NCBI RefSeq assembly: GCF_018070075.1
Contig: NZ_JAGPXE010000005.1
Location: 1 to 64,000 of the forward strand
From: Saccharopolyspora endophytica
GTDB lineage: Bacteria; Actinomycetota; Actinomycetes; Mycobacteriales; Pseudonocardiaceae
Direction: 5' to 3'
Length of the DNA stretch: 64,000 bases
A program made the translations under genes and the position numbers. Positions 1 to 64,000 of the stretch are shown here, one piece after another. The notes beneath the pieces were generated by a model. It was not told the DNA's origin, ran no database searches, and saw nothing but the letters and a program-made list of their open reading frames with translations. Position 1 is the first letter of the stretch; every line of letters begins with the position of its first letter.

Positions 1-2
1 CC

Positions 3-449
3 GATCCGACTTGCCGATCTTCTTCCGGTCTGCGCTCACAGCGTCAGAGCTCATCACTCACAGTGCCCATCCCGCCGGACCCACGCCCGGCGCGTCAGGC
101 TGGAAACACCGTTACCCCGACAGTCCCAATCTGCGGCCTTGCTCCGGCTGGCAACGTCGGAGGCCAAGCGTGCTTCCTGCTTTGCGTAGGAATAGGGTTC
201 GCAGGAGACACCAGTGGAAATTACGGTTTGAATTTCAGTCTGGGAATTGGAACTCCGGACGCCAGTATTAGCGCGACAACTACGCCCGTGGGGTCGGGGA
301 TCGGTAGCGGATTGCAGCTCTTCTTCTCAGGAGGCTTTCTGGGTAAAGGGGCCGTTGGGTACAGCGCAGGCGTTCCCTCTGGTGGAGGAAGTGTTGGCGT
401 GGCTCCACTGAGCGTATACGCGACGTATACCTGGCAGTGGTTCTGGTAA
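3..449 (+). CDS. C-terminal tail of an Rhs/YD-repeat-like protein (partial)
   Basis: This reading frame is open from the left edge to a TAA at 447-449, so only the C-terminal ~148 residues are present and the start lies outside the window. The first half is Pro/Arg-rich. The last ~90 residues are Gly/Ser/Val-rich with alternating hydrophobic residues and end in aromatic residues (TYTWQWFW). Such tails occur at the ends of actinobacterial Rhs/YD-repeat and polymorphic-toxin proteins; that assignment is by resemblance only. A 22-bp perfect inverted repeat follows the stop directly, which supports a real gene end. It sits inside the region interpreted as an integrated element. Confidence 0.45.
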   Translation, partial: DPTCRSSSGLRSQRQSSSLTVPIPPDPRPARQAGNTVTPTVPICGLAPAGNVGGQACFLLCVGIGFAGDTSGNYGLNFSLGIGTPDASISATTTPVGSGIGSGLQLFFSGGFLGKGAVGYSAGVPSGGGSVGVAPLSVYATYTWQWFW

Positions 450-451
450 TA

Positions 452-499
452 TGATCAAACCCTGGCGCGATGATGTTTCATCGCGCCAGGGTTTGATCA
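452..499. terminator. 22-bp perfect inverted repeat, terminator
   Basis: The arms at 452-473 and 478-499 pair perfectly around a 4-base loop (TGTT). The hairpin begins just after the stop codon of the partial Rhs-like gene and ends before the next small gene. It has no U-tract, as is usual for actinobacterial terminators, and is longer and more perfect than any other hairpin seen in the window. Confidence 0.75.
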
Positions 500-544
500 A
501 GTTTGCCGGGAGCTTTCATCAATAATTCCGAGGCTGAAGTCGAG

Positions 545-784
545 ATGAATTTTGAATCACTATTAGTTGCAATCCTTACCGTTGCAGGATTCCTTTTTGT
601 GGCGTTCAGCAAACCCTTCGCTCGGGTCAGTACAAAAAACGCTAGTAGTTATTGGCCAAAAATGTCAAATGAGAAGTTGGCGAGGTGGTTCCTCTGGCAT
701 AGGTGGGGCGCAGTCGCAGGTGGAATTTTTTTTCTTGCTATCGGGGTTCTATTTTTTTCGGGAGTCATTGGTCCGTCGCGCTAA
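545..784 (+). CDS. Small two-helix membrane protein, unknown
   Basis: This encodes 79 residues from the ATG at 545, with no convincing ribosome site; the frame also extends upstream to a TTG at 503. Two hydrophobic segments, about residues 5-20 and 53-70, flank a basic, Trp-rich middle (SSYWPKM, WFLWHRW), giving a hairpin-type inner-membrane topology. The coding DNA is clearly less GC-rich than the rest of the window, consistent with horizontal acquisition. It follows the Rhs-like tail, where an immunity protein would be expected, but nothing in the sequence proves that role. Not recognised as a known family. Confidence 0.5.
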   Translation: MNFESLLVAILTVAGFLFVAFSKPFARVSTKNASSYWPKMSNEKLARWFLWHRWGAVAGGIFFLAIGVLFFSGVIGPSR

Positions 785-981
785 GCTCACGGGCGCATAC
801 TAGTCAATGAATTGTGTGAGCCCACGCAAATGCGTCCCGAGGAGGCCCGATAATGCTTTGGGTGATGGCGCGCCACGACCCGCTGACCTCCCGCAACGTC
901 GGAGAAAGCAGCTCAGAGTCCGCTGCCCGGGGTGCTGAATCTGAAACGCTTAGTGACTTTAGGGTATGAAACCCCTGTTCG

Positions 982-1044
982 GAGGGCAAGCTGTATCTGT
1001 GTGGGGTCAAGGACTGCTATTTCAACCGCATCGTCGGCTACTCG
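982..1044 (+). pseudogene. IS3-family transposase (OrfB) fragment
   Basis: In one frame this short stretch reads GKLYLCGVKDCYFNRIVGYS, which matches the conserved rve-domain segment of IS3-family OrfB transposases (typical form GKLYLCAIKDVYSNRIVGYS). The frame is stopped upstream by a TGA in the same phase and downstream at 1075-1077, and the DDE motif blocks that should follow are missing. It is a decayed remnant of an insertion sequence, in keeping with the mosaic content of bases 1-1383. Confidence 0.6.
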
Positions 1045-1210
1045 ATGGGTCTGCCCAGGATTTGGTTGACGCCTTGACCTGCACCAGGGCTTCTCGCTCG
1101 TTTCAGTGTCACCGCTGCGGACGGGCGTAGACACCTCGGCTCATCCGGGTTGGGACTGTCAGCTGATCGGCTCTCTTTCGGTGAGCGTTGTTGATCTCTG
1201 GGAGCAAAGA

Positions 1211-1231
1211 TTTGGGAGGATTTTGGGAGGA
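1211..1231 (+). repeat. Tandem 10-bp repeat, possible integrase arm sites
   Basis: TTTGGGAGGA occurs at 1211-1220 and again at 1222-1231, about 100 bases before the tRNA-Val fragment. Short direct repeats beside the crossover core are typical of tyrosine-recombinase arm-type sites. That role is an inference from position; no integrase gene is visible in the window. Confidence 0.35.
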
Positions 1232-1333
1232 TGGATGTTCCTTGAACTGCACTCAACCGCATCTAGGTGGCGGGAACGGTATGGTCGCGACCTGCTGGTT
1301 CTCGATTTTCGCAGGTCAGGGGCCTGCGACTGT

Positions 1334-1383
1334 CTACCTTGACACGGTAGAGGTCACTGGTTCAATCCCAGTATCGCGCACCA
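1334..1383 (+). other. 3' half of tRNA-Val(GAC): integration junction
   Basis: The stretch folds as the 3' half of a tRNA: anticodon stem 1334-1338/1346-1350 around the loop TTGACAC (anticodon GAC), variable loop 1351-1355, T stem-loop 1356-1372 with TTCAATC, acceptor strand ATCGCGC 1373-1379, discriminator A and CCA 1381-1383. The expected 5' half (starting GCGCGAT with an AGCTCAG-type D arm) is absent upstream. Tyrosine integrases that use tRNA genes duplicate exactly this part, from the anticodon to the 3' end, so this is read as the far attachment site of an element lying to the left. The intact tRNA gene would be outside the window. Confidence 0.75.
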
Positions 1384-1537
1384 CCACTTCACGCGGCGTG
1401 ACGATTTCGTTCCGCCTCACGCGAGTTCGCGCGTCGATCCGCGAGGTGATCACCCGGACGATTCAGCGGTAGCCGGTGTCGCTTTCCTCGGTGATTCGTC
1501 AAATCCGCTCGAACAGCCGTGTCCGTCACCGGTTTCG

Positions 1538-1582
1538 CGCTGTACCGGTGGACACGAAGGTGACGCGTCCACCGGTACAGCG
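1538..1582 (-). terminator. Terminator of the MaoC operon
   Basis: A perfect 16-bp stem (1538-1553 with 1567-1582, CGCTGTACCGGTGGAC and its complement) surrounds a 13-base loop. It lies 6 bases beyond the stop codon of the leftward MaoC gene and closes the SDR-amidohydrolase-MaoC operon. Confidence 0.75.
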
Positions 1583-1587
1583 GTGGG

Positions 1588-2073
1588 TCATTCGAAGAAG
1601 CGGTACACGGCCTCGGCGACGACCGCCGGACGCTCGTGGCCCTCGAGCTCGATCCGCCCGCCGACGATCAGCTGCACGCCACCTTTCGGCAGAACCTCCA
1701 CCGCTGTGAGCGTCGCGTGCAGGCGGATCCGGCCACCGGCCGGAACCGGGTTGGTGAAGCGGACCTTGTTCAGCCCGTAGTTGATCGCCATGGTCGCGCT
1801 GTCCACCTGCAGGACCTCCGCCCACATCGGGATGATGAGCGAGAGCGTCAGGTAGCCGTGCGCGATCGGCCCTCCGAACGGGCTTTCCGCCCGGGCGCGG
1901 TCGGGGTCGACGTGGATCCACTGGTGGTCGTCCGTGGCGTCGGCGAAGGTGTTGATCCGCTGCTGGGGGACCTCGACCCAGGAACTCGTGCCCAGTTCCG
2001 CTCCCTCCAGCGCCTGGAGGTCGGCGAGCGTGGCGACGCGGGTCGTGGTCGGCGCGGTCGTGCTGTCGGTCAT
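1588..2073 (-). CDS. MaoC-like (R)-specific enoyl-CoA hydratase
   Basis: A 161-residue single hot-dog protein of the MaoC dehydratase family, predicted to add water to an enoyl-CoA in the cytoplasm. The catalytic block FADATDDHQWIHVD (about residues 43-56) carries the Asp49/His54 pair of the hydratase-2 motif. GGPIAHGYLTLSL (about 67-79) is the conserved helix that lines the acyl pocket. Length is normal for a stand-alone member. The ATG at 2073 has a GAGGAG ribosome site. It is the last gene of the operon SDR, amidohydrolase, MaoC, so it probably handles a CoA intermediate of the same pathway. Confidence 0.85.
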   Translation of the reverse strand: MTDSTTAPTTTRVATLADLQALEGAELGTSSWVEVPQQRINTFADATDDHQWIHVDPDRARAESPFGGPIAHGYLTLSLIIPMWAEVLQVDSATMAINYGLNKVRFTNPVPAGGRIRLHATLTAVEVLPKGGVQLIVGGRIELEGHERPAVVAEAVYRFFE

Positions 2074-2100
2074 GGCATCTCCTCGTTCGAACGCGGCCGG

Positions 2101-3003
2101 TCAGCTCTTGACGCCGAGAACGCGCAGCGCGTTCTCCTTGAAGATCAGCGGGGCGACCTCGGGTTTGATGTCGAGCTTGGCGAAGTCGTTGCGCCAGCGG
2201 TCGACCTGGATGACGGGGAAGTCGGAGCCGAAGAGGACCTTCTCGCGGAGCATCGTGTTGGCGGCTTTCACCAGCTGCGGCGGGAAGTACTTCGGCGACC
2301 ACCCCGACAGGTCGATGTAGACGTTCGCCTTGTGCATGGCGATCGAGATCTGGGAGTCGACCCACGGCACCGCGGGGTGAGCCAGGACGATCGTCAGATC
2401 GGGGAAGTCGGCCGCGACGTCGTCGAGCAGCATCGGGTCCGAGTAGCGGAGCTTGATGCCGTGCCCACCGGGGAGCCCGGCACCGATGCCGGTCTGCCCG
2501 GTGTGGAACAGCGCGGGCACGCCGGCCTCGGAGAGCAGCTCGTACAGCGGGTAGAACCGGCGGTCGTTGGGTTCGAACCCCTGCAGGCTCGGGTGGAACT
2601 TGAAGCCCCGCACGCCGTAGTCGTCGAGCAGGGTTCGGGCGCGCTTGACCGCGGTCGTTCCTTGCCAGGGATCGACCGAGCCGAACGGGATGAGCACGTC
2701 GTTGTGCGCGGCGGCCAGTTCGGCGATCTCCTCGACGGAGTTGGGCGCGTGGCCCGACGCCGAGGTGGCGTCGACGGTGAACACGACGGCGGCCATGTTG
2801 CGCTCCCGGTAGTGCGCAGCGATGGAGTCGATCGTGGGCGTGCGCTCGTGGCCGGACTTGAAGTACTTCTCCGAAGCCGCCATCAGCTCGTCGTCGACGG
2901 ACTTGTGCCCGCACCCGTCGATCTCGACGTGGGTGTGCACGTCGATGGCCTCGATCGCGTCGAAGTCGACGGCGCACTCGTATCGGGTCACCTCGTCGCT
3001 CAT
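2101..3003 (-). CDS. Amidohydrolase-superfamily hydrolase/decarboxylase (Amidohydro_2)
   Basis: A 300-residue TIM-barrel metal enzyme of the Amidohydro_2 group, which includes ACMSD and gamma-resorcylate decarboxylase-like proteins. Visible metal ligands are HTH at residues 23-25, His167 (ALFHTGQ), His209 (VLAHPAVP) and Asp261 (LFGSDFPV). The ATG at 3003 overlaps the stop of the upstream SDR gene by four bases (ATGA), so the two are translationally coupled. Family members hydrolyse or decarboxylate cyclic or aromatic acids. The substrate cannot be told from sequence; context suggests a step in catabolism of a CoA-activated acid. Confidence 0.8.
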   Translation of the reverse strand: MSDEVTRYECAVDFDAIEAIDVHTHVEIDGCGHKSVDDELMAASEKYFKSGHERTPTIDSIAAHYRERNMAAVVFTVDATSASGHAPNSVEEIAELAAAHNDVLIPFGSVDPWQGTTAVKRARTLLDDYGVRGFKFHPSLQGFEPNDRRFYPLYELLSEAGVPALFHTGQTGIGAGLPGGHGIKLRYSDPMLLDDVAADFPDLTIVLAHPAVPWVDSQISIAMHKANVYIDLSGWSPKYFPPQLVKAANTMLREKVLFGSDFPVIQVDRWRNDFAKLDIKPEVAPLIFKENALRVLGVKS

Positions 3004-3914
3004 CGGGCCGGCACCTCCTCCGGGAATTCCTCGCCCACCGACTCGACGGCGTGATCGAAGGTCGCGGCCCATGCGGTCGCGATGTCGTCGGCCGACCACC
3101 CGCCGTCGTGGAACGCGGTCGTCGTCAACTGCGGGTGCGACCACAGCGCGAGCCGGTCCCCGCCGACCGAGATGGCCTGGCCGGTGATCTCTGCCGCCGC
3201 TTCGGAGGCCAGGAACGCGACGACTCCTGCGGCGTCCTCGGGCGTGCCCATCCCGACGTCGCGCCGGATGACGGCAGGCAGCGGCTCGCCGCGCTTCATC
3301 GACTCGACGTGCGGTGCGAGGAACGGGATGGTCTCGGTCATCGCCGTCGCGGCGACCGGGCACAGGGCGTTGACGGTGATGCCGGCCCGCTGCAGCTCCA
3401 TCGCCCAAGTCCGGACCATGCCGACGATTCCGGCCTTCGCGGCCGAGTAGTTGGTCTGCCCGAAGTTGCCGCGCTGACCGGCGGGAGAACCCACGCAGAT
3501 GATCCGACCGCCCTCTCCCTGCTCCCGGAAGCGCTGCACCGCCCGGCGAACGCAGGTGAAGGTGCCGCGCAGGTGCACGTCGATCACCGCGTCGAAGTCC
3601 TCGTCGGTCATCTTCCACAGCACCTTGTCCCGCAAGATGCCGGCATTGGTGACCAGGACGTCCAGTCGGCCGAACTCCTCGACGGCGGCGGCCACCAGTC
3701 GCTCGGCCGTCTCCGCGCTTCCCACCGGAGCCACCACCGCGATCGCGCGGCCTCCGGACTCGACGATCTCGGCGACGGCGGCGTCCGCGGTGGCGCGGTC
3801 CACGTCGTTGATCACCACCGCGGCTCCGCGCCGCGCGAGCTCCTTCGCGTACGCCAGGCCCAGGCCCTGCCCGCTACCGGTGACGACGGCAACCTTGGTG
3901 CTCAGATCCATCAT
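3000..3914 (-). CDS. SDR-family 3-hydroxyacyl-CoA/alcohol dehydrogenase
   Basis: A classical short-chain dehydrogenase of 304 residues. The cofactor loop TGSGQGLG is at about 12-19, NAG at 90-92, the catalytic Ser143, and Tyr156/Lys160 in YSAAK. The C-terminal ~50 residues beyond the core resemble the extended SDRs of the peroxisomal multifunctional-enzyme type. Two ATGs are adjacent at the start (3914 and 3911); the AAGGAGC ribosome site is better spaced for the second. First gene of the leftward operon, divergent from a marR gene, with a palindromic operator-like motif in the shared 87-base promoter region. Confidence 0.85.
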   Translation of the reverse strand: MMDLSTKVAVVTGSGQGLGLAYAKELARRGAAVVINDVDRATADAAVAEIVESGGRAIAVVAPVGSAETAERLVAAAVEEFGRLDVLVTNAGILRDKVLWKMTDEDFDAVIDVHLRGTFTCVRRAVQRFREQGEGGRIICVGSPAGQRGNFGQTNYSAAKAGIVGMVRTWAMELQRAGITVNALCPVAATAMTETIPFLAPHVESMKRGEPLPAVIRRDVGMGTPEDAAGVVAFLASEAAAEITGQAISVGGDRLALWSHPQLTTTAFHDGGWSADDIATAWAATFDHAVESVGEEFPEEVPAR

Positions 3915-3958
3915 GCTCCTTAGGTCGAGTCCTTCGCATGGTAAAATCCATAGTTAAG

Positions 3959-3976
3959 ATTTTCAATTATTTAGAT
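3959..3976. promoter_or_regulatory. Putative MarR operator, copy 1
   Basis: ATTTTCAATTATTTAGAT lies in the AT-rich spacer between the SDR operon and the divergent marR gene. It matches 14 of 18 positions of a second site (8665-8682, opposite orientation) in front of the acyl-CoA dehydrogenase operon. The half-sites form an imperfect palindrome, as expected for a MarR dimer. The binding protein is inferred to be the MarR encoded at 4002. Confidence 0.55.
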
Positions 3977-4001
3977 GTAGAGATGTGGACAGGGGAGACG
4001 C

Positions 4002-4448
4002 ATGCCGCAGTCGCAAGGCCACTCGTTGGCGGAGGACCTCGGTTTTCTGCTCTCGCGTTCCGGGGGGATCCTGGCCGGTGCGGTGAACAAGGCACTGGTC
4101 CCGCTGGGTCTGAAGGTGCGCTCGTACACCGTCTTGGCGCTGGCGTGCGAAGCGCCCGAAGGGGTCAACCAGCGCAGCGTCGCGGCCACGATGGGGCTCG
4201 ACCCCAGTCAGATCGTGGGCCTGGTCGACGACCTCGAGGAGCGCGGCCTGGTCGAACGCACGGCAGCTCCGGCGGACCGCCGCAACAAGCTGATCGTGGC
4301 CACGGACGAAGGGCGCGAGCTGCACGCGGACGCCAGTGCGCGCGCTGCGCAGGTGGAAGCCGGGTACCTCGAGCACCTGTCCGGCGAAGCGCTGGACCAG
4401 CTGCGAGAAAGCCTGCAGCACATCGTGTTCCCGAACAGCACGAGCTGA
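4002..4448 (+). CDS. MarR-family regulator of the catabolic island
   Basis: A 148-residue winged-helix MarR protein. The DNA-binding part spans about residues 55-100 (NQRSVAATMGLDPSQIVGLV as helix-turn-helix, then the ADRRNKL wing). It is divergently placed against the SDR operon and faces the transporter operon. A motif shared by the two promoter regions suggests that it represses both catabolic operons and perhaps itself, with release by the substrate or its CoA thioester, as is usual in this family. The ATG at 4002 was chosen because the preceding GGGGAGACGC supplies a plausible ribosome site. Confidence 0.85.
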   Translation: MPQSQGHSLAEDLGFLLSRSGGILAGAVNKALVPLGLKVRSYTVLALACEAPEGVNQRSVAATMGLDPSQIVGLVDDLEERGLVERTAAPADRRNKLIVATDEGRELHADASARAAQVEAGYLEHLSGEALDQLRESLQHIVFPNSTS

Positions 4449-4455
4449 TCCGGCC

Positions 4456-4484
4456 GTGGGCGGACCCCATCAGCGTCCGCCCAC
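4456..4484. terminator. Bidirectional terminator between marR and the MHS transporter
   Basis: GTGGGCGGAC (4456-4465) pairs perfectly with GTCCGCCCAC (4475-4484) around a 9-base loop. It lies between convergent genes and overlaps the last codons of the leftward transporter. Confidence 0.65.
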
Positions 4485-5810
4485 CGCATCCAGATCGTTG
4501 TCCTTGCTCTCGCCGCCCAGGAGGATGAACACCGCGCTGACCAGGCACAGCCCGATGATGAACAGGCCGACCGGCAGGATCGAGCCGCCGGCGGAGGCGA
4601 ACAGCGATGCCAGGATCACCGGGGTGAAGCCCGCACCGACCAGGGTCGCCAGCTGATAGCCGAGCGAGGCGCCCGTGTAGCGGCTGCGCGTGCCGAACTG
4701 CTCGGAGATGTAGGCCGCGATCGGTCCGTACGTGGCGCTCTGGCACAACGTGTAACCGATGAAGGCGAACGCCGCCGCTGCGAGGGTGCCCTGGGCGAGG
4801 AGCATGAACAGCGGGTAGACGAGCACCACCATCCCGGCCAGGCCGCCCAGCATCACCGGTCGACGGCCGACCCGGTCGGACAGCCGGGCGTAGCCGAGCA
4901 CCAGGAAGATCGCGCAGAACTGGCCCACGGCGAAGCCGAGCAGCACTTCGGACTTCACCCCTCCGTGCTTGATCGCGTAGGTGATCGCGAACGTGGTGAA
5001 CGCGGTCTGCATGCCGAAGGCGGCGATGCAGGCCAACGCGGAGAACACCACGGTTCGCGGGCGGCGCAGCACGACGAAGAGCGGCGGAGCGGACTCCTCG
5101 CGGTCGGCCCGCTCCCGGGCCGCGCGCTCAGCGGCCGCTCGGAACACGGGGCTCTCGCTGACCTTGGAGCGGACGTACAGGCCGAGCGCGAGCATCACGG
5201 CCGACACGAGGAAGGGAACGCGCCATCCCCAGCTGAGGAAGTCCTCGGAGGGCAGCAGCGCCGCTCCGGACATGGCGAGGGTGCCCAGCAGCGCACCTGT
5301 GGGCGCACCCGCGTTGGTGAACGCGGCGAGGAAGCCCCGCCGCTTCGGTTCGGCGTGTTCGAGCGCCATGAGCGCCGCACCGCCCCACTCGCCGCCGATC
5401 GCGACGCCCTGGAGGACCCGCAGCGTGACCAGCGCGATCGCACCCCACGACCCGATCATCGACGCCGGCGGGATCAGTCCGATCAGGCAGGAGGCCGCTC
5501 CCATGATGGCCATGGACAGCACCAGCATCTTCTTCCGGCCGATCAGGTCGCCGAAGTGGCCGAACACGACGCCTCCGAGCGGGCGCGCGAGGTAGCCGGC
5601 GGCGAAGGTGCCCAGCGAGGCGATGGTCGCAGCGGCGGGCGAGAGGCCGGAGAAGAACACCGGCCCGAACACCAACGAGGCGGCGGTGCCGTAGAGCAGG
5701 AAGTCGTAGTACTCGAGCGTGCTTCCCAGGTAGCTCGACAGCACCACGCGGGCGGCTTCTCCCGTTCGCGGGGGTGATGACTGCGTTCTCGCGGAGCCGG
5801 TCTCGGTCAT
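4470..5810 (-). CDS. MHS-family metabolite:H+ symporter (MFS)
   Basis: A 446-residue, 12-helix major-facilitator transporter of the metabolite:H+ symporter subfamily (ShiA/ProP/KgtP-like). Signature segments are STLEYYDFLLYGTAA at the first helix and HFGDLIGRKKML (G-x-x-x-D-x-x-G-R-[KR]-x loop) between helices 2 and 3, repeated as RLSDRVGRRPVM in the second half. It probably imports the carboxylic acid degraded by the neighbouring enzymes. Last gene of the operon acyl-CoA dehydrogenase, ligase, transporter; 69 bases separate it from the ligase. Substrate not deducible. Confidence 0.85.
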   Translation of the reverse strand: MTETGSARTQSSPPRTGEAARVVLSSYLGSTLEYYDFLLYGTAASLVFGPVFFSGLSPAAATIASLGTFAAGYLARPLGGVVFGHFGDLIGRKKMLVLSMAIMGAASCLIGLIPPASMIGSWGAIALVTLRVLQGVAIGGEWGGAALMALEHAEPKRRGFLAAFTNAGAPTGALLGTLAMSGAALLPSEDFLSWGWRVPFLVSAVMLALGLYVRSKVSESPVFRAAAERAARERADREESAPPLFVVLRRPRTVVFSALACIAAFGMQTAFTTFAITYAIKHGGVKSEVLLGFAVGQFCAIFLVLGYARLSDRVGRRPVMLGGLAGMVVLVYPLFMLLAQGTLAAAAFAFIGYTLCQSATYGPIAAYISEQFGTRSRYTGASLGYQLATLVGAGFTPVILASLFASAGGSILPVGLFIIGLCLVSAVFILLGGESKDNDLDAVGGR

Positions 5811-5879
5811 GGTGCTCCTTCGGTCGGTGAACGAGGGGATCGCGCAGCGCGTCGGACAGCGCCGCTGGGGGACGGCCCG

Positions 5880-7397
5880 TCAGCGGGCGTGGAGCCGCCG
5901 GAGTTCGCTCTTGCGGATCTTCCCGGTGGCGTTGCGGGGGATCTCGTCGAGCACGAGCAGCGACTTCGGGATCTTGTACTTCGCCAGGCGTTCCCCGAGG
6001 TACTCGACCACCTGCTCGTGCGTCAGCGCGTGCCCGTCGTCCAGGCTCACCGCCGCGCAGCCGACCTCGCCCCACTTCTCGTCCCGGATGCCGAAAACCG
6101 CGCAGGAGGCCACGCCCGGCATCTCCAGCAGCACCGCCTCGATCTCGGCGGGGTACACGTTCTCCCCGCCGGAGATGATCATGTCCTTGAGCCGGTCCAC
6201 GATCGTCACGAAGCCGTCCTCGTCGGGGAGCCCGACATCGCCCGAGCGGAACCAGCGCCCGTCGGTGAAGGCGTCGGCGGTGGCGTCCGGCCGGTTCCAG
6301 TACTCGCGCATGACGTTCGGACCGCAGATCTGGATCTCGCCGCGCTCGCCCGGCGCCACCTCGCGCCCGTCCTCGTCCACCACCCTGACGTCGGTGAAGA
6401 AGTGCGGAACACCGGCGGTTCCGCGCTTGCGCTCCACGTCGTCCGGAGTGAGGATCAGCGCGCCCGGACCGGTTTCGGTCAGGCCGTAGCCCTGGCAGAT
6501 CTTGATGCCGCGTTCGGCGTAGGTCCGCAGGGTCCGGGGCGGTACGGGTGCCGCGGCGACGATCACCCGCCGGATGGCGGACAGATCCGTCGAGGCCCAG
6601 TCGGGGTGGGAGCTGAGCGCGTCGAACATGGTCGGCACGCCGAAGGTGTAGGTGATCCGCTCCCTCTCCAGAGCCCGCAGGGCCCGGCCGGGCTCGAAGC
6701 CCTCCTCGATGACCACGGTGCCGCCCTTGAGCAGCGTCGGCAGCGCGACGAAGTCCAACGCCGCGGTGTGGAACAGCGGAGCGCACACCAGGGCGGTCTC
6801 ATCGCTGGTGAGGTCGAGGTCGATCACCGCGTTCATGACGCTGAACACGATGTTGCCGTGCGTCAGCACCACGCCCTTCGGGCGACCGGTCGTACCGGAG
6901 GTGTACATGATGAAGCACGGGTCGTCGTGCGACACCGGTTCGTCGATGCGCGCGGTGTCGGCCGAGGCGATGAGGTCCTCGTAGCCGACGGCGTCCGCGG
7001 GTGAGTCCCCGTCGCGCATGACGACTCGTGTCGCGGAACCGCTCGAGGCCCGCGCGATCTCGGTCAGCTCCTGCGAGTGGATGAGGACCGAAGCGCCGGA
7101 ATCGCGCAGGGCGAACTCGACTTCCGGTGCGGTCAGCCGCGCGTTGAGCGGGACGAAGATCGCACCGAGCAGGCCGGAGGCGAACAGCGCTTCGAGGTAG
7201 GCGGGGTGATTCGCGCTCAGCAGCGCGACCCGGTCCCCGCGCCCGACCCCGAGCTCCCGCAGGGCGTGCGCGAGCCGGGTGACCCGGTCGTCGAGGTCCC
7301 GGTAGGTGATCCGACGATCGCGGAACGACATCGCGACCTTCTCCGGGGAGAGCCGGAACCTGCGGTGGGGCCAGGAACCGGTGCCTTCGTTGCGCAT
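5880..7397 (-). CDS. Acyl-CoA ligase (ANL superfamily AMP-dependent synthetase)
   Basis: A 505-residue ANL enzyme that activates a carboxylic acid to its acyl-CoA with ATP. The P-loop-like A3 motif YTSGTTGRPKG is at about 165-175. YGLTETG (A5), RSGDVG with the following hinge, and RNATGKIRKSEL with the catalytic Lys493 near the C terminus are all present, so the enzyme looks intact. The ATG at 7397 has GGAGCC seven bases upstream. It lies between the acyl-CoA dehydrogenase and the transporter in one operon and is likely the entry step of the pathway. Aryl or branched/fatty acid substrates are possible. Confidence 0.85.
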   Translation of the reverse strand: MRNEGTGSWPHRRFRLSPEKVAMSFRDRRITYRDLDDRVTRLAHALRELGVGRGDRVALLSANHPAYLEALFASGLLGAIFVPLNARLTAPEVEFALRDSGASVLIHSQELTEIARASSGSATRVVMRDGDSPADAVGYEDLIASADTARIDEPVSHDDPCFIMYTSGTTGRPKGVVLTHGNIVFSVMNAVIDLDLTSDETALVCAPLFHTAALDFVALPTLLKGGTVVIEEGFEPGRALRALERERITYTFGVPTMFDALSSHPDWASTDLSAIRRVIVAAAPVPPRTLRTYAERGIKICQGYGLTETGPGALILTPDDVERKRGTAGVPHFFTDVRVVDEDGREVAPGERGEIQICGPNVMREYWNRPDATADAFTDGRWFRSGDVGLPDEDGFVTIVDRLKDMIISGGENVYPAEIEAVLLEMPGVASCAVFGIRDEKWGEVGCAAVSLDDGHALTHEQVVEYLGERLAKYKIPKSLLVLDEIPRNATGKIRKSELRRLHAR

Positions 7398-7420
7398 GGG
7401 GTGTGGCTCCTTCGGTCTGC

Positions 7421-8599
7421 TCAGTCCGATCGGCTCGAGATCAGCTTGCGGCCGATGATGTCCTTCATGACCTCGGTGGTTCCGCCGTACAGGGTGCTGC
7501 CGCGGGAGTTGAGGTAGTCGGCTGCGACGTCGTACTCGGCCATGAACCCGTAGCCCCCGTGCAGCTGGACGGCTCGGTTCACCACCTTCGAGTGCAGTTC
7601 GGTCACCCACCACTTCGCCATCGCCGCGGTGATCTCGTCCAAGTCGTGCTGCGCGGCGGCGAGGACGCAGCGGTCCACGAAGGACTGCGCGATCTCGATC
7701 TCCGTCGCCAGCTCCGCGAGGTAGAAGCGGTTGGCCTGGAAGTCCGCTATTCGCCGCCCGAAGGCCGTGCGGGTGACGGCGTGCTCCAGCGCGGTGCCGA
7801 ACGTTCGGCGCATCAACGCCATGGAGGCGACCGCGATGCTCAGCCTCTCCTGGGCCAGGTGGTGCCGCAGGTAGCCGAAGCCCTCTCCCTCCTGGCCGAG
7901 GAGGTTGGCGCGCGGGACTCGGACGTCGTCGAAGTGCAGCTCCGCTGTGTCCTGCGCTGCGAGTCCGATCTTGCGCAGCGGTCCTGTGCGGGAGAAACCG
8001 GGCGCATCGGCTTCGATGACGAGCAGGCTGATGCCGCGCTTGCCCGCGGCGGGATCCGTCTTGACGACGGCGATGATGAGGTCGGCGAGCATCCCGTTCG
8101 AGATGAACGTCTTCGCGCCGCTGACCACGTAGTGGTCCCCGTCGCGCGTCGCGGTGGTGGTGACCGCGGCCAGGTCGCTGCCCGCCGCCGGTTCGCTCAT
8201 CGCGATGGCCGCGATCTTCTCCCCGGCGCACAGCGGAGCGAGGAAGCGCTGCTTCTGCTCGTCGCTGCCCAGCGCGTTCAAGTACGGCGCCACGAGGTCG
8301 TTGAACCCGGACAGGCTCATGGTCACCGCCTGCGCGCCGATCCGGCACAGCTCCTCGATGAGCACCGCGTTGAAGCGGAAGTCGTCGACGCCCCCGCCGC
8401 CGAACCGCTCGTCGACGCCGACTCCCAGCAGGCCGAGCTCTCCGGCCGCCCGGAAGATCGCCGGGTCCACGCGCCCGGCATCCGCCCACTCGGCGAGGTG
8501 CGGGGCGACCTCGCGCTCGGCGAAGCGTCGGGCGACATCGCGGAACGCCTCGTGGTCGGCGTCGAAGATGGTGCGGGGCAACGAAACGGTGCTGCTCAT
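7421..8599 (-). CDS. Acyl-CoA dehydrogenase
   Basis: A 392-residue flavoprotein of the acyl-CoA dehydrogenase family. It has the N-terminal helical domain, the flavin-contact segment AIAMSEPAAGSDL and the C-terminal helical domain ending in LHGGYGFMAEY and YGGTTEVMKDIIGRKL; Glu376 in GTTE is the usual catalytic base. It desaturates an acyl-CoA, feeding electrons to ETF, and the product would suit the MaoC hydratase and SDR of the neighbouring operon. First gene of its operon; the second copy of the MarR-type motif lies 66-83 bases upstream of its ATG. Confidence 0.88.
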   Translation of the reverse strand: MSSTVSLPRTIFDADHEAFRDVARRFAEREVAPHLAEWADAGRVDPAIFRAAGELGLLGVGVDERFGGGGVDDFRFNAVLIEELCRIGAQAVTMSLSGFNDLVAPYLNALGSDEQKQRFLAPLCAGEKIAAIAMSEPAAGSDLAAVTTTATRDGDHYVVSGAKTFISNGMLADLIIAVVKTDPAAGKRGISLLVIEADAPGFSRTGPLRKIGLAAQDTAELHFDDVRVPRANLLGQEGEGFGYLRHHLAQERLSIAVASMALMRRTFGTALEHAVTRTAFGRRIADFQANRFYLAELATEIEIAQSFVDRCVLAAAQHDLDEITAAMAKWWVTELHSKVVNRAVQLHGGYGFMAEYDVAADYLNSRGSTLYGGTTEVMKDIIGRKLISSRSD

Positions 8600-8664
8600 C
8601 GAGGTCCTCTCGTGCCGGCTGCGCCGCTGTGCGGCGGGCGAGTGGTCACGCAGATCACAATGAA

Positions 8665-8682
8665 ACTTAGATGATTGAAAAT
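8665..8682. promoter_or_regulatory. Putative MarR operator, copy 2
   Basis: Read on the minus strand this is ATTTTCAATCATCTAAGT, matching 14 of 18 bases of the site at 3959-3976. It lies in the AT-rich spacer between the acyl-CoA dehydrogenase operon and the divergent metallo-hydrolase gene, so it could control both directions. Confidence 0.55.
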
Positions 8683-8827
8683 GTCAACCCAAGACAATGT
8701 CAACGAGTGCTGTCATCATGCACTGCGGGCGGGAGGGCGACCGACCCTCATCTCCGAATCCGCACACCCGATTCCGGATGACCGAGCCGACGGGTCCCGC
8801 CGGCCGCCACCGGAGAAGGAGCTCTCG

Positions 8828-9826
8828 ATGTCTTCAGCAACCGAAGTGATCCTGCTCGGCACCTCAGGCGGACCGCGCTGGCGACGTGATCGCGCCGGGA
8901 TCGCGTCGGCGCTCGTCGTGGGCGACGCCGTCTACCTCGTGGACTGCGGGTACGGGACGGGTCGCCAGATGATCCGGGCAGGGCTCGGGCTGGATCGCTT
9001 GCGCGGAGTCTTCGTCACCCACCTGCACTCCGACCACACGATCGACTTCTTCAGCCTGCTGCTCTTCGGCTGGTACGAGAAGCTCGAAGGCGTCGAGCGG
9101 CCGGTCGTGGCGCTCGGGCCCGGTGACCGCGGCCGGGTCCCTCCCGCCTCACCGCACCTGCTGACGCCTCCGGCGACGATCTGCGCGGACAGCCCGACAC
9201 CGGGGCTGGCCGAGATGACGCGCCACCTCACGCGGGCGTTCGCCACCGACATCAACGACAGGCTGCGCGACAACCTCAGACGGCACCCGGACGACCTCCT
9301 CGTGGCTCGCGACATCGCGTTGCCCCAGGACGTTTCGTTCGACCCCGACCACCACCCGTGCCCGCGCATGCGGCCGTTCCCGATCTACGAGGACGACCGG
9401 GTGCGGGTCTCCGCGACCCTGGTGCAGCACGCGCCGGTGGCCCCCGCGTTCGCGTTCCGCTTCGACACCGACGAAGGTTCGGTGGTGTTCTCGGGCGACA
9501 CCGGGGTGTGCGAGAACCTGATCGAACTCGCCGCCGATGCGGACGTCCTCGTCCACGAGGTCATCGACGAGCAGTGGGTCCACCGGCAGTACGAGGGCGG
9601 TCGCACGGAGCAGCAGCGCTCGATGATCGACCACCACCTCACCGCCCACACGGCCATCCCCGACACCGGCCGCGTCGCGGAACGAGCCGGGGTGCGGACC
9701 CTCGCGCTCCACCACTTCGTCCCGGGCGAGCTGGAGTCCCCGCGGTGGCACGAGGCCGCGAAGGAGTTCTCCGGCACCCTCGTCGTCGGCCAAGACCTCG
9801 ACCGGATCCCGCTCCGCCGCACCTGA
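8828..9826 (+). CDS. Metallo-beta-lactamase-fold hydrolase
   Basis: A 332-residue MBL-fold protein resembling RNase Z/arylsulfatase-type members. The zinc motif THLHSDHTID gives His65, His67, Asp69 and His70; later ligands are in QHAPVAP, SGDTGV and ALHHFVP. The ATG at 8828 is preceded by GGAGAAGGAG, so it is preferred over upstream in-frame starts from 8675. There is no signal peptide, so it is cytoplasmic. It diverges from the acyl-CoA dehydrogenase operon across a spacer with the MarR-type motif and probably hydrolyses an ester, lactone or thioester of the pathway. Substrate unknown. Confidence 0.8.
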   Translation: MSSATEVILLGTSGGPRWRRDRAGIASALVVGDAVYLVDCGYGTGRQMIRAGLGLDRLRGVFVTHLHSDHTIDFFSLLLFGWYEKLEGVERPVVALGPGDRGRVPPASPHLLTPPATICADSPTPGLAEMTRHLTRAFATDINDRLRDNLRRHPDDLLVARDIALPQDVSFDPDHHPCPRMRPFPIYEDDRVRVSATLVQHAPVAPAFAFRFDTDEGSVVFSGDTGVCENLIELAADADVLVHEVIDEQWVHRQYEGGRTEQQRSMIDHHLTAHTAIPDTGRVAERAGVRTLALHHFVPGELESPRWHEAAKEFSGTLVVGQDLDRIPLRRT

Positions 9827-9841
9827 TCGGCAAGGCCGGAG

Positions 9842-9872
9842 GCCGTGACCACCACCCTCCGGTGATCACGGC
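9842..9872. terminator. Bidirectional terminator
   Basis: GCCGTGACCACC (9842-9853) pairs with GGTGATCACGGC (9861-9872) with one G-T wobble around a 7-base loop. It separates the rightward metallo-hydrolase gene from the leftward marR gene. Confidence 0.65.
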
Positions 9873-9899
9873 TTCGCACTGAGGAGAGGCGCCTCGGGG

Positions 9900-10367
9900 T
9901 CAGGCGAGTTCTTCGTCTGGGAGGTCGAGGTCCGTTGCTGCTGCGTGGAAGGCGTTGAGGCCGGTCAGCAGGGCTGTGCGGGTGCGCGGGGGCATGGCGT
10001 CGAGGACCTGCTTGAGGTCGGCTTGGCGTTCCCGCTGGAACTGGCGGAGGAGGCGGCGGCCGTCCCGGGAGAGCTGGAGCATGACCTCGCGCCGGTCGTC
10101 GGAGCCCGCGACGCGGTCGAGGAGGCCTGCGGCCTGGAGCCGGTCGCAGACGCGGCTCGTCACCGACGGGATCGAGCCCAGCTCGTCGGCGAGGCTCATG
10201 AGGTTGATCGAGCCGTGGCGGTCCACGACGACGAGCGCCCGCAGCTGCGACGGGGAGACCGTCGGCTTCATCCGCTCGGCGCTGCGTCCCCAGACGACCA
10301 TGAGAACCCCGATACCCGCTTCGAGGTCGTCGAGGTGTTCGCTGGACAGGGGATCGGGTTTGCGCAC
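9900..10367 (-). CDS. MarR-family transcriptional regulator
   Basis: A 155-residue winged-helix protein. The GTG at 10367 is chosen because GAGGAGG lies just upstream; the frame extends further but without a better start. The recognition part INLMSLADELGSIPSVTSRV and the wing SDDRREVML are typical of MarR regulators. It diverges from the SpoIIE-type phosphatase gene over a 116-base spacer and may control it. Its ligand and targets are not deducible. Confidence 0.82.
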   Translation of the reverse strand: MRKPDPLSSEHLDDLEAGIGVLMVVWGRSAERMKPTVSPSQLRALVVVDRHGSINLMSLADELGSIPSVTSRVCDRLQAAGLLDRVAGSDDRREVMLQLSRDGRRLLRQFQRERQADLKQVLDAMPPRTRTALLTGLNAFHAAATDLDLPDEELA

Positions 10368-10483
10368 CGGAGGATCCTCCTCGCCGGGTGTATCAAGTCC
10401 GCGCACTGCGATACCGGACGTATTCTGGCACGCCAGGAGCCGAGAACGTCCGCGGTTGAGCGGACTTGGGTGAAGCCGGAGAC

Positions 10484-11689
10484 ATGGTGACCGTCGCGAC
10501 ACGTCTGGATTCCCTCGACCGCGCGTTGCGGGCCGCGCCGGCTCACGAGCTGCCGGAAACGTTGCTGGAACTGCTGGGGAAGCACTTCGGGGTCGCGGGG
10601 CTGGAGATCTACCTGGCCGACCTGCGCCTCGCCGTCCTGGAACCGGTCATCGAGCCGGAAGCCCCCGGAATTCCGCTGGTGGCGACGTTGGAAGGACGCG
10701 TCTTCTGCGACCAGGTGTGCATCCAGCAGCCGCTCGACGACGAGGTCGCGCTGGTCCTGCCGATGACGGTGCGGGGCGACCGGTCGGGCGTCCTGTGGCT
10801 GCGGCTGCCGGAAGCTCCGGACGAGGCGGTGCGCGAAGAACTGGCCGTCGCGGCCGAACTCGTGGCGCACGCGATCGTGCTCGCCGAAGTGGCGACGGAC
10901 CGCTACCAGCGCGCACGACGACCGCAGCGCCTGACGCTCGCCGCCGAGATGCAGTGGCAGCTGCTGCCGGTGCGTTCCGTTGCCAGCGCCTCCTACCGGC
11001 TCGCCGGTCAGCTCGAACCCGCCTACGCGGTGCGGGGCGACAACTTCGACTGGGCCCAGGACCTGGACTCGCTCACCGTCGCGGTCACCAACGGGATGGG
11101 CGAGAGCACGACGGCGGCCGCGCTGACCACGCTGGCGATCACAGCGCTGCGCAACGCGCGGCGCAGCGGCGCCGACCTCGTCACCCAGGCCGCCCTCGCC
11201 GACCAGGCCGTGTGGGCGCACCACGCGGGGACGCAGCACATCTCGACGCTGCTGATGCGGATCGACCTCGCCACGGGTGAGGTCCGCGTCATCGACGCGG
11301 GCTCGCCGCGGCTGTGGCTCGTCCGCGAGAACAGCGTCGAGCGCGTCGAACTGGAGGCCCAGCTCCCGCTCGGCTTGGTCGACGGCACCGAGTACGACGA
11401 GCAGCACCTCCAGCTGGAGCCGGGCGATCGGCTCTTCGTGCTCACCGACGGGATCTACGACGCCGTGCTCGCCGATCGCGACTACAGCACCGCCTCGCTG
11501 CACCGGGCGTTGCAGACCAGCCGCCGACTGCCACCCACCGAGGCAGTGCGATCGCTGCTCAGCGACCTGCGGGCATTCCTCCAGGACAGCGACCTGGACG
11601 ACGACGCCGTGGCCGTGTGCATCGACTGGATCGGGCCTCGCGGAGACGAGCTCCCCGCCGCGGACGAGCGGAGCTGGATCCTGCTCTGA
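10484..11689 (+). CDS. PP2C/SpoIIE-type serine phosphatase with GAF-like N terminus
   Basis: 401 residues from the ATG at 10484 (CCGGAG upstream). Residues ~1-140 look like a GAF-type sensor. Residues ~150-395 are a SpoIIE/RsbU phosphatase, with GDNFDW, DAGSPRLWLV, TDGIYDA and DDDAVAVCI as metal and fold motifs. In the block usually written D-V-x-G-[HK]-G the sequence is TNGMGE, so one Asp metal ligand is Asn. Proteins of this class dephosphorylate STAS anti-sigma antagonists, and a STAS gene follows 185 bases downstream. No RsbW-type kinase is in the window. Confidence 0.8.
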   Translation: MVTVATRLDSLDRALRAAPAHELPETLLELLGKHFGVAGLEIYLADLRLAVLEPVIEPEAPGIPLVATLEGRVFCDQVCIQQPLDDEVALVLPMTVRGDRSGVLWLRLPEAPDEAVREELAVAAELVAHAIVLAEVATDRYQRARRPQRLTLAAEMQWQLLPVRSVASASYRLAGQLEPAYAVRGDNFDWAQDLDSLTVAVTNGMGESTTAAALTTLAITALRNARRSGADLVTQAALADQAVWAHHAGTQHISTLLMRIDLATGEVRVIDAGSPRLWLVRENSVERVELEAQLPLGLVDGTEYDEQHLQLEPGDRLFVLTDGIYDAVLADRDYSTASLHRALQTSRRLPPTEAVRSLLSDLRAFLQDSDLDDDAVAVCIDWIGPRGDELPAADERSWILL

Positions 11690-11701
11690 GCCTCGAATCG
11701 C

Positions 11702-11715
11702 TTGCCACGTGGCAC
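11702..11715. promoter_or_regulatory. TTGCCA-NN-YGGCA palindrome, copy 1
   Basis: TTGCCACGTGGCAC lies 13 bases after the phosphatase stop codon; TGCCACGTGGCA is a perfect 12-bp palindrome. It shares the left flank GAATnnGCTTGCCAC with two further copies at 11766 and 15958. The binding protein is unknown. Confidence 0.5.
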
Positions 11716-11765
11716 TGATCCGCTCCGGAGCGACGAGCCGGAGGCCCGGCGTTCTCCGCGAATTT

Positions 11766-11795
11766 GCTTGCCACGCGGCAAGCAACCGGTAAGAT
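11766..11795 (+). promoter_or_regulatory. Palindrome copy 2 overlapping a promoter for the STAS gene
   Basis: The palindrome GCTTGCC-ACGC-GGCAAGC (11766-11783) contains TTGCCA (11768-11773), which can serve as a -35 box. TAAGAT follows at 11790-11795 after a 16-base spacer and fits a -10 box. This would start transcription about 70-80 bases upstream of the STAS gene, with the palindrome as an overlapping operator. Confidence 0.5.
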
Positions 11796-11874
11796 CGCGT
11801 GGTTCAACTTGATCGGGTGAGGCCGCAACGGTCGGCCGGCGACGGATGCCGTCGACGCGAGGAAGGACGACAGG

Positions 11875-12318
11875 ATGTCCCTCGGGCAGCGGGTTGCCGG
11901 AGCTCTCGGCGACGAGGCTCCGCACGACACCACCGGCAAGGCACCTGCGGCGAGCGTTCAGGTGACGTTCCCGCGACCGGACGCGGTCGTCGCCACCGTC
12001 AGCGCACCCGTGGACCGCGACACGGTCGACCAGCTCGAGACCATGCTCTGGCCGCAGCCGACGTCCACGGCGCGGCTGGTCGTCGTGGACCTCACCGACG
12101 CGCACGTGCTCGACGTCCCGGACCTGCAACTGCTCACCCACGCCCACATGCTCGCCCACGCTCGCGGTGGGGCGCTGCACGTCGTCGCGGCCGGCGAGGC
12201 CGTCCTGGACGCGCTGCACGCCGCCGGGATCCGCGCCCTGCTGGAGTGCCACGCCACCGTCCAGGACGCCCTCGCCGCGACGACGAGCACCGACGCCGTC
12301 GGCGCGCCGAGGGGCTGA
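11875..12318 (+). CDS. STAS-domain protein (anti-sigma antagonist-like)
   Basis: A 147-residue protein with a STAS fold at about residues 25-130 (LVVVDLTDAHVLDVPDLQLL as the central strand-helix). In true antagonists the helix begins D-S-S-G or D-S-T-G with the phosphorylated serine; here it reads DVPD, so the regulatory Ser is missing. It may therefore work as a constitutive or non-phosphorylated partner of the upstream phosphatase system. The ATG at 11875 has GAGGAAGGACGACAGG upstream. Convergent with the peptidase-like gene. Confidence 0.75.
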   Translation: MSLGQRVAGALGDEAPHDTTGKAPAASVQVTFPRPDAVVATVSAPVDRDTVDQLETMLWPQPTSTARLVVVDLTDAHVLDVPDLQLLTHAHMLAHARGGALHVVAAGEAVLDALHAAGIRALLECHATVQDALAATTSTDAVGAPRG

Positions 12319-12326
12319 AGCGCTGG

Positions 12327-14354
12327 TCAGGGGTGCGGGTCCTGGGCGGCCTGCAGGCTGCCCGCGGGTAACCGCTCGGCTCCCCAGCTGCGCTCGATGT
12401 ACCCGGTGATCCGCGCGATGTCCTCGGCGGGAACGCGCTCCGGCTCCATCCGTTCGAGCGGGTCGAGGTGGAAGATGTAGAGGCGGGAGGCGAACTGGTC
12501 GAACGGCAGCGACGCCTCGCCGAAGCGCTCACCGCTTCCCGCCGTGGAGACCACGACGCCGTCGCCCCAGTCCTGCCCGCTGTCGTTGTTCGGGTTGAAG
12601 AAGTAGACCCGCATGACGTCCTGCGGATCCCGCGCGACCCGCAGGATCGTGATCGCGTGCCAGCCGACGTAGCGGGCCGCGCTGTCGGTGACCGCGACGC
12701 CCGCCGGCTGCGGGTGGATCAGCGGCCGGTCGCCGTTGTAGGCCGGGTGGTAGCTGGCGTGGAACTCGCGCAGGAACGTCTCGAGGTCGATCAGGTTGCC
12801 GGTCGCGACGTCGACGTTGATGCGGAACCCGCGGGCCGCCCACCAGCCGTGGAACTCGGGGTTGACCCACCGGTGCGGGTCGCCCGGCCGGTCGGCGCAG
12901 CGCCGCCCCATCTCGGCGTAGATCCGGTCCAGGTGGGGCACGACGAGCAGCGAGACCGGGTCGAGGTCCGTCGGCAGCGAGGTGGCGACTCCGGAGGCGA
13001 GGTCCTTCGACGAGATCGGCCGGCCCTCGAAGTGCATGATGACCTCGTCGTCGCGGGCCGCCCAGACCACCATCTGCAGCAGGTAGTCCGGGTCGTTGCT
13101 GGCCCACATCGACAGCGCGCGGGCCGACTGGCAGGTCGGGTTGTCGCCCTGTCCGACGCCCAGCGGCTGGCCCAGCATCGACAGCACTCCCGCCGTCAGC
13201 CGCGCCACCGAATCCGGTTCGTCGCCGAAGGCCAGCGTCAGCCGCTCTCGCGCGGCCGGGGAGAGGTCCAGGGCCAGCTGGCGCCAGAGCGCGGGTTCCA
13301 CGGGCGGCTCGTAGAGGATGCCGCGGTCGAGCAGCAGCGCCAGCCCGTAGACGCACTGCGCGGTCTGCGGGTGCACGGCCTTGTCGACCAGCTCGTGCAC
13401 CAGGTCGCTGTAGCGCAGCAGGCAGTTCCGGCCGGTGTCGGACAGGCCGAGCGCTTCACCGACGAGGTAGTCGCTGTCGGACATGACGAATCGCAGCAGC
13501 TCAGCGTGGTACGGCGACACCAGCCCGGTGTCGTGCATCGCCCGCGCGAACCCGGTGGCCTCGTACTGCAGGCCCCGCGTGTCCAGCGCCTCCAGCCGGG
13601 AGCGGAAGACGTCGATGCCCGGGTCGTCCCGGCAGGCCTCGGTGGTGCCGAACAGGCTGGTGATGAGCCGGTCGATGCCCTGCCCGGACGACGCGCCCAG
13701 GTCGATGTCGGGATCACCGCGGTAGATCGCGATCCGGGTGATCAGCGACTGCACCTGGTCGACCTGGATCGGGCGCTGGCGCAGGATCCGCCAGATCTCG
13801 TCGACCAGGTTGTCCAGCACGCTGTCGTAGCCGATCTCGTCGGCGAGGTGCCGGAACAGGTCCCGGATGAGGCGCGCGATCCGGCCCTGCCGGATGCGTT
13901 CGGCCTCGCTGGGCGAGGTGAACAGCAGCTCCAGGTTCATGGCCAGCACCTGGGTCAGGAACTGGCGGGCGTCCTCGGCGGAGATCGTCGGATGCGCGAA
14001 CTCCTCGCGGGCGACGGCGAGCATGCGCAGCTCGCTGGTCACCTCCATCACGACGGTGTCCACGTCGTCGCTGCGCAGCCCGGGGCCGACCAGCGACGGG
14101 ATCAGGATCTCCGGGGACGCCCAGTCGGTTCCCCGGAACAGCCCGGCTTCCTCCAGCGCCTGCGCCCTGGCCTGGACCGCCGCGGCGCCGCCCTGCTGCA
14201 GCAGCACTCGCCGCAGCGCCTCCAGCACCCGCCGCAGCTTCGCGTGCTTGCTGAAGTCGGGAGCCTCGGCCATGGCCTGGATCGCGCCGTCGAGCGAGGT
14301 CACGCGCTTGTCCAGCGTCGTGACCTGGCCCGAGGCGTCGGCGGTCGGTTTCAA
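12327..14354 (-). CDS. Uncharacterised 675-residue protein with papain-like Cys-His-Asn pattern
   Basis: Not recognised as a named family. Residues 1-390 are mostly alpha-helical and acidic. The C-terminal half has a pattern typical of papain-like cysteine peptidases or transglutaminase/amidase folds: Cys408 at a helix start (GDNPTCQSARALSMW), His566 before a strand (YVGWHAITILRV), then Asn587 on the next strand (VYFFNPNNDSGQDWGDG). There is no signal peptide and no clear membrane segment. It follows an ATP-grasp ligase gene by 39 bases on the same strand, so the two are probably one operon. An amide or isopeptide made by the ligase would be a natural substrate. The function is inference. Confidence 0.6.
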   Translation of the reverse strand: MKPTADASGQVTTLDKRVTSLDGAIQAMAEAPDFSKHAKLRRVLEALRRVLLQQGGAAAVQARAQALEEAGLFRGTDWASPEILIPSLVGPGLRSDDVDTVVMEVTSELRMLAVAREEFAHPTISAEDARQFLTQVLAMNLELLFTSPSEAERIRQGRIARLIRDLFRHLADEIGYDSVLDNLVDEIWRILRQRPIQVDQVQSLITRIAIYRGDPDIDLGASSGQGIDRLITSLFGTTEACRDDPGIDVFRSRLEALDTRGLQYEATGFARAMHDTGLVSPYHAELLRFVMSDSDYLVGEALGLSDTGRNCLLRYSDLVHELVDKAVHPQTAQCVYGLALLLDRGILYEPPVEPALWRQLALDLSPAARERLTLAFGDEPDSVARLTAGVLSMLGQPLGVGQGDNPTCQSARALSMWASNDPDYLLQMVVWAARDDEVIMHFEGRPISSKDLASGVATSLPTDLDPVSLLVVPHLDRIYAEMGRRCADRPGDPHRWVNPEFHGWWAARGFRINVDVATGNLIDLETFLREFHASYHPAYNGDRPLIHPQPAGVAVTDSAARYVGWHAITILRVARDPQDVMRVYFFNPNNDSGQDWGDGVVVSTAGSGERFGEASLPFDQFASRLYIFHLDPLERMEPERVPAEDIARITGYIERSWGAERLPAGSLQAAQDPHP

Positions 14355-14393
14355 CGGTGTCCCTCGGGTAGTTCTCCTGCGTCGACGGAGCCG

Positions 14394-15635
14394 TCAGACG
14401 TAGAAGTCGAGCTCTTCCTGCTGTTTCAGCAGTTCACGCATCCGGTAGGGGTCTTCGCCGAAGAAGTACAGCAAGCCCCAGTGGGTGCCGAACGCCGTCC
14501 TCTTGGTGACCGTTTCCTCCAGCGGTGCCGACAGGTCATGCGAATCATAGTAGTCGTCGTCCTCGGTCTGCTCCGGAATCTGCAGCTCGTTGACGACCCG
14601 GCGGCGCGGGTAGACGCCGAAGCACCCCGCGACCCCGGTCGCGTCGACCACCTCGCGCGGGAAGAACGCGTCGATCTCCTCCTCGGTGGTCTTCGGGTCG
14701 AACGCCAGGACCAGGCCCTGGTAGGCGTTGAACCCGTAGGCCCGTTCGAGCAGCTCGAAGACCTTGAACCCCGGCGGCCGGTAGGCGACCTCGCCGAAGT
14801 ACATCTCGCCGTCGCTGGTGACGAAGTACTCCGGGTGAACGAAGCCGAACTCGATGTCGAAGGTCTTGATGAGCTTCTCGATCTGCTCGGTGATCTGGGC
14901 TCGGTACCGCTCCAGCTCCGGGGTCGCGGGCACGAACACCGAGTAGCCGAGCGTGACGTACTCGGAGATGTTCAGGAACTTGATCTTGCCGTTGTGGATC
15001 CACGCCTCGACGGCGAACTCCCAGCCGTCGAGGTGCGATTCCATGAGGACCGGGAACTCGTCGTCGGGGATCTGGTCGATCTCGTCCGGGGTGCGGATGA
15101 CGCGGTGCCCGAGACACCCGGCCTTGTCGAAGGCCTTGACGTGGATCGGGTCGTTCGGGTCGCCGTCGAGCTTGAGCAGCGTCTGGTTGACGCGCTTGAG
15201 GAAGCGGACCACGTCGTCCCGGTCGTGGGCCTCCTCGAAGATCCCGACCCGGATGCCGCCCAGCTGCGCGCGACGCTTCATCAGCGCCTTGTCGCGCAGC
15301 AGCATGGACTGGCCGAGCAGGCGCGGGTTGTCCAGCAGGACCGAGTTGATCGCTCCGGCCCACTCCACGGTCTCCTCGAACAGCGGGATCGCGACGTCGA
15401 CGCCCATCTCCTGGAGGGTTTCGGAGATCTCCATCGAGCGGTCGTTGAGCCGCTCGAAGTTCCACGGCACGTAGGGGATGTCGTGCTCGACGCAGTACTT
15501 CTCGGCCCAGTCCGGGGCGACGACGACGTACCTGCGGTCGAAGCGGTCGAGAGCTTCCACGGCGTTGAGGCTCCAGCCGAGGAGAGCTACGTACCCCTTG
15601 TCCGAATTCTTGGCGACCGGTTCGAGCTGTGGCAT
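14394..15635 (-). CDS. ATP-grasp family ligase
   Basis: A 413-residue ATP-grasp enzyme of the carboxylate-amine/thiol ligase type, related in layout to carbamoyl-phosphate synthase and BL00235-like ligases. An N-terminal pre-ATP-grasp region (~1-110) is followed by the ATP-grasp core with LLKLDGDP/HVKAFDKAG (Lys167), LMESHLDGWEFAVEAW (Glu199, Glu210) and the metal site YFGEVAYRPPG (Glu282, Arg286). Such enzymes join a carboxylate to an amine through an acyl phosphate. The ATG at 15635 has GGAGGAAAG upstream. First gene of an operon with the peptidase-like protein. Confidence 0.75.
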   Translation of the reverse strand: MPQLEPVAKNSDKGYVALLGWSLNAVEALDRFDRRYVVVAPDWAEKYCVEHDIPYVPWNFERLNDRSMEISETLQEMGVDVAIPLFEETVEWAGAINSVLLDNPRLLGQSMLLRDKALMKRRAQLGGIRVGIFEEAHDRDDVVRFLKRVNQTLLKLDGDPNDPIHVKAFDKAGCLGHRVIRTPDEIDQIPDDEFPVLMESHLDGWEFAVEAWIHNGKIKFLNISEYVTLGYSVFVPATPELERYRAQITEQIEKLIKTFDIEFGFVHPEYFVTSDGEMYFGEVAYRPPGFKVFELLERAYGFNAYQGLVLAFDPKTTEEEIDAFFPREVVDATGVAGCFGVYPRRRVVNELQIPEQTEDDDYYDSHDLSAPLEETVTKRTAFGTHWGLLYFFGEDPYRMRELLKQQEELDFYV

Positions 15636-16141
15636 GGGCCTTTCCTCCGTTTCGGCGAATTCAGTTCTCGACGACGTCGTGGGCGCGACCGCACCCGAAC
15701 TGCTCTTCCGCTCGCGTGGTGATGTGCTCGGTTGCGCCCTGGTCCTCGGCCTGGCGTCCTGACCAGCGGCAACGGTGGGCTCACACGGCAGTGGATCGGT
15801 GAGGGCTCGCTGGCGGGGCGGACGTGGTGCGGTGGATCGGCGATCGCATCAGATGCTCAGCTGGCTCGGAGATCCAGACTGACATGCGAAAATGCTTCCG
15901 CGGCAGGCGTCGGGTCGTGATCTTCGGCAGGCTACCACCATTTCCGCCGGAATTTGCTTGCCACATGGCAATCGTTTCGCTCGAACCCCCTTGACGCGGC
16001 CGCTCTGATGCGCCCGCTACCAGCGGAATCCCCCGGCGTGCGGGTTCTCGTGAAAATCAGGGTTCGCGCGCGGGTCGCGGCCGCGTCCGGTTTCGGCCCG
16101 ATCCGCGAGGATTCGGCGTTCGGCGGTGGTATACATGCCGA
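15636..16141. other. 506-base spacer without a gene
   Basis: No supported coding region is seen between the divergent ATP-grasp and methyltransferase genes. It contains the third TTGCCA palindrome (15958-15971), a ribosome site for the ATP-grasp gene at its left end, and otherwise GC-rich sequence of unknown role. The long leader (about 320 bases from palindrome to ATP-grasp start) may hold regulatory RNA structure, but none was recognised. Confidence 0.5.
15958..15971. promoter_or_regulatory. TTGCCA-NN-TGGCAA palindrome, copy 3
   Basis: TTGCCACATGGCAA has perfect 6-bp arms and the same left flank (GAATTTGCTTGCCAC) as copy 2. It lies in the spacer between the ATP-grasp/peptidase operon and the methyltransferase gene. 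Confidence 0.55.
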
Positions 16142-16747
16142 GTGGCGGAAGGTTCTGCGAGCGAGGCGTACGGACGGCGAGCGGAGGAGTACATCGCGCT
16201 CCTCGGCGACATCGAGGCGACGGCATCACCCGATCGCGAGCTGATCGCCGGGTGGGCTCGCGCGCAACCCGAGGGGCCGCTCCTCGACGTCGGGTGCGGG
16301 CCGGGGCACTGGACGCACTGGCTGCACGAGCAGGGCCTGGACGTCGGAGGTGTCGATCCGACACCGGAATTCGTCGACGCCGCCCGGAAGCGCTTCCCGG
16401 ACGTGGCCTTCCGGGAAGGCGTCGCCGAGCAGCTCGACATCGCGGACTCCAGCCTCGCCGGAATCCTCGCCTGGTACTCGCTGATCCACGTGCGGCCCGA
16501 CCGCGTCCCCGCCGCGCTCGCCGAGTTCGCCCGGGTCGTGCAACCCGGCGGCGGACTCCTCGTCGGCTTCTGCCGCGGACCGCAGCTCGAACCCTTCGAC
16601 CACGCCGTGACCACCGCGTACTTCTGGCCGGTCGACCAGCTCAGCGACCTGATCGAGGAAGCCGGGTTCGCCGTCTCGGCCCGCGACACCCGCGACGATC
16701 CGGGTGCTCGGCCGCACGGCGCGATCGTGGCCTCCCGCGTGAGCTGA
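16142..16747 (+). CDS. Class I SAM-dependent methyltransferase
   Basis: A 201-residue methyltransferase of the Methyltransf_11/25 type. Motif I is LLDVGCGPGHWT (about residues 47-58), followed by GGVDPTPEFV (motif II) and the later VVQPGGGLLVGF. The GTG at 16142 is the only reasonable start; the ATG at 16135 is out of frame. The acceptor is unknown. It is convergent with the SDR gene at 16760. Confidence 0.75.
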   Translation: MAEGSASEAYGRRAEEYIALLGDIEATASPDRELIAGWARAQPEGPLLDVGCGPGHWTHWLHEQGLDVGGVDPTPEFVDAARKRFPDVAFREGVAEQLDIADSSLAGILAWYSLIHVRPDRVPAALAEFARVVQPGGGLLVGFCRGPQLEPFDHAVTTAYFWPVDQLSDLIEEAGFAVSARDTRDDPGARPHGAIVASRVS

Positions 16748-16759
16748 CCCGCTTGGCGC

Positions 16760-17656
16760 TCAGGCCAGGAGGTCGCCCGGGCCGGGAATCCCGGTGAGCC
16801 GCCTCGACATCTCCCACAGGCGCTGCGCCGCTTCCGGGTCGCTGGCCCGCGCGCTGCGGCCGACGAGCGTCGGATGCCCGCGCAGCTCCCGCCGCCCGTC
16901 GGGGCCGACGTAGGCGGCCCCGGGCAGGTCCTGCGTCGCCGCGTACAGGCTCGGCAGCGCGCCCGTGGCGGGGCCCTGGGCCAGCAGGGAGCCCGCGATG
17001 CGGGTCGCCCCGACCAGCAGGCGGTTCCGGCCGTGGGTTCCGAGGTCGGAGGAGGTGTAGCCCGGGTGAGCGGCCAGCGCGCGCACGGGTGAGCCGACCC
17101 GCTCCAGCCGTCGTTGGAGTTCGAGGACGAACAGCAGGTTCGCCAGCTTGGACTGGCCGTAGGCCGCGACCGGCCGGTAGGGGCGGCGCTCGAAGTTCGG
17201 GTCCTCGAAGTCGATCGCGCCGAACCGGTGCGCCCCGGAACCGAGCGAGACCACGCGACCGGTGATGTGCGGCAGCAGCAGGTTCGTCAGCGCGAAGTGC
17301 CCCAGGTGGTTGGTGCCGAACTGCATCTCGAACCCGTCGACCGTGCGCCCGGCCGGGACCATCGCCACACCGGCGTTGTTGACCAGCACGTCGACGTCCC
17401 CGGACCACGACTCCGCGAATTCGCGGACGGAGGAGAGGTCGGCCAGGTCGAGCCTGCGCACCTCGTTGCTGCCGCGCACCGCGCGGGCGGCTGCCTCGCC
17501 GCGCTCCAGGCTGCGGACCGCGAGCACGACGTGCGCTCCGGCGCGGGCGAACCCGCGCGCCGTCGCCATGCCGACCCCGTTGCTCGCGCCGGTGACGATC
17601 ACGGTCCGCCCGTCGAGCCGGGGCATCTGGTCGTGGGTCCATCGCATGTGCGTCAT
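16760..17656 (-). CDS. Short-chain dehydrogenase (retinol dehydrogenase-like)
   Basis: A 298-residue SDR from the ATG at 17656 (a second in-frame ATG lies at 17647). Motifs are TGASNGVG near residue 21, LVNNAGV, the Ser in VVSLGSGAH and YGQSK with the catalytic Tyr/Lys. The inserted segment after the active site is typical of the retinol dehydrogenase/WW-domain oxidoreductase-like SDRs common in actinobacteria. It lies downstream of rskA on the same strand, 119 bases apart, and may be co-transcribed. Substrate unknown. Confidence 0.82.
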   Translation of the reverse strand: MTHMRWTHDQMPRLDGRTVIVTGASNGVGMATARGFARAGAHVVLAVRSLERGEAAARAVRGSNEVRRLDLADLSSVREFAESWSGDVDVLVNNAGVAMVPAGRTVDGFEMQFGTNHLGHFALTNLLLPHITGRVVSLGSGAHRFGAIDFEDPNFERRPYRPVAAYGQSKLANLLFVLELQRRLERVGSPVRALAAHPGYTSSDLGTHGRNRLLVGATRIAGSLLAQGPATGALPSLYAATQDLPGAAYVGPDGRRELRGHPTLVGRSARASDPEAAQRLWEMSRRLTGIPGPGDLLA

Positions 17657-17775
17657 CGCCCCGATTGTTTCTCCCGCCGCGCCGGCCGGGCGCCGGGGCC
17701 GGTTCCCGGCCGCCCGCTCCGGCGCGCCGGGTGCTTGTCCGTCCACAGTGGTCTCCGTCGCCCGGTGCCGGTGAC

Positions 17776-18534
17776 TCAGCCGGGCACGGCCATCACCATG
17801 ATCGGCTCGGTGGTGGGTTGCGGTGAACCGCCTCTCGGCTCGACCGTCACGGCGAGCTGGCGGGCGTCGGCGGGCATCGCCGTCATCAGCGGTTCTCCCG
17901 TGGGCGTCGGCGGCAGCACGCCGGCCGAGCTCGGACCGTCGACGCCGATGAACCAGAGCTGGTAGGTCCGGTCCGCCGGTGCGGCGGGCATGTCCGAGGT
18001 CAGGAACGCGGCGCTGCCCAGCTGCCGGGACACCACGCTGACCGCTCGCGCCTCTCCCGCCGAGCCGTGGACCAGCCGCGCGTCCGGCGATTGCAGCAGC
18101 CGGGCGACCTCGGCGTTGTGCGAGCCGGCCTGCTGGGCGAGCCGGTTCGCCTCCGCCAGCTCCTGCTGGCTCTGCCAGGCGACGCCGCCGAAAGCCGCGG
18201 CCAGCGCGATGCCGACGGCGGCCGCCGCGACGGCGAGTCGGGTGGTCCAGCTCCGAGCCTGCGGGAACCGCAGGATGCGGCCGGGAGAAGGTTCCGCCGA
18301 CTGCGGTGGCAGCTGGCGGGTGCGGGCGATCTCCTCCATGACCTCCTGCTTGAGCGAGTCCGGAGGCGGGACGGCGGTGTCGGCGCCCAGCCGAGCGGCG
18401 GTCTCCCGCAGCTCCCGCACCTCCTGGGCGCAGTCCTCGCACCGGGCCAGGTGGCGCTCGAACTCGGCCAGCTCGGTCCCGCTCAGCGCGTCCACGGCGT
18501 ATGCGCCGGTCAACACGGCCAGTTCCTTGCTCAT
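17776..18534 (-). CDS. rskA: Anti-sigma-K factor RskA
   Basis: A 252-residue membrane anti-sigma factor. The N-terminal zinc-finger region has H-x3-C-x2-C (HLARCEDC) and a helical sigma-binding part. One membrane helix is near residues 100-118 (LAVAAAAVGIALAAAFGGVA). The external part ends in the RskA_C fold (TYQLWFIG, then MVMAVPG). In mycobacteria RskA holds SigK until regulated proteolysis in the membrane releases it. The ATG at 18534 overlaps the sigK stop by four bases, so the pair is translationally coupled. Confidence 0.88.
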   Translation of the reverse strand: MSKELAVLTGAYAVDALSGTELAEFERHLARCEDCAQEVRELRETAARLGADTAVPPPDSLKQEVMEEIARTRQLPPQSAEPSPGRILRFPQARSWTTRLAVAAAAVGIALAAAFGGVAWQSQQELAEANRLAQQAGSHNAEVARLLQSPDARLVHGSAGEARAVSVVSRQLGSAAFLTSDMPAAPADRTYQLWFIGVDGPSSAGVLPPTPTGEPLMTAMPADARQLAVTVEPRGGSPQPTTEPIMVMAVPG

Positions 18535-19124
18535 CGAGTGGTCACCCCCAGGCAGTCGCGCAGCCGGATCAGGCCGTCGCGCAGGCGTGTTTTGACGGTG
18601 GCGAGCGGGGCGTCGAGCAATCCGGCCGCTTCGCGGTAGGTGTAGCCGCGGTAGTAGGTCAGCACCACGGATTCGCGCTGCAGGTCCGTGAGGGTGCCGA
18701 TGCAGCGGCGCAGCTGGCGCTGCTCGAACCGGGAGAGCACCGCTTCGGCGACCTCGTCGTAGGGTCGTCCGGCTTCCTGGCGACCGGCCTTGGTCTCGCG
18801 CTCGGCGGCGGCCTGGGCGCTGCGGACCCGGTCCACCGCCCTGCGGTGCGCGATCGTCATGATCCAGGCCATCGCGGTGCCCCGGTCGCTGCGGTAGCGG
18901 CTGGCCGACCGCCACACCTCGACGAGGACCTCCTGCGTGACCTCCTCGGACTGGGCGGTGTCCCGGACGACTCGCTGCACGAGCCCGTGCACCGGTGCGG
19001 CCACGAGGTCGTACAACCGCGCGAACGCCTGCTCGTCGCCCTTCGCCACGGACACCAGCAGGTCGTGCGGTCCGGGGGAATCCCCTGCCTCCGGCTGCTC
19101 GGCCGGTCTGCGAGTGCTCTCCAT
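18531..19124 (-). CDS. sigK: ECF RNA polymerase sigma factor SigK
   Basis: A 197-residue ECF sigma factor from the ATG at 19124, chosen for GAGGAAGG at the right distance. Region 2 is DEQAFARLYDL to TAMAWIMTIAHRRAVDRVR, and region 4 is LTDLQRESVVLTYYRGYTYR with the helix-turn-helix. Its partner RskA follows with ATGA overlap. The arrangement with DUF1365, FAD oxidoreductase, cyclopropane synthase, DUF1295 and an MPT70/83-like fasciclin matches the mycobacterial sigK locus and regulon. It probably recognises the four promoters described at 23029-26772, including that of its own operon. Confidence 0.9.
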   Translation of the reverse strand: MESTRRPAEQPEAGDSPGPHDLLVSVAKGDEQAFARLYDLVAAPVHGLVQRVVRDTAQSEEVTQEVLVEVWRSASRYRSDRGTAMAWIMTIAHRRAVDRVRSAQAAAERETKAGRQEAGRPYDEVAEAVLSRFEQRQLRRCIGTLTDLQRESVVLTYYRGYTYREAAGLLDAPLATVKTRLRDGLIRLRDCLGVTTR

Positions 19125-19163
19125 GTGCACCTTCCTCGTGCCCGGCCCTCGCCGGGTCATTGT

Positions 19164-20420
19164 TCAGCCCTGAGCGGGTTTGCGATATCCGAGCTGCCAG
19201 ACGTCGAGGTAGCCGGAGCGGAATCCCGCCTCGCTGTAGGCCAGGTAGAACTCCCACGTGCGGCGGAACCGCTCGCTGAAGCCCAGCGCGCGCACCTCGT
19301 CCCAGCGCTCCAGGAAGCGCTGCCGCCAGTGCTGCAACGTCGTCGCGTAGCTCGGGCCGAAGGAGTGCCGCTCGGTGCGGCGCAGCCCGGTGTGCTCGTC
19401 GAAGGCCGCCTCCAGCGCCTCGACCGAGGGCAGCCGGCCTCCGGGGAAGATGTACTTGTGGATCCAGGTGTAGGCGCCGTCGGTGGCCAGCATCCGGTCG
19501 TGCGGCATGGTGATCGCCTGCAGCCCGATCCGGCCGCCGGGCGCCACCAGCCGGTCCAGGGCGCCGACGTAGTCGGGCCAGAACTCGCGGCCGACGGCCT
19601 CGATCATCTCCACGCTCACCACCGCGTCGAACCGGCCGGTGATCTCCCGGTAGTCGGCCAGCCGCACCTCCACCCGGTCGGCGAGACCGTCCTCGGCCAG
19701 CGACTTCTGGGCGAGCCGCTGCTGCTCGGCCGACAGCGTCAGGGTGGTGACCCTGGCGCCTCGCCGGGCGGCGCGCGCGGCCAGCGAGCCCCAGCCGGTG
19801 CCGATCTCCAGCAGCTCGGTGTCCCGGCCGACCGCGGCCAGGTCCAGGATCCGGTCGATCTTGCGGACCTGCGCTGCGCCGAGGTCGTCACCGCCCGGCG
19901 GGAACAGCGCCGCCGAGTAGGTCATCGTCTCGTCCAGGAACGTCGCGAAGACGTCGTTGGACAGGTCGTAGTGGCGGTGGATGTTCTCCCGCGCTCCGGT
20001 GACCGTGCCCCGCTCGGTGCTCGGCTGGCGGGCCTCCACCCAGCGCCGCGCGCGTTGCAGCGGTGCGGGCACCAGCGTGGCGATCCGCGCGGCGAACGGG
20101 GTGAGCAGCTCCGCCGGGTCCGCGCTGGTCCACTCACCGGCCATGTAGGACTCGCCGAAGCCGATCTTGGCGTCGACGCCGAGGCGGTGGAAGAACGCCT
20201 CCGGGTCTTCCACGCGCATGAGCGGCGAATCCGGGCCGCCCGCGCCCAGCACGTCGCCGCCCGCGAGCGCGACGCGGACCGGCAAGGCGCGCACGGCGTG
20301 CCGGAACAGCCGCTCGGCGACCGCGGCGCGGACCGGCGAGTGCGGTGCGGCGCCGAGCAGATCCCACGGTCGGGCGGTCCCCGCGCTGTCCTGCGCGGCG
20401 GCGGTGGTCGTGGTGGTCAT
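19164..20420 (-). CDS. Cyclopropane-fatty-acyl-phospholipid synthase-family methyltransferase
   Basis: A 418-residue SAM-dependent enzyme of the CFA synthase family. It has the N-terminal substrate part with FGESYMAGEW, the HYDLSNDVFATFLD helix, SAM motif LLEIGTGWGSLA, and the downstream VVSVEMIEAVG and YIFPGGRLPS segments conserved in CFA synthases. It would methylate unsaturated acyl chains of phospholipids at the membrane. It sits between DUF1365 and sigK, and its ATG (20420) overlaps the DUF1365 stop by four bases. A divergent paralogue lies at 23143. Confidence 0.85.
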   Translation of the reverse strand: MTTTTTAAAQDSAGTARPWDLLGAAPHSPVRAAVAERLFRHAVRALPVRVALAGGDVLGAGGPDSPLMRVEDPEAFFHRLGVDAKIGFGESYMAGEWTSADPAELLTPFAARIATLVPAPLQRARRWVEARQPSTERGTVTGARENIHRHYDLSNDVFATFLDETMTYSAALFPPGGDDLGAAQVRKIDRILDLAAVGRDTELLEIGTGWGSLAARAARRGARVTTLTLSAEQQRLAQKSLAEDGLADRVEVRLADYREITGRFDAVVSVEMIEAVGREFWPDYVGALDRLVAPGGRIGLQAITMPHDRMLATDGAYTWIHKYIFPGGRLPSVEALEAAFDEHTGLRRTERHSFGPSYATTLQHWRQRFLERWDEVRALGFSERFRRTWEFYLAYSEAGFRSGYLDVWQLGYRKPAQG

Positions 20421-21142
20421 CGGACTCCTTCCTGGTGGAGGTGGGGAATGCGGCGGGTGCGGGGAGCCCGCCGGAGCAGCAGCGCGACGCCGTGGCGGCG
20501 GATGAGCGCGGAGATCCGCCGCGGTGCGAGCGGATGGCGCAGGGCCGTGCGCACGAGCTGCGCCGGGGTCGTCGGTCGGCGCCGGCCCGTCATCGAGGCC
20601 CGCAACGCGGTCCGGCCGTCGTGGACGAGCTCGACGTGCACGCGGAGCCGATCGCCCGGTGGTTCGAGGCGCATCCGGTAGTGGCCTTCGGAGGGCTGGA
20701 ACGGTGAGACGTAGAACCGCTTGTCGACCTCGCTGACGCCGTCGTCGTCGGGACGCAGCAGGTAGCAGTGCCGTTCGCCGTAGGTGTTGTGCACCTCGGC
20801 CACCGCGCACTCCTGCGATCCGTCCGGGCGGTGGCACCAGAAGACCGTGATCGGGTTGAACGCGTGGCCCAGCACGCGGGCGCCCGCGAGCATCAGGACC
20901 CGGCCGCCGCGGAGGTCGACGCCCTGCAGCGCCAGCCAGCGGTCGAGGTTCTCGCGGATGCTGCGGTGCGGGTCGCCGAGGTGGTCGCGGGCGTCGAAGC
21001 GGATCAGCGAGCGCAGCGGCCGGGGCAGCCCGGGCAGGTCGTCGAGGTCGACCAGCCAGGTGTGGGCCCGGTGCCGGAAGCGGCGGCGCGGCTCGACCTC
21101 GCGGGAGTGGGTGATGACGACGTCGTAGAGGCGCACGATCAC
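20417..21142 (-). CDS. DUF1365 protein
   Basis: A 241-residue protein matching DUF1365: YDVVITHSREVEPRRRFRHR at the N terminus, then GHAFNPITVFWCHRPDG and VHNTYGERHCYLL. The GTG at 21142 is chosen because it overlaps the TGA of the upstream FAD gene. Family members are found next to CFA synthases and FAD-dependent amine oxidase-like proteins and are thought to act in modifying lipid acyl chains; the chemistry is unproven. Confidence 0.85.
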   Translation of the reverse strand: MIVRLYDVVITHSREVEPRRRFRHRAHTWLVDLDDLPGLPRPLRSLIRFDARDHLGDPHRSIRENLDRWLALQGVDLRGGRVLMLAGARVLGHAFNPITVFWCHRPDGSQECAVAEVHNTYGERHCYLLRPDDDGVSEVDKRFYVSPFQPSEGHYRMRLEPPGDRLRVHVELVHDGRTALRASMTGRRRPTTPAQLVRTALRHPLAPRRISALIRRHGVALLLRRAPRTRRIPHLHQEGVR

Positions 21143-22401
21143 CACCCCGAACCCAGGGCCGTGGCCGCCCGCACGCCGGACAGGCAGCCGTCCTCGTGGA
21201 ACCCCCACCCGTGGTAGGCGCCCGCGAACCGCACCCGGTCGTCGCCGATCGACGGCAGTTCCTCTTGCGCCGCAACCGAATCCGGTGTGAAGATCGGGTG
21301 TCGGTAGTGCATCTCGGCGAGCACGCTGCCGGGGTCCACGTCGGCGGAGCCGTTGAGCGTGACCACGTGGTCGGCGGGCTCGGCGAGACCCATCAGCCGG
21401 TTCATGTCGTAGCTGATCCTGGCCCCGCCCGAATCCCCGGTGCAGGCGTTCTTGAGGTAGTTCCAGGACGCCCTCGCGCCTCGGGTCGCGGGCAGCACCG
21501 ACGCGTCGGTGTGCAGCAGCGTCGCGTTCTCCGAGTACTCGAATGCCCCCAGCGCGCGTCGCTGCGCCGCGGTCGGCTCGGCGAGCAGTCGCAGCGCTTG
21601 GTCGGCGTGGGTGGCCACGACCACGCGGTCGAACTCGTGCACCTCGTCGGCGGCGGAGCGGACCTCCACCCGGTCGGCCAGCCTGCGCACCGCGCGCACC
21701 GGCGTCGCGGTGCGCACGGCGCGCAGCCGCTCGGCGACGAGCCGCACGTACTCCCGGGAACCGCCGACCACGGTGCGCCAGGCCGGGGAGCCGCCGATCG
21801 AGAGCATCCCGTGGTGCCGCAGGAACTCGAAGAGGTAGCGCGCCGGGTACCGCCCGCTGGTGGCAGGTCCCGCCGACCAGACCGCGGACACCAGCGGGAT
21901 CGCGAAGTGCTCGGTGAAGTGGCGGGTGTAGCCGCCGTGGGCCAGGAACTCCGCGAGCGTGCGCTGATCGCCACCGGGCCGGTCGAGCAGCTCACCGGCC
22001 TGCCGGTGGAACCGCCGCACCTGCGACAGCGTGCGCAGGTACCGGAGGTCGCGGAGGTTCTGCGCGCGCGGGAACAGCCCGCCGAGCCGCTTCGCGCCCG
22101 CGTACTCCAGCCCGCATCCCCGGCACCGCACGCTCATCGACATCTCGGTGTCCCTCGTGGACACCCCGAGCTCGGCGAACAACCGGAGCAGCTGCGGGTA
22201 GGTGCGCTCGTTGTGCACGATGAAACCGCTGTCGACGGCGATCACGCGCCCGTCGGCGGTGCGCACGTCGTGGGTGTGGGCGTGCCCTCCGAGCCGATCT
22301 TCGCCTTCGAACAGCACCACGTCGTGCGCGCGGGACAGCAGGTGCGCGGCGGTCAGCCCGGACACCCCGGCGCCCACGACGGCGACGCGCTCCCGGCTCA
22401 T
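21139..22401 (-). CDS. FAD-dependent oxidoreductase (amine oxidase/desaturase-like)
   Basis: A 420-residue flavoprotein with the N-terminal dinucleotide fold VAVVGAGVSGLTAAHLL and the GG doublet motif RLGGHAHTH. It is the homologue of the FAD protein encoded beside DUF1365 in mycobacterial sigK loci, related to NAD(P)-binding amine oxidases. With DUF1365 and the CFA-like enzyme it forms a conserved lipid-modification set. The ATG at 22401 overlaps the hydrolase stop (22398-22400), so translation is coupled. Confidence 0.85.
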   Translation of the reverse strand: MSRERVAVVGAGVSGLTAAHLLSRAHDVVLFEGEDRLGGHAHTHDVRTADGRVIAVDSGFIVHNERTYPQLLRLFAELGVSTRDTEMSMSVRCRGCGLEYAGAKRLGGLFPRAQNLRDLRYLRTLSQVRRFHRQAGELLDRPGGDQRTLAEFLAHGGYTRHFTEHFAIPLVSAVWSAGPATSGRYPARYLFEFLRHHGMLSIGGSPAWRTVVGGSREYVRLVAERLRAVRTATPVRAVRRLADRVEVRSAADEVHEFDRVVVATHADQALRLLAEPTAAQRRALGAFEYSENATLLHTDASVLPATRGARASWNYLKNACTGDSGGARISYDMNRLMGLAEPADHVVTLNGSADVDPGSVLAEMHYRHPIFTPDSVAAQEELPSIGDDRVRFAGAYHGWGFHEDGCLSGVRAATALGSGW

Positions 22402-23021
22402 CGCGGGCACCGCGCGGTCGCGCAGTCGGCGGAGAACGCGGCGACCTGGGCGTTCCACTCCCGGGCCCGGCGCAGCATCGCGTGCCCGGAACCGCTGATC
22501 ACGTGCCGCGAGACGGTCGCGCCCGCGCGTCGCGCGCGGTGGGCGTAGGCCAGGGACGTCTCCGGCGGGGTCGTCCGGTCCCGGTCGCCGTGGACGATCC
22601 GCACGATCCGGCCGGGCAGCTGCTCGACCGGGTCGTCCCCGGTCGTCCAGGGCGCGAGCGCGCACACGCCCACCACGTCCGGTTCACCGGCCAGCCGCAG
22701 CGCGACCCGTCCGCCCATCGAATGCCCCAGCAGCGCGATCCGCGCTCCCCGGTGCGCGCCGCGGATCACCTCGATCGCGCGCCGCGCGTCGCCGACCGCG
22801 TCCAGCGCGGGCTCGTTCCAGCCCCGCACCCGGTTGCGCAGCACCCACACCGCGACGTCCGGGCGGTGCCCGGCGCGGGCGAGCGGGAACATCCGCCGGT
22901 AGGCGGGCTGGGCGCCGCGCACGGGTGCGCGGCTGACGGGTCGCCCGCCGTGCAGCGCCAGCAGGACGGTCCGCAGTGGCGTCTCGGGCGACGTCAGAAC
23001 GCGGAGGTTCGGTTCGTGCAT
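22398..23021 (-). CDS. Alpha/beta hydrolase, first gene of the sigK operon
   Basis: A 207-residue alpha/beta hydrolase. LLALHGG begins the core, the nucleophile elbow is ALLGHSMGG (Ser), HGDRDRTTP provides the acid region, and ISGSGHAML the histidine. The ATG at 23021 is seven bases after a SigK-type -10 box (23034-23029, minus strand), so the message would be leaderless or nearly so. It begins the operon hydrolase, FAD oxidoreductase, DUF1365, CFA-like enzyme, sigK, rskA. Substrate unknown, possibly a lipid ester. Confidence 0.8.
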   Translation of the reverse strand: MHEPNLRVLTSPETPLRTVLLALHGGRPVSRAPVRGAQPAYRRMFPLARAGHRPDVAVWVLRNRVRGWNEPALDAVGDARRAIEVIRGAHRGARIALLGHSMGGRVALRLAGEPDVVGVCALAPWTTGDDPVEQLPGRIVRIVHGDRDRTTPPETSLAYAHRARRAGATVSRHVISGSGHAMLRRAREWNAQVAAFSADCATARCPR

Positions 23022-23028
23022 GCCCTGG

Positions 23029-23056
23029 ATTCGTGGCCCGAGGGCGCGCGGATTGC
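23029..23056 (-). promoter_or_regulatory. SigK-type promoter P1 (sigK operon)
   Basis: On the minus strand GCAATC (23056-23051) and ACGAAT (23034-23029) are separated by 16 bases. This fits the mycobacterial SigK consensus (CCATCC, 16-17 bases, CCGAATC). The start codon of the first gene follows after 7 bases. It would make sigK autoregulated. Confidence 0.65.
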
Positions 23057-23079
23057 TCGTGTGACCACGGACACGTTCA

Positions 23080-23107
23080 CCAGTCCACCGCGGGGTCCGC
23101 GCCGAAT
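23080..23107 (+). promoter_or_regulatory. SigK-type promoter P2 (rightward CFA/DUF1295 operon)
   Basis: CCAGTC (23080-23085), a 16-base spacer and CCGAAT (23102-23107). It lies back to back with P1 in a 121-base divergent spacer; the GTG of the CFA-like gene is 36 bases after the -10 box and has its own GGGAGG ribosome site. Confidence 0.65.
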
Positions 23108-23142
23108 GGGCGAGAAAGAGGCATCCGACCCGGGAGGCGAGC

Positions 23143-24435
23143 GTGGCGCTGGTGAGCACGACCCGCAGCGGAGCTGCGGACATCATGCAGGAGATCGTCG
23201 GTGGCACCTTCGGCGTGCCGCTGCCGATCGGGGTGCGCGCCTGGGACGGCAGCCACGCCGGTCCGGCGTCGGGACCGCAGGTGGTGCTGCGCAGGCGGGC
23301 CGCGCTGCGGCACTTCCTGTGGAGCCCGGGAGAGCTGGGGCTGGCGCGCGCTTTCGTCTCGGGGGACCTCGACGTCGACGGTGACCTCACCGACGGGCTC
23401 CGCCGCTGCTGGGCGGCCGTGCGCGAGCACGGGCTCGACGGCTGGAGGATGGGCGCGCGCGAGTGGCGGGACGTCGCGCGGGCCGCGCTGCGCCTGGGCG
23501 CGATCGGTCCTCGGCCGCGAATCCCGGCCGCGGAGGCGCGGCTGTCCGGCCGGTTGCACACCCGGTGGCGCGACCGCGCGGCGATCGCGCACCACTACGA
23601 CGTGGGCAACGACTTCTACGCGCTGCTGCTGGACCCGGCGATGGCGTACTCGTGCGGCTACTTCCCGACCGGTGGGGAAGACCTGCCGACCGCGCAGGAG
23701 GCCAAGCTGGAGCTGATCTGCCGCAAGCTCGGGCTGCGGCCCGGGATGCGACTGCTCGACGTCGGGTGCGGCTGGGGATCGCTGCTGCTGCACGCCGCCC
23801 GGCACCACGACGTCGAGGCCACCGGGATCACGTTGTCGCGCAGCCAGTTCGAGCACATCGAGCGCCGGGTGACCCAGCTCGGCCTGCAGGGCCGGGTGCG
23901 CGTGCGGCTGCAGGACTACCGGGAGCTGGTGGGCGTGCCCTACGACGCGGTGGCCAGCGTGGAGATGGGCGAGCACGTCGGGGAATCCCGGTACGGCGAG
24001 TACGTCGCCACCCTGCACCGGATGCTGCGCCCGCGCGGGAGGTTGCTGCTGCAGCAGATGTCCCGCGGCAGCGCGGCGGCTCCGGGCGGTGGCGCGTTCA
24101 TCTCCTCCTACATCGCCCCGGACATGACGATGGTGCCGGTGGGGAGCACCCTCGAACGGCTCGAAGCGGGCGGTTTCGAGGTGCGCGACGTGGAGGCGAT
24201 GCGGGAGCACTACGCGGACACCGTGCGCGAGTGGGCGCGCACGCTCGACGAGCAGCACGAGCGGGCGGAGCGGATGCTCGGGCCCGAGCAGCACCGGGTG
24301 TGGCGGCTCTACCTGGCCGGCGGGCTGCTCGCCTTCGAGGAGAACCGGATGGGAGTGGACCAGATCGTCGCGGTGCGTCCGGACGAGCGGGGGACCAGCG
24401 GGATGCCGCCGGTGCTGCGGGAGGTCGTGCGATGA
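23143..24435 (+). CDS. Cyclopropane-fatty-acyl-phospholipid synthase-family protein (UfaA1-like)
   Basis: A 430-residue CFA-family methyltransferase. FVSGDLDVDGDL, HHYDVGNDFYALLLD, SAM motif LLDVGCGWGSLLLHAA, DAVASVEMGEHVG and the C-terminal FEENRMGVDQIV are all present. It is the counterpart of mycobacterial UfaA1, which lies near sigK with a DUF1295 protein. It starts at GTG 23143 behind GGGAGGCGAGC. Its stop overlaps the ATG of the DUF1295 gene by four bases, and a SigK-type promoter lies directly upstream. Only distantly similar to the other CFA-family protein at 19164. Confidence 0.85.
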   Translation: MALVSTTRSGAADIMQEIVGGTFGVPLPIGVRAWDGSHAGPASGPQVVLRRRAALRHFLWSPGELGLARAFVSGDLDVDGDLTDGLRRCWAAVREHGLDGWRMGAREWRDVARAALRLGAIGPRPRIPAAEARLSGRLHTRWRDRAAIAHHYDVGNDFYALLLDPAMAYSCGYFPTGGEDLPTAQEAKLELICRKLGLRPGMRLLDVGCGWGSLLLHAARHHDVEATGITLSRSQFEHIERRVTQLGLQGRVRVRLQDYRELVGVPYDAVASVEMGEHVGESRYGEYVATLHRMLRPRGRLLLQQMSRGSAAAPGGGAFISSYIAPDMTMVPVGSTLERLEAGGFEVRDVEAMREHYADTVREWARTLDEQHERAERMLGPEQHRVWRLYLAGGLLAFEENRMGVDQIVAVRPDERGTSGMPPVLREVVR

Positions 24436-25190
24436 GCCCGGCCGCCGCCGTCCCGCTGGCGTTGGCCGTCGCGCTGTTCGCGGTGACCGCGACGTTCGTG
24501 ATCGCCCGCCTGCGCGGGCGCTACGACACCATCGACACCACGTGGGGAGCGGGTTTCGCGCTCATCGCGGCCGTGTCGTTCGCGACCGGGCGGACCGGTG
24601 CGCTGCCCGCGGCGGTCGTGGTCGTGTGGGGGATCCGGCTGGCGGTGCACCTGCACCGGCGCAACGCCGGGCTGCCCGAGGACCCGAGGTACGTGGAGAT
24701 GGCGGCCGGCGCGCGGCGGTTCCCCGCGCTGCGCATGTTCGCGCGGGTCTACCTGGTCCAGGGCGTGGTGATGTGGTTCGTGGCGCTGCCCGTGCTGTTC
24801 GCCGGTCCCGGTGTCGGGGTCTTCACCGCGGTCGGTGCCGCGGTGTGGGCCGTGGGGATGTTCTTCGAAGCGGTCGGTGACGAGCAGCTGCGGCGGTTCC
24901 GCGCCGATCCCGCCAACGCCGGTCGCGTCCTGGACCGCGGGCTCTGGCGCTACACGCGCCACCCGAACTACTTCGGCGACGCCTGCGTGTGGTGGGGCGC
25001 GTACCTCATGGCCTGCCAGCACTGGCCCGGTCCGCTCGCGGTGCTCTCGCCGCTGCTGATGACGTGGCTGCTCGCGCGCGGCACCGGAAAACCCGTGCTC
25101 GAACGCCGGTTGCGCGAGCACCGACCCGAGTACGCCGCCTACGTCGAGCGCACCAGCGGATTTCTGCCCCTGCCGCCGAAGCGGCGGTGA
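24432..25190 (+). CDS. DUF1295 membrane protein (steroid reductase-like fold)
   Basis: A 252-residue integral membrane protein with about six helices. The C-terminal block LWRYTRHPNYFGDACVWWG is the hallmark of the DUF1295/isoprenylcysteine methyltransferase/steroid 5-alpha-reductase group. Together with the CFA-like enzyme just upstream it corresponds to the mycobacterial pair that reduces methylene-branched acyl chains; that role is inferred from context. The ATG at 24432 overlaps the preceding stop. Confidence 0.85.
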   Translation: MSPAAAVPLALAVALFAVTATFVIARLRGRYDTIDTTWGAGFALIAAVSFATGRTGALPAAVVVVWGIRLAVHLHRRNAGLPEDPRYVEMAAGARRFPALRMFARVYLVQGVVMWFVALPVLFAGPGVGVFTAVGAAVWAVGMFFEAVGDEQLRRFRADPANAGRVLDRGLWRYTRHPNYFGDACVWWGAYLMACQHWPGPLAVLSPLLMTWLLARGTGKPVLERRLREHRPEYAAYVERTSGFLPLPPKRR

Positions 25191-25197
25191 GGTGCGG

Positions 25198-25225
25198 CCA
25201 ATCCCTCCGGGGAGCGGCGACGAAT
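25198..25225 (+). promoter_or_regulatory. SigK-type promoter P3 (molybdopterin oxidoreductase)
   Basis: CCAATC (25198-25203), a 16-base spacer and ACGAAT (25220-25225). An in-frame ATG at 25233 follows after 7 bases, the same geometry as P1, so translation probably starts at the 5' end of the message. Confidence 0.65.
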
Positions 25226-25232
25226 GAAGGGC

Positions 25233-26726
25233 ATGAGATCACCCGCGATCCGCGCGCTGTCCGGGGTGCTGGCCGTCGCCGCCGCGCTCGCCGCCGGTCA
25301 CCTGCTGGCCGGTCTGGTGGAGCAGAACGCCTCCCCGTTCCTGGCCGTCGGCCACACCGCGATCGACCTGACGCCGGAACCGGTGAAGGCGCTGGCCATC
25401 CGGTGGTTCGGCGAGTGGGACAAGCTCGTGCTGCTGGCGGGGATGGCGGTGGTCATCGGTGCGCTGGCGGTCGTCGCGGGCCTGGTGTCGCGCCGCGGCC
25501 CGGCGCCCGGCGCGGTGCTGATCGCCGCGTTCGGGCTGCTGGGCGTGGTGGCGTCGGCGGCCCGGCCGGACGTGGGTGCGCTCGGGCCGCTGCCGTCCCT
25601 GGCCGCGGTGGTCGTCGGGGTCGTCGCGTTCGTCGCGCTGCACCGGGCCGGGACCGCGGTTGAGCCGTCGGCGGGCCGGCGGAGGTTCCTCGTCACCGCA
25701 GGAGGTCTCGCGGTCGGCTCGGTGCTCGGCGGCTTCGGCGGTTCCGCGCTGGCGCAGCGGTCCTCAGGCCGCGCGCGCGACGCGCTCGCCCGCCGCATCC
25801 CCGCGCCGGGACCCGTTCCGGGCGGTGCGGACTTCGCCGGTGTCGGCACCCCGGCGTTCCGCACCTCGAACGCCGACTTCTACCGCGTGGACACCGCGCT
25901 GGCGGTTCCCCGGGTGGATCCGGACTCGTGGCGGCTGCGGGTGCGCGGCATGGTCGGCCGCGAGCTCGAACTGTCCCTCGACGACCTGCTCCGCCGTCCG
26001 CAGGAGACCCGGACGATCACCGTGACCTGCGTGTCCAACGAGGTCGGTGGGCCCTACACCTCGACCGCCGAGTTCACCGGCGTGCCGTTCCGGGACGTCC
26101 TGCGCGAGGCGGGCGTCCGGGCCGGAGCGGAGCAGGTCTTCAGCACCAGCGCCGACGGGTACACCGCGGGAACGCCGGTCGAGGCGCTGCTGGACCCGGA
26201 TCGACCGGCGCTGCTCGCCTACGGCATGAACGGCGAGCCGCTGCCGGCCGAGCACGGGTTCCCGGTCCGGATGGTGACCTCGGGGCTCTACGGGTACGTG
26301 TCGGCCACGAAGTGGCTGGTCGACGTGGAGCTCACCACCTTCGACCGGGAGACCTACTGGGAGCAGCGCGGCTGGGCCGAGCGCGCGCCGATCAAGGTGC
26401 AGTCCCGCATCGACCGGCCGAAGCCGTTCGAGAAGGTCGCCGCCGGGCGCTTCACCGCCGCGGGCACGGCGTGGGCCCAGCCGCACGGCATCGCGCGCGT
26501 CGAGGTGCGGGTGGACGGCGGGCCGTGGCGGGACGCGCAACTGTCCACAGAGGTCTCCGGGCACACCTGGCGGATGTGGCGGGTCGAGCTCGACCTGCCG
26601 ACCGGCGGGCGCACCGTGGAATGCCGGGCCACCGACCGCAACGGCGCCACCCAGACGCCGCAGCGGGTGCCGACCGTCCCGGATGGAGCGACCGGCTGGC
26701 ACTCGATCTTCTGCACCGCGCGGTGA
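25233..26726 (+). CDS. Membrane-anchored sulfite oxidase-like molybdopterin oxidoreductase
   Basis: 497 residues. About four membrane helices in the first ~140 residues are followed by an arginine-containing segment (GRRRFLVTAGG) and a sulfite-oxidase-fold domain at ~210-400 with the molybdenum-ligating Cys in ITVTCVSNEVGG. A C-terminal Mo-co dimerisation domain follows (~410-497). The enzyme would work outside the membrane. The start at 25233 is preferred to the ATG at 25224 because the latter overlaps the -10 box of promoter P3. SigK-controlled by inference; substrate unknown. Confidence 0.82.
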   Translation: MRSPAIRALSGVLAVAAALAAGHLLAGLVEQNASPFLAVGHTAIDLTPEPVKALAIRWFGEWDKLVLLAGMAVVIGALAVVAGLVSRRGPAPGAVLIAAFGLLGVVASAARPDVGALGPLPSLAAVVVGVVAFVALHRAGTAVEPSAGRRRFLVTAGGLAVGSVLGGFGGSALAQRSSGRARDALARRIPAPGPVPGGADFAGVGTPAFRTSNADFYRVDTALAVPRVDPDSWRLRVRGMVGRELELSLDDLLRRPQETRTITVTCVSNEVGGPYTSTAEFTGVPFRDVLREAGVRAGAEQVFSTSADGYTAGTPVEALLDPDRPALLAYGMNGEPLPAEHGFPVRMVTSGLYGYVSATKWLVDVELTTFDRETYWEQRGWAERAPIKVQSRIDRPKPFEKVAAGRFTAAGTAWAQPHGIARVEVRVDGGPWRDAQLSTEVSGHTWRMWRVELDLPTGGRTVECRATDRNGATQTPQRVPTVPDGATGWHSIFCTAR

Positions 26727-26744
26727 TATTTCCCCGCGATCGCA

Positions 26745-26772
26745 CCAATCTCGCGCGGCACCTGCTCCGAAT
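26745..26772 (+). promoter_or_regulatory. SigK-type promoter P4 (fasciclin lipoprotein)
   Basis: CCAATC (26745-26750), a 16-base spacer and CCGAAT (26767-26772, followed by C). The ATG of the fasciclin gene is 38 bases downstream with an AGAGGAGATG ribosome site. MPT70 and MPT83 are the classical SigK targets, which strengthens the match. Confidence 0.7.
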
Positions 26773-26810
26773 CCCCGATGACCGATGTTCGACAGAGGAG
26801 ATGATCGTCC

Positions 26811-27479
26811 ATGACCGCACTTCGCCGCTCTGCCCTCGGTGCCGGTGCCGCGGTGTTCACGTTCGCGCTGGCCGCTTGCGGCGGGCAGACGGAGCAGCCC
26901 TCGGCGGGCCAGGGCCAGGCGCCCCCGGCACCCGCGCCCGCGCCCGAACCGGCCGCGCCGATGCAGCAGGGCATGACCACGGCCTCGGACGTGTTCGGTC
27001 CCGGCTGCGCCCAGGTGCCCACCGACCCGGCGAACCCCGGTTCCGTGCAGGGCATGATCGACGACCCGGTCGGCACCGCGGCCTCCAACAACCCGCTGCT
27101 GACGAAGCTGACGGCCGCGGTCACCTCCGCCGGCCTGGTCGACACGCTCAACAAGTCCGACGCCCAGTACACCGTGTTCGCACCCGCCGACCCGGCGTTC
27201 GACGCGATCCCGCCCGAGCAGCTGCAGGCGATGCTGACCGATCCCGCCCAGAAGGAGGCGCTGACCAGCACCCTGACCTACCACGTGGTCCCGCAGCGGA
27301 TGACCGCCGACGACCTGGCCAAGGCCGGTTCCGTCGACACCGTCCAGGGCGGGCAGATCAAGATCGAGGGGTCCGGCGACCAGCTGAAGGTCAACGGTGC
27401 CGGCGTGCTGTGCGGGAACGTGCCCACCGCCAACGCGACGGTCTTCGTCGTGGACCAGGTGCTCATGCCGGCGAAGTGA
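26811..27479 (+). CDS. Fasciclin-domain lipoprotein (MPT70/MPT83-like)
   Basis: A 222-residue secreted lipoprotein. The signal peptide ends in the lipobox LAAC (Cys24 acylated), followed by a Pro/Ala-rich linker and one FAS1 domain (~85-222) with the H1 motif TVFAPADPAFDAIP and the end motif NATVFVVDQVLMP. It is the homologue of mycobacterial MPT83/MPT70, surface proteins controlled by SigK. Placed after the molybdopterin oxidoreductase with its own SigK-type promoter. Confidence 0.88.
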   Translation: MTALRRSALGAGAAVFTFALAACGGQTEQPSAGQGQAPPAPAPAPEPAAPMQQGMTTASDVFGPGCAQVPTDPANPGSVQGMIDDPVGTAASNNPLLTKLTAAVTSAGLVDTLNKSDAQYTVFAPADPAFDAIPPEQLQAMLTDPAQKEALTSTLTYHVVPQRMTADDLAKAGSVDTVQGGQIKIEGSGDQLKVNGAGVLCGNVPTANATVFVVDQVLMPAK

Positions 27480-27489
27480 CGCGGCGGAG

Positions 27490-27526
27490 GCGGGCGAGTC
27501 CGGGGAGGTCATCCGGGCTCGCCCGC
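27490..27526 (+). terminator. Terminator after the fasciclin gene
   Basis: GCGGGCGAG (27490-27498) pairs with CTCGCCCGC (27518-27526); the loop itself can form a small inner stem. It lies 10 bases after the stop codon. Confidence 0.6.
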
Positions 27527-27600
27527 TTCGCGCGTGCGTGATTGGGATAACTGGAGCAGCAGAACATCAAGTTCGCGAACCGTGTTTCGTTCAGGTCAAT

Positions 27601-27632
27601 GTTCTGTTAAAAACAGTACAAGCGTTCTGTTA
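27601..27632. promoter_or_regulatory. AT-rich repeat block upstream of gdhA
   Basis: GTTCTGTTA occurs at 27601-27609 and 27624-27632. CTGTT-AAA-AACAG (27604-27616) is an inverted repeat inside the block. It lies 25-57 bases before the gdhA start codon and is much less GC-rich than its surroundings, so it probably holds the promoter and an operator. The regulator is unknown. Confidence 0.45.
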
Positions 27633-27645
27633 TTCCTACTGCTGA

Positions 27646-29013
<1,368 letters not shown>

Positions 29014-29160
29014 GGCCCCATCCCCTCCGGGCGTGTCCGCGAGGCGGTCGAGCACCGCGTCGCGGAAAATCACGATCAGGACCGTGACGCCGGGGCCCTC
29101 CCGCGCATCGGACCGTTCGTGATCACCACGCGAGAAGCAGAGCGCCCGGAGGAGGGGGTC

Positions 29161-30093
29161 GTGCCGCGCAGCCTCTTCCAGCGGCTTCGACACCCGCGCG
29201 ACCCGCGGCTGCGGGGCCTGATCAGGCTGGCCTCCCGCACCGCGGAGGCCAGCGGGCGCTACCGGCTGATGGGCCTGGCGGGCGAGGCCGCGTTCTTCAC
29301 GCTCACCTCGCTGCCGCCGGTCCTGCTGAGCGTCGTCGGCACCCTCGGTTACCTCGCCGGATGGCTCGGCCGCGAGGACACGGTCGCGGCGGTGGAGAAC
29401 ACCCTGGTGGAGGCCGCCGGAACGGTCCTGTCGCCGCAGGCCATCGATCAGCTGCTGCGGCCGGTGCTGCTCGAGGTCCTCGGATCGGGGCGCGCCGGGA
29501 TCATCTCGATCGGTTTCGTCCTCGCCCTGTGGTCCGGGTCGGCGGCGCTGAACGTCTACATCGACACGATCTCGGTCGTCTACGGCCTCGGCGGCCAGCG
29601 CGGTGTGGTGCGGCAGCGGCTGATGTCGGTGCTGGTCTACGTGGTGGGCCTGCTGGTGGCGCTGATCCTGCTGCCGCTGCTGGCGGTCGGACCGTCGGTG
29701 ATCGCCGGGTGGGTCCCGGAGGCGGCGGCGCTGGTGTACGGCCTGTACTGGCCGCTCATCGTGCTCGGCTCGATCGCCTCGCTGAGCACCCTGTACATGG
29801 TCTCGGTCCCGATCCGCGCTCCGTGGCGCGAGCACGTCCCGGGGGCCGCGGTGGCGCTGCTGGTGTGGCTGGCGGGCAGCTTCGGGCTGCGGATCTACCT
29901 GGACGTGAGCCTGCAGAACTCGCCCGTCTACGGCGCGCTGGCGGCCCCGATGGGCGTGCTGCTGTGGCTGTACGTCACGGCGTTCGCGGTGCTGCTGGGC
30001 GCCGCGGTCAACGCCGAGCTCGACACCGTCCAGCCGTCCCGGGTGATCGCCACGGCCCGCCGCGCCATCCGCGAGGACGGGTCCGCGTCGTGA
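29161..30093 (+). CDS. YihY/BrkB-family membrane protein
   Basis: A 310-residue integral membrane protein with about six helices, of the YihY/virulence factor BrkB family (once mislabelled RNase BN). Typical segments are LAGEAAFFTLTSLPPVLLSV, LALWSGSAALNVYIDTISVVY and APMGVLLWLYVTAFAVLLGA. The GTG at 29161 is preferred over the earlier GTG at 29119 because GGAGGAGG stands just before it. Function is not established; probably a transporter or envelope factor. Confidence 0.82.
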   Translation: MPRSLFQRLRHPRDPRLRGLIRLASRTAEASGRYRLMGLAGEAAFFTLTSLPPVLLSVVGTLGYLAGWLGREDTVAAVENTLVEAAGTVLSPQAIDQLLRPVLLEVLGSGRAGIISIGFVLALWSGSAALNVYIDTISVVYGLGGQRGVVRQRLMSVLVYVVGLLVALILLPLLAVGPSVIAGWVPEAAALVYGLYWPLIVLGSIASLSTLYMVSVPIRAPWREHVPGAAVALLVWLAGSFGLRIYLDVSLQNSPVYGALAAPMGVLLWLYVTAFAVLLGAAVNAELDTVQPSRVIATARRAIREDGSAS

Positions 30094-30196
30094 CCCCGCC
30101 GCCGGGTGCGATCATCGAGCTCACCGCCGGGTGCGGGCGGTGAAGTGGACCTCTGGTGGAGTCGCCTCTGCCGATGAGCTGCGGGAGACTTCGGGC

Positions 30197-30763
30197 GTGA
30201 CCGAGCGGGTCGACACCGACAGAGACCTGATGGCCGCTGCCCAGCGCGGCGATGGCGTGGCGTTCGACGAACTGGTCCGTCGGCACACCGCGACGATGTA
30301 CCGGGTCGCGTTCCGCATCCTCGCCGACCGGGCGGAGGCCGAGGACGCGGTTCAGGAGGCGTGGGTGTCCGCCTGGCGGTCGCTGAACCGCTTCCGGGGC
30401 GATGCCGCGCCGACCAAGTGGCTGTACCGGGTGGTGACCAACGCGGCGCTCGGCCAGGTCCGCAGGCGCCGGGCCGTACCGATGGACGTCAGCGACGAGT
30501 CGATGGACCACTTGTTCGCCGACGACGGCACGGGGAACCCCGAAGGGCATGCCGTGCGTTCCGAGGAGGCCGATCTGGTGCACCGGGCGATCGCCACCCT
30601 CGAACCCTCGCAACGGGTGCCGCTGGTGCTGCGCGAGTTCGAAGGGATGTCTTACGAGGAGATCGCCGAGGTGCTAGAGGTGAACACCGCCGCGCTGCGC
30701 TCCCGGTTGCACCGCGCCAGGTTGGCCCTGCTCGCGAGGTTGGAGGAGATGCGCCGTGGGTGA
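30197..30763 (+). CDS. ECF-type RNA polymerase sigma factor of the Asp23 cluster
   Basis: About 188 residues from GTG 30197 (GGGAG upstream; the frame extends to 30131 without a ribosome site). Region 2 includes AFDELVRRHTATMYRVAFRI and KWLYRVVTNAALGQVRRRR. Region 4 is LEPSQRVPLVLREFEGMSYE with its helix-turn-helix. The stop overlaps the start of a zinc-finger protein gene, the usual sigma/anti-sigma layout. The next six or more genes are Asp23/AmaP-type envelope stress proteins and are the likely regulon. Confidence 0.87.
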   Translation: MTERVDTDRDLMAAAQRGDGVAFDELVRRHTATMYRVAFRILADRAEAEDAVQEAWVSAWRSLNRFRGDAAPTKWLYRVVTNAALGQVRRRRAVPMDVSDESMDHLFADDGTGNPEGHAVRSEEADLVHRAIATLEPSQRVPLVLREFEGMSYEEIAEVLEVNTAALRSRLHRARLALLARLEEMRRG

Positions 30764-31319
30764 CCTTCCCTTCGACCCCGAGCAACAGCTGGCCTGCGGG
30801 CACACCTACGGCGAGCTGGTCGAGCACCTCGCGGGCGACTCGACGCCGGAGTTCGCCGAGCACGTCGCCGGCTGCACGCACTGCCGCGCCGCGCTGGACC
30901 GGATGGCCCCCAGCTGGGCGCCGGTGCGCCGCGCGGCCCAGGTCTCCGTGGAACCGCCGAACGGCCTGCTCGACCGGGTGCTGATGACCTCCCGCCGGGC
31001 CCGGGGCGTCAACGTCGGACCGTCGATCGAGATCCCGCAGGAGGGCGGGGCGCTGCGGGTGACTCCGCACGCCGCGCTGGTGCTGGCGCGGCGCTTGACC
31101 GCCGAGCTGCTCGCGGGCTTCCCCGGAGTCCGGTTGCTGGCGTGCACGGGCGATTCGCAGGAGATCCGCGTCGAGCTCCGGGTGACCTACGGCTCGGACG
31201 CCCCGGAGCTGGCGACGCGGCTGCGCGAGGAGCTCGAGGACGGGCTGCGCGGTGCGCTCGGTCCGGGCGCCCCCGCCGTGTGGGTCCGCATCGCCGACGT
31301 CTCGTTCCCCGGGGAGTGA
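30756..31319 (+). CDS. Zinc-finger anti-sigma-like protein with Asp23-like C terminus
   Basis: 187 residues. The N-terminal ~55 residues resemble a zf-HC2 anti-sigma domain (ELVEHLAGDS, FAEHVAGCTHCRAAL, with H-x3-C-x2-C). The C-terminal part (~110-187) has the alpha/beta pattern of Asp23/Gls24 proteins (LLAGFPGVRLLACTGD, ELRVTYGSDAPELATRLREE, VWVRIADVSFP). No membrane helix is seen. It overlaps the sigma gene by 8 bases. The layout suggests a soluble anti-sigma factor that senses the Asp23 assembly; this is inference. Confidence 0.7.
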   Translation: MGDLPFDPEQQLACGHTYGELVEHLAGDSTPEFAEHVAGCTHCRAALDRMAPSWAPVRRAAQVSVEPPNGLLDRVLMTSRRARGVNVGPSIEIPQEGGALRVTPHAALVLARRLTAELLAGFPGVRLLACTGDSQEIRVELRVTYGSDAPELATRLREELEDGLRGALGPGAPAVWVRIADVSFPGE

Positions 31320-31465
31320 CGAACCCGCATCGCTCGTGACGCGCGTCACGTCGCCGTCACGGATCTCCACCAGGCCGCATCTGATCTTCCGTCGGCAGCG
31401 GTTCGGCCCGGCCCGCGGTGTTCGCGGGTGGCCGGCCGCGAGCGATCGAGCGGAAAGGTTTCACC

Positions 31466-31972
31466 ATGCCCCAGTCGAGCGGCAACTCCACCCAGCGCAC
31501 CGAGTCCCAGGACGTCACGACGTCCACCTCGGTCGGTTCGGGATCGGTTCGGCCCACCGAGCACACCTCGCAGGGCAAGACCACGATCGCGGCCTCGGTG
31601 GTGCAGAAGATCGCCGGCATCGCGGCGCGCGAGATCTCCGGCGTGCACGCGATGGGCGGCGGGGTCTCCCGCGCGTTCGGCGCGCTCCGGGAGCGCATCC
31701 CGGGCGGTAGCGGCACCTCGTCGACCTCCGGCGTGCAGGTCGAGGTCGGGGAGAAGCAGGCGGCCGTCGACCTGGACATCATCGTCGAGTACGGCGCGTC
31801 CATCTCGGAGATCGCCCGCGCCGTGCGCCGCAACGTCATCAGCGGCGTCGAGCGGATGACCGGCCTGGAGGTCATCGAGGTGAACATCGCGGTCAACGAC
31901 ATCCACCTGCCTTCCGAGGAAGGCCAGGAGAACGAGGGCGCCTCCACCGGCCCGTCCTCCCGGGTGGAGTGA
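31466..31972 (+). CDS. Asp23/Gls24 envelope stress protein
   Basis: A 168-residue Asp23-family protein from the ATG at 31466 (GAAAGG upstream). After a Thr/Ser-rich leader the domain reads GKTTIAASVVQKIAGIAARE, ISGVHAMGG, then VDLDIIVEYGASISEIARAV and VNIAVNDIHLP. Family members line the inner face of the membrane, tethered by AmaP, and respond to cell-wall or alkaline stress. The first of several Asp23-type genes after the sigma/zinc-finger pair. Confidence 0.88.
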   Translation: MPQSSGNSTQRTESQDVTTSTSVGSGSVRPTEHTSQGKTTIAASVVQKIAGIAAREISGVHAMGGGVSRAFGALRERIPGGSGTSSTSGVQVEVGEKQAAVDLDIIVEYGASISEIARAVRRNVISGVERMTGLEVIEVNIAVNDIHLPSEEGQENEGASTGPSSRVE

Positions 31973-32016
31973 GGCGTGGCGTCCGCCCACCTCCCGCGAT
32001 GCGCGGAGGAACCGGG

Positions 32017-32328
32017 ATGAGCCCCGGTGCAGCTGAGGTGGCCGACCAGGTGGCCGCGGCCGTGCTGGCGCACCCGGCGGTGGCCGGGCTGCACGGCGGG
32101 AGCTTCGGCACCACCGCCACGCACCTGCCCGGCCGCCGGGTTGTCGGCGTTCGGCTCGGCGACGCCCGCGACGCGGTCGAGGTCGGAGTGGTGCTGCGGC
32201 TGGGCGACCCGCTGCCGGACGTCGTGGACCAGCTGCGGCGGCGAGTCGCCGCGGTCGTCGGCGAGGTCCCGGTGGACGTGGTGGTCTGCGCCGTCGTCGC
32301 GCCGGGCGAGGAACCGGGAGACGACTGA
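32017..32328 (+). CDS. Small Asp23-related protein
   Basis: 103 residues from the ATG at 32017 behind GGAGGAACCGGG. VADQVAAAVLAHPAVAGLHGG, VRLGDARDAVEVGVVLRLGDPL and VVGEVPVDVVVCAVV follow the secondary-structure order of Asp23 domains, though shortened. It overlaps the next gene by one base. Probably part of the same membrane-associated assembly. Confidence 0.65.
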   Translation: MSPGAAEVADQVAAAVLAHPAVAGLHGGSFGTTATHLPGRRVVGVRLGDARDAVEVGVVLRLGDPLPDVVDQLRRRVAAVVGEVPVDVVVCAVVAPGEEPGDD

Positions 32329-32594
32329 TGGTCCGCGAACCGGATCCGGACGCGCGGCGCCGGTATCGCGCCTTCATCCGGGCCAACCACCCCGACGCGG
32401 GCGGTGATCCGGAGGTGTTCGCGGCGGGTCTGGAGCGGCTCCGCGCCCGCTCGCGGCCGCAGCGGGGACGCCAGCGCCGTCCGGACCGCTACGACGCCCC
32501 GGTGGAAGTGATCCCCGACGCGCGGATGGTGACACGGCTGGCCGGCCGGGTCCGCGCCTGGCGCCGGCGCAGGAAGCGCAGCCGGGTGCGGTGA
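32328..32594 (+). CDS. Short protein with J-domain-like HPD motif
   Basis: 88 residues. RRYRAFIRANHPDAGGDPEV places His21-Pro22-Asp23 between two short helices, as in the core of a DnaJ J-domain, but helix I is missing. The rest is strongly basic (RPQRGRQRRPDR, WRRRRKRSRVR). It could stimulate DnaK locally or bind nucleic acid. It starts one base into the previous stop, so it belongs to the Asp23 operon. Confidence 0.65.
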   Translation: MVREPDPDARRRYRAFIRANHPDAGGDPEVFAAGLERLRARSRPQRGRQRRPDRYDAPVEVIPDARMVTRLAGRVRAWRRRRKRSRVR

Positions 32595-32633
32595 GAGATC
32601 GCCTCGATCGAGGCGACGAGGAGGGTGTGGCGA

Positions 32634-32813
32634 ATGAACGCTGTGCAGACAGGGCTGCTGGCCGGGTTGATCCTCGGCGTTGCCGCTGCGGCAGGAGGTT
32701 TCACCGGTTTCCTGATCGCGCTGGTGCTCGGCGCGATCGGTGTGGTCGTCGGCCGGGTCGTGGACGGGGAACTGGACCTCGGAGAGGTGTTCGGCCGGGG
32801 CGGGGACCGGTGA
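32634..32813 (+). CDS. Small membrane protein of the Asp23 operon
   Basis: 59 residues, nearly all in two hydrophobic segments (LLAGLILGVAAAAGGFTGFL and IALVLGAIGVVVGRVV), with an acidic tail. It resembles the DUF2273-type small membrane proteins found beside Asp23 genes. The ATG at 32634 follows GAGGAGG; its TGA overlaps the GTG of the next gene. Confidence 0.7.
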   Translation: MNAVQTGLLAGLILGVAAAAGGFTGFLIALVLGAIGVVVGRVVDGELDLGEVFGRGGDR

Positions 32814-33151
32814 GCGCCCCGGTCGCGGAGGCGCAGGACGCGGGTGAGCGCGGCTCGCTGGAGATCGACCGCGGCGTGCTCCGCAAGATCGTCGAGCACG
32901 CCGCGAGCGGAGTCGCGGGCGTCGCGCGCACCCGTCGCGGACCGAGCGCGAAGCTCTCCGGGCCCGCCGAGGAACTGCGCATCCTGCTGGACCTGCCCAT
33001 CAGCTACCCGGATCCGGTCCGGGAGACCGCCTGCGCGGTGCGCGAGGCCGTGTCCGAGGAGCTGGAGCGGCTGGCCGACGCCGGGGTGCTGAACGTGGAG
33101 GTCACCGTCTCCGCCCTGGTGCCCGCCGCCCGACGAAACCGAGTGGAGTGA
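32810..33151 (+). CDS. Asp23/Gls24-family protein
   Basis: 113 residues from GTG 32810, overlapping the previous stop. LEIDRGVLRKIVEHAASGVA, GVARTRRG, LRILLDLPISYPDPVRETA and NVEVTVSALVP are the strands and helices of an Asp23 domain. Its stop overlaps the start of the next gene. Confidence 0.82.
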   Translation: MSAPVAEAQDAGERGSLEIDRGVLRKIVEHAASGVAGVARTRRGPSAKLSGPAEELRILLDLPISYPDPVRETACAVREAVSEELERLADAGVLNVEVTVSALVPAARRNRVE

Positions 33152-33690
33152 GTCCCGTGCGCGTCGTCGTCCGATTGCTCACGTCCCTGGCCGGTCTGGT
33201 CGTGCTCGCCGGCGGAGTGCTGCTGATCGTGGAGGTCGTCGGGGTCTGGGTTCGCCCGGGCTCGGGCGGCGTGCTCGTCCCGTGGTCGGCCGCACGACCC
33301 GTGCTGAGCGGGCTGACCTGGCGAGACGGCCCGGTGCTGGCCGTCGCCGCCGGGTGCGCGGTGCTCGGCGCGGTGCTGCTGCTGATCTCGCTGCTCGCGG
33401 GGCGCCGGGTCATCCGGCTGCTCGACCCGGCGCCGGAGGTCACGGTCACGACCGATCCCCGTTCGCTGGCCAGGGTCGTCGGCCACCGGGTGCGCGCCGA
33501 GGACGGCGTGGCGGCCACGGCGGTGACCGCGCGCCGGAAGCGGGTGCGGGTGAAGGTGACCGGGCGGTTCCGCACGGTCGGCGATCTGCGGGACCGGGCG
33601 GTGACCACCGCGTCCGCCGCGGTCGAGGCGCTGCCGCTGCGGCGCGGCCCGAGGGTGTCGGTGTCGGTCTCCCCGGCGAAGGAGCGGTGA
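33148..33690 (+). CDS. DUF6286-like membrane protein
   Basis: 180 residues with two membrane helices (about 10-32 and 63-85) and a C-terminal alpha/beta cytoplasmic part (VTVTTDPRSLARVVGHRVRA, KRVRVKVTGRF). It matches the DUF6286 proteins of actinobacterial Asp23 clusters, which are thought to anchor the Asp23 layer. Overlaps both neighbours by a few bases. Confidence 0.72.
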   Translation: MSPVRVVVRLLTSLAGLVVLAGGVLLIVEVVGVWVRPGSGGVLVPWSAARPVLSGLTWRDGPVLAVAAGCAVLGAVLLLISLLAGRRVIRLLDPAPEVTVTTDPRSLARVVGHRVRAEDGVAATAVTARRKRVRVKVTGRFRTVGDLRDRAVTTASAAVEALPLRRGPRVSVSVSPAKER

Positions 33691-34304
33691 TGACGAAGGT
33701 GAACGAGGACGTGCGGCCGAGCCGCACACCGGTCGGGCGGTCGCTGGGGTTCGAGCGTTCGCTGCTGGGCGTGCTCGCGCTCGTGCTGCTGGCCGCGGGC
33801 GCGCTGGCGCTGGTGGTCGGTTCCGGTCTGCTCGGCCGGTTCCGCGCGGGACGGCCGGTGCTGGACCCGCTGCTGGTGGGCTGGGTCGGTGCGAACCGGG
33901 TGCCGTTCCTCGCCGGGGCCGCGGCGCTGGGCGTCGTGCTGGTGGTCGTCGGGATCTGGTGGTTGCTGCGTTCGCTGCGCCCGGAGGGGCGGCCGGACGT
34001 GCCGCTGGCCGACGAGGACGGCGGTTCGGCGACCATCACCTCCGGCGCGCTCGCCGCGGCGGTGCGCAGCGACGCCGAGCAGGTCACGGGTGTCAGCAGC
34101 GCCCGGGTGCGGATGGCGGGGACCGAGCAGCGGCCGCACCTGCGACTCGCGCTGTCGCTGCAGGAAGGCGCTGACGTGCGCGGGGTGTGGGCGGAGCTGG
34201 ACGAGGAGGTCCTCGACCGCGCACGTCGAGCGCTGGGGGCCGAACGGCTGCCGGCCGCGATCCACTTCCGGTTGGATCGCGCGGCCGGCCGCCGGGTCAG
34301 CTGA
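33690..34304 (+). CDS. AmaP-like alkaline shock membrane anchor protein
   Basis: 204 residues. Two membrane helices (~25-50 and ~72-92) are followed by a cytoplasmic Asp23-like domain (ITSGALAAAVRSDAEQVTGV, LRLALSLQEGADVRGVWAEL). This layout equals AmaP, the membrane anchor of Asp23. Last gene of the cluster; convergent with the DUF3159 gene, four bases apart. Confidence 0.72.
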   Translation: MTKVNEDVRPSRTPVGRSLGFERSLLGVLALVLLAAGALALVVGSGLLGRFRAGRPVLDPLLVGWVGANRVPFLAGAAALGVVLVVVGIWWLLRSLRPEGRPDVPLADEDGGSATITSGALAAAVRSDAEQVTGVSSARVRMAGTEQRPHLRLALSLQEGADVRGVWAELDEEVLDRARRALGAERLPAAIHFRLDRAAGRRVS

Positions 34305-34308
34305 TCGG

Positions 34309-34953
34309 TCAGGGTTTGAGGACCTTCGTGGTGCGGCGGAAGGACCAGAGGACGACCAGGGCGGCCAGCGCGGTCAGCGGGGTCCCCATGGCGATCTTGG
34401 CGAAGGCCAGCCAGCCGGTGGAATCGGCGAGGTAGAGCCATTCCTTGACCACGAAACGGCCCGCGAAGACCAGCAGCACCGCCAGCGACGCGAGGTAGTG
34501 GGCGCGCAATGCGGACCGGTTCTGGCGCCACGCGTGTCCGCCGCCGTGCAGCAGGTTCCAGATGACCCCGGTCAGCGGGCGACCGGCGAGCATCGAGACG
34601 AGCACGACGATCGCCCCGGCGAGGCTGGCCCAGATCCCGATGAGGAAGAAGTCCTTGGCCGAGCCGGTCCAGGCCGCGACACCACCGGCCACGGCGATGG
34701 CCAGGACGCCGCCGAGGGCCGAGGACGGCTTCTCGCCGCGCAGCAACCGAAAACCGGTGAGCGCCAGGGCCGCCGCGAGCGCGATCCCGATCGACGGGGC
34801 CAGCGGCAGGAACGCGGTGGCGGTCACGAACACCACCACGGGCAACGTCGTGCACAGCATGCCCATCGGTCCGCCGAGGCCATCGAGCAGCGTCTGTTGG
34901 ACGTTGACGGGCTTCTCCTCGGCGTGGGGCGTGTCGGCTTCGGTCGCGGTCAT
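34309..34953 (-). CDS. DUF3159 membrane protein
   Basis: 214 residues with five to six membrane helices, matching DUF3159 (LLDGLGGPMGMLCTTLPVVV at the start, FFLIGIWASLAGAIVVLVSM, HYLASLAVLLVFAGRFVVKE). Function unknown; homologues are frequent in actinobacteria. The ATG at 34953 overlaps the stop of the S9 peptidase gene by four bases, so the two form an operon. Confidence 0.82.
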   Translation of the reverse strand: MTATEADTPHAEEKPVNVQQTLLDGLGGPMGMLCTTLPVVVFVTATAFLPLAPSIGIALAAALALTGFRLLRGEKPSSALGGVLAIAVAGGVAAWTGSAKDFFLIGIWASLAGAIVVLVSMLAGRPLTGVIWNLLHGGGHAWRQNRSALRAHYLASLAVLLVFAGRFVVKEWLYLADSTGWLAFAKIAMGTPLTALAALVVLWSFRRTTKVLKP

Positions 34954-36824
34954 TTCACGTCTCCTATGTGGCGGGTGATGAAGCGGTCGGCGGCGTGGAA
35001 CATGGCGATGACGTTCTCCCGGTTGACGAACATGTGCCCTTCGTCGTCGAAGACCAGGTACTCGACCTCGATGCCGCGCGCCCGGACGGCCTCGACGATC
35101 AGGTCCGATTCCTCCTGCACGACGCGGGCGTCGTTGGCGCCCTGGACGACCAGCAGCGGGGCGCGGATCGCGTCGACGCGGGTGATCGGCGAGCGGGCCA
35201 GCATGTCGGCCTCCTGCTCCGGATCGGCCGGGTCGCCGACGTAGCGGAACCAGTTGTTGACCAGCCCGGGTTTGACGAAATCGGGTTGGGTGCGCATGAA
35301 GTTCGCGAGGTTGGAGATGCCGACGTAGTCGACGACGGCCGCGAAGCGGTCGGGGGTGAAGGTGGCGCCGACCAGCGCCGCGTACCCGCCGTAGGAGCCG
35401 CCGAAGATCGCGACCCGATCGGGGTCGGCGTAGCCCTGCTCGACGGCCCAGTCGACGCCGTCGATGAGGTCGTCGTGCATCGCTCCGGCGAACTCGCCGA
35501 TCGCGGCCTGCGTGTGCGCCTTGCCGAAACCGGTCGAACCGCGGAAGTTGACCTTCAGGGCCGCGAAACCGCGGTTGGCGAACAGCTGCGCCACCGGGTC
35601 GAACCCCCACGCGTCGCGCGCCCACGGTCCACCGTGGACCAGCAGCACCAGCGGCAGCTCCGACGGTTCGACGCCGACCGGCAGCGTCAGGTACGACGGC
35701 AGCTCCAGCCCGTCGCGGGCGGTGATGGTCACCGGCGTCATCGGTGCCAGCGACTCGGGGTCGAGGTGCGGCAACGGCCGGAACAGCAGCCGCCGCTCAC
35801 CGGTGGAGTGGTCGTAGAACCAGGTGGCGCCCGGGTCGCGGTCGTGGTTGAACGAGGCGATCCAGCGCTGCCCGGTGTCGTCGGAGGTGAGCTCGCCCAG
35901 GTCGCCGTCGGAGAGCTCCTGGAGCCGGGCCAGCACGTCGGCGAAGTGCGGGTCGAGCGCCCGGATCTCCTGGCGTTCGCCGAGATAGCGGACGCCGAGC
36001 AGCTCGCCGGCGCGGTCGCGGATCAGCGTCGGGGGCGCGGTGGGGAACACCTGCGGGCGCGGGTCGAGGTCGAAGGTCGGGTGGCTGTCGACCTCGGTCG
36101 TCTCACCGGTGGCGAGGTCGATGCGGACCAGGCGGGTGCGGTCGGTGCCCTCGTTGGTGCCGAACCACATGCCGGTGCCGTCGGCCGTCACCTGCGACAT
36201 GCCGCCGACCGGGTGGTCGGCGCCCGGCAGCAGCAGCACGTGCCGCAGCGCGCCGTCGGCGTCCGGGCGCAGGATCTCGACGTCGCCGTCGGCGGTGAGC
36301 GAGGTGGCCAGCAGCTCCCCGCCACCCGCCTGGAACCAGGTCGTGCCGGGCCCCGGGCATTCGCCGAGCATCGTGAGCTCACCGGTGGCGATGTCGAGCT
36401 CGTGCAGGTCGAACTCGGCCGGGTTGCGCGCGTTGAGCAGGATCGCGAGCCTGCCGGGGCGGCCGAGGGACGGCTCCGCCGAGACCACCCGGGCGCCGGG
36501 GAACGGCGTCAGGTCGACGGCGGGCGAGCCGGGGGTGTCCAGGTCCACCCGGTGCAGGTGCCAGTTCTCGTCGCCGCCGTCATCTTGCAGGTAGAGCAGC
36601 CAGCGCGGATCGTCGGTGAAGTGGAAGCTCTGCACGCTGCGGGTCTCGTCGGCGGTGACGCACCGCGGTTCGGCGTCCGGGTCGAGGTCCTGCACCCACA
36701 CGTTGAGCCGGTTCTTCCAGGGCGCGAGGAACGCGAACCTGGTGCCGTCCGGCGAGATCCGCGCTTTGGCGCGCTGCGGGTCGGCGAAGAGATCCTCGAC
36801 CGCGAGGTGGTCGGGTCCGGTCAT
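34950..36824 (-). CDS. S9-family prolyl oligopeptidase/acylaminoacyl peptidase
   Basis: A 624-residue serine peptidase with an N-terminal beta-propeller (~20-350) and C-terminal alpha/beta-hydrolase domain. The catalytic triad is Ser477 (GGSYGGYA), Asp565 (GANDARV) and His597 (DEGHMF), with the oxyanion HGGPW at 397-401. There is no signal peptide, so it is cytoplasmic and cleaves short peptides. It diverges from a merR gene whose operator-like palindromes cover both promoters, so it is likely controlled by that regulator. Confidence 0.9.
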   Translation of the reverse strand: MTGPDHLAVEDLFADPQRAKARISPDGTRFAFLAPWKNRLNVWVQDLDPDAEPRCVTADETRSVQSFHFTDDPRWLLYLQDDGGDENWHLHRVDLDTPGSPAVDLTPFPGARVVSAEPSLGRPGRLAILLNARNPAEFDLHELDIATGELTMLGECPGPGTTWFQAGGGELLATSLTADGDVEILRPDADGALRHVLLLPGADHPVGGMSQVTADGTGMWFGTNEGTDRTRLVRIDLATGETTEVDSHPTFDLDPRPQVFPTAPPTLIRDRAGELLGVRYLGERQEIRALDPHFADVLARLQELSDGDLGELTSDDTGQRWIASFNHDRDPGATWFYDHSTGERRLLFRPLPHLDPESLAPMTPVTITARDGLELPSYLTLPVGVEPSELPLVLLVHGGPWARDAWGFDPVAQLFANRGFAALKVNFRGSTGFGKAHTQAAIGEFAGAMHDDLIDGVDWAVEQGYADPDRVAIFGGSYGGYAALVGATFTPDRFAAVVDYVGISNLANFMRTQPDFVKPGLVNNWFRYVGDPADPEQEADMLARSPITRVDAIRAPLLVVQGANDARVVQEESDLIVEAVRARGIEVEYLVFDDEGHMFVNRENVIAMFHAADRFITRHIGDVK

Positions 36825-36864
36825 GTCATCCCCCTCGTTCGTGGCTGTGGAACAAGGAGAAGGT

Positions 36865-36879
36865 GTGCCGCTGCGGCAC
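36865..36879. promoter_or_regulatory. MerR operator, peptidase promoter side
   Basis: GTGCCGC-T-GCGGCAC is a perfect palindrome. On the minus strand it is preceded by TTGAGC, giving the same TTGASC plus palindrome arrangement as the merR-side copy at 36914. Confidence 0.6.
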
Positions 36880-36913
36880 GCTCAAGCCCGCGGCGTTGTG
36901 ATGTGGCTCACTC

Positions 36914-36937
36914 TTGACCGTGCCGCAGCGGCACGGT
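36914..36937. promoter_or_regulatory. MerR operator and -35 box, merR promoter side
   Basis: TTGACC (36914-36919) overlaps a 21-bp palindrome with 10-bp arms around A36927 (36917-36937; core GTGCCGC-A-GCGGCAC). A palindrome directly after the -35 box is the classical MerR arrangement, in which the regulator corrects an over-long spacer. Confidence 0.62.
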
Positions 36938-36980
36938 TTTGACTACGACGTGCAATGCCGTTGAGACGAGGAGAAACCCG

Positions 36981-37703
36981 GTGGCCTGGAGCACCCGCGA
37001 GATCGCCGAGCTGGTGGGCACGAGCCTGCGCGCCGTGCGGCACTACCACGAGGTGGGGCTGCTGGAGGAGCCCGAACGGCGGGCCAACGGCTACAAGCAG
37101 TACGGCGTCGCCCACCTGGTCCGGCTGCTGCGCATCAAGCGCCTGGTCGACCTCGGGTTCTCGCTGTCCCAGATCGCCGCCATGGGCGACGCCGACGACC
37201 ACCCGGAGGAAGCCCTGCGCGCTCTCGACGCGGAACTCGCCGCCACCATCGAACGACTGCAGCGCGCCCGCGTGGAGCTCGGCCTCATCCTGCACCAGGC
37301 CGCACCCACGGACCTGCCGCCCGAACTCGGCTCAGCCGCAGCGCGCACGCCGATGACCGAGACCGACCGCTCGTTCCTCGTCGTGGTCTCCCGGGTCCTC
37401 GGCCCGAAGGGGTTGCAGGCCTACGCCGACATGCTGCAGAGCACCTCGGACGAGGGTTCCGGCGAGTTCGACGACTTGCCCGCCGACGCCGACGAACCCA
37501 CCCGCCAGGCCGTCGCCGAAGAGATCGCCGAGCTCACCCGAACCCTCTACGAGAAGCACCCGGGACTGCTCGAACTCGACGCCGACGCCCCCGGCGGCTC
37601 CCGCCACGCCTGGACCACCGCGGGCAAAGCCCTCGCCGACCTCTACAACCCGGCCCAGCTCGACGTCCTCCGCAGAGTCCACCACCTCATCCGCAACACC
37701 TGA
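36981..37703 (+). CDS. MerR-family regulator
   Basis: 240 residues from GTG 36981, preferred for GAGGAGAAACCC upstream. The N-terminal winged helix (STREIAELVGTSLRAVRHYH, GLLEEPERRANGYKQYG) and dimerisation helix are standard MerR. The ~150-residue C-terminal part is an uncharacterised effector domain without metal-binding cysteines, so it is of the drug/organic-ligand type. It probably controls itself and the divergent S9 peptidase/DUF3159 operon. Confidence 0.87.
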   Translation: MAWSTREIAELVGTSLRAVRHYHEVGLLEEPERRANGYKQYGVAHLVRLLRIKRLVDLGFSLSQIAAMGDADDHPEEALRALDAELAATIERLQRARVELGLILHQAAPTDLPPELGSAAARTPMTETDRSFLVVVSRVLGPKGLQAYADMLQSTSDEGSGEFDDLPADADEPTRQAVAEEIAELTRTLYEKHPGLLELDADAPGGSRHAWTTAGKALADLYNPAQLDVLRRVHHLIRNT

Positions 37704-37776
37704 CCGCGGCAGCTTCACGCCAGGGCGTTGACCGGGTGGGGGTGGGGGTGTGTGCTCGTGGTCGAGGTGATCAACG

Positions 37777-38592
37777 ATGCGCACTCACCGATCTCGCCGC
37801 GCGGCGGGACTTCTCGGGCTCGTGCTGGCCGCGGCGGTGGCGCTGCCCGCGACGGCGTCGGCGGCAGAGCCGTGGAGCGGGGATTTCGCCGATTTCCCGG
37901 CTGATTCGTGGTCGCAGCAGTGGGGTGTGGTCGGTGACGGGCAGTTCGGGTTCGACCGGATGTCCGGCCAGGACGGGGCCGTGGACGTGTTCTACGGGCA
38001 GGGTTCGTCCGCACCGTCCTGCGAGGACTGCCCCAGCGAGGGCGGCGGCCAGTTCTACAGCGACTTCACCGCCGTCGGGCGCGGCGATCTCGCCGAGGCG
38101 CGCAGCCTCCAGCTGACCTACCAGGTCCGGTTCCCGGCGGACTGGGACTTCGGCAAGGGCGGCAAGCTGCCCGGTCTCTACGGCGGGAAGCCCGGCGAGG
38201 CCGGGGGCGGGAACCACGGTCAGGCGTGGTCGACGCGGTTCATGTGGCGCAACGACGACGGTTCCGGTGCGCGCAGCGCCGACGGCGAGGTCTACGTCTA
38301 CGACCCGTCGATGGGCGACGGCTACGGCGAGGACGTCGGTCGCGGTGCCTGGCAGTGGCAGGCCGACGACCAGTGGCACACCGTGCAGCAGACCGTCGAC
38401 CGCGACAGCGGGCGCATCGTGGTGAGACTCGACGGGCAGCAGGTGCTCGACGAGCAGGGGATCCAGCAGATCTCCGACATCCCCTTCGCCGGCATCTTCT
38501 TCTCCACGTTCTTCGGCGGTCACGCCACCGAGTGGGGGCCGAGCCACGACGTGCACGCCCAGTTCCGCGATTTCCAGGTCAGCACGCCCTGA
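37777..38592 (+). CDS. Secreted polysaccharide lyase (PL14-like)
   Basis: 271 residues. The signal peptide (basic start, LLGLVLAAAVALPATASAAE) is followed by a single jelly-roll domain with LQLTYQVRFPADWDFGKGGK, LPGLYGG, WSTRFMWRNDDG and GEVYVYDP, the pattern of alginate/glucuronan lyases of family PL14 and related fungal-type lyases. It would cleave an acidic polysaccharide outside the cell. The ATG at 37777 lies in a GC-rich context without a strong ribosome site. Confidence 0.78.
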   Translation: MRTHRSRRAAGLLGLVLAAAVALPATASAAEPWSGDFADFPADSWSQQWGVVGDGQFGFDRMSGQDGAVDVFYGQGSSAPSCEDCPSEGGGQFYSDFTAVGRGDLAEARSLQLTYQVRFPADWDFGKGGKLPGLYGGKPGEAGGGNHGQAWSTRFMWRNDDGSGARSADGEVYVYDPSMGDGYGEDVGRGAWQWQADDQWHTVQQTVDRDSGRIVVRLDGQQVLDEQGIQQISDIPFAGIFFSTFFGGHATEWGPSHDVHAQFRDFQVSTP

Positions 38593-38704
38593 CGGGTAAC
38601 GAGCGGGTGGCGATTGAGCGAATTCGCCGACGCGCCCGCGATCGGAGGAGGACATTCCGTTCCTGAGCCCTCGATGGTGAGCGGGACAGGAACGGGAGGC
38701 CCGG

Positions 38705-40588
38705 GTGAAGGCACTGGCGAAGCGACGCGCGCTGTGGGCGGCGGTGACCGCGGGGCTGCTGCTCAGCACCGCTCCCGCCCACGCAGCGGAGGATCCGGAT
38801 ACCGCGGTGCAGCGGACCTTCGAGTCGGCCGCGGCCGAGTTCGGCGTTCCCGCACCGCTCCTGATGGCCACGTCCTACCAGCTCACCAGGTGGGAGGACC
38901 ACCACGGCGAGCAGAGCAGGGCGGGCGGCTACGGGCCGATGCACCTCACCGAGGTCGACGTGGCCCGGCTGCGCGAGGAGAACCCGAAGCTGCGCGAGCT
39001 CGCCGACCACCCGGCGCTGCACACGCTGCCGGAAGCGGCCGAGCTGGTGGGCGTCCCGACGGAGACGCTCAAGCGCGACCCGGAGCAGAACGTCCGCGCC
39101 GGGGCCGCGCTGCTCGCCGCGCGCGCCAAGGGCCTCGGCGGCGGCGAGCTCCCGAACGACCTCGGCGCCTGGTACCCGGCGATCGCCGGCCTCAGCGGCA
39201 GCCCGCGGACCAGCGGTGCGCAGGACTTCGCCGACAGCGTCTACGACGTGCTCGGCCAAGGGCGTGCCCGCACCACCTCCAGCGGGCAGCGCGTCGCGTT
39301 CTCCCGGATCCCCGAGGTGGAGCCCGACCGCGACCTCTCCGCGACCGCGCTCGCCGAGGACGAAGCGGAAACCGAGGCCGAGTGCCCGGATTCGCTGGAC
39401 TGCCGCTTCATCCCCGCCGCCTACGCGCCGACCGACCCGGAGGACCCCTCGGCCGGGTACGGCAACTACGACACCGCCGAGCGGCCCGACGACGTCGAGA
39501 TCGACTCGATCGTCCTGCACGACACCGAAGTCGCCTACCAGACCACGATCTCGCTGTTCCAGGACCCGGCGCACGGTGCCGCCTCGCACTACGTGATCCG
39601 GTCGTCCGACGGCGAGATCACGCAGATGGTGCCCACCAAGGACATGCCGTGGCACGCCGGCAGCTGGGACCGGAACATGCGCTCCATCGGCATCGAGCAC
39701 GAGGGCTGGGCCAACGAGGGCGGCACCTGGTACACCGAGGCGATGTACCGATCGTCGGCGGAGCTCGTGCGGTACCTGGCGGAGAAGTACGACATCCCGC
39801 TGGACCGCGAGCACGTCGTCGGCCACGACGAGGTCAGCGCCGACAAGCCCTCCGGTGCCGGGTCCGAGCACTACGACCCGGGCCCGTACTGGGACTGGGC
39901 GCACTACATGGACCTCGTCGGCGCACCGCTCGACGGCGAGCGCGGCGAAGGTGAAGCGGTGACCATCCACCCGCGCTTCGCCACCAACCAGCCGCCGGTC
40001 ACCGAATGCCCGGACGGCGCCTGCCAGGAACTCCCCGCGCAGCCCGCGAACTTCCTGTACCTGCGCACCGAACCGCGCGACGACGCGCCGTTGCTGAGCA
40101 ATCCGGCCCTGCACCCCGGTGGCGAGCCCGGCACCACCCGCATCGAGGACTGGTCGGCCAAGGCCGCCACCGGTCAGCGCTACGCGGTCGCCGAGCGCCG
40201 GGGAGACTGGCTGGCGATCTGGTTCGGCGGCGAGAAGGCGTGGCTGCGCGACCCGGGCGGCGAGAACACCGCTCCCGCCGAGGACGCCGACCTCGTCGAA
40301 GCCCGCCGCGACGGCATCCCGACCTACGGCATGGCGGCCCCGTCGCCGAGCGAGTACCCGGAGGGCATCGACCCCACCGTGATCGACCCGCTGCCGTACA
40401 CCCTCCCGGCCGGGCAGGCCTACGTCGCCGGGGACGGCGTGGGAGCGACGGATTACCACGTCGGCTACGACGGTCTGGAGGACCCGAACAACCACGTGGT
40501 CATCAGCGGAGCCGAGCAGTACGTGCGGATCTCCTACCACCACCGCTGGGTGTACGTGAAGCGATCGGACGTCAAGCCGGTCTCGTGA
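38705..40588 (+). CDS. Secreted N-acetylmuramoyl-L-alanine amidase
   Basis: 627 residues. The signal peptide ends near AHAAED. Residues ~35-170 resemble a lytic-transglycosylase-like accessory domain. Residues ~265-405 are an Amidase_2 domain with zinc ligands in VLHDTEV (His272) and VVGHDEV and the HYVIRSSDG strand. The C terminus (~430-627) appears to hold SH3-like segments (NFLYLRTEPRDDAPLLSNP, VYVKRSDVKP). It cuts the stem peptide from peptidoglycan. It starts at GTG 38705. The end overlaps the convergent permease gene by 17 bases. Confidence 0.85.
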   Translation: MKALAKRRALWAAVTAGLLLSTAPAHAAEDPDTAVQRTFESAAAEFGVPAPLLMATSYQLTRWEDHHGEQSRAGGYGPMHLTEVDVARLREENPKLRELADHPALHTLPEAAELVGVPTETLKRDPEQNVRAGAALLAARAKGLGGGELPNDLGAWYPAIAGLSGSPRTSGAQDFADSVYDVLGQGRARTTSSGQRVAFSRIPEVEPDRDLSATALAEDEAETEAECPDSLDCRFIPAAYAPTDPEDPSAGYGNYDTAERPDDVEIDSIVLHDTEVAYQTTISLFQDPAHGAASHYVIRSSDGEITQMVPTKDMPWHAGSWDRNMRSIGIEHEGWANEGGTWYTEAMYRSSAELVRYLAEKYDIPLDREHVVGHDEVSADKPSGAGSEHYDPGPYWDWAHYMDLVGAPLDGERGEGEAVTIHPRFATNQPPVTECPDGACQELPAQPANFLYLRTEPRDDAPLLSNPALHPGGEPGTTRIEDWSAKAATGQRYAVAERRGDWLAIWFGGEKAWLRDPGGENTAPAEDADLVEARRDGIPTYGMAAPSPSEYPEGIDPTVIDPLPYTLPAGQAYVAGDGVGATDYHVGYDGLEDPNNHVVISGAEQYVRISYHHRWVYVKRSDVKPVS

Positions 40589-42290
40589 CGCCCGGCGCGT
40601 GCGGTGCGAGCGCGGCGGTGAGGCCGAGCAGGGCGAGCCCCGCGGTCGGGAAGAGCACGCTCCACGGGGCCGTTTCGGCGTAGTCGATGGACTGCGCCAG
40701 GATCGCGCCCCACTCCGGGGAGTCGTACGGCGCCGCGAGCCCGAGGTAGCCGAGGCCCGCGAGGGCGAGGGCGTTGTGCGGCAGCCGGATCAGCGCGTGC
40801 CGCAGGACCGGCGTGAACACCGAGGGCAGCAGGTGCCGGGTGATGACGTGGGTCCGGCTCGCACCGGTGGCGAGGGCGGTGCGGACGAAACCGGACGCGC
40901 GCACCTCCGCGGTCAGGGTCCGGGCGTGCACGGCCAGGGGGATCCAGGCGACCGAGCAGACCGCGATGACGGCGCTGAGCATCCCCGGCCCGGCCACGGC
41001 CGCGACCACGACGCCGGCCAGCACCGGAGGCACCGCGTTGAGGACGTCGGCGACCCCCGCGCGGGTGCGGGTCATGCCCGAGGCCAGGCCGAGGACCAGC
41101 GCCACCACGCTGACCACCAGCGATCCGCCGATGCTGAGCAGCGCGCCGTGTCCGAAGCGGGCGAGCAGGTCGCGCCCCAGCGAGTCGGTGCCGAAGGGGT
41201 GCGCGGAGGTCGGGGCCTGCAGCCGGTCGCTCAGGGAGATCGCGCTCGGGTCGCGCAGCAGCCCGGCCAGCACGGCGACGGCCAGCACTCCGGCCGCCAC
41301 CAGCGCCCAGCGCGCGCTTCCCGCCGAGTCCGATGTGGACTGCGGGATGCCGGTGCTGCGCAGGGCGGGACCGAGCATCCACCGGTGCGCGAGGACGCCC
41401 AAGCCGCCGAACGCCAGGCCCAGCAGGGCCAGCACGATCACGCATCCCTGCACCAGCGGCAGGTCCTGCGCGAGAACGGCGTTCAGCGCGGTCGCGCCGA
41501 GACCGGGGATGGCGAAGACCGCCTCGACCACGATCCCCGAGCCGAGCAGCCCGACGAACAGCAGCACCAGCTGCGGGAACGCCACGGCCACCGAGCGCCG
41601 CACCACGGCCCGCAGCATCACGCGCCGGCGAACCCCGTTGGCCCGCCAGACCCGAACCCACGGCTCGGCTAGCGCGCCGTCGACCGCGCTCGCCAGCACC
41701 CTGCCGAGCGCACCGGCGGCCGGAAGCCCCAGCGCCAGCGCGGGAAGCGGCATGTTCGCCGGACCGGACCAGCCCGAGGTCGGCGCCAGCCCCCAGTGCA
41801 CGGCGATCAGCACCAGCAGGCCGGTGGCCAGCAGGAACTCGGGCACCGCGGCGAGCACGGCACCGGTGGCCAGCGCGCCGCGGCCGACACCACCGGACCC
41901 CTGGGCGGCCCGCCACAGGCTCGGCGCCAGCACCAGCAGCGCGCACACCAGTGCCGTCAGCGCGGCGACCAGCGCCAGCGTCACGGAGATCCCGGCGGCC
42001 TGGCCGAGCGACTCCGACACCGGAACGCCGCTCACCCAGGACCGCCCGAAGTCCCCGCGCACCGCACCCGCCAGCCAGCTCAGCACCCCGGTCACCGGGT
42101 CGTCGGGGATGCCGACGTCGTGCCGGATCGAGGCGAGCACGGCCGGGTCGAGCTCCTGCTCGGCGGAGCGGGCGCGCAGCACGGTCTGCGCCGGGTCGTC
42201 GCCGCTCAGCCACGGCAGCGCGCCGATCACGAACGCGGGGACGAGCACGGCGCCGGCGGTGACGAGCAGTCCGCGCAGCACCTTCCTCAT
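40572..42290 (-). CDS. Fused DppB-DppC-type ABC permease
   Basis: 572 residues combining two permeases of the peptide/nickel ABC family. Residues ~1-285 are DppB-like (RSAEQELDPAVLASIRHDVG, then AVFAIPGLGATALNAVLAQD as the EAA-type region). Residues ~315-572 are DppC-like (HPFGTDSLGRDLLARFGHGA, GLASGMTRTRAGVADVLNAV). These are normally separate genes. No ATPase gene (DppD/F) is found in the window, so the energising subunit must be encoded elsewhere. Overlaps the binding-protein gene by four bases. Confidence 0.85.
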   Translation of the reverse strand: MRKVLRGLLVTAGAVLVPAFVIGALPWLSGDDPAQTVLRARSAEQELDPAVLASIRHDVGIPDDPVTGVLSWLAGAVRGDFGRSWVSGVPVSESLGQAAGISVTLALVAALTALVCALLVLAPSLWRAAQGSGGVGRGALATGAVLAAVPEFLLATGLLVLIAVHWGLAPTSGWSGPANMPLPALALGLPAAGALGRVLASAVDGALAEPWVRVWRANGVRRRVMLRAVVRRSVAVAFPQLVLLFVGLLGSGIVVEAVFAIPGLGATALNAVLAQDLPLVQGCVIVLALLGLAFGGLGVLAHRWMLGPALRSTGIPQSTSDSAGSARWALVAAGVLAVAVLAGLLRDPSAISLSDRLQAPTSAHPFGTDSLGRDLLARFGHGALLSIGGSLVVSVVALVLGLASGMTRTRAGVADVLNAVPPVLAGVVVAAVAGPGMLSAVIAVCSVAWIPLAVHARTLTAEVRASGFVRTALATGASRTHVITRHLLPSVFTPVLRHALIRLPHNALALAGLGYLGLAAPYDSPEWGAILAQSIDYAETAPWSVLFPTAGLALLGLTAALAPHAPGVTRPA

Positions 42291-43765
42291 GCGCCGCGCG
42301 AGGTCTCGGCGGTGATCAGCCTCCGGTCGAAACCGTCCTCGGCGACGCCGCTGATCCCGGGCGCGACGCCGATGCGGCTGCGCTCGTGCGCGATCGGGAC
42401 GATCGCGTCGGTGCCGAGCACCTGCTCGGCGATGCGCACCGCAGCGCGCTCGCGCTCCTGCAGCGGTGCGGGTTGAGCGGCCTCGACGGCGGCGTCGATC
42501 GCCGGATCGCACAGCCGCGACAGGTTGTACCCGCCGTCGCAGGTCCAGTCGCTGCGCAGGTAGCCGATGGGGTCGCCGGTGTCGACCGAGTAGTTGCGGG
42601 CGCCGATCACCACGTCGTAGGCGCCGGAGAGCAGGTCGGACTCCATCGTGGAGAACTCCTGCACGACCACGTCGGTCACCTCGAAACCGGCCTGGCGCAG
42701 CTCCTCGGCGACCACCGAGGCGATCTCGGGCAGTTCCGGGCGCTCGTCGTAGGTCGCGATGCGGATGCGGCCGCGCGGCTGGGCAGCCGCAGGAGCGGGA
42801 GGCGGTGGGGCGGCGGTCGCCCACGGGCTCGCCGGGCCGAACAGCCCTCGCGCGGGATCGGCTTGACCCGCGTAGACGCCCTCGGCGATGCGCGCGGGGC
42901 CGATGGCCTGCCGCGCCGCCGCGCGCATCGCCGGGTCGGCGAACACCGCGGAGCGCGTGTTGAGGTGCGCGCCGATCAGCCGGGGCAGCGGCACGTCGAG
43001 GACTTCGTCGCCCTCGACGGTGGGCAGCTGCGAGACGGGCACGGTGTCGACGACGTCGACCTCGCCCGCGCGCAGCGCGTTGGCCCGGCTCGCGCCGTCG
43101 GCGATGAACCGCGCGTCCACACCGGACGCCTTCGGCGCCCCGCCCCAGTAGCGGGGATTGGCGTTGAGCGTCGCGCCCGCCGCGCCCTGCACCGAATCCA
43201 GCACGTAGGGGCCGGTTCCGGCGCGCACCGGGTTCGGCGACGCCGGGTTCGCGTAGGCGGCCGGAGCGAGGATCGCCAGCTGCGGAGCGGTGAGCCGCTG
43301 CGGCAGGATCGGGTCCGGTCGCGCGGTGGTGATCTCCAGCGTCCGCTCGCCCGAGGCCTTCGCCGTGAGCTGCACGCCCTTGAGCGCGCGGGGTGGGGTC
43401 GTGGCGGTGACCACGTGGTTCAGGGAGGCGGCGGCGTGCTCGGCGGTCAGCGGTGTGCCGTCGTGGAAGGTGACGCCCGCGCGCAGGTTCAGCCGCAGCG
43501 TGAGCGGGTCGGTCTGCTCCCAGCTCTCGGCCAGCGCGGGCCGCGCGGTGCCGTCGCGGTCGAGGACGGTGAGCGTTTCGGCCGTGCCGAGCTTGGTGAG
43601 CAGCAGCGCGTCGTCGCTGTGGGGCGAGAGGTTCGCGACCGGCTGGAACGACAGGGCCACGCCCAGCCGGTCGTCCGCACCGCCGCCGGGAGCGGCGGCG
43701 AAGCAGCCGGAGAGCACGAGCGCGCCGGCTAACAGCGCGGCGACGCGGGTGAGTCCCTGGGACAT
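42287..43765 (-). CDS. Solute-binding lipoprotein, peptide/nickel type (SBP_bac_5)
   Basis: A 492-residue family 5 substrate-binding protein with a lipobox LSGC (Cys21). Typical segments are LAESWEQTDPLTLRLNLRAG, VTFHDGTPLTAEH and GTGPYVLDSV. Members bind peptides, metal chelates or opine metallophores. It starts the operon with the fused permease. A Zur/Fur-like palindrome lies 39-57 bases upstream, which suggests zinc or iron limitation as the signal and a metal-chelate substrate; that is inference. Confidence 0.85.
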   Translation of the reverse strand: MSQGLTRVAALLAGALVLSGCFAAAPGGGADDRLGVALSFQPVANLSPHSDDALLLTKLGTAETLTVLDRDGTARPALAESWEQTDPLTLRLNLRAGVTFHDGTPLTAEHAAASLNHVVTATTPPRALKGVQLTAKASGERTLEITTARPDPILPQRLTAPQLAILAPAAYANPASPNPVRAGTGPYVLDSVQGAAGATLNANPRYWGGAPKASGVDARFIADGASRANALRAGEVDVVDTVPVSQLPTVEGDEVLDVPLPRLIGAHLNTRSAVFADPAMRAAARQAIGPARIAEGVYAGQADPARGLFGPASPWATAAPPPPAPAAAQPRGRIRIATYDERPELPEIASVVAEELRQAGFEVTDVVVQEFSTMESDLLSGAYDVVIGARNYSVDTGDPIGYLRSDWTCDGGYNLSRLCDPAIDAAVEAAQPAPLQERERAAVRIAEQVLGTDAIVPIAHERSRIGVAPGISGVAEDGFDRRLITAETSRGA

Positions 43766-43801
43766 GGGGGGCGAACCTCCTCGGGCGCGGAAGCACCCAG
43801 A

Positions 43802-45073
43802 TTAATGAGAACGACTTTCATTGCTGTACCGCCTGGCGAGTACCAGCAGCGTGAGACCACCCACAGCGGGCAGCAGCGCCAGCACCGACCACGGCACCGG
43901 CGCCGACGGGCCCGGGCTTGCCGCCAGGTCGAGCAGTCCACCCGCGACACCGCTTCCCACGAGCACCGCGAGACCGCCCGCCGAGGACAGGAATCCGTAG
44001 TACGAGCCGAGGTTGCGCCCGCCGGCCAACCGGGGGACCAGGTCCTGGGCCACCGGAACCGCCAGCATCTGCCCGAACGTCAGCAGCACCACGAACAGCA
44101 CCGCCGGGAGCAGCGACAACCCGCTGGGCAGGGTCCACGGCGAGAACCCCGCCACGACGACGAAAGCGAGGCTGAGCAGGCCGAAACCCAGCGGCAGCGC
44201 GCGATGCGCGCCGAACCGGTTGCGCGCCCACGCCGCCAGCGGCAGCTGGCCGACGACGACCACGGCCGCGGCGAGCGCGAACATCCAGCCCAGCGCCCAG
44301 TCGGCTCCCACCCGGCCCAGCTCCACCGGCAGCGCCAGGTAGAGCTGGTTGTAGCTGAGCAGGTAGGCGCTGTAACCGGCGGCGAAGACCAGGAAGGTGC
44401 GGTTGCGCGCGATGTCGGCCCACCCGGCCAGCAGCGGCCGCCGCTCGGCGTGCGGTCCGCGCGGCAGCCACCACGCGTGCGTGGCCAGGACGACCGCGAA
44501 GACCGCGGCGGCGACCGAGCAGGTCAGTCCGAAGTCGACGCCGAGCAGCACCGCTCCGAGCAGCGGCCCGGTCACCGCGCCGACCTCGCCGCACACCGCG
44601 AACAGGCCGAACAGCTCGGTTCGGGAGATCACGCCCCGCTCCTCCAGCTCCGCGCCCTGCACGGCCAGCGCTGATTCCACCGCGGGCGAGAACAGCGCCG
44701 CGGCGAGCCCGATCAGCACGGTTCCGACCAGCACGGTCGCGAAGTCGCCCGCCGCGGCCAGCACCAGGAACCCGGCGATGCGCACCGAACATCCCGCGAG
44801 CACCGCGGGCCGGACGCCGAAGCGGTCGGCCAGCGCGCCGCCGATCGCGAACATGCCCTGCTGGCTGAAGGTGCGCACGCCGAGCACGATGCCGATCGCC
44901 CAGCCCGCCATCGCCAGGTCGTCGGCCAGGTGCGTGGCCAGGAACGGCACCACCAGGTAGAAGCCGACGTTGAACGCCAGCTGGGTCAGCAGCAGCAGGC
45001 GGGCGAGTCCGGGCAGCACGGCCAACCGCGCCAGCAGCGACCACCGGCCGCGCCGGGTGTCGGCGGCGGTCAC
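43802..45073 (-). CDS. MFS transporter
   Basis: A 423-residue, 12-helix major-facilitator protein of the drug/metallophore exporter type. ADRFGVRPAVLAG is the loop 2-3 signature, and LELGR-like charged loops and a C-terminal helix bundle follow. The GTG at 45073 overlaps the GNAT stop. In staphylopine-type loci an MFS exporter sits beside a peptide/nickel ABC importer, as here, but no metallophore synthesis genes are present. Its last codons overlap the metal-box palindrome. Confidence 0.8.
   Translation of the reverse strand: MTAADTRRGRWSLLARLAVLPGLARLLLLTQLAFNVGFYLVVPFLATHLADDLAMAGWAIGIVLGVRTFSQQGMFAIGGALADRFGVRPAVLAGCSVRIAGFLVLAAAGDFATVLVGTVLIGLAAALFSPAVESALAVQGAELEERGVISRTELFGLFAVCGEVGAVTGPLLGAVLLGVDFGLTCSVAAAVFAVVLATHAWWLPRGPHAERRPLLAGWADIARNRTFLVFAAGYSAYLLSYNQLYLALPVELGRVGADWALGWMFALAAAVVVVGQLPLAAWARNRFGAHRALPLGFGLLSLAFVVVAGFSPWTLPSGLSLLPAVLFVVLLTFGQMLAVPVAQDLVPRLAGGRNLGSYYGFLSSAGGLAVLVGSGVAGGLLDLAASPGPSAPVPWSVLALLPAVGGLTLLVLARRYSNESRSH
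43804..43822. promoter_or_regulatory. Zur/Fur-like metal box upstream of the binding-protein operon
   Basis: AATGAGAAC-G-ACTTTCATT is an imperfect 9-1-9 palindrome close to actinobacterial Zur sites (AATGAAAA...TTTTCATT). It lies 39-57 bases before the SBP start codon and overlaps the MFS stop codon. Zur is favoured over IdeR by its symmetry; neither is proven. Confidence 0.55.
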
Positions 45074-45615
45074 GCGCGCGAGGTCGGCAGGGCGATCTCG
45101 AAGTGGACGATCGCTTCGCCGTCGCCGCGCGCGTCGTGGACCTCCTTGGCGAGGCTCCGCCAGAAGGGTTCCGCGCCGTCGATCTCGGGGTTGGTGTGCA
45201 GGTAGGCGGTGTCGTAGCCGGATTCCGCGGCGAACTCGCAGCACCGCTCGACCAGCGCGCGGGCCAGCCCGTGCCTGCGGTGCGACGGGCGGACGTAGGT
45301 GCGCACCAGCTGCGCGGTGGCGCCGCGCGCGTAGTGCTCGGCGAGCCACAGCGGGTTCGGCGGGCTCTTCGGGCCACCGGACCGCAGACCGGCGGTGGCC
45401 ACGACCTCACCGCCGAGGTCGGCGACGAACAGCGCCTGGCCGGGAGTGCGCAGGTAAGTGCGTTCGAGGTCGATCACGTCGGCGTGCCACTCCGGCACGT
45501 AGCCGGACCCCATCTCCCGGTAGAAGGTGTCGAGCATCAGCGCGCGAGCGCCCTCGACGTCCTCCGGGTGGGCCTTCCGCAACGCGTAGTCGCCGATCCG
45601 CTGCACCTCGTCCAC
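45070..45615 (-). CDS. GNAT-family N-acetyltransferase
   Basis: 181 residues from GTG 45615 (GAGGGGGG upstream). The acetyl-CoA motif is TYVRPSHRRHGLARALVERC (about residues 106-125), with ALFVADLGGEVVATAGL as the preceding strands. Cytoplasmic. It is translationally coupled to the MFS gene, so it might acetylate the exported compound or confer resistance. An ATTGCTGTAGCAAT palindrome (45664-45677) lies upstream as a possible operator. Confidence 0.82.
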   Translation of the reverse strand: MDEVQRIGDYALRKAHPEDVEGARALMLDTFYREMGSGYVPEWHADVIDLERTYLRTPGQALFVADLGGEVVATAGLRSGGPKSPPNPLWLAEHYARGATAQLVRTYVRPSHRRHGLARALVERCCEFAAESGYDTAYLHTNPEIDGAEPFWRSLAKEVHDARGDGEAIVHFEIALPTSRA

Positions 45616-45663
45616 GTTCCCCCCTCGGCCACGACCAACTCCTCCGAGGTTAATCACTCCACG

Positions 45664-45677
45664 ATTGCTGTAGCAAT
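45664..45677. promoter_or_regulatory. Palindrome upstream of the GNAT-MFS operon
   Basis: ATTGCT-GT-AGCAAT has perfect 6-bp arms in a locally AT-rich spacer, 49 bases before the GNAT start codon. It could be an operator or part of the promoter; the regulator is unknown. Confidence 0.4.
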
Positions 45678-45704
45678 GAGGTGGCAATAAACGGGGGTGT
45701 GAGG

Positions 45705-46535
45705 TCAGGCCCGGCGCTGGGCCGCCTGGTCGAGGAGTTCGCCCACGGTGCGGCTGCCCGCGGCGGTGTCGCCGTTGAAGCGGCGCAGGATCTCGATCCG
45801 CGCCTCGGCCGCCTGGCCCTGCGCGACCTGCAACAGCAGCAGGTCCTTGTCGGCCGACGGCAGGTCGGTCACCCAGGCGCCGAGCGCCTTGGGGTCGAGC
45901 CGCTCCTGCAGCGGCGTGCTGTTCTCGGCGGCCACCGCCAGCAGGTCGTCGTCCAGCCGCAGGAACTCCGCGAACGCGGTCTGCGCGGCGGTGAGCTGCG
46001 TGAGCCCCGGCGGCACGACCGGTTCGAGCTCCTCCTCGGCGCTGGTGTCGAAGGCGAACTCGTCGCGCTCCCACGTGCCGTAACCCGCCAGCCACGCGAG
46101 GTACAGCGGACGCAGGTCGCCGGCGGCGATCTCGTCGCGGACGCCGGCCAGCAGCGCCAGCAGTCCATCGTGGCCGGTCGAGCCGGAGGGCTCCTCGTCC
46201 TCGCTGACGAAGTCCAGCACCACGTGGTCCTCGGAGCTCCAGACGTCGACGCGCTCGGCGACTTCGAACTCCTCGGCGATCGCGTCGTCGAGGTCCCCGC
46301 GCGGGACGCGGATCATCAGCCGGTGCGTGCCCCAGCTCGTCACGTGCAGATGGGCGTCGTAGTAGGACTCGACCAGCACGTCCGGATCGCCGCGGAAGTC
46401 GTCCTGCTCGTAGGTGGCGGCGAAGGCGGTGTCGCTGATGACCGCCCGGCTGGACAGCTCCCGCACCTCGGCCTGCTCGTCGTCGCTCAACGGCCGGTCG
46501 ACCGCGAGGAACTCGTAGTGCTGGTACTCGGTCAC
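45705..46535 (-). CDS. Conserved hypothetical protein
   Basis: 276 residues, acidic and without membrane segments or signal peptide. The N-terminal half contains YEFLAVDRPLSDDEQAEVRE, LSSRAVISDTAF and DAHLHVTSWGTHRLMIRVP, a pattern that recurs in bacterial proteins of unknown function often linked with SWIM zinc-finger proteins. The C-terminal half is helical. It is not obviously part of the GNAT operon (89 bases and opposite context). No function can be given. Confidence 0.72.
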   Translation of the reverse strand: MTEYQHYEFLAVDRPLSDDEQAEVRELSSRAVISDTAFAATYEQDDFRGDPDVLVESYYDAHLHVTSWGTHRLMIRVPRGDLDDAIAEEFEVAERVDVWSSEDHVVLDFVSEDEEPSGSTGHDGLLALLAGVRDEIAAGDLRPLYLAWLAGYGTWERDEFAFDTSAEEELEPVVPPGLTQLTAAQTAFAEFLRLDDDLLAVAAENSTPLQERLDPKALGAWVTDLPSADKDLLLLQVAQGQAAEARIEILRRFNGDTAAGSRTVGELLDQAAQRRA

Positions 46536-46742
46536 CGAAAATCCTCGCAGCTCTTGGGGAACACCGGGGCCGCCAGGCTACTCACCGGTGGTGTCCGGTC
46601 GGGGAACGCCTCGAATCATCCGGGCTTCGCCCGTTGTGATTACTGACCGCGAACATCACCCGCGGCGCTGGTATGTATCGATTTCGGGCGAACCGGACGG
46701 GTTCGCCTTCCCCGAAACACCTTCATCCTCGGAGGAACAACC

Positions 46743-47279
46743 ATGAGACGCGCTCGCTGGATGCTGGGTGCACTCGGCGCGATGGCGGTCTTGTCGGTCG
46801 TGCCCGCGCCGTCGGCCACGGCCGATTCCGTGCTCGTCACCAAGATCACCACCGTCGCCGACAAGTCCCGCTGGGTGGTCAACGGCCCGGACTCGGCGAT
46901 CCGCACCGTCCAGCCCCACTCGGCCGCACAACCGCGTTCGGCCGATCAGTGGGTCATCGCCAAGCGCCCCGACGGTGCGATGACCATCCAGAGCCAGGAG
47001 AACCGCCAGTGCGTGACCGCAAAGGCGCGCACGGGTGGTGAACTGCGCACCGCCGACTGCGATCCGGCCAACGCCGCCCAGGTCTGGACGATCAACCGCC
47101 GCAACGACGGCACCGTCGTCATCAGCCCGAAGTCCACGCCGCGACTGGTCGTGGCGATCCAGCAGCCCCCGGCCAAGAACGGCGCTCTGCAGCTCACCGA
47201 ACGAGAACAGGTCACCAGCAATTCCACCACACCCGATCACAGCGCCATGGACACCCAGTCGTTCAAGCTCGACATCTGA
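46743..47279 (+). CDS. Secreted ricin-type beta-trefoil-like protein
   Basis: 178 residues. The signal peptide ends near ATADS. The mature protein has ENRQCVTAKARTGG, LRTADCDPANAAQVWTI and further repeats with the QxW spacing of ricin B lectin folds, plus two cysteines able to form a disulfide. It may bind sugars outside the cell or act as an inhibitor. A strong terminator follows. Confidence 0.72.
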   Translation: MRRARWMLGALGAMAVLSVVPAPSATADSVLVTKITTVADKSRWVVNGPDSAIRTVQPHSAAQPRSADQWVIAKRPDGAMTIQSQENRQCVTAKARTGGELRTADCDPANAAQVWTINRRNDGTVVISPKSTPRLVVAIQQPPAKNGALQLTEREQVTSNSTTPDHSAMDTQSFKLDI

Positions 47280-47286
47280 GCCGACG

Positions 47287-47335
47287 GAGAAGACGGCTGC
47301 CCCACCGGAATTCCGGTCGGAGCAGCCGTCTTCTC
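47287..47335 (+). terminator. Strong terminator after the lectin-like gene
   Basis: GAGAAGACGGCTGC (47287-47300) pairs perfectly with 47322-47335; the loop contains CCGGAATTCCGG, which can form a second stem. It starts 8 bases after the stop codon. Confidence 0.8.
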
Positions 47336-47426
47336 GTTGCGCGGGGGAGAACCGTCGGAGGTTGGTCGCGTTCCAGAGAGCAGGGATTGAGGTCCCTCAC
47401 CGGATGGCTACCAGCCGTGAGACTCA

Positions 47427-47677
47427 TTGAATGAGGTGGCTGAGAAGGTCCGCACGCGGCAGGACTTGGTGGAGTTCGTCGAGCTTCTCGCGAGGGAGGC
47501 CGGCTCGTCCGGTGGTGAAGCCTGGGAGAACGCCACGCTTCCCAGGTATCTCGAGGCACGCTCGGCGTGGACTGCCGATCTTGACGGCTACTGCGCAACA
47601 CCGGACAGGAAGTTCCGCCTGAACCGAGTTGGCGCTTGCTCGCGGAAATGCTGCCGGCTGCGACCATCTACGAGTGA
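47427..47677 (+). pseudogene. DUF7660-like small protein, frameshifted
   Basis: The first part (from TTG 47427 or GTG 47436) reads VEFVELLAREA, WENATLPRYLEARSAWTADL and DGYCA, the N-terminal half of DUF7660-type proteins (about 85 residues). After about base 47596 the family sequence continues in another frame as VPPEPSWRLLAEMLPAATIY and then E and a stop at 47675-47677. A single missing base in the codon at 47595-47596 explains the shift. It is either a recent pseudogene or a sequencing error. Confidence 0.65.
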
Positions 47678-47697
47678 ACACGCCTGGCTGAGAACCC

Positions 47698-47749
47698 AAA
47701 GATCGGGCTCCCGCGCGCTGGGGGACTTGTGCGCGGGAACCCGACCTTA
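47698..47749 (+). terminator. Terminator after the DUF7660-like gene
   Basis: AAGATCGGGCTCCCGCGC pairs with GCGCGGGAACCCGACCTT with two or three mismatches around a 16-base loop; T-rich sequence (TTATTTG) follows, so it is probably a rightward terminator. Confidence 0.6.
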
Positions 47750-47882
47750 TTTGGGGGCGTCCGTTCCGGTGCGCGGCATGGGGGGTGGCCGAACACCGGG
47801 TTTCGGACGGGGGTTTCGGCAGCGGGGTCAGGCCCGGGGTGGGGCGTGCCCACCACGAATCAGACCCGGCTGGGAACCTGGT

Positions 47883-48239
47883 TCAGGCCGTGACGGCGAG
47901 CCACTTGGAACGGCCGGCGTGCGTGGGGACCCAGCAGCCGTTGCCCTCCGCGCCGGTTTCCAGCAGCGGTTCCGGCATGTGCAGGAGCTCGTTGATCACG
48001 TCGAGGGCGGGCCCGTTGGTTCGCCACAGCACTCGGCTGGGGAACAGCACGTCGGGCTCGTCCGCGGGGATGCGCGCCGCGTCGGCGTCGTTCTCACCGA
48101 AGAGCTGCAGGATGTCGAAAACCCCGTGATGCACGCGGATTCCGACCACGGCGACCAGGCTTCCGCTGGCATCCCGGGGATGCGTGAACTGGAAGTCGCG
48201 GGCGACCAGGGCTTGCAGGCCGTTGGTTATGTCGTTCAT
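47883..48239 (-). CDS. Hypothetical protein beside the DUF397 gene
   Basis: 118 residues, soluble, not recognised. LVARDFQFTHPRDASGSLVA, VHHGVFDILQLFGENDADAA and VLWRTNGPALDVINELLHMP suggest an alpha/beta fold. It lies downstream of the DUF397 gene on the same strand (48 bases) and probably shares its transcript. No function is proposed. Confidence 0.6.
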   Translation of the reverse strand: MNDITNGLQALVARDFQFTHPRDASGSLVAVVGIRVHHGVFDILQLFGENDADAARIPADEPDVLFPSRVLWRTNGPALDVINELLHMPEPLLETGAEGNGCWVPTHAGRSKWLAVTA

Positions 48240-48287
48240 GGCGCCACCGTTGTTCGTCGTAGGGGCTCAGACCATGTGGTGACCAGT

Positions 48288-48524
48288 TCAGACGATCAGA
48301 TCGTCGAACTCGCCGTCCTTTGCTCCATTGAGGAACGCTGCGATCTCGTCCCTGCTGTAGACCAGTGCCGGGCCCTCCGGGTAGCGCGAGTTTCTGACAG
48401 CAACCCCACCGTCGACCAACGGTGCCAGCTCCACGCAGTTACCCACCGCTCCGCTGTGGCGGCTCTTGCGCCAGTCAGCGTTGGGAAGCTGCTTCGCGGG
48501 CATGCCGTTCTGGATGTTCGTCAT
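48288..48524 (-). CDS. DUF397 protein
   Basis: 78 residues of the DUF397 family: WRKSRHSGAVGNCVELAPL, VAVRNSRYPEGPALVYSRDE and IAAFLNGAKDGEFDDL. In actinobacteria DUF397 proteins pair with XRE/DUF5753 regulators such as the one at 48758 and act as their small antagonists or partners (BldB/WhiJ-type systems). Promoter region contains CTGCACGTGCAG palindromes. Confidence 0.88.
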   Translation of the reverse strand: MTNIQNGMPAKQLPNADWRKSRHSGAVGNCVELAPLVDGGVAVRNSRYPEGPALVYSRDEIAAFLNGAKDGEFDDLIV

Positions 48525-48566
48525 CCGAACCCCACCCTTCCCCGACTCTCATCTTGCACGGATCAT

Positions 48567-48631
48567 CTGCACGTGCAGTTGATCGTGCAGGGAAGGTATC
48601 AGTTGCAGATGCACGATTGAATGCACGTGCA
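48567..48631. promoter_or_regulatory. Repeated TGCACGTGCA palindromes (XRE operator candidates)
   Basis: CTGCACGTGCAG at 48567-48578 and TGCACGTGCA at 48622-48631, with further half-sites (TTGCACG, TCGTGCAG, GCAGATGCACGAT) between and around them. They lie between the XRE gene stop and the DUF397 start, so the XRE regulator probably binds here to control the DUF397 gene. Confidence 0.55.
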
Positions 48632-48757
48632 GGGCGCTGAGAGCGTGATCACACCGTCAGGTGTAACGCCGCGGCGGCACTCGGTGCCGGTCTCGTGGCG
48701 AACAGTCGTCCTTGATCGCCCGAACGGGCGAGAAAACTGGGAAATTCCCGAAGGGGA

Positions 48758-49624
48758 TCAGAATTCCCGGAGACGTTCCTGCATCAGCTTGCGGGAACCC
48801 TCCGGGGTCAGCGCGTCGACCGCGAGCCGGTGGCTGGCCTTGCTGTAGGTCTCGACTTCCTCGGCCTTGTCCAGGTACAACGCGCCGCAGAGGTGTTCCA
48901 GGTAGACGATGTCCGGGATCTCCGGCTCGGCGAACCGCAAGATCGTGTACGCGCCTTCGGCGGCGGAGCGCCCGAGCGCGAAGGGCAGCACCTGCAGGGT
49001 GACCGTGGGCAGCTTCGTGGAGTCCAGGAGGGACTCGATCTGCTCGCGCATCACGCTCTTGCCGCCGATCGGCCGGTGCAGGACGGACTCGTCGATCACG
49101 GCCCACACGCGCGGCGACTTCGGCTGGGCGAACATCCGCTGCCGCTGCATGCGCAGCCGGACCCGGCGGTCGACCTCTTCGTCCTCGGCCTCGGGACGCC
49201 CCTGGGTGGCGACGGCTCGCGCGTAGCGCTCGGTCTGCAGCAGGCCCGGGACGAACTGGAGCTCGTAGGTCTGGATCCGGGAAGCGGACTCCTCCAGGCC
49301 GACGAAGTCCTGGAGCCACGGAGCGATCAGGTCGTTGTAGCGGTTCCACCAGCCCGGCTCGTTGGACCGGCGCACCAGGTCCAAAAAGGACTCGCGCTCG
49401 GACTGGTCGTCGACTCCGTACAGGCTCAGCAGGTCGGCGACGTCGCGTTCCTTGAAGCCGACGCGGCCGAGCTCCAAGCGGCTGATCTTCGAACCCGAAC
49501 CGCGGATGGCGTACCCGGCGTCCTCGCGGGAGATCTGCTTGGACTCGCGCAACCTGCGCAGCTGGCTGCCCAACACGAGACGGCGGGCCGTGGGGCCGCT
49601 TCCCGCGGCGCTGTCCGGGGCCAC
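48758..49624 (-). CDS. XRE-family regulator with DUF5753 domain
   Basis: 288 residues from GTG 49624 (GGAGG upstream). Helix-turn-helix at ~18-75 (LGSQLRRLRESKQISREDAG, GSGSKISRLELGRVGF). The C-terminal DUF5753 region carries QFVPGLLQTERYARAV, RVRLRMQRQRMF and ILRFAEPEIPDIVYLEHLCG. Such proteins with a DUF397 partner regulate development and antibiotic production in actinomycetes. The DUF397 gene follows 233 bases downstream. Confidence 0.9.
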   Translation of the reverse strand: MAPDSAAGSGPTARRLVLGSQLRRLRESKQISREDAGYAIRGSGSKISRLELGRVGFKERDVADLLSLYGVDDQSERESFLDLVRRSNEPGWWNRYNDLIAPWLQDFVGLEESASRIQTYELQFVPGLLQTERYARAVATQGRPEAEDEEVDRRVRLRMQRQRMFAQPKSPRVWAVIDESVLHRPIGGKSVMREQIESLLDSTKLPTVTLQVLPFALGRSAAEGAYTILRFAEPEIPDIVYLEHLCGALYLDKAEEVETYSKASHRLAVDALTPEGSRKLMQERLREF

Positions 49625-49896
49625 GCGAGACCTCCTGCAGGGGGTTTTTAGGACGCTCTACGTCCCACTGTCGACACGAAGTGGTTGAACGTTACGGGAG
49701 GCGATAGTAGTGGAATACCGCCGTAGGTCTAGTAGCTTCCCCGGTTCGGACGATCTTGCGCAGGTCAACGGGGTGAAATCAACGGATTGCGGAGCGTTGA
49801 AATCCGCTCGAAATCCGTCCGCGGGGTCGATCAGCGGTGGAAATCACTCGTGCGGGGCGGTCCATCTGCTGAAAAGCACTCGATAGGCTCGTCGAT

Positions 49897-50691
49897 GTGC
49901 TGACTTTGTCAACGGTGAATGTAAATGGTTTGCGCGCCGCCGCGAAGAAGGGATTCGTCGAGTGGCTCGCGGAGACCGGTGCGGACGTGATCTGCATGCA
50001 GGAGACCCGCGCTGAACCCGACCAGCTCACCGCGGAGGTGCGGGAGCCCGCAGGCTGGCACACGGCCCTGGCCCCGAGCTCGGCCAAGGGCCGCGCGGGA
50101 GTGGCGATCTACAGCCGCGCCGAACCGGAGGCCGTCCGCATCGGTTTCGGCTCGGCGGAGTTCGACGACAGCGGCCGCTACCTGGAGATCGACCTCCCGG
50201 GCGTCACGATCGCCAGCCTCTACCTGCCCAGCGGTGAGGTCGGCACCCCGCGCCAGGACGAGAAGGAGCGCTTCATGAAGGAGTTCGGCGAACACCTCGC
50301 CGGACTCCGCGAGCGCGCCGCCTCCGCCGGCCGCGAGGCCGTCGTCTGCGGCGACTGGAACATCGCCCACCGCGAGGTCGACCTGAAGAACTGGAAGGCC
50401 AACCAGAAGTCCGCCGGTTTCCTCCCGGAGGAGCGGGCGTGGCTCACCGAGGTCTTCGAGTCCGGCTACACCGACGTCGTCCGCAACCTCCACCCCGAAG
50501 GCCCCGGCCCCTACTCGTGGTGGTCCTACCGCGGCAAGGCCTTCGACAACGACTCTGGTTGGAGAATTGATTACCAGGTCGCGACCCCGGGGCTCGCTGA
50601 GCGCGCGACCACGGCGGTCGTCGAGCGCGCACCCAGCTACGACAAGCGCTGGTCCGACCACGCCCCGGTGACGGTCGCTTACGACTTCTGA
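49897..50691 (+). CDS. xthA: Exodeoxyribonuclease III
   Basis: A 264-residue AP endonuclease/exonuclease of the endonuclease-exonuclease-phosphatase fold. Catalytic motifs are VNVNGLRAA (Asn), ICMQETRA (Glu), YLPSGEV, CGDWNIAHREVDL (Asp/Asn), NDSGWRIDYQV (Asp) and SDHAPV (Asp-His). It removes abasic sites and 3' blocks in base excision repair. The start is GTG 49897 with no clear ribosome site. The upstream 272-base spacer (49625-49896) is divergent with the XRE gene and holds no gene. Confidence 0.9.
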   Translation: MLTLSTVNVNGLRAAAKKGFVEWLAETGADVICMQETRAEPDQLTAEVREPAGWHTALAPSSAKGRAGVAIYSRAEPEAVRIGFGSAEFDDSGRYLEIDLPGVTIASLYLPSGEVGTPRQDEKERFMKEFGEHLAGLRERAASAGREAVVCGDWNIAHREVDLKNWKANQKSAGFLPEERAWLTEVFESGYTDVVRNLHPEGPGPYSWWSYRGKAFDNDSGWRIDYQVATPGLAERATTAVVERAPSYDKRWSDHAPVTVAYDF

Positions 50692-50748
50692 TCGCGGCCG
50701 AGCCGTCGCCGGCACGGGTGATGGGTGTCTTGCGGCACACTGATCGTC

Positions 50749-52809
50749 GTGACGGAGGACGAGAGGCCCCGTAATCAGATCAGCGGCTCGGTGGAAGGAA
50801 CTGCGTTCCAAGTCGGCTCGGTGCACGGCGATGTCGTGTTCCGGCAGTCGTCCACCTCGCTGAACGAAGGCGGTCCGCAGGCCGTTCTCGCCCGGCAGCT
50901 CGCCGATCAGGTGAGAATGCTCAGCAGACGGGAAGAGGAGAATTGGCGAATCGCCGATCCCCTCCCACTTCCGGTTCGCTGGCGGACGGCCGACGAGGAG
51001 CTGTTCGACCACTGGGACAACGTCAACGGGCGCAGCGGAAGCGAACCCGTGTCGCTGGCGGGCCATTTCGCGGAAATTCGGGAGACCTACGAGTCCGTTC
51101 CGTCCGGGAGATTGGTGATCCTCGGGCGGGCCGGTGCGGGTAAGACCGTCTTCGCCCACCGGCTGATCCTCTCCCTGATCGGTGACGGCGACCGCTCTGG
51201 TCCGGTTCCGGTGCTGTTCAGCATCAGCGGTTGGAACGCCACGTCGACCGCGCTGCGGACCTGGATGGTCCACCAACTCGTCCGCGACTTCCCGTTCCTG
51301 GACGCGGCCGATCGCACCGGGAAGAACGGCGCCGAGACCCTGGTCGACGGGGACGGGATCCTGCCCGTCCTGGACGGGTTCGACGAGATTCCCGCGCAGC
51401 ACCACCCCGACGCGATCCGCGAGATCAGCCGGTTCGACGGACCGCTGGTGGTCACGAGCCGCCCGGACGAGTACACCGGAGCCGCGCTCGCCGCGAAGGT
51501 GCTGAGCAGGGCCGCCGCCATCCACCTAGAAGACCTCACCCTCGATGACGCCGAGCGGTACTTGGTGGCCAGCACCGCGAAAACCCGGACCGCAGAGTGG
51601 GAAGCGGTGTTCGCCCACTTGCGCGCCGCACCGGACGAACTCGCGAGCCGAAATCTCGCCCCGGTGATGGCCACGCCGTTGATGGTCATGCTCGCCCGCA
51701 CCACCTACAACGACACCGCGGCCCACGACCCAGCAGAACTCCTCGACACACATCGTTTTCCGACCAGGGAAGACGTCGAGGAACATCTCCTGAGCGCTTA
51801 TCTCGACGCCGTCTACGATCCCCGCTTCTTCAACCCGCATACCACCGAGTTGCCGGATTGGGACCCGAACCGTGCCCGGCACTGGCTCGGTTTCTTGGCT
51901 GCTCACCTGACTCGACTCGACACCTATGACCTCACCTGGTGGCGCCTCGACACTGGCATTCATAGCGTGACCCGCGCCTTGATCATTACTTTCCTATTCG
52001 TCTGGTCGGCTTGGTTTTTGGGAATCCTCATGAGTCCCCTAGTTGCTAGTGATTTTTCCGTGTTTTCCGGAGTTCCATCGGCGCTTTTTTTGGGCTTGCC
52101 AACTGGGATCATTGCTGGTTTTGTGAATGTGTTGGGACGGCCGCGGCAAGAGCCAGAACGATTCGGTTTGCGGATTCGGGTACGAGGCGTGAGGGAAGGG
52201 GTGACATTTGCAGGGTTTAAGAGAGCGGGAAGCGAGGTGTTTATCGGGGCGATCTTCGGTGTATCGGCTGGAATTACGGCAGAGCTAGTATTCGCAATCT
52301 CGGGCCTTATCGAATTTGGCACCTGGCGTGCGGGCGATATAGTTAGGTACGGCTGGGTTGGGTTATCGGGAGGACTCGTTTTTGGTCTTGTGAATCTCGT
52401 GGTTCTGCTTTTCGGTGATCGTTACAATCCGGAGAAGTCAGTGACTGCGTGGCAGCTTTTGATCACTGACCGCGCGGTGACTCTTTTGCGTGTAATTGCG
52501 GCGGCAATCGCAGTAGGGGGTGTCGTCGGGTTCGCGCTATTCCACGAACCGCAAACGCTTGCTGATCACATTTTTATCGGGTCTCTTGCCGGTGCTGCTG
52601 TCGGAGTGGTTCGCTTGCTTGGCTCTGCGTGGGGAAATTGGCTCATTTTTACGCGTTTTTGGCTCCCGTTGACCCGGCGGTCGCCTTGGCGCCCGAAACG
52701 CTTCCTCGAAGATGCCCACCGCCGCAGCGTGCTGCGCCAGGCGGGTGCTGTCTATCAATTCCGCCACGCCCGGCTCCGTGATCATCTGGCCCGCCAGCAT
52801 CAGAGGTAG
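50749..52809 (+). CDS. Membrane NACHT NTPase with RHIM-like N-terminal motif
   Basis: 686 residues from GTG 50749 (another in-frame GTG at 50725). Residues ~8-28 carry NQISGSVEGTAFQVGSVHGD, which has the [IV/F]-Q-V-G core of RHIM-like bacterial amyloid signalling motifs. A NACHT domain follows with Walker A GRAGAGKT (126-133), Walker B LPVLDGFDE (205-213) and sensor TSRPDEY. The C-terminal half has about six membrane helices in DNA of lower GC content. Such NLR-like ATPases occur in antiphage defence; here no separate effector gene adjoins it. Activity is inferred. Confidence 0.8.
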   Translation: MTEDERPRNQISGSVEGTAFQVGSVHGDVVFRQSSTSLNEGGPQAVLARQLADQVRMLSRREEENWRIADPLPLPVRWRTADEELFDHWDNVNGRSGSEPVSLAGHFAEIRETYESVPSGRLVILGRAGAGKTVFAHRLILSLIGDGDRSGPVPVLFSISGWNATSTALRTWMVHQLVRDFPFLDAADRTGKNGAETLVDGDGILPVLDGFDEIPAQHHPDAIREISRFDGPLVVTSRPDEYTGAALAAKVLSRAAAIHLEDLTLDDAERYLVASTAKTRTAEWEAVFAHLRAAPDELASRNLAPVMATPLMVMLARTTYNDTAAHDPAELLDTHRFPTREDVEEHLLSAYLDAVYDPRFFNPHTTELPDWDPNRARHWLGFLAAHLTRLDTYDLTWWRLDTGIHSVTRALIITFLFVWSAWFLGILMSPLVASDFSVFSGVPSALFLGLPTGIIAGFVNVLGRPRQEPERFGLRIRVRGVREGVTFAGFKRAGSEVFIGAIFGVSAGITAELVFAISGLIEFGTWRAGDIVRYGWVGLSGGLVFGLVNLVVLLFGDRYNPEKSVTAWQLLITDRAVTLLRVIAAAIAVGGVVGFALFHEPQTLADHIFIGSLAGAAVGVVRLLGSAWGNWLIFTRFWLPLTRRSPWRPKRFLEDAHRRSVLRQAGAVYQFRHARLRDHLARQHQR

Positions 52810-52931
52810 TCGCCACCGGTCCGATCTTGAGCTGCGCCTGGAAGCGGAGCCGTCGGGTCTTTCGTCCGTGTTTCGTGCCGCGAAGCGCGCCGACACTGGA
52901 CTTGAGGTCTGCGACGTTTCTGGAGGTCGAC

Positions 52932-53591
52932 ATGGCCACTCCGAGCACTCCGCAGTGGCACGTCGTCGGGGGCTGGTTCGACGCGTGCAAGTGCGCGATT
53001 CCATGTCCGTGCTCTTTCGCGCAGCCGCCGACCTACGGCGACTGCAACGGCGTCCTGCTGTGGCACGTCCGTGAAGGCAGTTACGGAGACACCGCCCTCG
53101 ACGGGCTCAACGTCGCGATGCTCGCGTCGTTCGTCGGCAACGTGTGGAGCGGTGAGCACAGCGACGCCCGTGCCGCCATCTTCATCGACGAGCGGGCCGA
53201 CGAATCGCAGCGCGCGGCGCTGCAGAAGATCTTTGGCGGAGAGGCGGGAGGCTGGCCGAAGCAGTTCGGCGAGATCTTCGGCCCCGAGATCGTCGGCATG
53301 GAGTACAGCCCGATCGAAGCGTCCATCGCCGATGATCTGGCCACCTGGAGCGTCCGCATTCCAGGTAGGGCGGAGGCGACCGTCGAGGCGCTGACCGGTC
53401 CCGCCAGCCCCGAAGGTGCGCGTGTGGAGGTGCACAACCTGCCGGGTTCGGAAGTCGGACCGGGGCACGGAGCGGCCGTCTGGGGCAAGGCCACCGCTGA
53501 CCGGGTCGACGCGTTCGGCTTCAGCTGGGACCGCTCCGGCTACTCCAGCAAGTACATCCCGTTCGACTGGTCCGGGCCGGACGCGGCATGA
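52932..53591 (+). CDS. DUF1326 protein
   Basis: 219 residues from ATG 52932 behind GGAGG. The N-terminal CKCAIPCPCSFAQPPTYGDC block has four cysteines in CxCxxxCxC spacing and is typical of DUF1326. The family has a fold related to a lipid- or metal-binding domain; function unproven. It overlaps the DUF2182 gene by four bases, and the pair is conserved in many bacteria. Confidence 0.85.
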   Translation: MATPSTPQWHVVGGWFDACKCAIPCPCSFAQPPTYGDCNGVLLWHVREGSYGDTALDGLNVAMLASFVGNVWSGEHSDARAAIFIDERADESQRAALQKIFGGEAGGWPKQFGEIFGPEIVGMEYSPIEASIADDLATWSVRIPGRAEATVEALTGPASPEGARVEVHNLPGSEVGPGHGAAVWGKATADRVDAFGFSWDRSGYSSKYIPFDWSGPDAA

Positions 53592-54388
53592 CCGGCACGG
53601 CGCAGGCGCGCGGCATCCCCTCGCTGCGGTCCTGGTCCGGGGTGGAGGTGGTGCTGGCCGCCGTTCTGCTGGCGTTGGCGGGGATCTCCTGGCTGCTCAG
53701 CGGAGTCCTCGGCATGCCCGAGATGCGGATGGGGCTGCTCACCGGCATGGGGTCGGCCGAGATGATGTCGGCCGGACCGGCGCCCTTCGCCCTGTTCCTC
53801 GGTGTCTGGGTCGTGATGATGGCCGCGATGATGTTGCCGGCGATCACGCCGTTCACCATCGGGGTGTTCAGGCTGGTGCGAGCGCGGCGGAGACGCGGAG
53901 TGCTGCCGCCCCTGACGCTCGGGTACCTGCTCGTCTGGACCGCGGCGGGTGTTGTCGCGTGGTCGGTCCTGCGCGGGTTCGACGCGCTCGGCCACAGCGC
54001 TGCGTCGGTGCGGGTCGGCGCCGTCGTGCTCCTGGTGGCCGGGGCGTACGAGTTCAGCCCGTTGAAGCGCTGGTGCTTGGTCCGATGCCGATCACCGCTG
54101 GCGCTCGTGGTCAAGCACGGTGACGCGGTGGTCCGCGGCAGGCTGGGGGCGCTGCGGGTCGGCGTGCACCACGGCGGGTACTGCCTCGGCTGCTGCTGGG
54201 CGCTGATGGTGGTCCTGCTCGCCGTCGGTGCGATGAACCTGCTGTGGATGGCCGTTCTCGCCGCGGTGATCGCGATCGAGAAGGTGCTCCCCCGAGCGGA
54301 GATCGTCAGCTCCGCGCTCGGCGCCTTCTTGACCGGTGCGGGTGTGGTCCTGCTGATCGCGCCCGGGTTGCTGGCTCCGATGGGCTGA
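53588..54388 (+). CDS. DUF2182 metal-binding-like membrane protein
   Basis: 266 residues with six or seven membrane helices. WVVMMAAMMLPAITPF, the Met-rich helix, and HHGGYCLGCCWALM with its CxxCC cluster define DUF2182 (predicted metal-binding integral membrane protein). Together with the cysteine-rich DUF1326 partner it may handle copper or another soft metal in the envelope. Start codon overlaps the preceding stop. Confidence 0.85.
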   Translation: MTGTAQARGIPSLRSWSGVEVVLAAVLLALAGISWLLSGVLGMPEMRMGLLTGMGSAEMMSAGPAPFALFLGVWVVMMAAMMLPAITPFTIGVFRLVRARRRRGVLPPLTLGYLLVWTAAGVVAWSVLRGFDALGHSAASVRVGAVVLLVAGAYEFSPLKRWCLVRCRSPLALVVKHGDAVVRGRLGALRVGVHHGGYCLGCCWALMVVLLAVGAMNLLWMAVLAAVIAIEKVLPRAEIVSSALGAFLTGAGVVLLIAPGLLAPMG

Positions 54389-54425
54389 AGCGTCCTCGCG
54401 CCGAACCGAAGCCCCGTTGGCTCGT

Positions 54426-54448
54426 GCCCGCCCGGGCTCAGGGCGGGC
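54426..54448 (+). terminator. Terminator after DUF2182
   Basis: GCCCGCCC (54426-54433) pairs with GGGCGGGC (54441-54448) around a 7-base loop, 38 bases after the stop codon; TTGACC follows. Confidence 0.6.
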
Positions 54449-54485
54449 TTGACCTCCAGTTGAGTCGAGGTTCGACACTCGTCGC

Positions 54486-54872
54486 ATGGTGAAACCTGAT
54501 GAAGGTCCGATCCTGTTCCGGAACACGATGCGGATCACCGATGGGCGTCTCGACGAGTTCAAGGACGCGGTGCGCGAGGCGGTGGAGTTCGTCGAGGAGC
54601 ATGGTCCGCAGCTGATGGTGGACGTGTTCATCGACGAGGAGCGGATGCTGGCCTACAGCTACCAGCTCTACCGCGACTCCGATGCGATCCGGGAGCACTG
54701 GCGGCTCTCCGACCCCTACATCCGCGGCGTGATGGAGCACTGCGAGGTGGAGAGCTTCGAGGTCCACGGTCATCCCGACGACGCGGTTCGCGAGGGTCTT
54801 CGCCCGATGGCCGATTCCGGCACACCGGTCACCATCACCGAACGCGCGACCGGATTCGCCCGGTTCGCGTGA
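54486..54872 (+). CDS. Small ABM-like protein
   Basis: 128 residues. FRNTMRITDGRLDEFKDAVR, LMVDVFIDEERMLAYSYQLY and VMEHCEVESFEVHG give the ferredoxin-like alpha/beta order of antibiotic-biosynthesis-monooxygenase-type proteins. No cofactor motif is seen. Single gene between two terminators. Function unknown. Confidence 0.65.
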   Translation: MVKPDEGPILFRNTMRITDGRLDEFKDAVREAVEFVEEHGPQLMVDVFIDEERMLAYSYQLYRDSDAIREHWRLSDPYIRGVMEHCEVESFEVHGHPDDAVREGLRPMADSGTPVTITERATGFARFA

Positions 54873-54885
54873 GGGCGCTGAACCG

Positions 54886-54918
54886 GCGGGCGCGAATTCG
54901 CGATGAATCCGCGCCCGC
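54886..54918. terminator. Bidirectional terminator
   Basis: GCGGGCGCG (54886-54894) pairs with CGCGCCCGC (54910-54918). It separates the convergent ABM-like and VOC genes. Confidence 0.65.
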
Positions 54919-54924
54919 TCGAAT

Positions 54925-55299
54925 TCACAGGTACGGCGTCGTGATCATTTCCAGGCCGTGGCCGGCGGGGTCTCTGAAGTAGACGCCGCGACCTCCGTGG
55001 TTGTGGTTGATCCGGCCCGGCTCGGCGCCGTGCGGATCGGCCCAGTGGTCGATGCCGCGCTCCTGGATGCGCGCGTAGGCGCGGTCGAAGAGGGCGTCGT
55101 CGACGAGGAACGCGTAGTGCTGCATCTGGATCTCGACCGGTGGTTCGGCGAATTGCAGCAGCACACCGCCGTCGAGCTGGACGTTGGTGAACACGCCCCA
55201 CGACGGGGCTTCCGGAACCTCGAAGAGCTCCCGGTAGAACCGCGCGGATTCCTCACGATCCTTCGCGGCGATGATGGTGTGGTTGAACGTGACGCTCAC
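54925..55299 (-). CDS. VOC-family glyoxalase/dioxygenase-like protein
   Basis: 124 residues with the paired beta-alpha-beta-beta-beta modules of the VOC superfamily. Metal-ligand positions are His8 (FNHTIIAA), His61 region (MQHYAFLVDD) and Glu near the end (GHGLEMI). It may be a glyoxalase, fosfomycin-type or bleomycin-type protein; the class cannot be decided. Upstream 250 bases (55300-55549) hold no gene, only a GC hairpin at 55403-55424. Confidence 0.8.
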   Translation of the reverse strand: MSVTFNHTIIAAKDREESARFYRELFEVPEAPSWGVFTNVQLDGGVLLQFAEPPVEIQMQHYAFLVDDALFDRAYARIQERGIDHWADPHGAEPGRINHNHGGRGVYFRDPAGHGLEMITTPYL

Positions 55300-55549
55300 A
55301 GATCTCTCCTCAGTGGACTGCGGTGCTCAGTCGTGGAGGAACGCGGGCTGAATTGATGTCGACGCGCTCGTCCGCCGTCGTCAGACGGGTAGGAGAAGAT
55401 CACCCCCTCCCGAACGAGAGGGGGCTGGGGCGAGGCCCGCGGAGAGGTCAGCCCTCTACCGGGTAACCAATCCGTGCATGGCTCGACGCCGCCCCGGTAA
55501 TCATGAGACGAAAGCTAGCCGATAGGGCTCGGGCCGGCAATGGAATTCC

Positions 55550-56125
55550 TCACCGCTTGCGGTAGGTGAGGTGCAGGACGCCGCTGGTGAAGGGTTTCGT
55601 GTCGGTCAGTTCGAACTGGGACGGGGAGAACTCGCCGTCGAACAGGGGGATTCCCGTGCCCGCCACCACCGGGTGCAGCTTGATGATCAGCTCGTCGATC
55701 TCGGGTCGCAGCGCGGCCGCGAGCTTCCCGCCGCCGCACAGCCAGATGCCCGCGCCCGGTTCGCGCTTGAGCTCGCGGACCTTCTCCAGCGGGTCGGTGG
55801 AGACGAATTCGACGGTCGGGTCCGGGGTTTCGGTGATGCTGCGCGAGAACACGATGCTGCGCAGGTGCCGGTAGGCGTTGGTGATGCCCTCGCACATCCC
55901 GATCTCCCAGCTGCCGCGCCCCTGCAGCACCGTGTCGAAGTGCTGGTTGGGCACGCCGTCGAGGCCGAACACCGGTCGTACGTGCGAGGGCAGCAGTTCC
56001 GGGTATTCGGCGCGCAGGAAGTCGCCGTGGTCGCCTTCGTGCAGGAAGAAGTCGGGGTTGCCGTTGTCCGGGCCCGTGATGCGGCCGTCGATCGTCGACG
56101 CGATCATGTAGGTCAGTTCTCGCAC
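55550..56125 (-). CDS. Dihydrofolate reductase/RibD C-terminal-like reductase
   Basis: 191 residues from GTG 56125, chosen for the GAGGGGG ribosome site. ELTYMIASTIDGRITGPDNG, the VFSRSI strand, IWLCGGGKLAAAL (NADPH-binding Gly cluster) and DELIIKLHPVVAGTGIPLF are typical of the RibD_C family of stand-alone reductases. The substrate is unknown, possibly a pterin or pyrimidine. Confidence 0.82.
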   Translation of the reverse strand: MRELTYMIASTIDGRITGPDNGNPDFFLHEGDHGDFLRAEYPELLPSHVRPVFGLDGVPNQHFDTVLQGRGSWEIGMCEGITNAYRHLRSIVFSRSITETPDPTVEFVSTDPLEKVRELKREPGAGIWLCGGGKLAAALRPEIDELIIKLHPVVAGTGIPLFDGEFSPSQFELTDTKPFTSGVLHLTYRKR

Positions 56126-56227
56126 TTCAGCCCCCTCGTGGTCTTCGTGGACCATAGCGGCGCGGCGATGAGTTCCGCGGACCTTTTTCGTCTACCTCTT
56201 CGAGAAGCCCGTTCGAGGAGGTCCGCG

Positions 56228-56758
56228 TTGATCGATCTGACACCCGCCTGCCGCCGGCTGGCCGGGCTGCTGAGCACCGTGACCGACGAGCAGCTGGACC
56301 TGCCGACCCCGTGCTCGGAGTACGCGGTCCGCGGCCTCATCGCGCACGTCGATGAGGCCGCGCAGGGGTTCACCGCGCTGGCCTCGTCGAAACCGGGCCC
56401 CGGCGACGCCCGCTCGCACGTGCTGGAGCTGGCCGAGGCGTGGTCCGCTCCGGCCGCTTGGGCAGGCGAGACCGAGGTGGGCGGCGTGCCGCTGCGCAAC
56501 GAGGTCTGGGGACGCATCGCGCTCACCGAAGTGGTCGTCCACGGCTGGGATCTGGCGCAGGCCACCGGAGCGGGGTTTCACCTGCCCGAGGACACCTTGC
56601 GGGCGTGCTGGGCCCACGTTCGGGTGTTCGTGCCCAGCGCGCCGCTGCCGGAGCTGTGGGGGCCTCCGGTCGAGGTCGCCACCGACGCGCCGCTGCTGGA
56701 CCGGATCGTCGCCATGACCGGACGTGCTCCCGGCCTCAGCGAGCGATGTGCTCGTTGA
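56228..56758 (+). CDS. DinB/maleylpyruvate isomerase-type protein (TIGR03086 family)
   Basis: 176 residues from TTG 56228 behind GAGGAGGTCCGCG (an upstream in-frame ATG at 56168 lacks such a site). LTPACRRLAGLLSTVTDEQL, LPTPCSEYAVRGLIAHVDEA and TEVVVHGWDLAQATG are the helices with the metal-binding His of the mycothiol-dependent maleylpyruvate isomerase group. Probably a thiol-dependent detoxification enzyme. Convergent and overlapping by 23 bases with the flavoprotein gene. Confidence 0.8.
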   Translation: MIDLTPACRRLAGLLSTVTDEQLDLPTPCSEYAVRGLIAHVDEAAQGFTALASSKPGPGDARSHVLELAEAWSAPAAWAGETEVGGVPLRNEVWGRIALTEVVVHGWDLAQATGAGFHLPEDTLRACWAHVRVFVPSAPLPELWGPPVEVATDAPLLDRIVAMTGRAPGLSERCAR

Positions 56759-57971
56759 GCGGAACGCCGGGGTCGCCCAGGGCCTGGCGGTCGATGGTGG
56801 TGCCGGAGGTGATGAGGGTCTTGATCTGCTCGGTGACGTCCCAGATGTTGACGTTCATGCCCGCCAGCACCCGGCCCTCGGAGAGCCAGAAGGCGATGAA
56901 CTCGCGGGCCTCGACGTCGCCCCGGAACAGCACCTCGTCGTACTCGCCCGGTTCGACGAATCCGAGGTACTCCATGCCCAGGTCGTACTGGTCGGTGAAG
57001 AAGTACGGCAGCTCGGAGTAGCTGGTGTCGCCGCCGAGCATCGACGAGGCGGCGACGGCGGGCTGGTTGAGGGCGTTGTTCCAGTGCTCGACGCGGATCT
57101 GCTTGCCCAGCAGCGGGTGGAAGGCGTTGGCCACGTCGCCCGCGGCGACGATGTTGGGGTCGCCGGTGCGCAGCGTGGCGTCGACGAGGACGCCGTTGGA
57201 GACGCGCAGCTTGGCCTCGGCGGCGAGTTCCACGTCCGGGTCGGCGCCGACCGCGATCAGCACCGCCTGGGCGTCGATCTCCAGCCCGTCGGTCAGCCGG
57301 ACCCCGGTGACCTTGCCCGACGGTGCGAGGATCTCGTCGATCGCGGTGGTGAAGCGGAAGGACACGCCCTGCTCGCGGTGCATGGCGGCGAAGACCTCCG
57401 CGACCTCGCGGCCGAGGACTTGCAGCAGCGGCAGCTCGGCGGTCTCCACCACCGTCACGCCGACACCGGCCTGGCGGGCGGCAGCGGCGACCTCCAGCCC
57501 GATCCAGCCCGCGCCGACCACCACAAGGTCCTCGATGCCTGCCAGGACGTCCTTGATGCGGTCGGAGTCGCCCACCCGGCGCAGGTGCAGCACGCCTTCG
57601 GCGTCGTGGCCGGGGACGGGGATCGAGCGGGGCTGGGCTCCGGTGGCCAGCATCAGCTTGTCGAACTCCAGCCTGGTCCCGTCGGCGAGCTCGACCTGCC
57701 GCAGCGAGCGGTCGATGCGCCGCGCGGAGGTGTTCAGGCGCAGGTCGACGCGGTTGTCGGCGTACCAGGTCTCGGGGTGCACGTAGGCGGCGTCGAACTC
57801 GGCGCCGCCCATCAGGTACTCCTTGGACAGCGGCGGTCGCTCGTAGGGGCGGTGCGCTTCATCGCCCAGCAGCGTGATCCGCCCGTCGAACCCCTGGTCG
57901 CGCAGCGCCTCGGCGCCCTTGGCCCCGGCCATGCCGGCGCCGACGATCACGAAACTCTCCGAATCTCCCAC
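56736..57971 (-). CDS. Ferredoxin reductase-like FAD/NAD(P) oxidoreductase
   Basis: 411 residues with two Rossmann folds: SFVIVGAGMAGAKGAEALRD (FAD) and LVVVGAGWIGLEVAAAARQA (NAD(P)H). RPPLSKEYL and TGDPNIVAAGDVAN (FAD end) are typical of rhodocoxin/putidaredoxin reductase-like proteins, with the reductase C-terminal domain. It transfers electrons from NAD(P)H to a ferredoxin, for example for a P450. No ferredoxin or P450 gene adjoins it. Confidence 0.9.
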   Translation of the reverse strand: MGDSESFVIVGAGMAGAKGAEALRDQGFDGRITLLGDEAHRPYERPPLSKEYLMGGAEFDAAYVHPETWYADNRVDLRLNTSARRIDRSLRQVELADGTRLEFDKLMLATGAQPRSIPVPGHDAEGVLHLRRVGDSDRIKDVLAGIEDLVVVGAGWIGLEVAAAARQAGVGVTVVETAELPLLQVLGREVAEVFAAMHREQGVSFRFTTAIDEILAPSGKVTGVRLTDGLEIDAQAVLIAVGADPDVELAAEAKLRVSNGVLVDATLRTGDPNIVAAGDVANAFHPLLGKQIRVEHWNNALNQPAVAASSMLGGDTSYSELPYFFTDQYDLGMEYLGFVEPGEYDEVLFRGDVEAREFIAFWLSEGRVLAGMNVNIWDVTEQIKTLITSGTTIDRQALGDPGVPLNEHIAR

Positions 57972-58080
57972 CCCCGAAGCGTCCTGCCGCCAGAGGAACC
58001 GGGCAACCGGAGCCGGGGAGGACCGTCGTCGACGACCTGGTCGAACACGCCCCCAAGACGCCTTCCCGAGTGAACGCTCC

Positions 58081-58120
58081 GATTTCAGTGGAACTCAGGA
58101 CCCGGATTTCCACTGAAATC
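58081..58120. terminator. Inverted repeat after the flavoprotein/subtilase spacer
   Basis: GATTTCAGTGGAA (58081-58093) pairs perfectly with 58108-58120 around a 14-base loop. It stands upstream of the leftward flavoprotein start and beyond the subtilase end, so it may be a terminator or an operator. Confidence 0.45.
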
Positions 58121-58151
58121 GGGTCGACCGAGGTGGGGTGGGGCTGGTGAG

Positions 58152-58185
58152 CCCGCCCTGCCGGGGACGTGGCCGGCAGGGCGGG
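58152..58185 (-). terminator. Terminator of the subtilase gene
   Basis: CCCGCCCTGCCGG (58152-58164) pairs perfectly with CCGGCAGGGCGGG (58173-58185) around an 8-base loop, 8 bases beyond the subtilase stop codon. Confidence 0.75.
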
Positions 58186-58193
58186 TCCGGGGG

Positions 58194-59687
58194 TTACCGG
58201 GTGACCGCGTCGAGGGCGTCGATCAGGCCCGCGCCGTAGAAGCCGGCTCCGGTGGAGCCGCCGGTGCAGACCGCGTCGACGACGCCGTCGCCGTCCCCGT
58301 CGTAGTCCTTCGGGCACGGCAGCGCGTCGGACTGGTTGTTCAGCGCGCCGATGACCTGCTGCGCGGTCCACTCCGGGTGGGTGCTGCGCAGCAGGGCGAC
58401 GACGCCCGCGGCGTGCGGGCCCGCCATCGAGGTGCCCTGCATCCAGCCCCAGCCACCGCCGGGAACGCTGGAGAGGATCCGGCCGTTGGCCGACGGCGTC
58501 TGCGGGATCTGCCGCGCGTCACCGCCGGGGGCGGTCACCGAGATCGAGCCGAGGCCGTAGTTGGAGTAGTACGACTTGACCGCGTTGACACCCACAGCGG
58601 ACACCGACACGACGCCCGGCAGCTCGCCCGGGAGGATGTGGCAGTCCGGCCCGGTGCGGCGGTCCTGGGTCGGGCCGCCGTTGTTCGGGCTGTTGGTGTC
58701 GTGGATCGGCTGCGAGAGGTCCCAGTTGCTGTTGCCCGCGGAGACGACGTTGACCACGTCGTGCCCCTCGGCGTAGGCGACCGCGCGGCGGACCGCTTCG
58801 GCGGCGGCCCTCTGGTCCGGGTCGCTGTCGCACCACAGGTACCAGGGGTCGACGAAGTAGGAGTTGTTCGTGACGTCGAAGCCGTGCTCGGCGGCCCAGA
58901 TGAACCCGCAGATCGCGTACTCGGGGTAGATGAACCCGCCGTCGTCGATCACGCGGACCGAGGCCAGCGTGACGTTCGGGGCCACTCCGGCGACGCCGAC
59001 GCCGTTGCGCGCGGCGGCGATGGTGCCCGAGACGTGCGTGCCGTGGTCCTGCGTCGGGTCCTGCGGCTGCCAGGCCTCCTGGCTCTGGTCCGGCACGCCC
59101 TCGTTGACGCAGCTCACCGAGCGGGAGACGTCGAGGTTCGGCGCCAGGTCGGGGTGCGTGGGGTCGATGCCGTAGTCCAGCACGCCGACGGTGGTGTCCT
59201 TGCTGCCCTGCGAGATCGCGTTGGCCTGGTCGGCCTTGATCTGCGGCAGGTCCCACTGGTCGGCTTCCAGCGGCTCCTTGCCGTCGGCGGCGAAGGTGCC
59301 GATGCCGTTCGCGGTGCCTTCCAGGGTTTCCAGCCGGTTCGACTGGGCGGGCGGCAGCTGCTCGGCGAGGTTGCGGCTCGCGCCGGCCTGCTCGACGCCC
59401 GGCTGCTGCCGGACGTTCGCCGCGAAGGCCGGGTCCGGTGAGGACGCGACGACCACGCCGATCTGCGGCCAGCTCTGCACGACCGCACCGCCGACGGCGC
59501 GCACCGATTCCTCGGTCTGCGCGAGTCCGTCACCGACGGGGCCGACGACCACGAAGTGCGCGGGAACCGCCGAGGCGGCGGGCGCTTCTGGCGCGGAGCC
59601 GAGGAGCCCGGCGGGTAACAGCAGGGTCAGCGCGAGAGCCGAGCCTGCGATCCGCAGCGAACGGCCTCTCCTACTTCTGCGTGACAA
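58194..59687 (-). CDS. Secreted subtilisin-family serine peptidase (S8)
   Basis: 497 residues from TTG 59687, preferred because AAGGAGG stands six bases upstream; an in-frame GTG at 59720 has no ribosome site. A signal peptide (~1-40), a propeptide-like N-terminal part and an S8 domain follow. The triad is Asp171 (VLDYGIDPTHPD), His215 (DHGTHVSG) and Ser420 (GTSMAGPHAAG). It is exported and probably degrades extracellular protein. The C-terminal ~20 residues include a DGDGDGVVDAVC calcium-like segment. Confidence 0.87.
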   Translation of the reverse strand: MSRRSRRGRSLRIAGSALALTLLLPAGLLGSAPEAPAASAVPAHFVVVGPVGDGLAQTEESVRAVGGAVVQSWPQIGVVVASSPDPAFAANVRQQPGVEQAGASRNLAEQLPPAQSNRLETLEGTANGIGTFAADGKEPLEADQWDLPQIKADQANAISQGSKDTTVGVLDYGIDPTHPDLAPNLDVSRSVSCVNEGVPDQSQEAWQPQDPTQDHGTHVSGTIAAARNGVGVAGVAPNVTLASVRVIDDGGFIYPEYAICGFIWAAEHGFDVTNNSYFVDPWYLWCDSDPDQRAAAEAVRRAVAYAEGHDVVNVVSAGNSNWDLSQPIHDTNSPNNGGPTQDRRTGPDCHILPGELPGVVSVSAVGVNAVKSYYSNYGLGSISVTAPGGDARQIPQTPSANGRILSSVPGGGWGWMQGTSMAGPHAAGVVALLRSTHPEWTAQQVIGALNNQSDALPCPKDYDGDGDGVVDAVCTGGSTGAGFYGAGLIDALDAVTR

Positions 59688-59861
59688 CTTGTCCCTCCTT
59701 GGAGACGAAGAATGGTTCACCCAGTGATATTCGTCCGGATTTTGCGCCTGATTCGGGGATAGGCGGCAGGGCTCAATGGAGTAATTGCGTAGCCGAAAGT
59801 GAGGGACTGCGCACGCAGATGACGGCTGGGCAACAACTTCGAGCCGACTTAGAGTCGTCAG

Positions 59862-62447
59862 GTGTCGGTTGCAGATTTGAACATCACCCCGCCGGAACAG
59901 ACCCCCAGCTCATCGGCGATGCGACGTGCCCTGCGCCGCGCCACCGACGGCGTCTCGCTCGACGCCACCGAAGCCGCGGTTCTGCTGCACGCACGCGGCG
60001 ATGACCTGGACAAACTCCTGACGGCGGCCGGTAAGGCGCGCGACGCGCACCTGGTCGCCGAGGGACACCCGGGCGTCGTCACCTACAGCCGCAACGTGTT
60101 CATCCCGCTGACCAGGCTGTGCCGGGACCGTTGCCACTACTGCACTTTCGCCACGGTTCCGCACAAGGTGGAATCGGCGTTCCTGGAACGCGACGAGGTC
60201 CTGGAGATCGCCCGCCAAGGCGCCGCCGCGGGCTGCAAGGAAGCCCTGTTCACCCTGGGAGACCGCCCGGAGGAGCGCTGGCCGGCCGCCCGCGAGTGGC
60301 TGGAGGCGCGGGGCTACTCCTCCACGGTGGACTACGTCCGCGCCTGCGCGATCGCGGTCCTGGAGGAGACCGGCCTGCTGCCGCACCTGAACCCGGGAGT
60401 GCTGTCCTGGTCGGAGCTGACCAGGCTCAAGCCGGTCGCGGCCAGCATGGGAATGATGCTGGAGACGACCTCGGAGCGGCTCTGGAGCGAGAAGGGAGGC
60501 CCGCACTTCGGCAGCCCGGACAAGGAACCGGCCGTCCGCAAGCGGGTGCTCACCGACGCCGGACGCGTCGCGGTGCCCTTCACCAGCGGAATCCTCATCG
60601 GCATCGGCGAAACCCGCACCGAGCGGGCCGAATCGCTGCTGGAGCTGCGGCAGAGCGCCCGCCAGTACGGGCACATCCAGGAGATCATCGTGCAGAACTT
60701 CCGGGCCAAGCCGGACACCGCGATGCGCGGCATGCCCGACGCCGACCTGGAGGAGCTGGCCGCCACCATCGCCGTCGCCCGGCTGCTGATGCCCTCGGGC
60801 GTGAGCGTGCAGGCGCCGCCGAACCTGGTCGGCGAGGAGCACCTGCTGATGCTGCGCGCCGGCATCGACGATTGGGGCGGCGTGTCGCCGGTGACCCCGG
60901 ACCACGTCAACCCGGAACGCCCGTGGCCGCAGATCGACGAGCTCGACGAGCTCACCGGCCAGGCCGGTTTCCAGCTGCGCGAGCGGCTCACCGCCTACCC
61001 GCGCTACGTGCGCAAGGGCCTGGCCGGGGACTCGACGCAGTGGCTGGACCTGCGGGTCGCCTCGCACGTCGACGCGCTGTCGGACGCCGACGGCTTCGCC
61101 GACCCGGACGCCGAGATCTCCGGTCGCGAGTGGCAGGAGCCGGACGGCGGTTTCGAGTCGATCGGCCGCACGGACCTGCACCGCAGCATCGACACCGACG
61201 GCCGCACGGAGGACCGGCGCACCGACTTCGACACCGTCTACGGCGACTGGGACGAGCTGCGCGGGCAGGTCCCGACGGCGGCGTCCCCGGAACGCCTGGA
61301 CGCCGACGTCAAGAAGGGGCTGCGACTGGCCGAATCGGACCCGGCGTCGCTGCTGGAGGAGCAGCACCACGAGGCCGCGATGGCGTTGATGACCTGCGAG
61401 GGTCCGGCGATGGACGAGCTCGCCGGCATCGCCGACCGGTTGCGGCGCGAGGTCGTCGGTGACGACATCACCTACGTGGTCAACCGCAACATCAACTTCT
61501 CCAACATCTGCTACGTCGGCTGCCGGTTCTGCGCCTTCGCCCAGCGCGAGCGGGACGCCGACGCCTACCGGCTCTCGCCGGAGGACGTCGCCGACCGCGC
61601 CGACGAGGCGTGGCGCGCCGGGGCCACCGAGGTCTGCGTGCAGGGCGGCATCGACCCGAGGCTGCCGGTGTCGGGCTACGCCGACCTGGTGCGAGCGGTG
61701 CGGCAGCGGGTTCCGGAGATGCACGTCCACGCGTTCAGCCCGATGGAGATCGTCAGCGCCTCGGCGAAGGCGGGCGTGTCGGTGCAGGACTGGCTGGCCG
61801 AGCTCAAGGAGGCCGGTCTGGGCAGCATCCCGGGCACGGCGGCCGAGATCCTCGACGACGAGGTCCGCTGGGTGCTGACCAAGGGCAAGCTGCCCGCCGC
61901 CGAGTGGATCGACGTGGTGAGCACGGCGCACCGGCTGGGCATCCCGTCCTCGTCGACGATGATGTACGGCCACGTCGACCACCCGGAGCACTGGCTGGGG
62001 CACTTCCGCACGCTGGCCGGGGTCCAGGACCGGGCCCGCGAGCACGGTCAGGCCGGGTTCACCGAGTTCGTGCCGCTGCCGTTCGTGCACCGCAACGCCC
62101 CGATCTACCTGGCGGGGTTGGCGCGGCCGGGGCCGACGCGGCGGGACAACCGGGCGGTGCACGCGATGGCCCGGGTCCTGCTGCACGGGCGGATCGACAA
62201 CGTGCAGACCTCGTGGGTCAAGCTCGGCGACGCCGGGACCACGGAGGTCCTCAGCGGTGGCGCCAACGACGTCGGCGGCACGCTGATGGAGGAGACGATC
62301 AGCCGGATGGCCGGATCGGAGCACGGTTCGGAGCGCAGCGTGGAGGAGCTGCACGAGCTGGCCGCCCGCGCGGGACGCACCGCGCGGCAACGCACTACGA
62401 CATATGGGCGAGTGGGTCAGGTGCAGCTGGGCGTCACCGCTGTTTGA
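59862..62447 (+). CDS. fbiC: 7,8-didemethyl-8-hydroxy-5-deazariboflavin (FO) synthase FbiC
   Basis: 861 residues combining CofG and CofH in one protein, the actinobacterial form. The CofG half has the radical-SAM cluster motif LCRDRCHYC (Cys87, 91, 94). The CofH half has CYVGCRFC (Cys550, 554, 557). It makes the deazaflavin of coenzyme F420 from tyrosine and a ribityl-uracil, via two radical-SAM steps. It starts at GTG 59862 in a divergent spacer with the subtilase gene. Single gene with a terminator after it. Confidence 0.95.
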
Positions 62448-62496
62448 GGACCTGACTGCGCCATTTGAGTGTTATTCAGGTCACTAGGTGACGCTA

Positions 62497-62525
62497 GGTG
62501 GGGTCGGCACGGGGTCGGCCCCACC
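62497..62525 (+). terminator. Terminator after fbiC
   Basis: GGTGGGG (62497-62503) pairs with CCCCACC (62519-62525) with an inner TCGGCACGGGGTCGG loop, 50 bases beyond the stop codon. Confidence 0.55.
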
Positions 62526-62712
62526 GCTCACCTGCGATGTCGTTGATCATCTACCCGGGGGAAGCTACTCAGGTCCGGAAAATATGATCACCCTGTCGTG
62601 GTTGGTTTACGCAAGGCAACCGCGATCGCAACGGGCGGTCGGTACTGTCCGCCACCGGACCACACGAGTAGAGGGCCCTCAACAGGGTCAACTTCCGCAG
62701 GGAGGCACGCTC

Positions 62713-64000
<1,288 letters not shown>

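Follow-up and report, generated by a model that had tools for sequence, protein, structure and literature searches.

The window analysed here is a stretch of 64,000 nucleotides from Saccharopolyspora endophytica. On its minus strand an open reading frame for an ATP-grasp ligase (413 aa) is followed, after 39 bases, by an open reading frame for a presumed papain-like protein of 675 aa. The ligase ATG is preceded by GGAGGA, and the second gene begins at a TTG with GAGGG a few bases upstream. In the order of transcription the features are:

15636..16141, minus strand: upstream region of the pair, reaching a divergent methyltransferase gene (sequence; small-ORF comparison)
14394..15635, minus strand: ATP-grasp ligase gene, first of the pair, 413 aa (Pfam, PDB-chain alignment, conserved residues)
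14829..14831, minus strand: codon of ligase Glu269, aligned with the identical Glu of the L-amino acid ligase BL00235 and by that analogy taken to be a metal ligand; kept in 129/129 sequences
14790..14792, minus strand: codon of ligase Glu282 in GEVAYRPPG, second presumed metal ligand (BL00235 alignment; 129/129)
14355..14393, minus strand: 39-base spacer with GAGGG ahead of the TTG (sequence)
12327..14354, minus strand: papain-like protein gene, 675 aa, without significant family match
13170..14318, minus strand: N-terminal region, residues 13-395, all-helical in the AlphaFold2 full-length model
12363..13373, minus strand: C-terminal part, residues 328-664, predicted papain-like core (AlphaFold2, modelled alone; Foldseek)
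13149..13151, minus strand: codon of Gln402, presumed oxyanion-hole glutamine (138/138)
13131..13133, minus strand: codon of Cys408, presumed nucleophile at a helix N terminus (138/138); the AlphaFold2 helix starts at 408 (C-terminal model) or 409 (full-length)
12657..12659, minus strand: codon of His566 (138/138), on modelled strand 562-575 (C-terminal model) or just before strand 568-575 (full-length)
12594..12596, minus strand: codon of Asn587 (138/138), directly after the next modelled strand, 581-586

Both reading frames are real, intact genes, since close homologues occur at 80 named loci with 68-89% identity to the 675-aa protein and about 84-96% to the ligase. The long plus-strand reading frames that overlap the pair are taken as the usual shadows of high-G+C DNA. 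An earlier note on this DNA had described a ligase, a 39-base gap and a 675-residue protein with Cys408, His566 and Asn587, all of which lie where it placed them. The spacer between the two genes measures 12-113 bases in 82 of 82 rows. Third-position G+C is 0.959 and 0.935 for the two genes and 0.816-0.952 for 11 neighbours, and five Saccharopolyspora loci likewise show SpoIIE and MarR genes no more than about 6 kb from the pair. Recent transfer into the window genome is rejected on these grounds; with a third-position G+C near that of its neighbours and the same SpoIIE/MarR setting, the pair looks settled there.

The ligase scores 25.5 bits (E=1.1e-05) against the Pfam family ATP-grasp_4, short of the curated cut-off of 27 bits. 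By sequence it is a distant member of the ATP-grasp superfamily, since a profile of 20 ligase sequences reached no PDB chain at E<=0.001. Its closest solved relatives by sequence are the L-amino acid ligases BL00235 and RizA type, to which it gives weak collinear matches (3vot, E=0.0024; 4wd3, E=0.0054). Members of the superfamily carry conserved acidic metal ligands and an arginine in the C-terminal subdomain. BL00235 aligns over ligase residues 67-310 with the same two glutamates and arginine, although the E-values of the BL00235/RizA pair are only 0.0024 and 0.0054; E269, E282 and R286 fall on the same residues of 3vot, so that both the acidic residues and the arginine are present. Together with K116, E199 and E206 these three are kept in 129/129 distinct ligase sequences, and mean column identity in the alignment is 88% across two phyla. 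Residue counts, like the tree discussed below, take one match per locus; spans shorter than 550 residues (papain-like) or 340 residues (ligase) were dropped, as were identical rows, which reduced the papain-like rows from 166 to 138 and the ligase rows from 151 to 129. The sub-cut-off ATP-grasp_4 match, the weak L-amino acid ligase matches and the kept E269, E282 and R286 all point to the carboxylate-amine class to which the earlier note had assigned the enzyme. No papain-like partner is known for L-amino acid ligases of the BL00235/RizA type.

The 675-aa protein matches nothing in Pfam, NCBIfam or PADLOC at E<=1, and its single PHROGs match at E<=0.1 (E=0.058) is not significant. Among 27 family sequences, including that of the window, a few give scattered weak matches (best Pfam E=0.011, best NCBIfam E=0.053), and none matches a papain-like superfamily profile of Pfam or NCBIfam at E<=1. 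A sequence profile of the family found no papain in the PDB. The description of the protein as belonging to no known family thus holds in the four libraries searched. Gln402, Cys408, His566 and Asn587 are nevertheless invariant in 138/138 distinct family sequences, and Cys408 is the only invariant cysteine; the three residues singled out earlier have therefore withstood the conservation check proposed for them. Gln402 had been overlooked. Lying six residues ahead of Cys408, it is presumed from the sequence to be the fourth papain active-site residue; the spacing is that of papain, and the order Gln, Cys, His, Asn is papain's as well.

Structure prediction points the same way. AlphaFold2 modelled the C-terminal part (residues 328-664) with a pLDDT of 77.9 and a pTM of 0.71, and the full-length protein with a pLDDT of 71.8. 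In Foldseek, 49 of the best 50 of 315 PDB matches of the C-terminal model are papain-like, as judged by their names, and in many of these 50 rows the same few proteins recur as different chains. The best listed match is m-calpain (E=0.0064, probability 0.87); no listed match has an E of 0.001 or lower, and no TM-score exceeds 0.33. The full-length model matches mainly helical-repeat proteins and a few papain-type chains, none with an E below 0.1. The modelled elements run from a helix with the cysteine at its start, through a strand with the histidine, to a strand ending before the asparagine. The papain-like core outlined in passages of PMC10318531 has the cysteine at the N terminus of the core helix, the histidine on strand 2 and a polar residue on strand 3. 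The models agree with this core in the order of their elements. The predicted C-terminal structure is best read as a papain-like fold: the structure prediction proposed in the earlier note gave the element order and listed matches that are almost all papain-like, none of them at E<=0.001. Calpain, papain and the dipeptidyl aminopeptidases are the nearest folds among the listed matches; unlike them, the 675-aa protein is bacterial, carries an additional helical part some 380 residues long and matches no profile.

The two genes are found together almost without exception. The ligase gene lies directly upstream of the papain-like gene in 80/80 fetched loci. Among 653 sampled genomes, 42 hold both genes, 610 hold neither and one holds only remnants of the papain-like gene, and an intact copy of one gene without the other was seen in none; the figure of 653 presupposes that each pair of searches sampled identical genomes, as the listed handles suggest, takes as negatives those listed, and counts once the three genomes that occur in two samples each (G198, G337 and G373). 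Both genes occur in the same 5 of 296 genomes of the window's class and in the same 7 of 299 of the phylum of G198. In the family of G198 the ligase occurs in 33 of 61 genomes and the papain-like gene in the same 33 and in a 34th that has remnants only. If genomes were independent, the chance of such overlap would be 5.5e-11 (class), 2.5e-14 (phylum of G198) and 1.8e-16 (family of G198), figures that are too small because the sampled genomes are related. In a first sample of the window's phylum, which stands outside the 653, the papain-like gene was found in 2 of 198 genomes. The link survives inverted order and separation. Of 46 ligase genes in the G198 family, 25 lie upstream of the papain-like gene on the same strand, 3 downstream and 5 divergently, and 13 have no papain-like gene within 2 kb; four of the 33 genomes hold both genes without an adjacent pair, one of which (G817) is in many contigs, and the separation there is unsure. 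The divergence of the ligase between loci correlates with that of the papain-like protein (r=0.87; 2775 locus pairs from 75 loci), a value obtained without a control and expected for any linked genes. The survey of genome neighbourhoods suggested earlier thus bears out a pairing that is fixed in two phyla, in actinomycetes and gammaproteobacteria. In a midpoint-rooted tree actinomycete rows lie among gammaproteobacterial rows, and two rows that carry the label Cyanophyceae through a name clash are in fact Rhodococcus; on account of the rooting and these two rows, no direction of transfer is claimed. A plasmid setting of the papain-like gene was seen on one large Halomonas plasmid only.

Papain-like genes outnumber ligases in the G198 family (66 vs 46). 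The extra copies adjoin unlike genes, their neighbours have no common theme, and some of the copies may work with a different partner. At two loci (L144 and L168) an extra copy has a TauD-type dioxygenase gene within 1.5 kb, and a gene for a histone-deacetylase-family amidohydrolase adjoins extra copies at a few (L154, L167 and L173). The latter family has 2-6 copies per genome in the 33 genomes; by eye only two of these lie within 1 kb of a copy of either gene, and for this reason the neighbour is given no weight.

Beside the pair itself little is conserved. Small open reading frames recur in at most six (600 bases upstream) or four (500 bases downstream) other loci of the 80, all of them close relatives, which agrees with the earlier remark that no small peptide substrate gene is visible; a RiPP or other peptide substrate gene is rejected on this basis. 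In a comparison of 23 stretches (reading frames of at least 100 codons) the two genes alone recur in all 22 others, and no other reading frame is found in more than 8 of the 22, which rejects a larger operon. In 19 of 33 genomes of the G198 family (by eye) the ligase has a malate:quinone oxidoreductase gene as its neighbour, which could be simple synteny. An anti-phage defence system was also considered and rejected: there is no PADLOC match, the papain-like protein is in no phage record, and of 96 pattern matches in viral contigs none proved to be a relative.

The explanation preferred here is that the pair works in the cytoplasm as an obligate amide module of two enzymes, in which the ligase makes an amide and the papain-like enzyme attacks one; we hold it to be evenly balanced between right and wrong. 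In a first step, modelled on the L-amino acid ligases, the ATP-grasp enzyme would, as its family suggests, activate a carboxylate with ATP as an acyl phosphate and join it to an amine. In a second, suggested by fold and residues, Cys408 would attack an amide, aided by His566, Asn587 and Gln402, and the acyl group would then go to water or, less probably, to another amine. The ligase's own product would most likely be the amide attacked. Closely similar pairs are present in both actinomycetes and gammaproteobacteria, from which one would expect the substrate to be some metabolite or conserved protein that both groups share, not an adjacently coded peptide. Counting against the module is that no ligase was found without a papain-like gene, a pattern that a mere eraser need not show. 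Of the conjugation/deconjugation system proposed in the earlier note, the invariant Cys-His-Asn, the papain-like reading of the fold and the fixed pairing are in keeping with the proposal, and the undoing of the bond by the papain-like enzyme is only plausible. More specifically, the pair may be an obligate cycle of ATP-grasp and papain-like enzymes, so far undescribed, by which a protein or metabolite common to actinomycetes and gammaproteobacteria is reversibly amidated; this reading is rather less likely than not.

Two rivals are narrower versions of the module and overlap with it. In a two-step biosynthesis the ligase would make a short amide and a papain-like transacylase or transpeptidase would move its acyl group to a second amine, so that nothing is undone and both enzymes are needed. 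Phytochelatin synthase and the BtrH family are papain-like enzymes that move an acyl group in this way. Strict two-way co-occurrence speaks for a pathway more than for an optional eraser, and papain-like transacylases are predicted, in passages of PMC2922099, in neighbourhoods coding for peptide ligases; however, no further gene of at least 100 codons is conserved beside the pair in the 23 stretches, and the pathway is a somewhat doubtful candidate. The absence of lone intact genes from the sampled genomes fits make-and-break and a two-step pathway that passes the acyl group on equally. A protein modifier cycle, in which the ligase would tag a conserved protein with an amino acid or small tag and the papain-like enzyme would remove it, in the manner of RimK-RimB with other folds, is unlikely. 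The ligase is closest to the L-amino acid ligases, which act on free amino acids, and no conserved gene for a target protein lies nearby; yet the helical N-terminal region of the model could bind a protein, and the ATP-grasp ligase RimK with its counteracting peptidase RimB is an established pair (passages of PMC12239564).

Improbable is a reading of the papain-like protein as a peptidase of general function in the cytoplasm, or as an inactive scaffold, with an adjacency that reflects shared regulation only. The listed fold matches are mostly general peptidases and papain-like copies without an adjacent ligase exist, but the co-occurrence also holds in the four genomes without an adjacent pair, and the invariant catalytic set argues against a scaffold. 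Most improbable is an E-64-kind cysteine-protease inhibitor made by the ligase, with the papain-like protein as its target or resistant copy: a dioxygenase and an ATP-grasp enzyme convert fumarate into E-64 in fungi (passages of PMC12568646), and the malate:quinone oxidoreductase next to the ligase and the TauD-type dioxygenase near extra papain-like copies would suit it, but no such oxygenase recurs beside the pair itself in the 23 stretches, and 88% mean column identity of the ligase over two phyla is in our judgement very conserved for a warfare compound.

The pair is complete, sharply conserved, patchy over two phyla and has no family name in the searched libraries; judged by titles and abstract openings among the matches listed, no paper names it, and the family has no searchable name. 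The nearest working analogue of the proposed module, from a different family, is RimK-RimB, described in passages of PMC12239564 and PMC4741518 as a cytoplasmic ATP-grasp ligase and a counteracting peptidase, co-transcribed in P. fluorescens. RimB is, however, a retropepsin-like aspartic peptidase and not papain-like, and neither the RimK nor the RimB family is among the Pfam matches of either window protein at E<=1. The RloA-RloB-RloC operon of Pseudomonas likewise combines an ATP-grasp protein, a peptidase and a transglutaminase-fold protein, the peptidase being secreted and aspartic and the transglutaminase domain inactive and membrane-bound (passages of PMC12239564). The window papain-like protein, in contrast, has a complete papain-like residue set and no signal peptide seen by eye. 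An operon of circularly permuted ATP-grasp, alpha-E and transglutaminase proteins was reportedly described by Iyer et al. in 2009; none of these domains is among the Pfam matches of the window proteins at E<=1.

Glutathionylspermidine synthetase/amidase (Gss) joins an ATP-grasp amide maker to a papain-like (CHAP) amidase, its domains being a GSP_synth ligase and a CHAP amidase that breaks the same bond its ATP-grasp part makes. Neither GSP_synth nor CHAP is among the Pfam matches of either window protein at E<=1, and the low-molecular thiols of the two phyla in which the pair occurs differ; glutathionylspermidine, the example the earlier note had offered, is therefore unlikely as the product itself. 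Gss is listed among CHAP proteins in passages of PMC10318531. It is one fused protein, whereas here there are two genes and a large helical N-terminal region. The 675-aa protein would add a family to a papain-like superfamily that is still being filled in. Known pairs that make and process amides, RimK-RimB and Gss, revealed regulatory or protective chemistry; the proposed cycle, if true, would be a further bacterial route beside them to make and undo an amide when needed, and would rest on a papain-like family that has a helical domain and no profile in the searched libraries.

The two genes lie on the minus strand, with the ligase gene, a spacer of 39 bases and the gene for the 675-residue protein placed as the earlier note had read them:

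14394-15635, minus strand, ATP-grasp ligase gene (413 aa), ATG start with a good ribosome site
12327-14354, minus strand, gene for the likely papain-like protein (675 aa), TTG start after GAGGG

Each protein found a single match in the window's genome. Downstream of the pair (9900-12318) are SpoIIE phosphatase, STAS and MarR genes, and SpoIIE and MarR genes are also near the pair in five Saccharopolyspora loci. The closest entry to the window's 675-aa protein in that protein's tree comes from Saccharopolyspora soli.

From a collection scan for relatives of the 675-aa protein, the best 80 of at least 558 confirmed were taken as loci, and the ligase gene is directly upstream of the papain-like gene in all 80, though the ligase of L039 is interrupted by a contig end and that of L067 was matched, as best piece, over residues 148-413 only. 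The spacer measures 12-113 bases in 82/82 rows. Because these loci are close relatives, presence and absence were examined in whole genomes. In the window's class, 5 of 296 genomes carry the papain-like gene and the same 5 carry the ligase; in the phylum of G198, the Marinobacter genome that holds locus L077, it is the same 7 of 299. In the family of G198, 33 of 61 genomes have the ligase, and all 33 also have the papain-like gene. A further member of this family, G781, is the one genome sampled that shows traces of the papain-like gene but no ligase; what is left there is two overlapping pieces (a remnant at G781:C1:434837-435446). Overlaps of this kind would arise by chance with probabilities of 5.5e-11 (class), 2.5e-14 (phylum) and 1.8e-16 (family), assuming independent genomes, which they are not. 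When the three genomes present in two samples are entered once, 653 genomes comprise 42 with both genes, 610 with neither and one with remnants; the fixed pairing that the earlier note proposed to look for is thus borne out. Among 72,556 plasmid records the pair was found in only one, a 1.83-Mb plasmid of Halomonas sp. PA16-9 (locus L084).

The family of G198 holds 46 ligase genes and 66 full papain-like genes. Twenty-five of these ligases are upstream of a papain-like gene on the same strand, 3 downstream and 5 divergent, and 13 have none inside 2 kb. Four genomes hold both genes without an adjacent pair; in one of them, G824, oxidoreductase and papain-like genes lack the ligase found between them in other genomes, and a ligase copy is elsewhere. 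In 19 of the 33 genomes, counted by eye, the gene immediately upstream of the ligase codes for a malate:quinone oxidoreductase, a neighbourhood drawn from loci L077, L156 and L157 and the Marinobacter-family genomes. In genomes G824 and G838 another gene of this oxidoreductase family, 36-38% identical to the first, sits beside a second ligase copy, and in G830 one sits beside a ligase. Extra papain-like copies in L099 (6025-11841), L141 and L168 lie 0.1-2.6 kb from a GCS2 gene (glutamate-cysteine-ligase-like, E=4.8e-05), whose product is possibly another ligase partner; the gene after it resembles AstE/AspA, with a match below the cut-off. Other papain-like copies lie at most 1.6 kb from a fatty acid desaturase gene (L098, L144, L145, L147; Pfam match for the L098 copy, the others by the same cluster) or within about 2.1 kb of a gene whose 636-aa product carries ketoacyl synthase III domains (L141, L142, L146; Pfam match for the L146 copy). 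A histone-deacetylase-family amidohydrolase gene is next to a ligase or papain-like copy in L154, L167 and L173 (Pfam match for the L167 copy); such neighbours are few among the 33 genomes.

The ligase matches Pfam ATP-grasp_4 at E=1.1e-05, slightly below the curated cut-off. Its best solved relatives are the L-amino acid ligases BL00235 (3vot, E=0.0024) and 4wd3 (E=0.0054), with whose identical residues Glu269, Glu282 and Arg286 align. In such ligases the matching residues act on metal and phosphate. These three, together with Lys116, Glu199 and Glu206, are kept in 129/129 distinct sequences. A ligase profile built from 20 rows matched nothing in the PDB at E<=0.001. Taken together, these results make the protein, judged from its sequence, a distant ATP-grasp enzyme. 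It is strikingly conserved: actinomycete and four gammaproteobacterial copies share a mean identity of 87%, vs 69% for the papain-like partner.

For the 675-aa protein, earlier described as belonging to no known family, searches of Pfam, NCBIfam and PADLOC at E<=1 returned nothing, and PHROGs gave one weak match (E=0.058); 27 family sequences gave scattered weak matches, the strongest at E=0.011 in Pfam and E=0.053 in NCBIfam. Gln402, Cys408, His566 and Asn587 are invariant in 138 distinct sequences, with identity down to about 50%, so the proposed triad is conserved in homologues; Cys408 is the sole invariant cysteine. Gln402 is six residues N-terminal to Cys408, as far apart as papain's oxyanion glutamine and nucleophile. 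The full-length model is moderate (pLDDT 71.8, 32 rows), all-helical over residues 13-395, and matches mainly helical repeats. Modelled alone (residues 328-664, 81 rows), the C-terminal part reaches pLDDT 77.9 and pTM 0.71, and places Cys408 at a helix start, His566 on a strand and Asn587 after the next strand, an arrangement (helix, strand 2, strand 3) that PMC10318531 describes for papain-like enzymes. Of the best 50 of 315 Foldseek matches of this model in the PDB, 49 are to papain-like proteins, among them calpains, cathepsins, dipeptidyl aminopeptidases, staphopain and a deubiquitinase; many are chains of the same proteins, and TM-scores are <=0.33. Three of the top four matches in viral models are named papain-family proteases (best E=0.012). 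The papain-like setting suggested earlier for the three residues thus holds for their order and that of their elements in the model, and the fold itself is likely, at a best PDB E of 0.0064.

The ligase would use ATP to join a carboxylate and an amine into an amide, and the partner, through a thioester on Cys408, would split this amide or hand the acyl group on. Because the two genes depend on each other both ways, the papain-like enzyme's substrate is most likely the ligase product. A mere eraser need not accompany every ligase; therefore either the product is harmful unless turned over, or both steps belong to one pathway. As in the earlier note, which saw no gene for a small peptide substrate, no conserved target gene was found beside the pair among the loci compared, which makes a common metabolite, or a protein whose gene lies elsewhere, the probable substrate.

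The pair is named in no title or abstract opening among the literature matches listed, and neither window protein has a Pfam match to the families of RimK-RimB, the rlo operon or the fused glutathionylspermidine enzyme. In working principle the closest known system is RimK-RimB, in which, according to PMC12239564 and PMC4741518, RimB cleaves off glutamates added by RimK; the rlo operon of Pseudomonas and the fused glutathionylspermidine enzyme come next.
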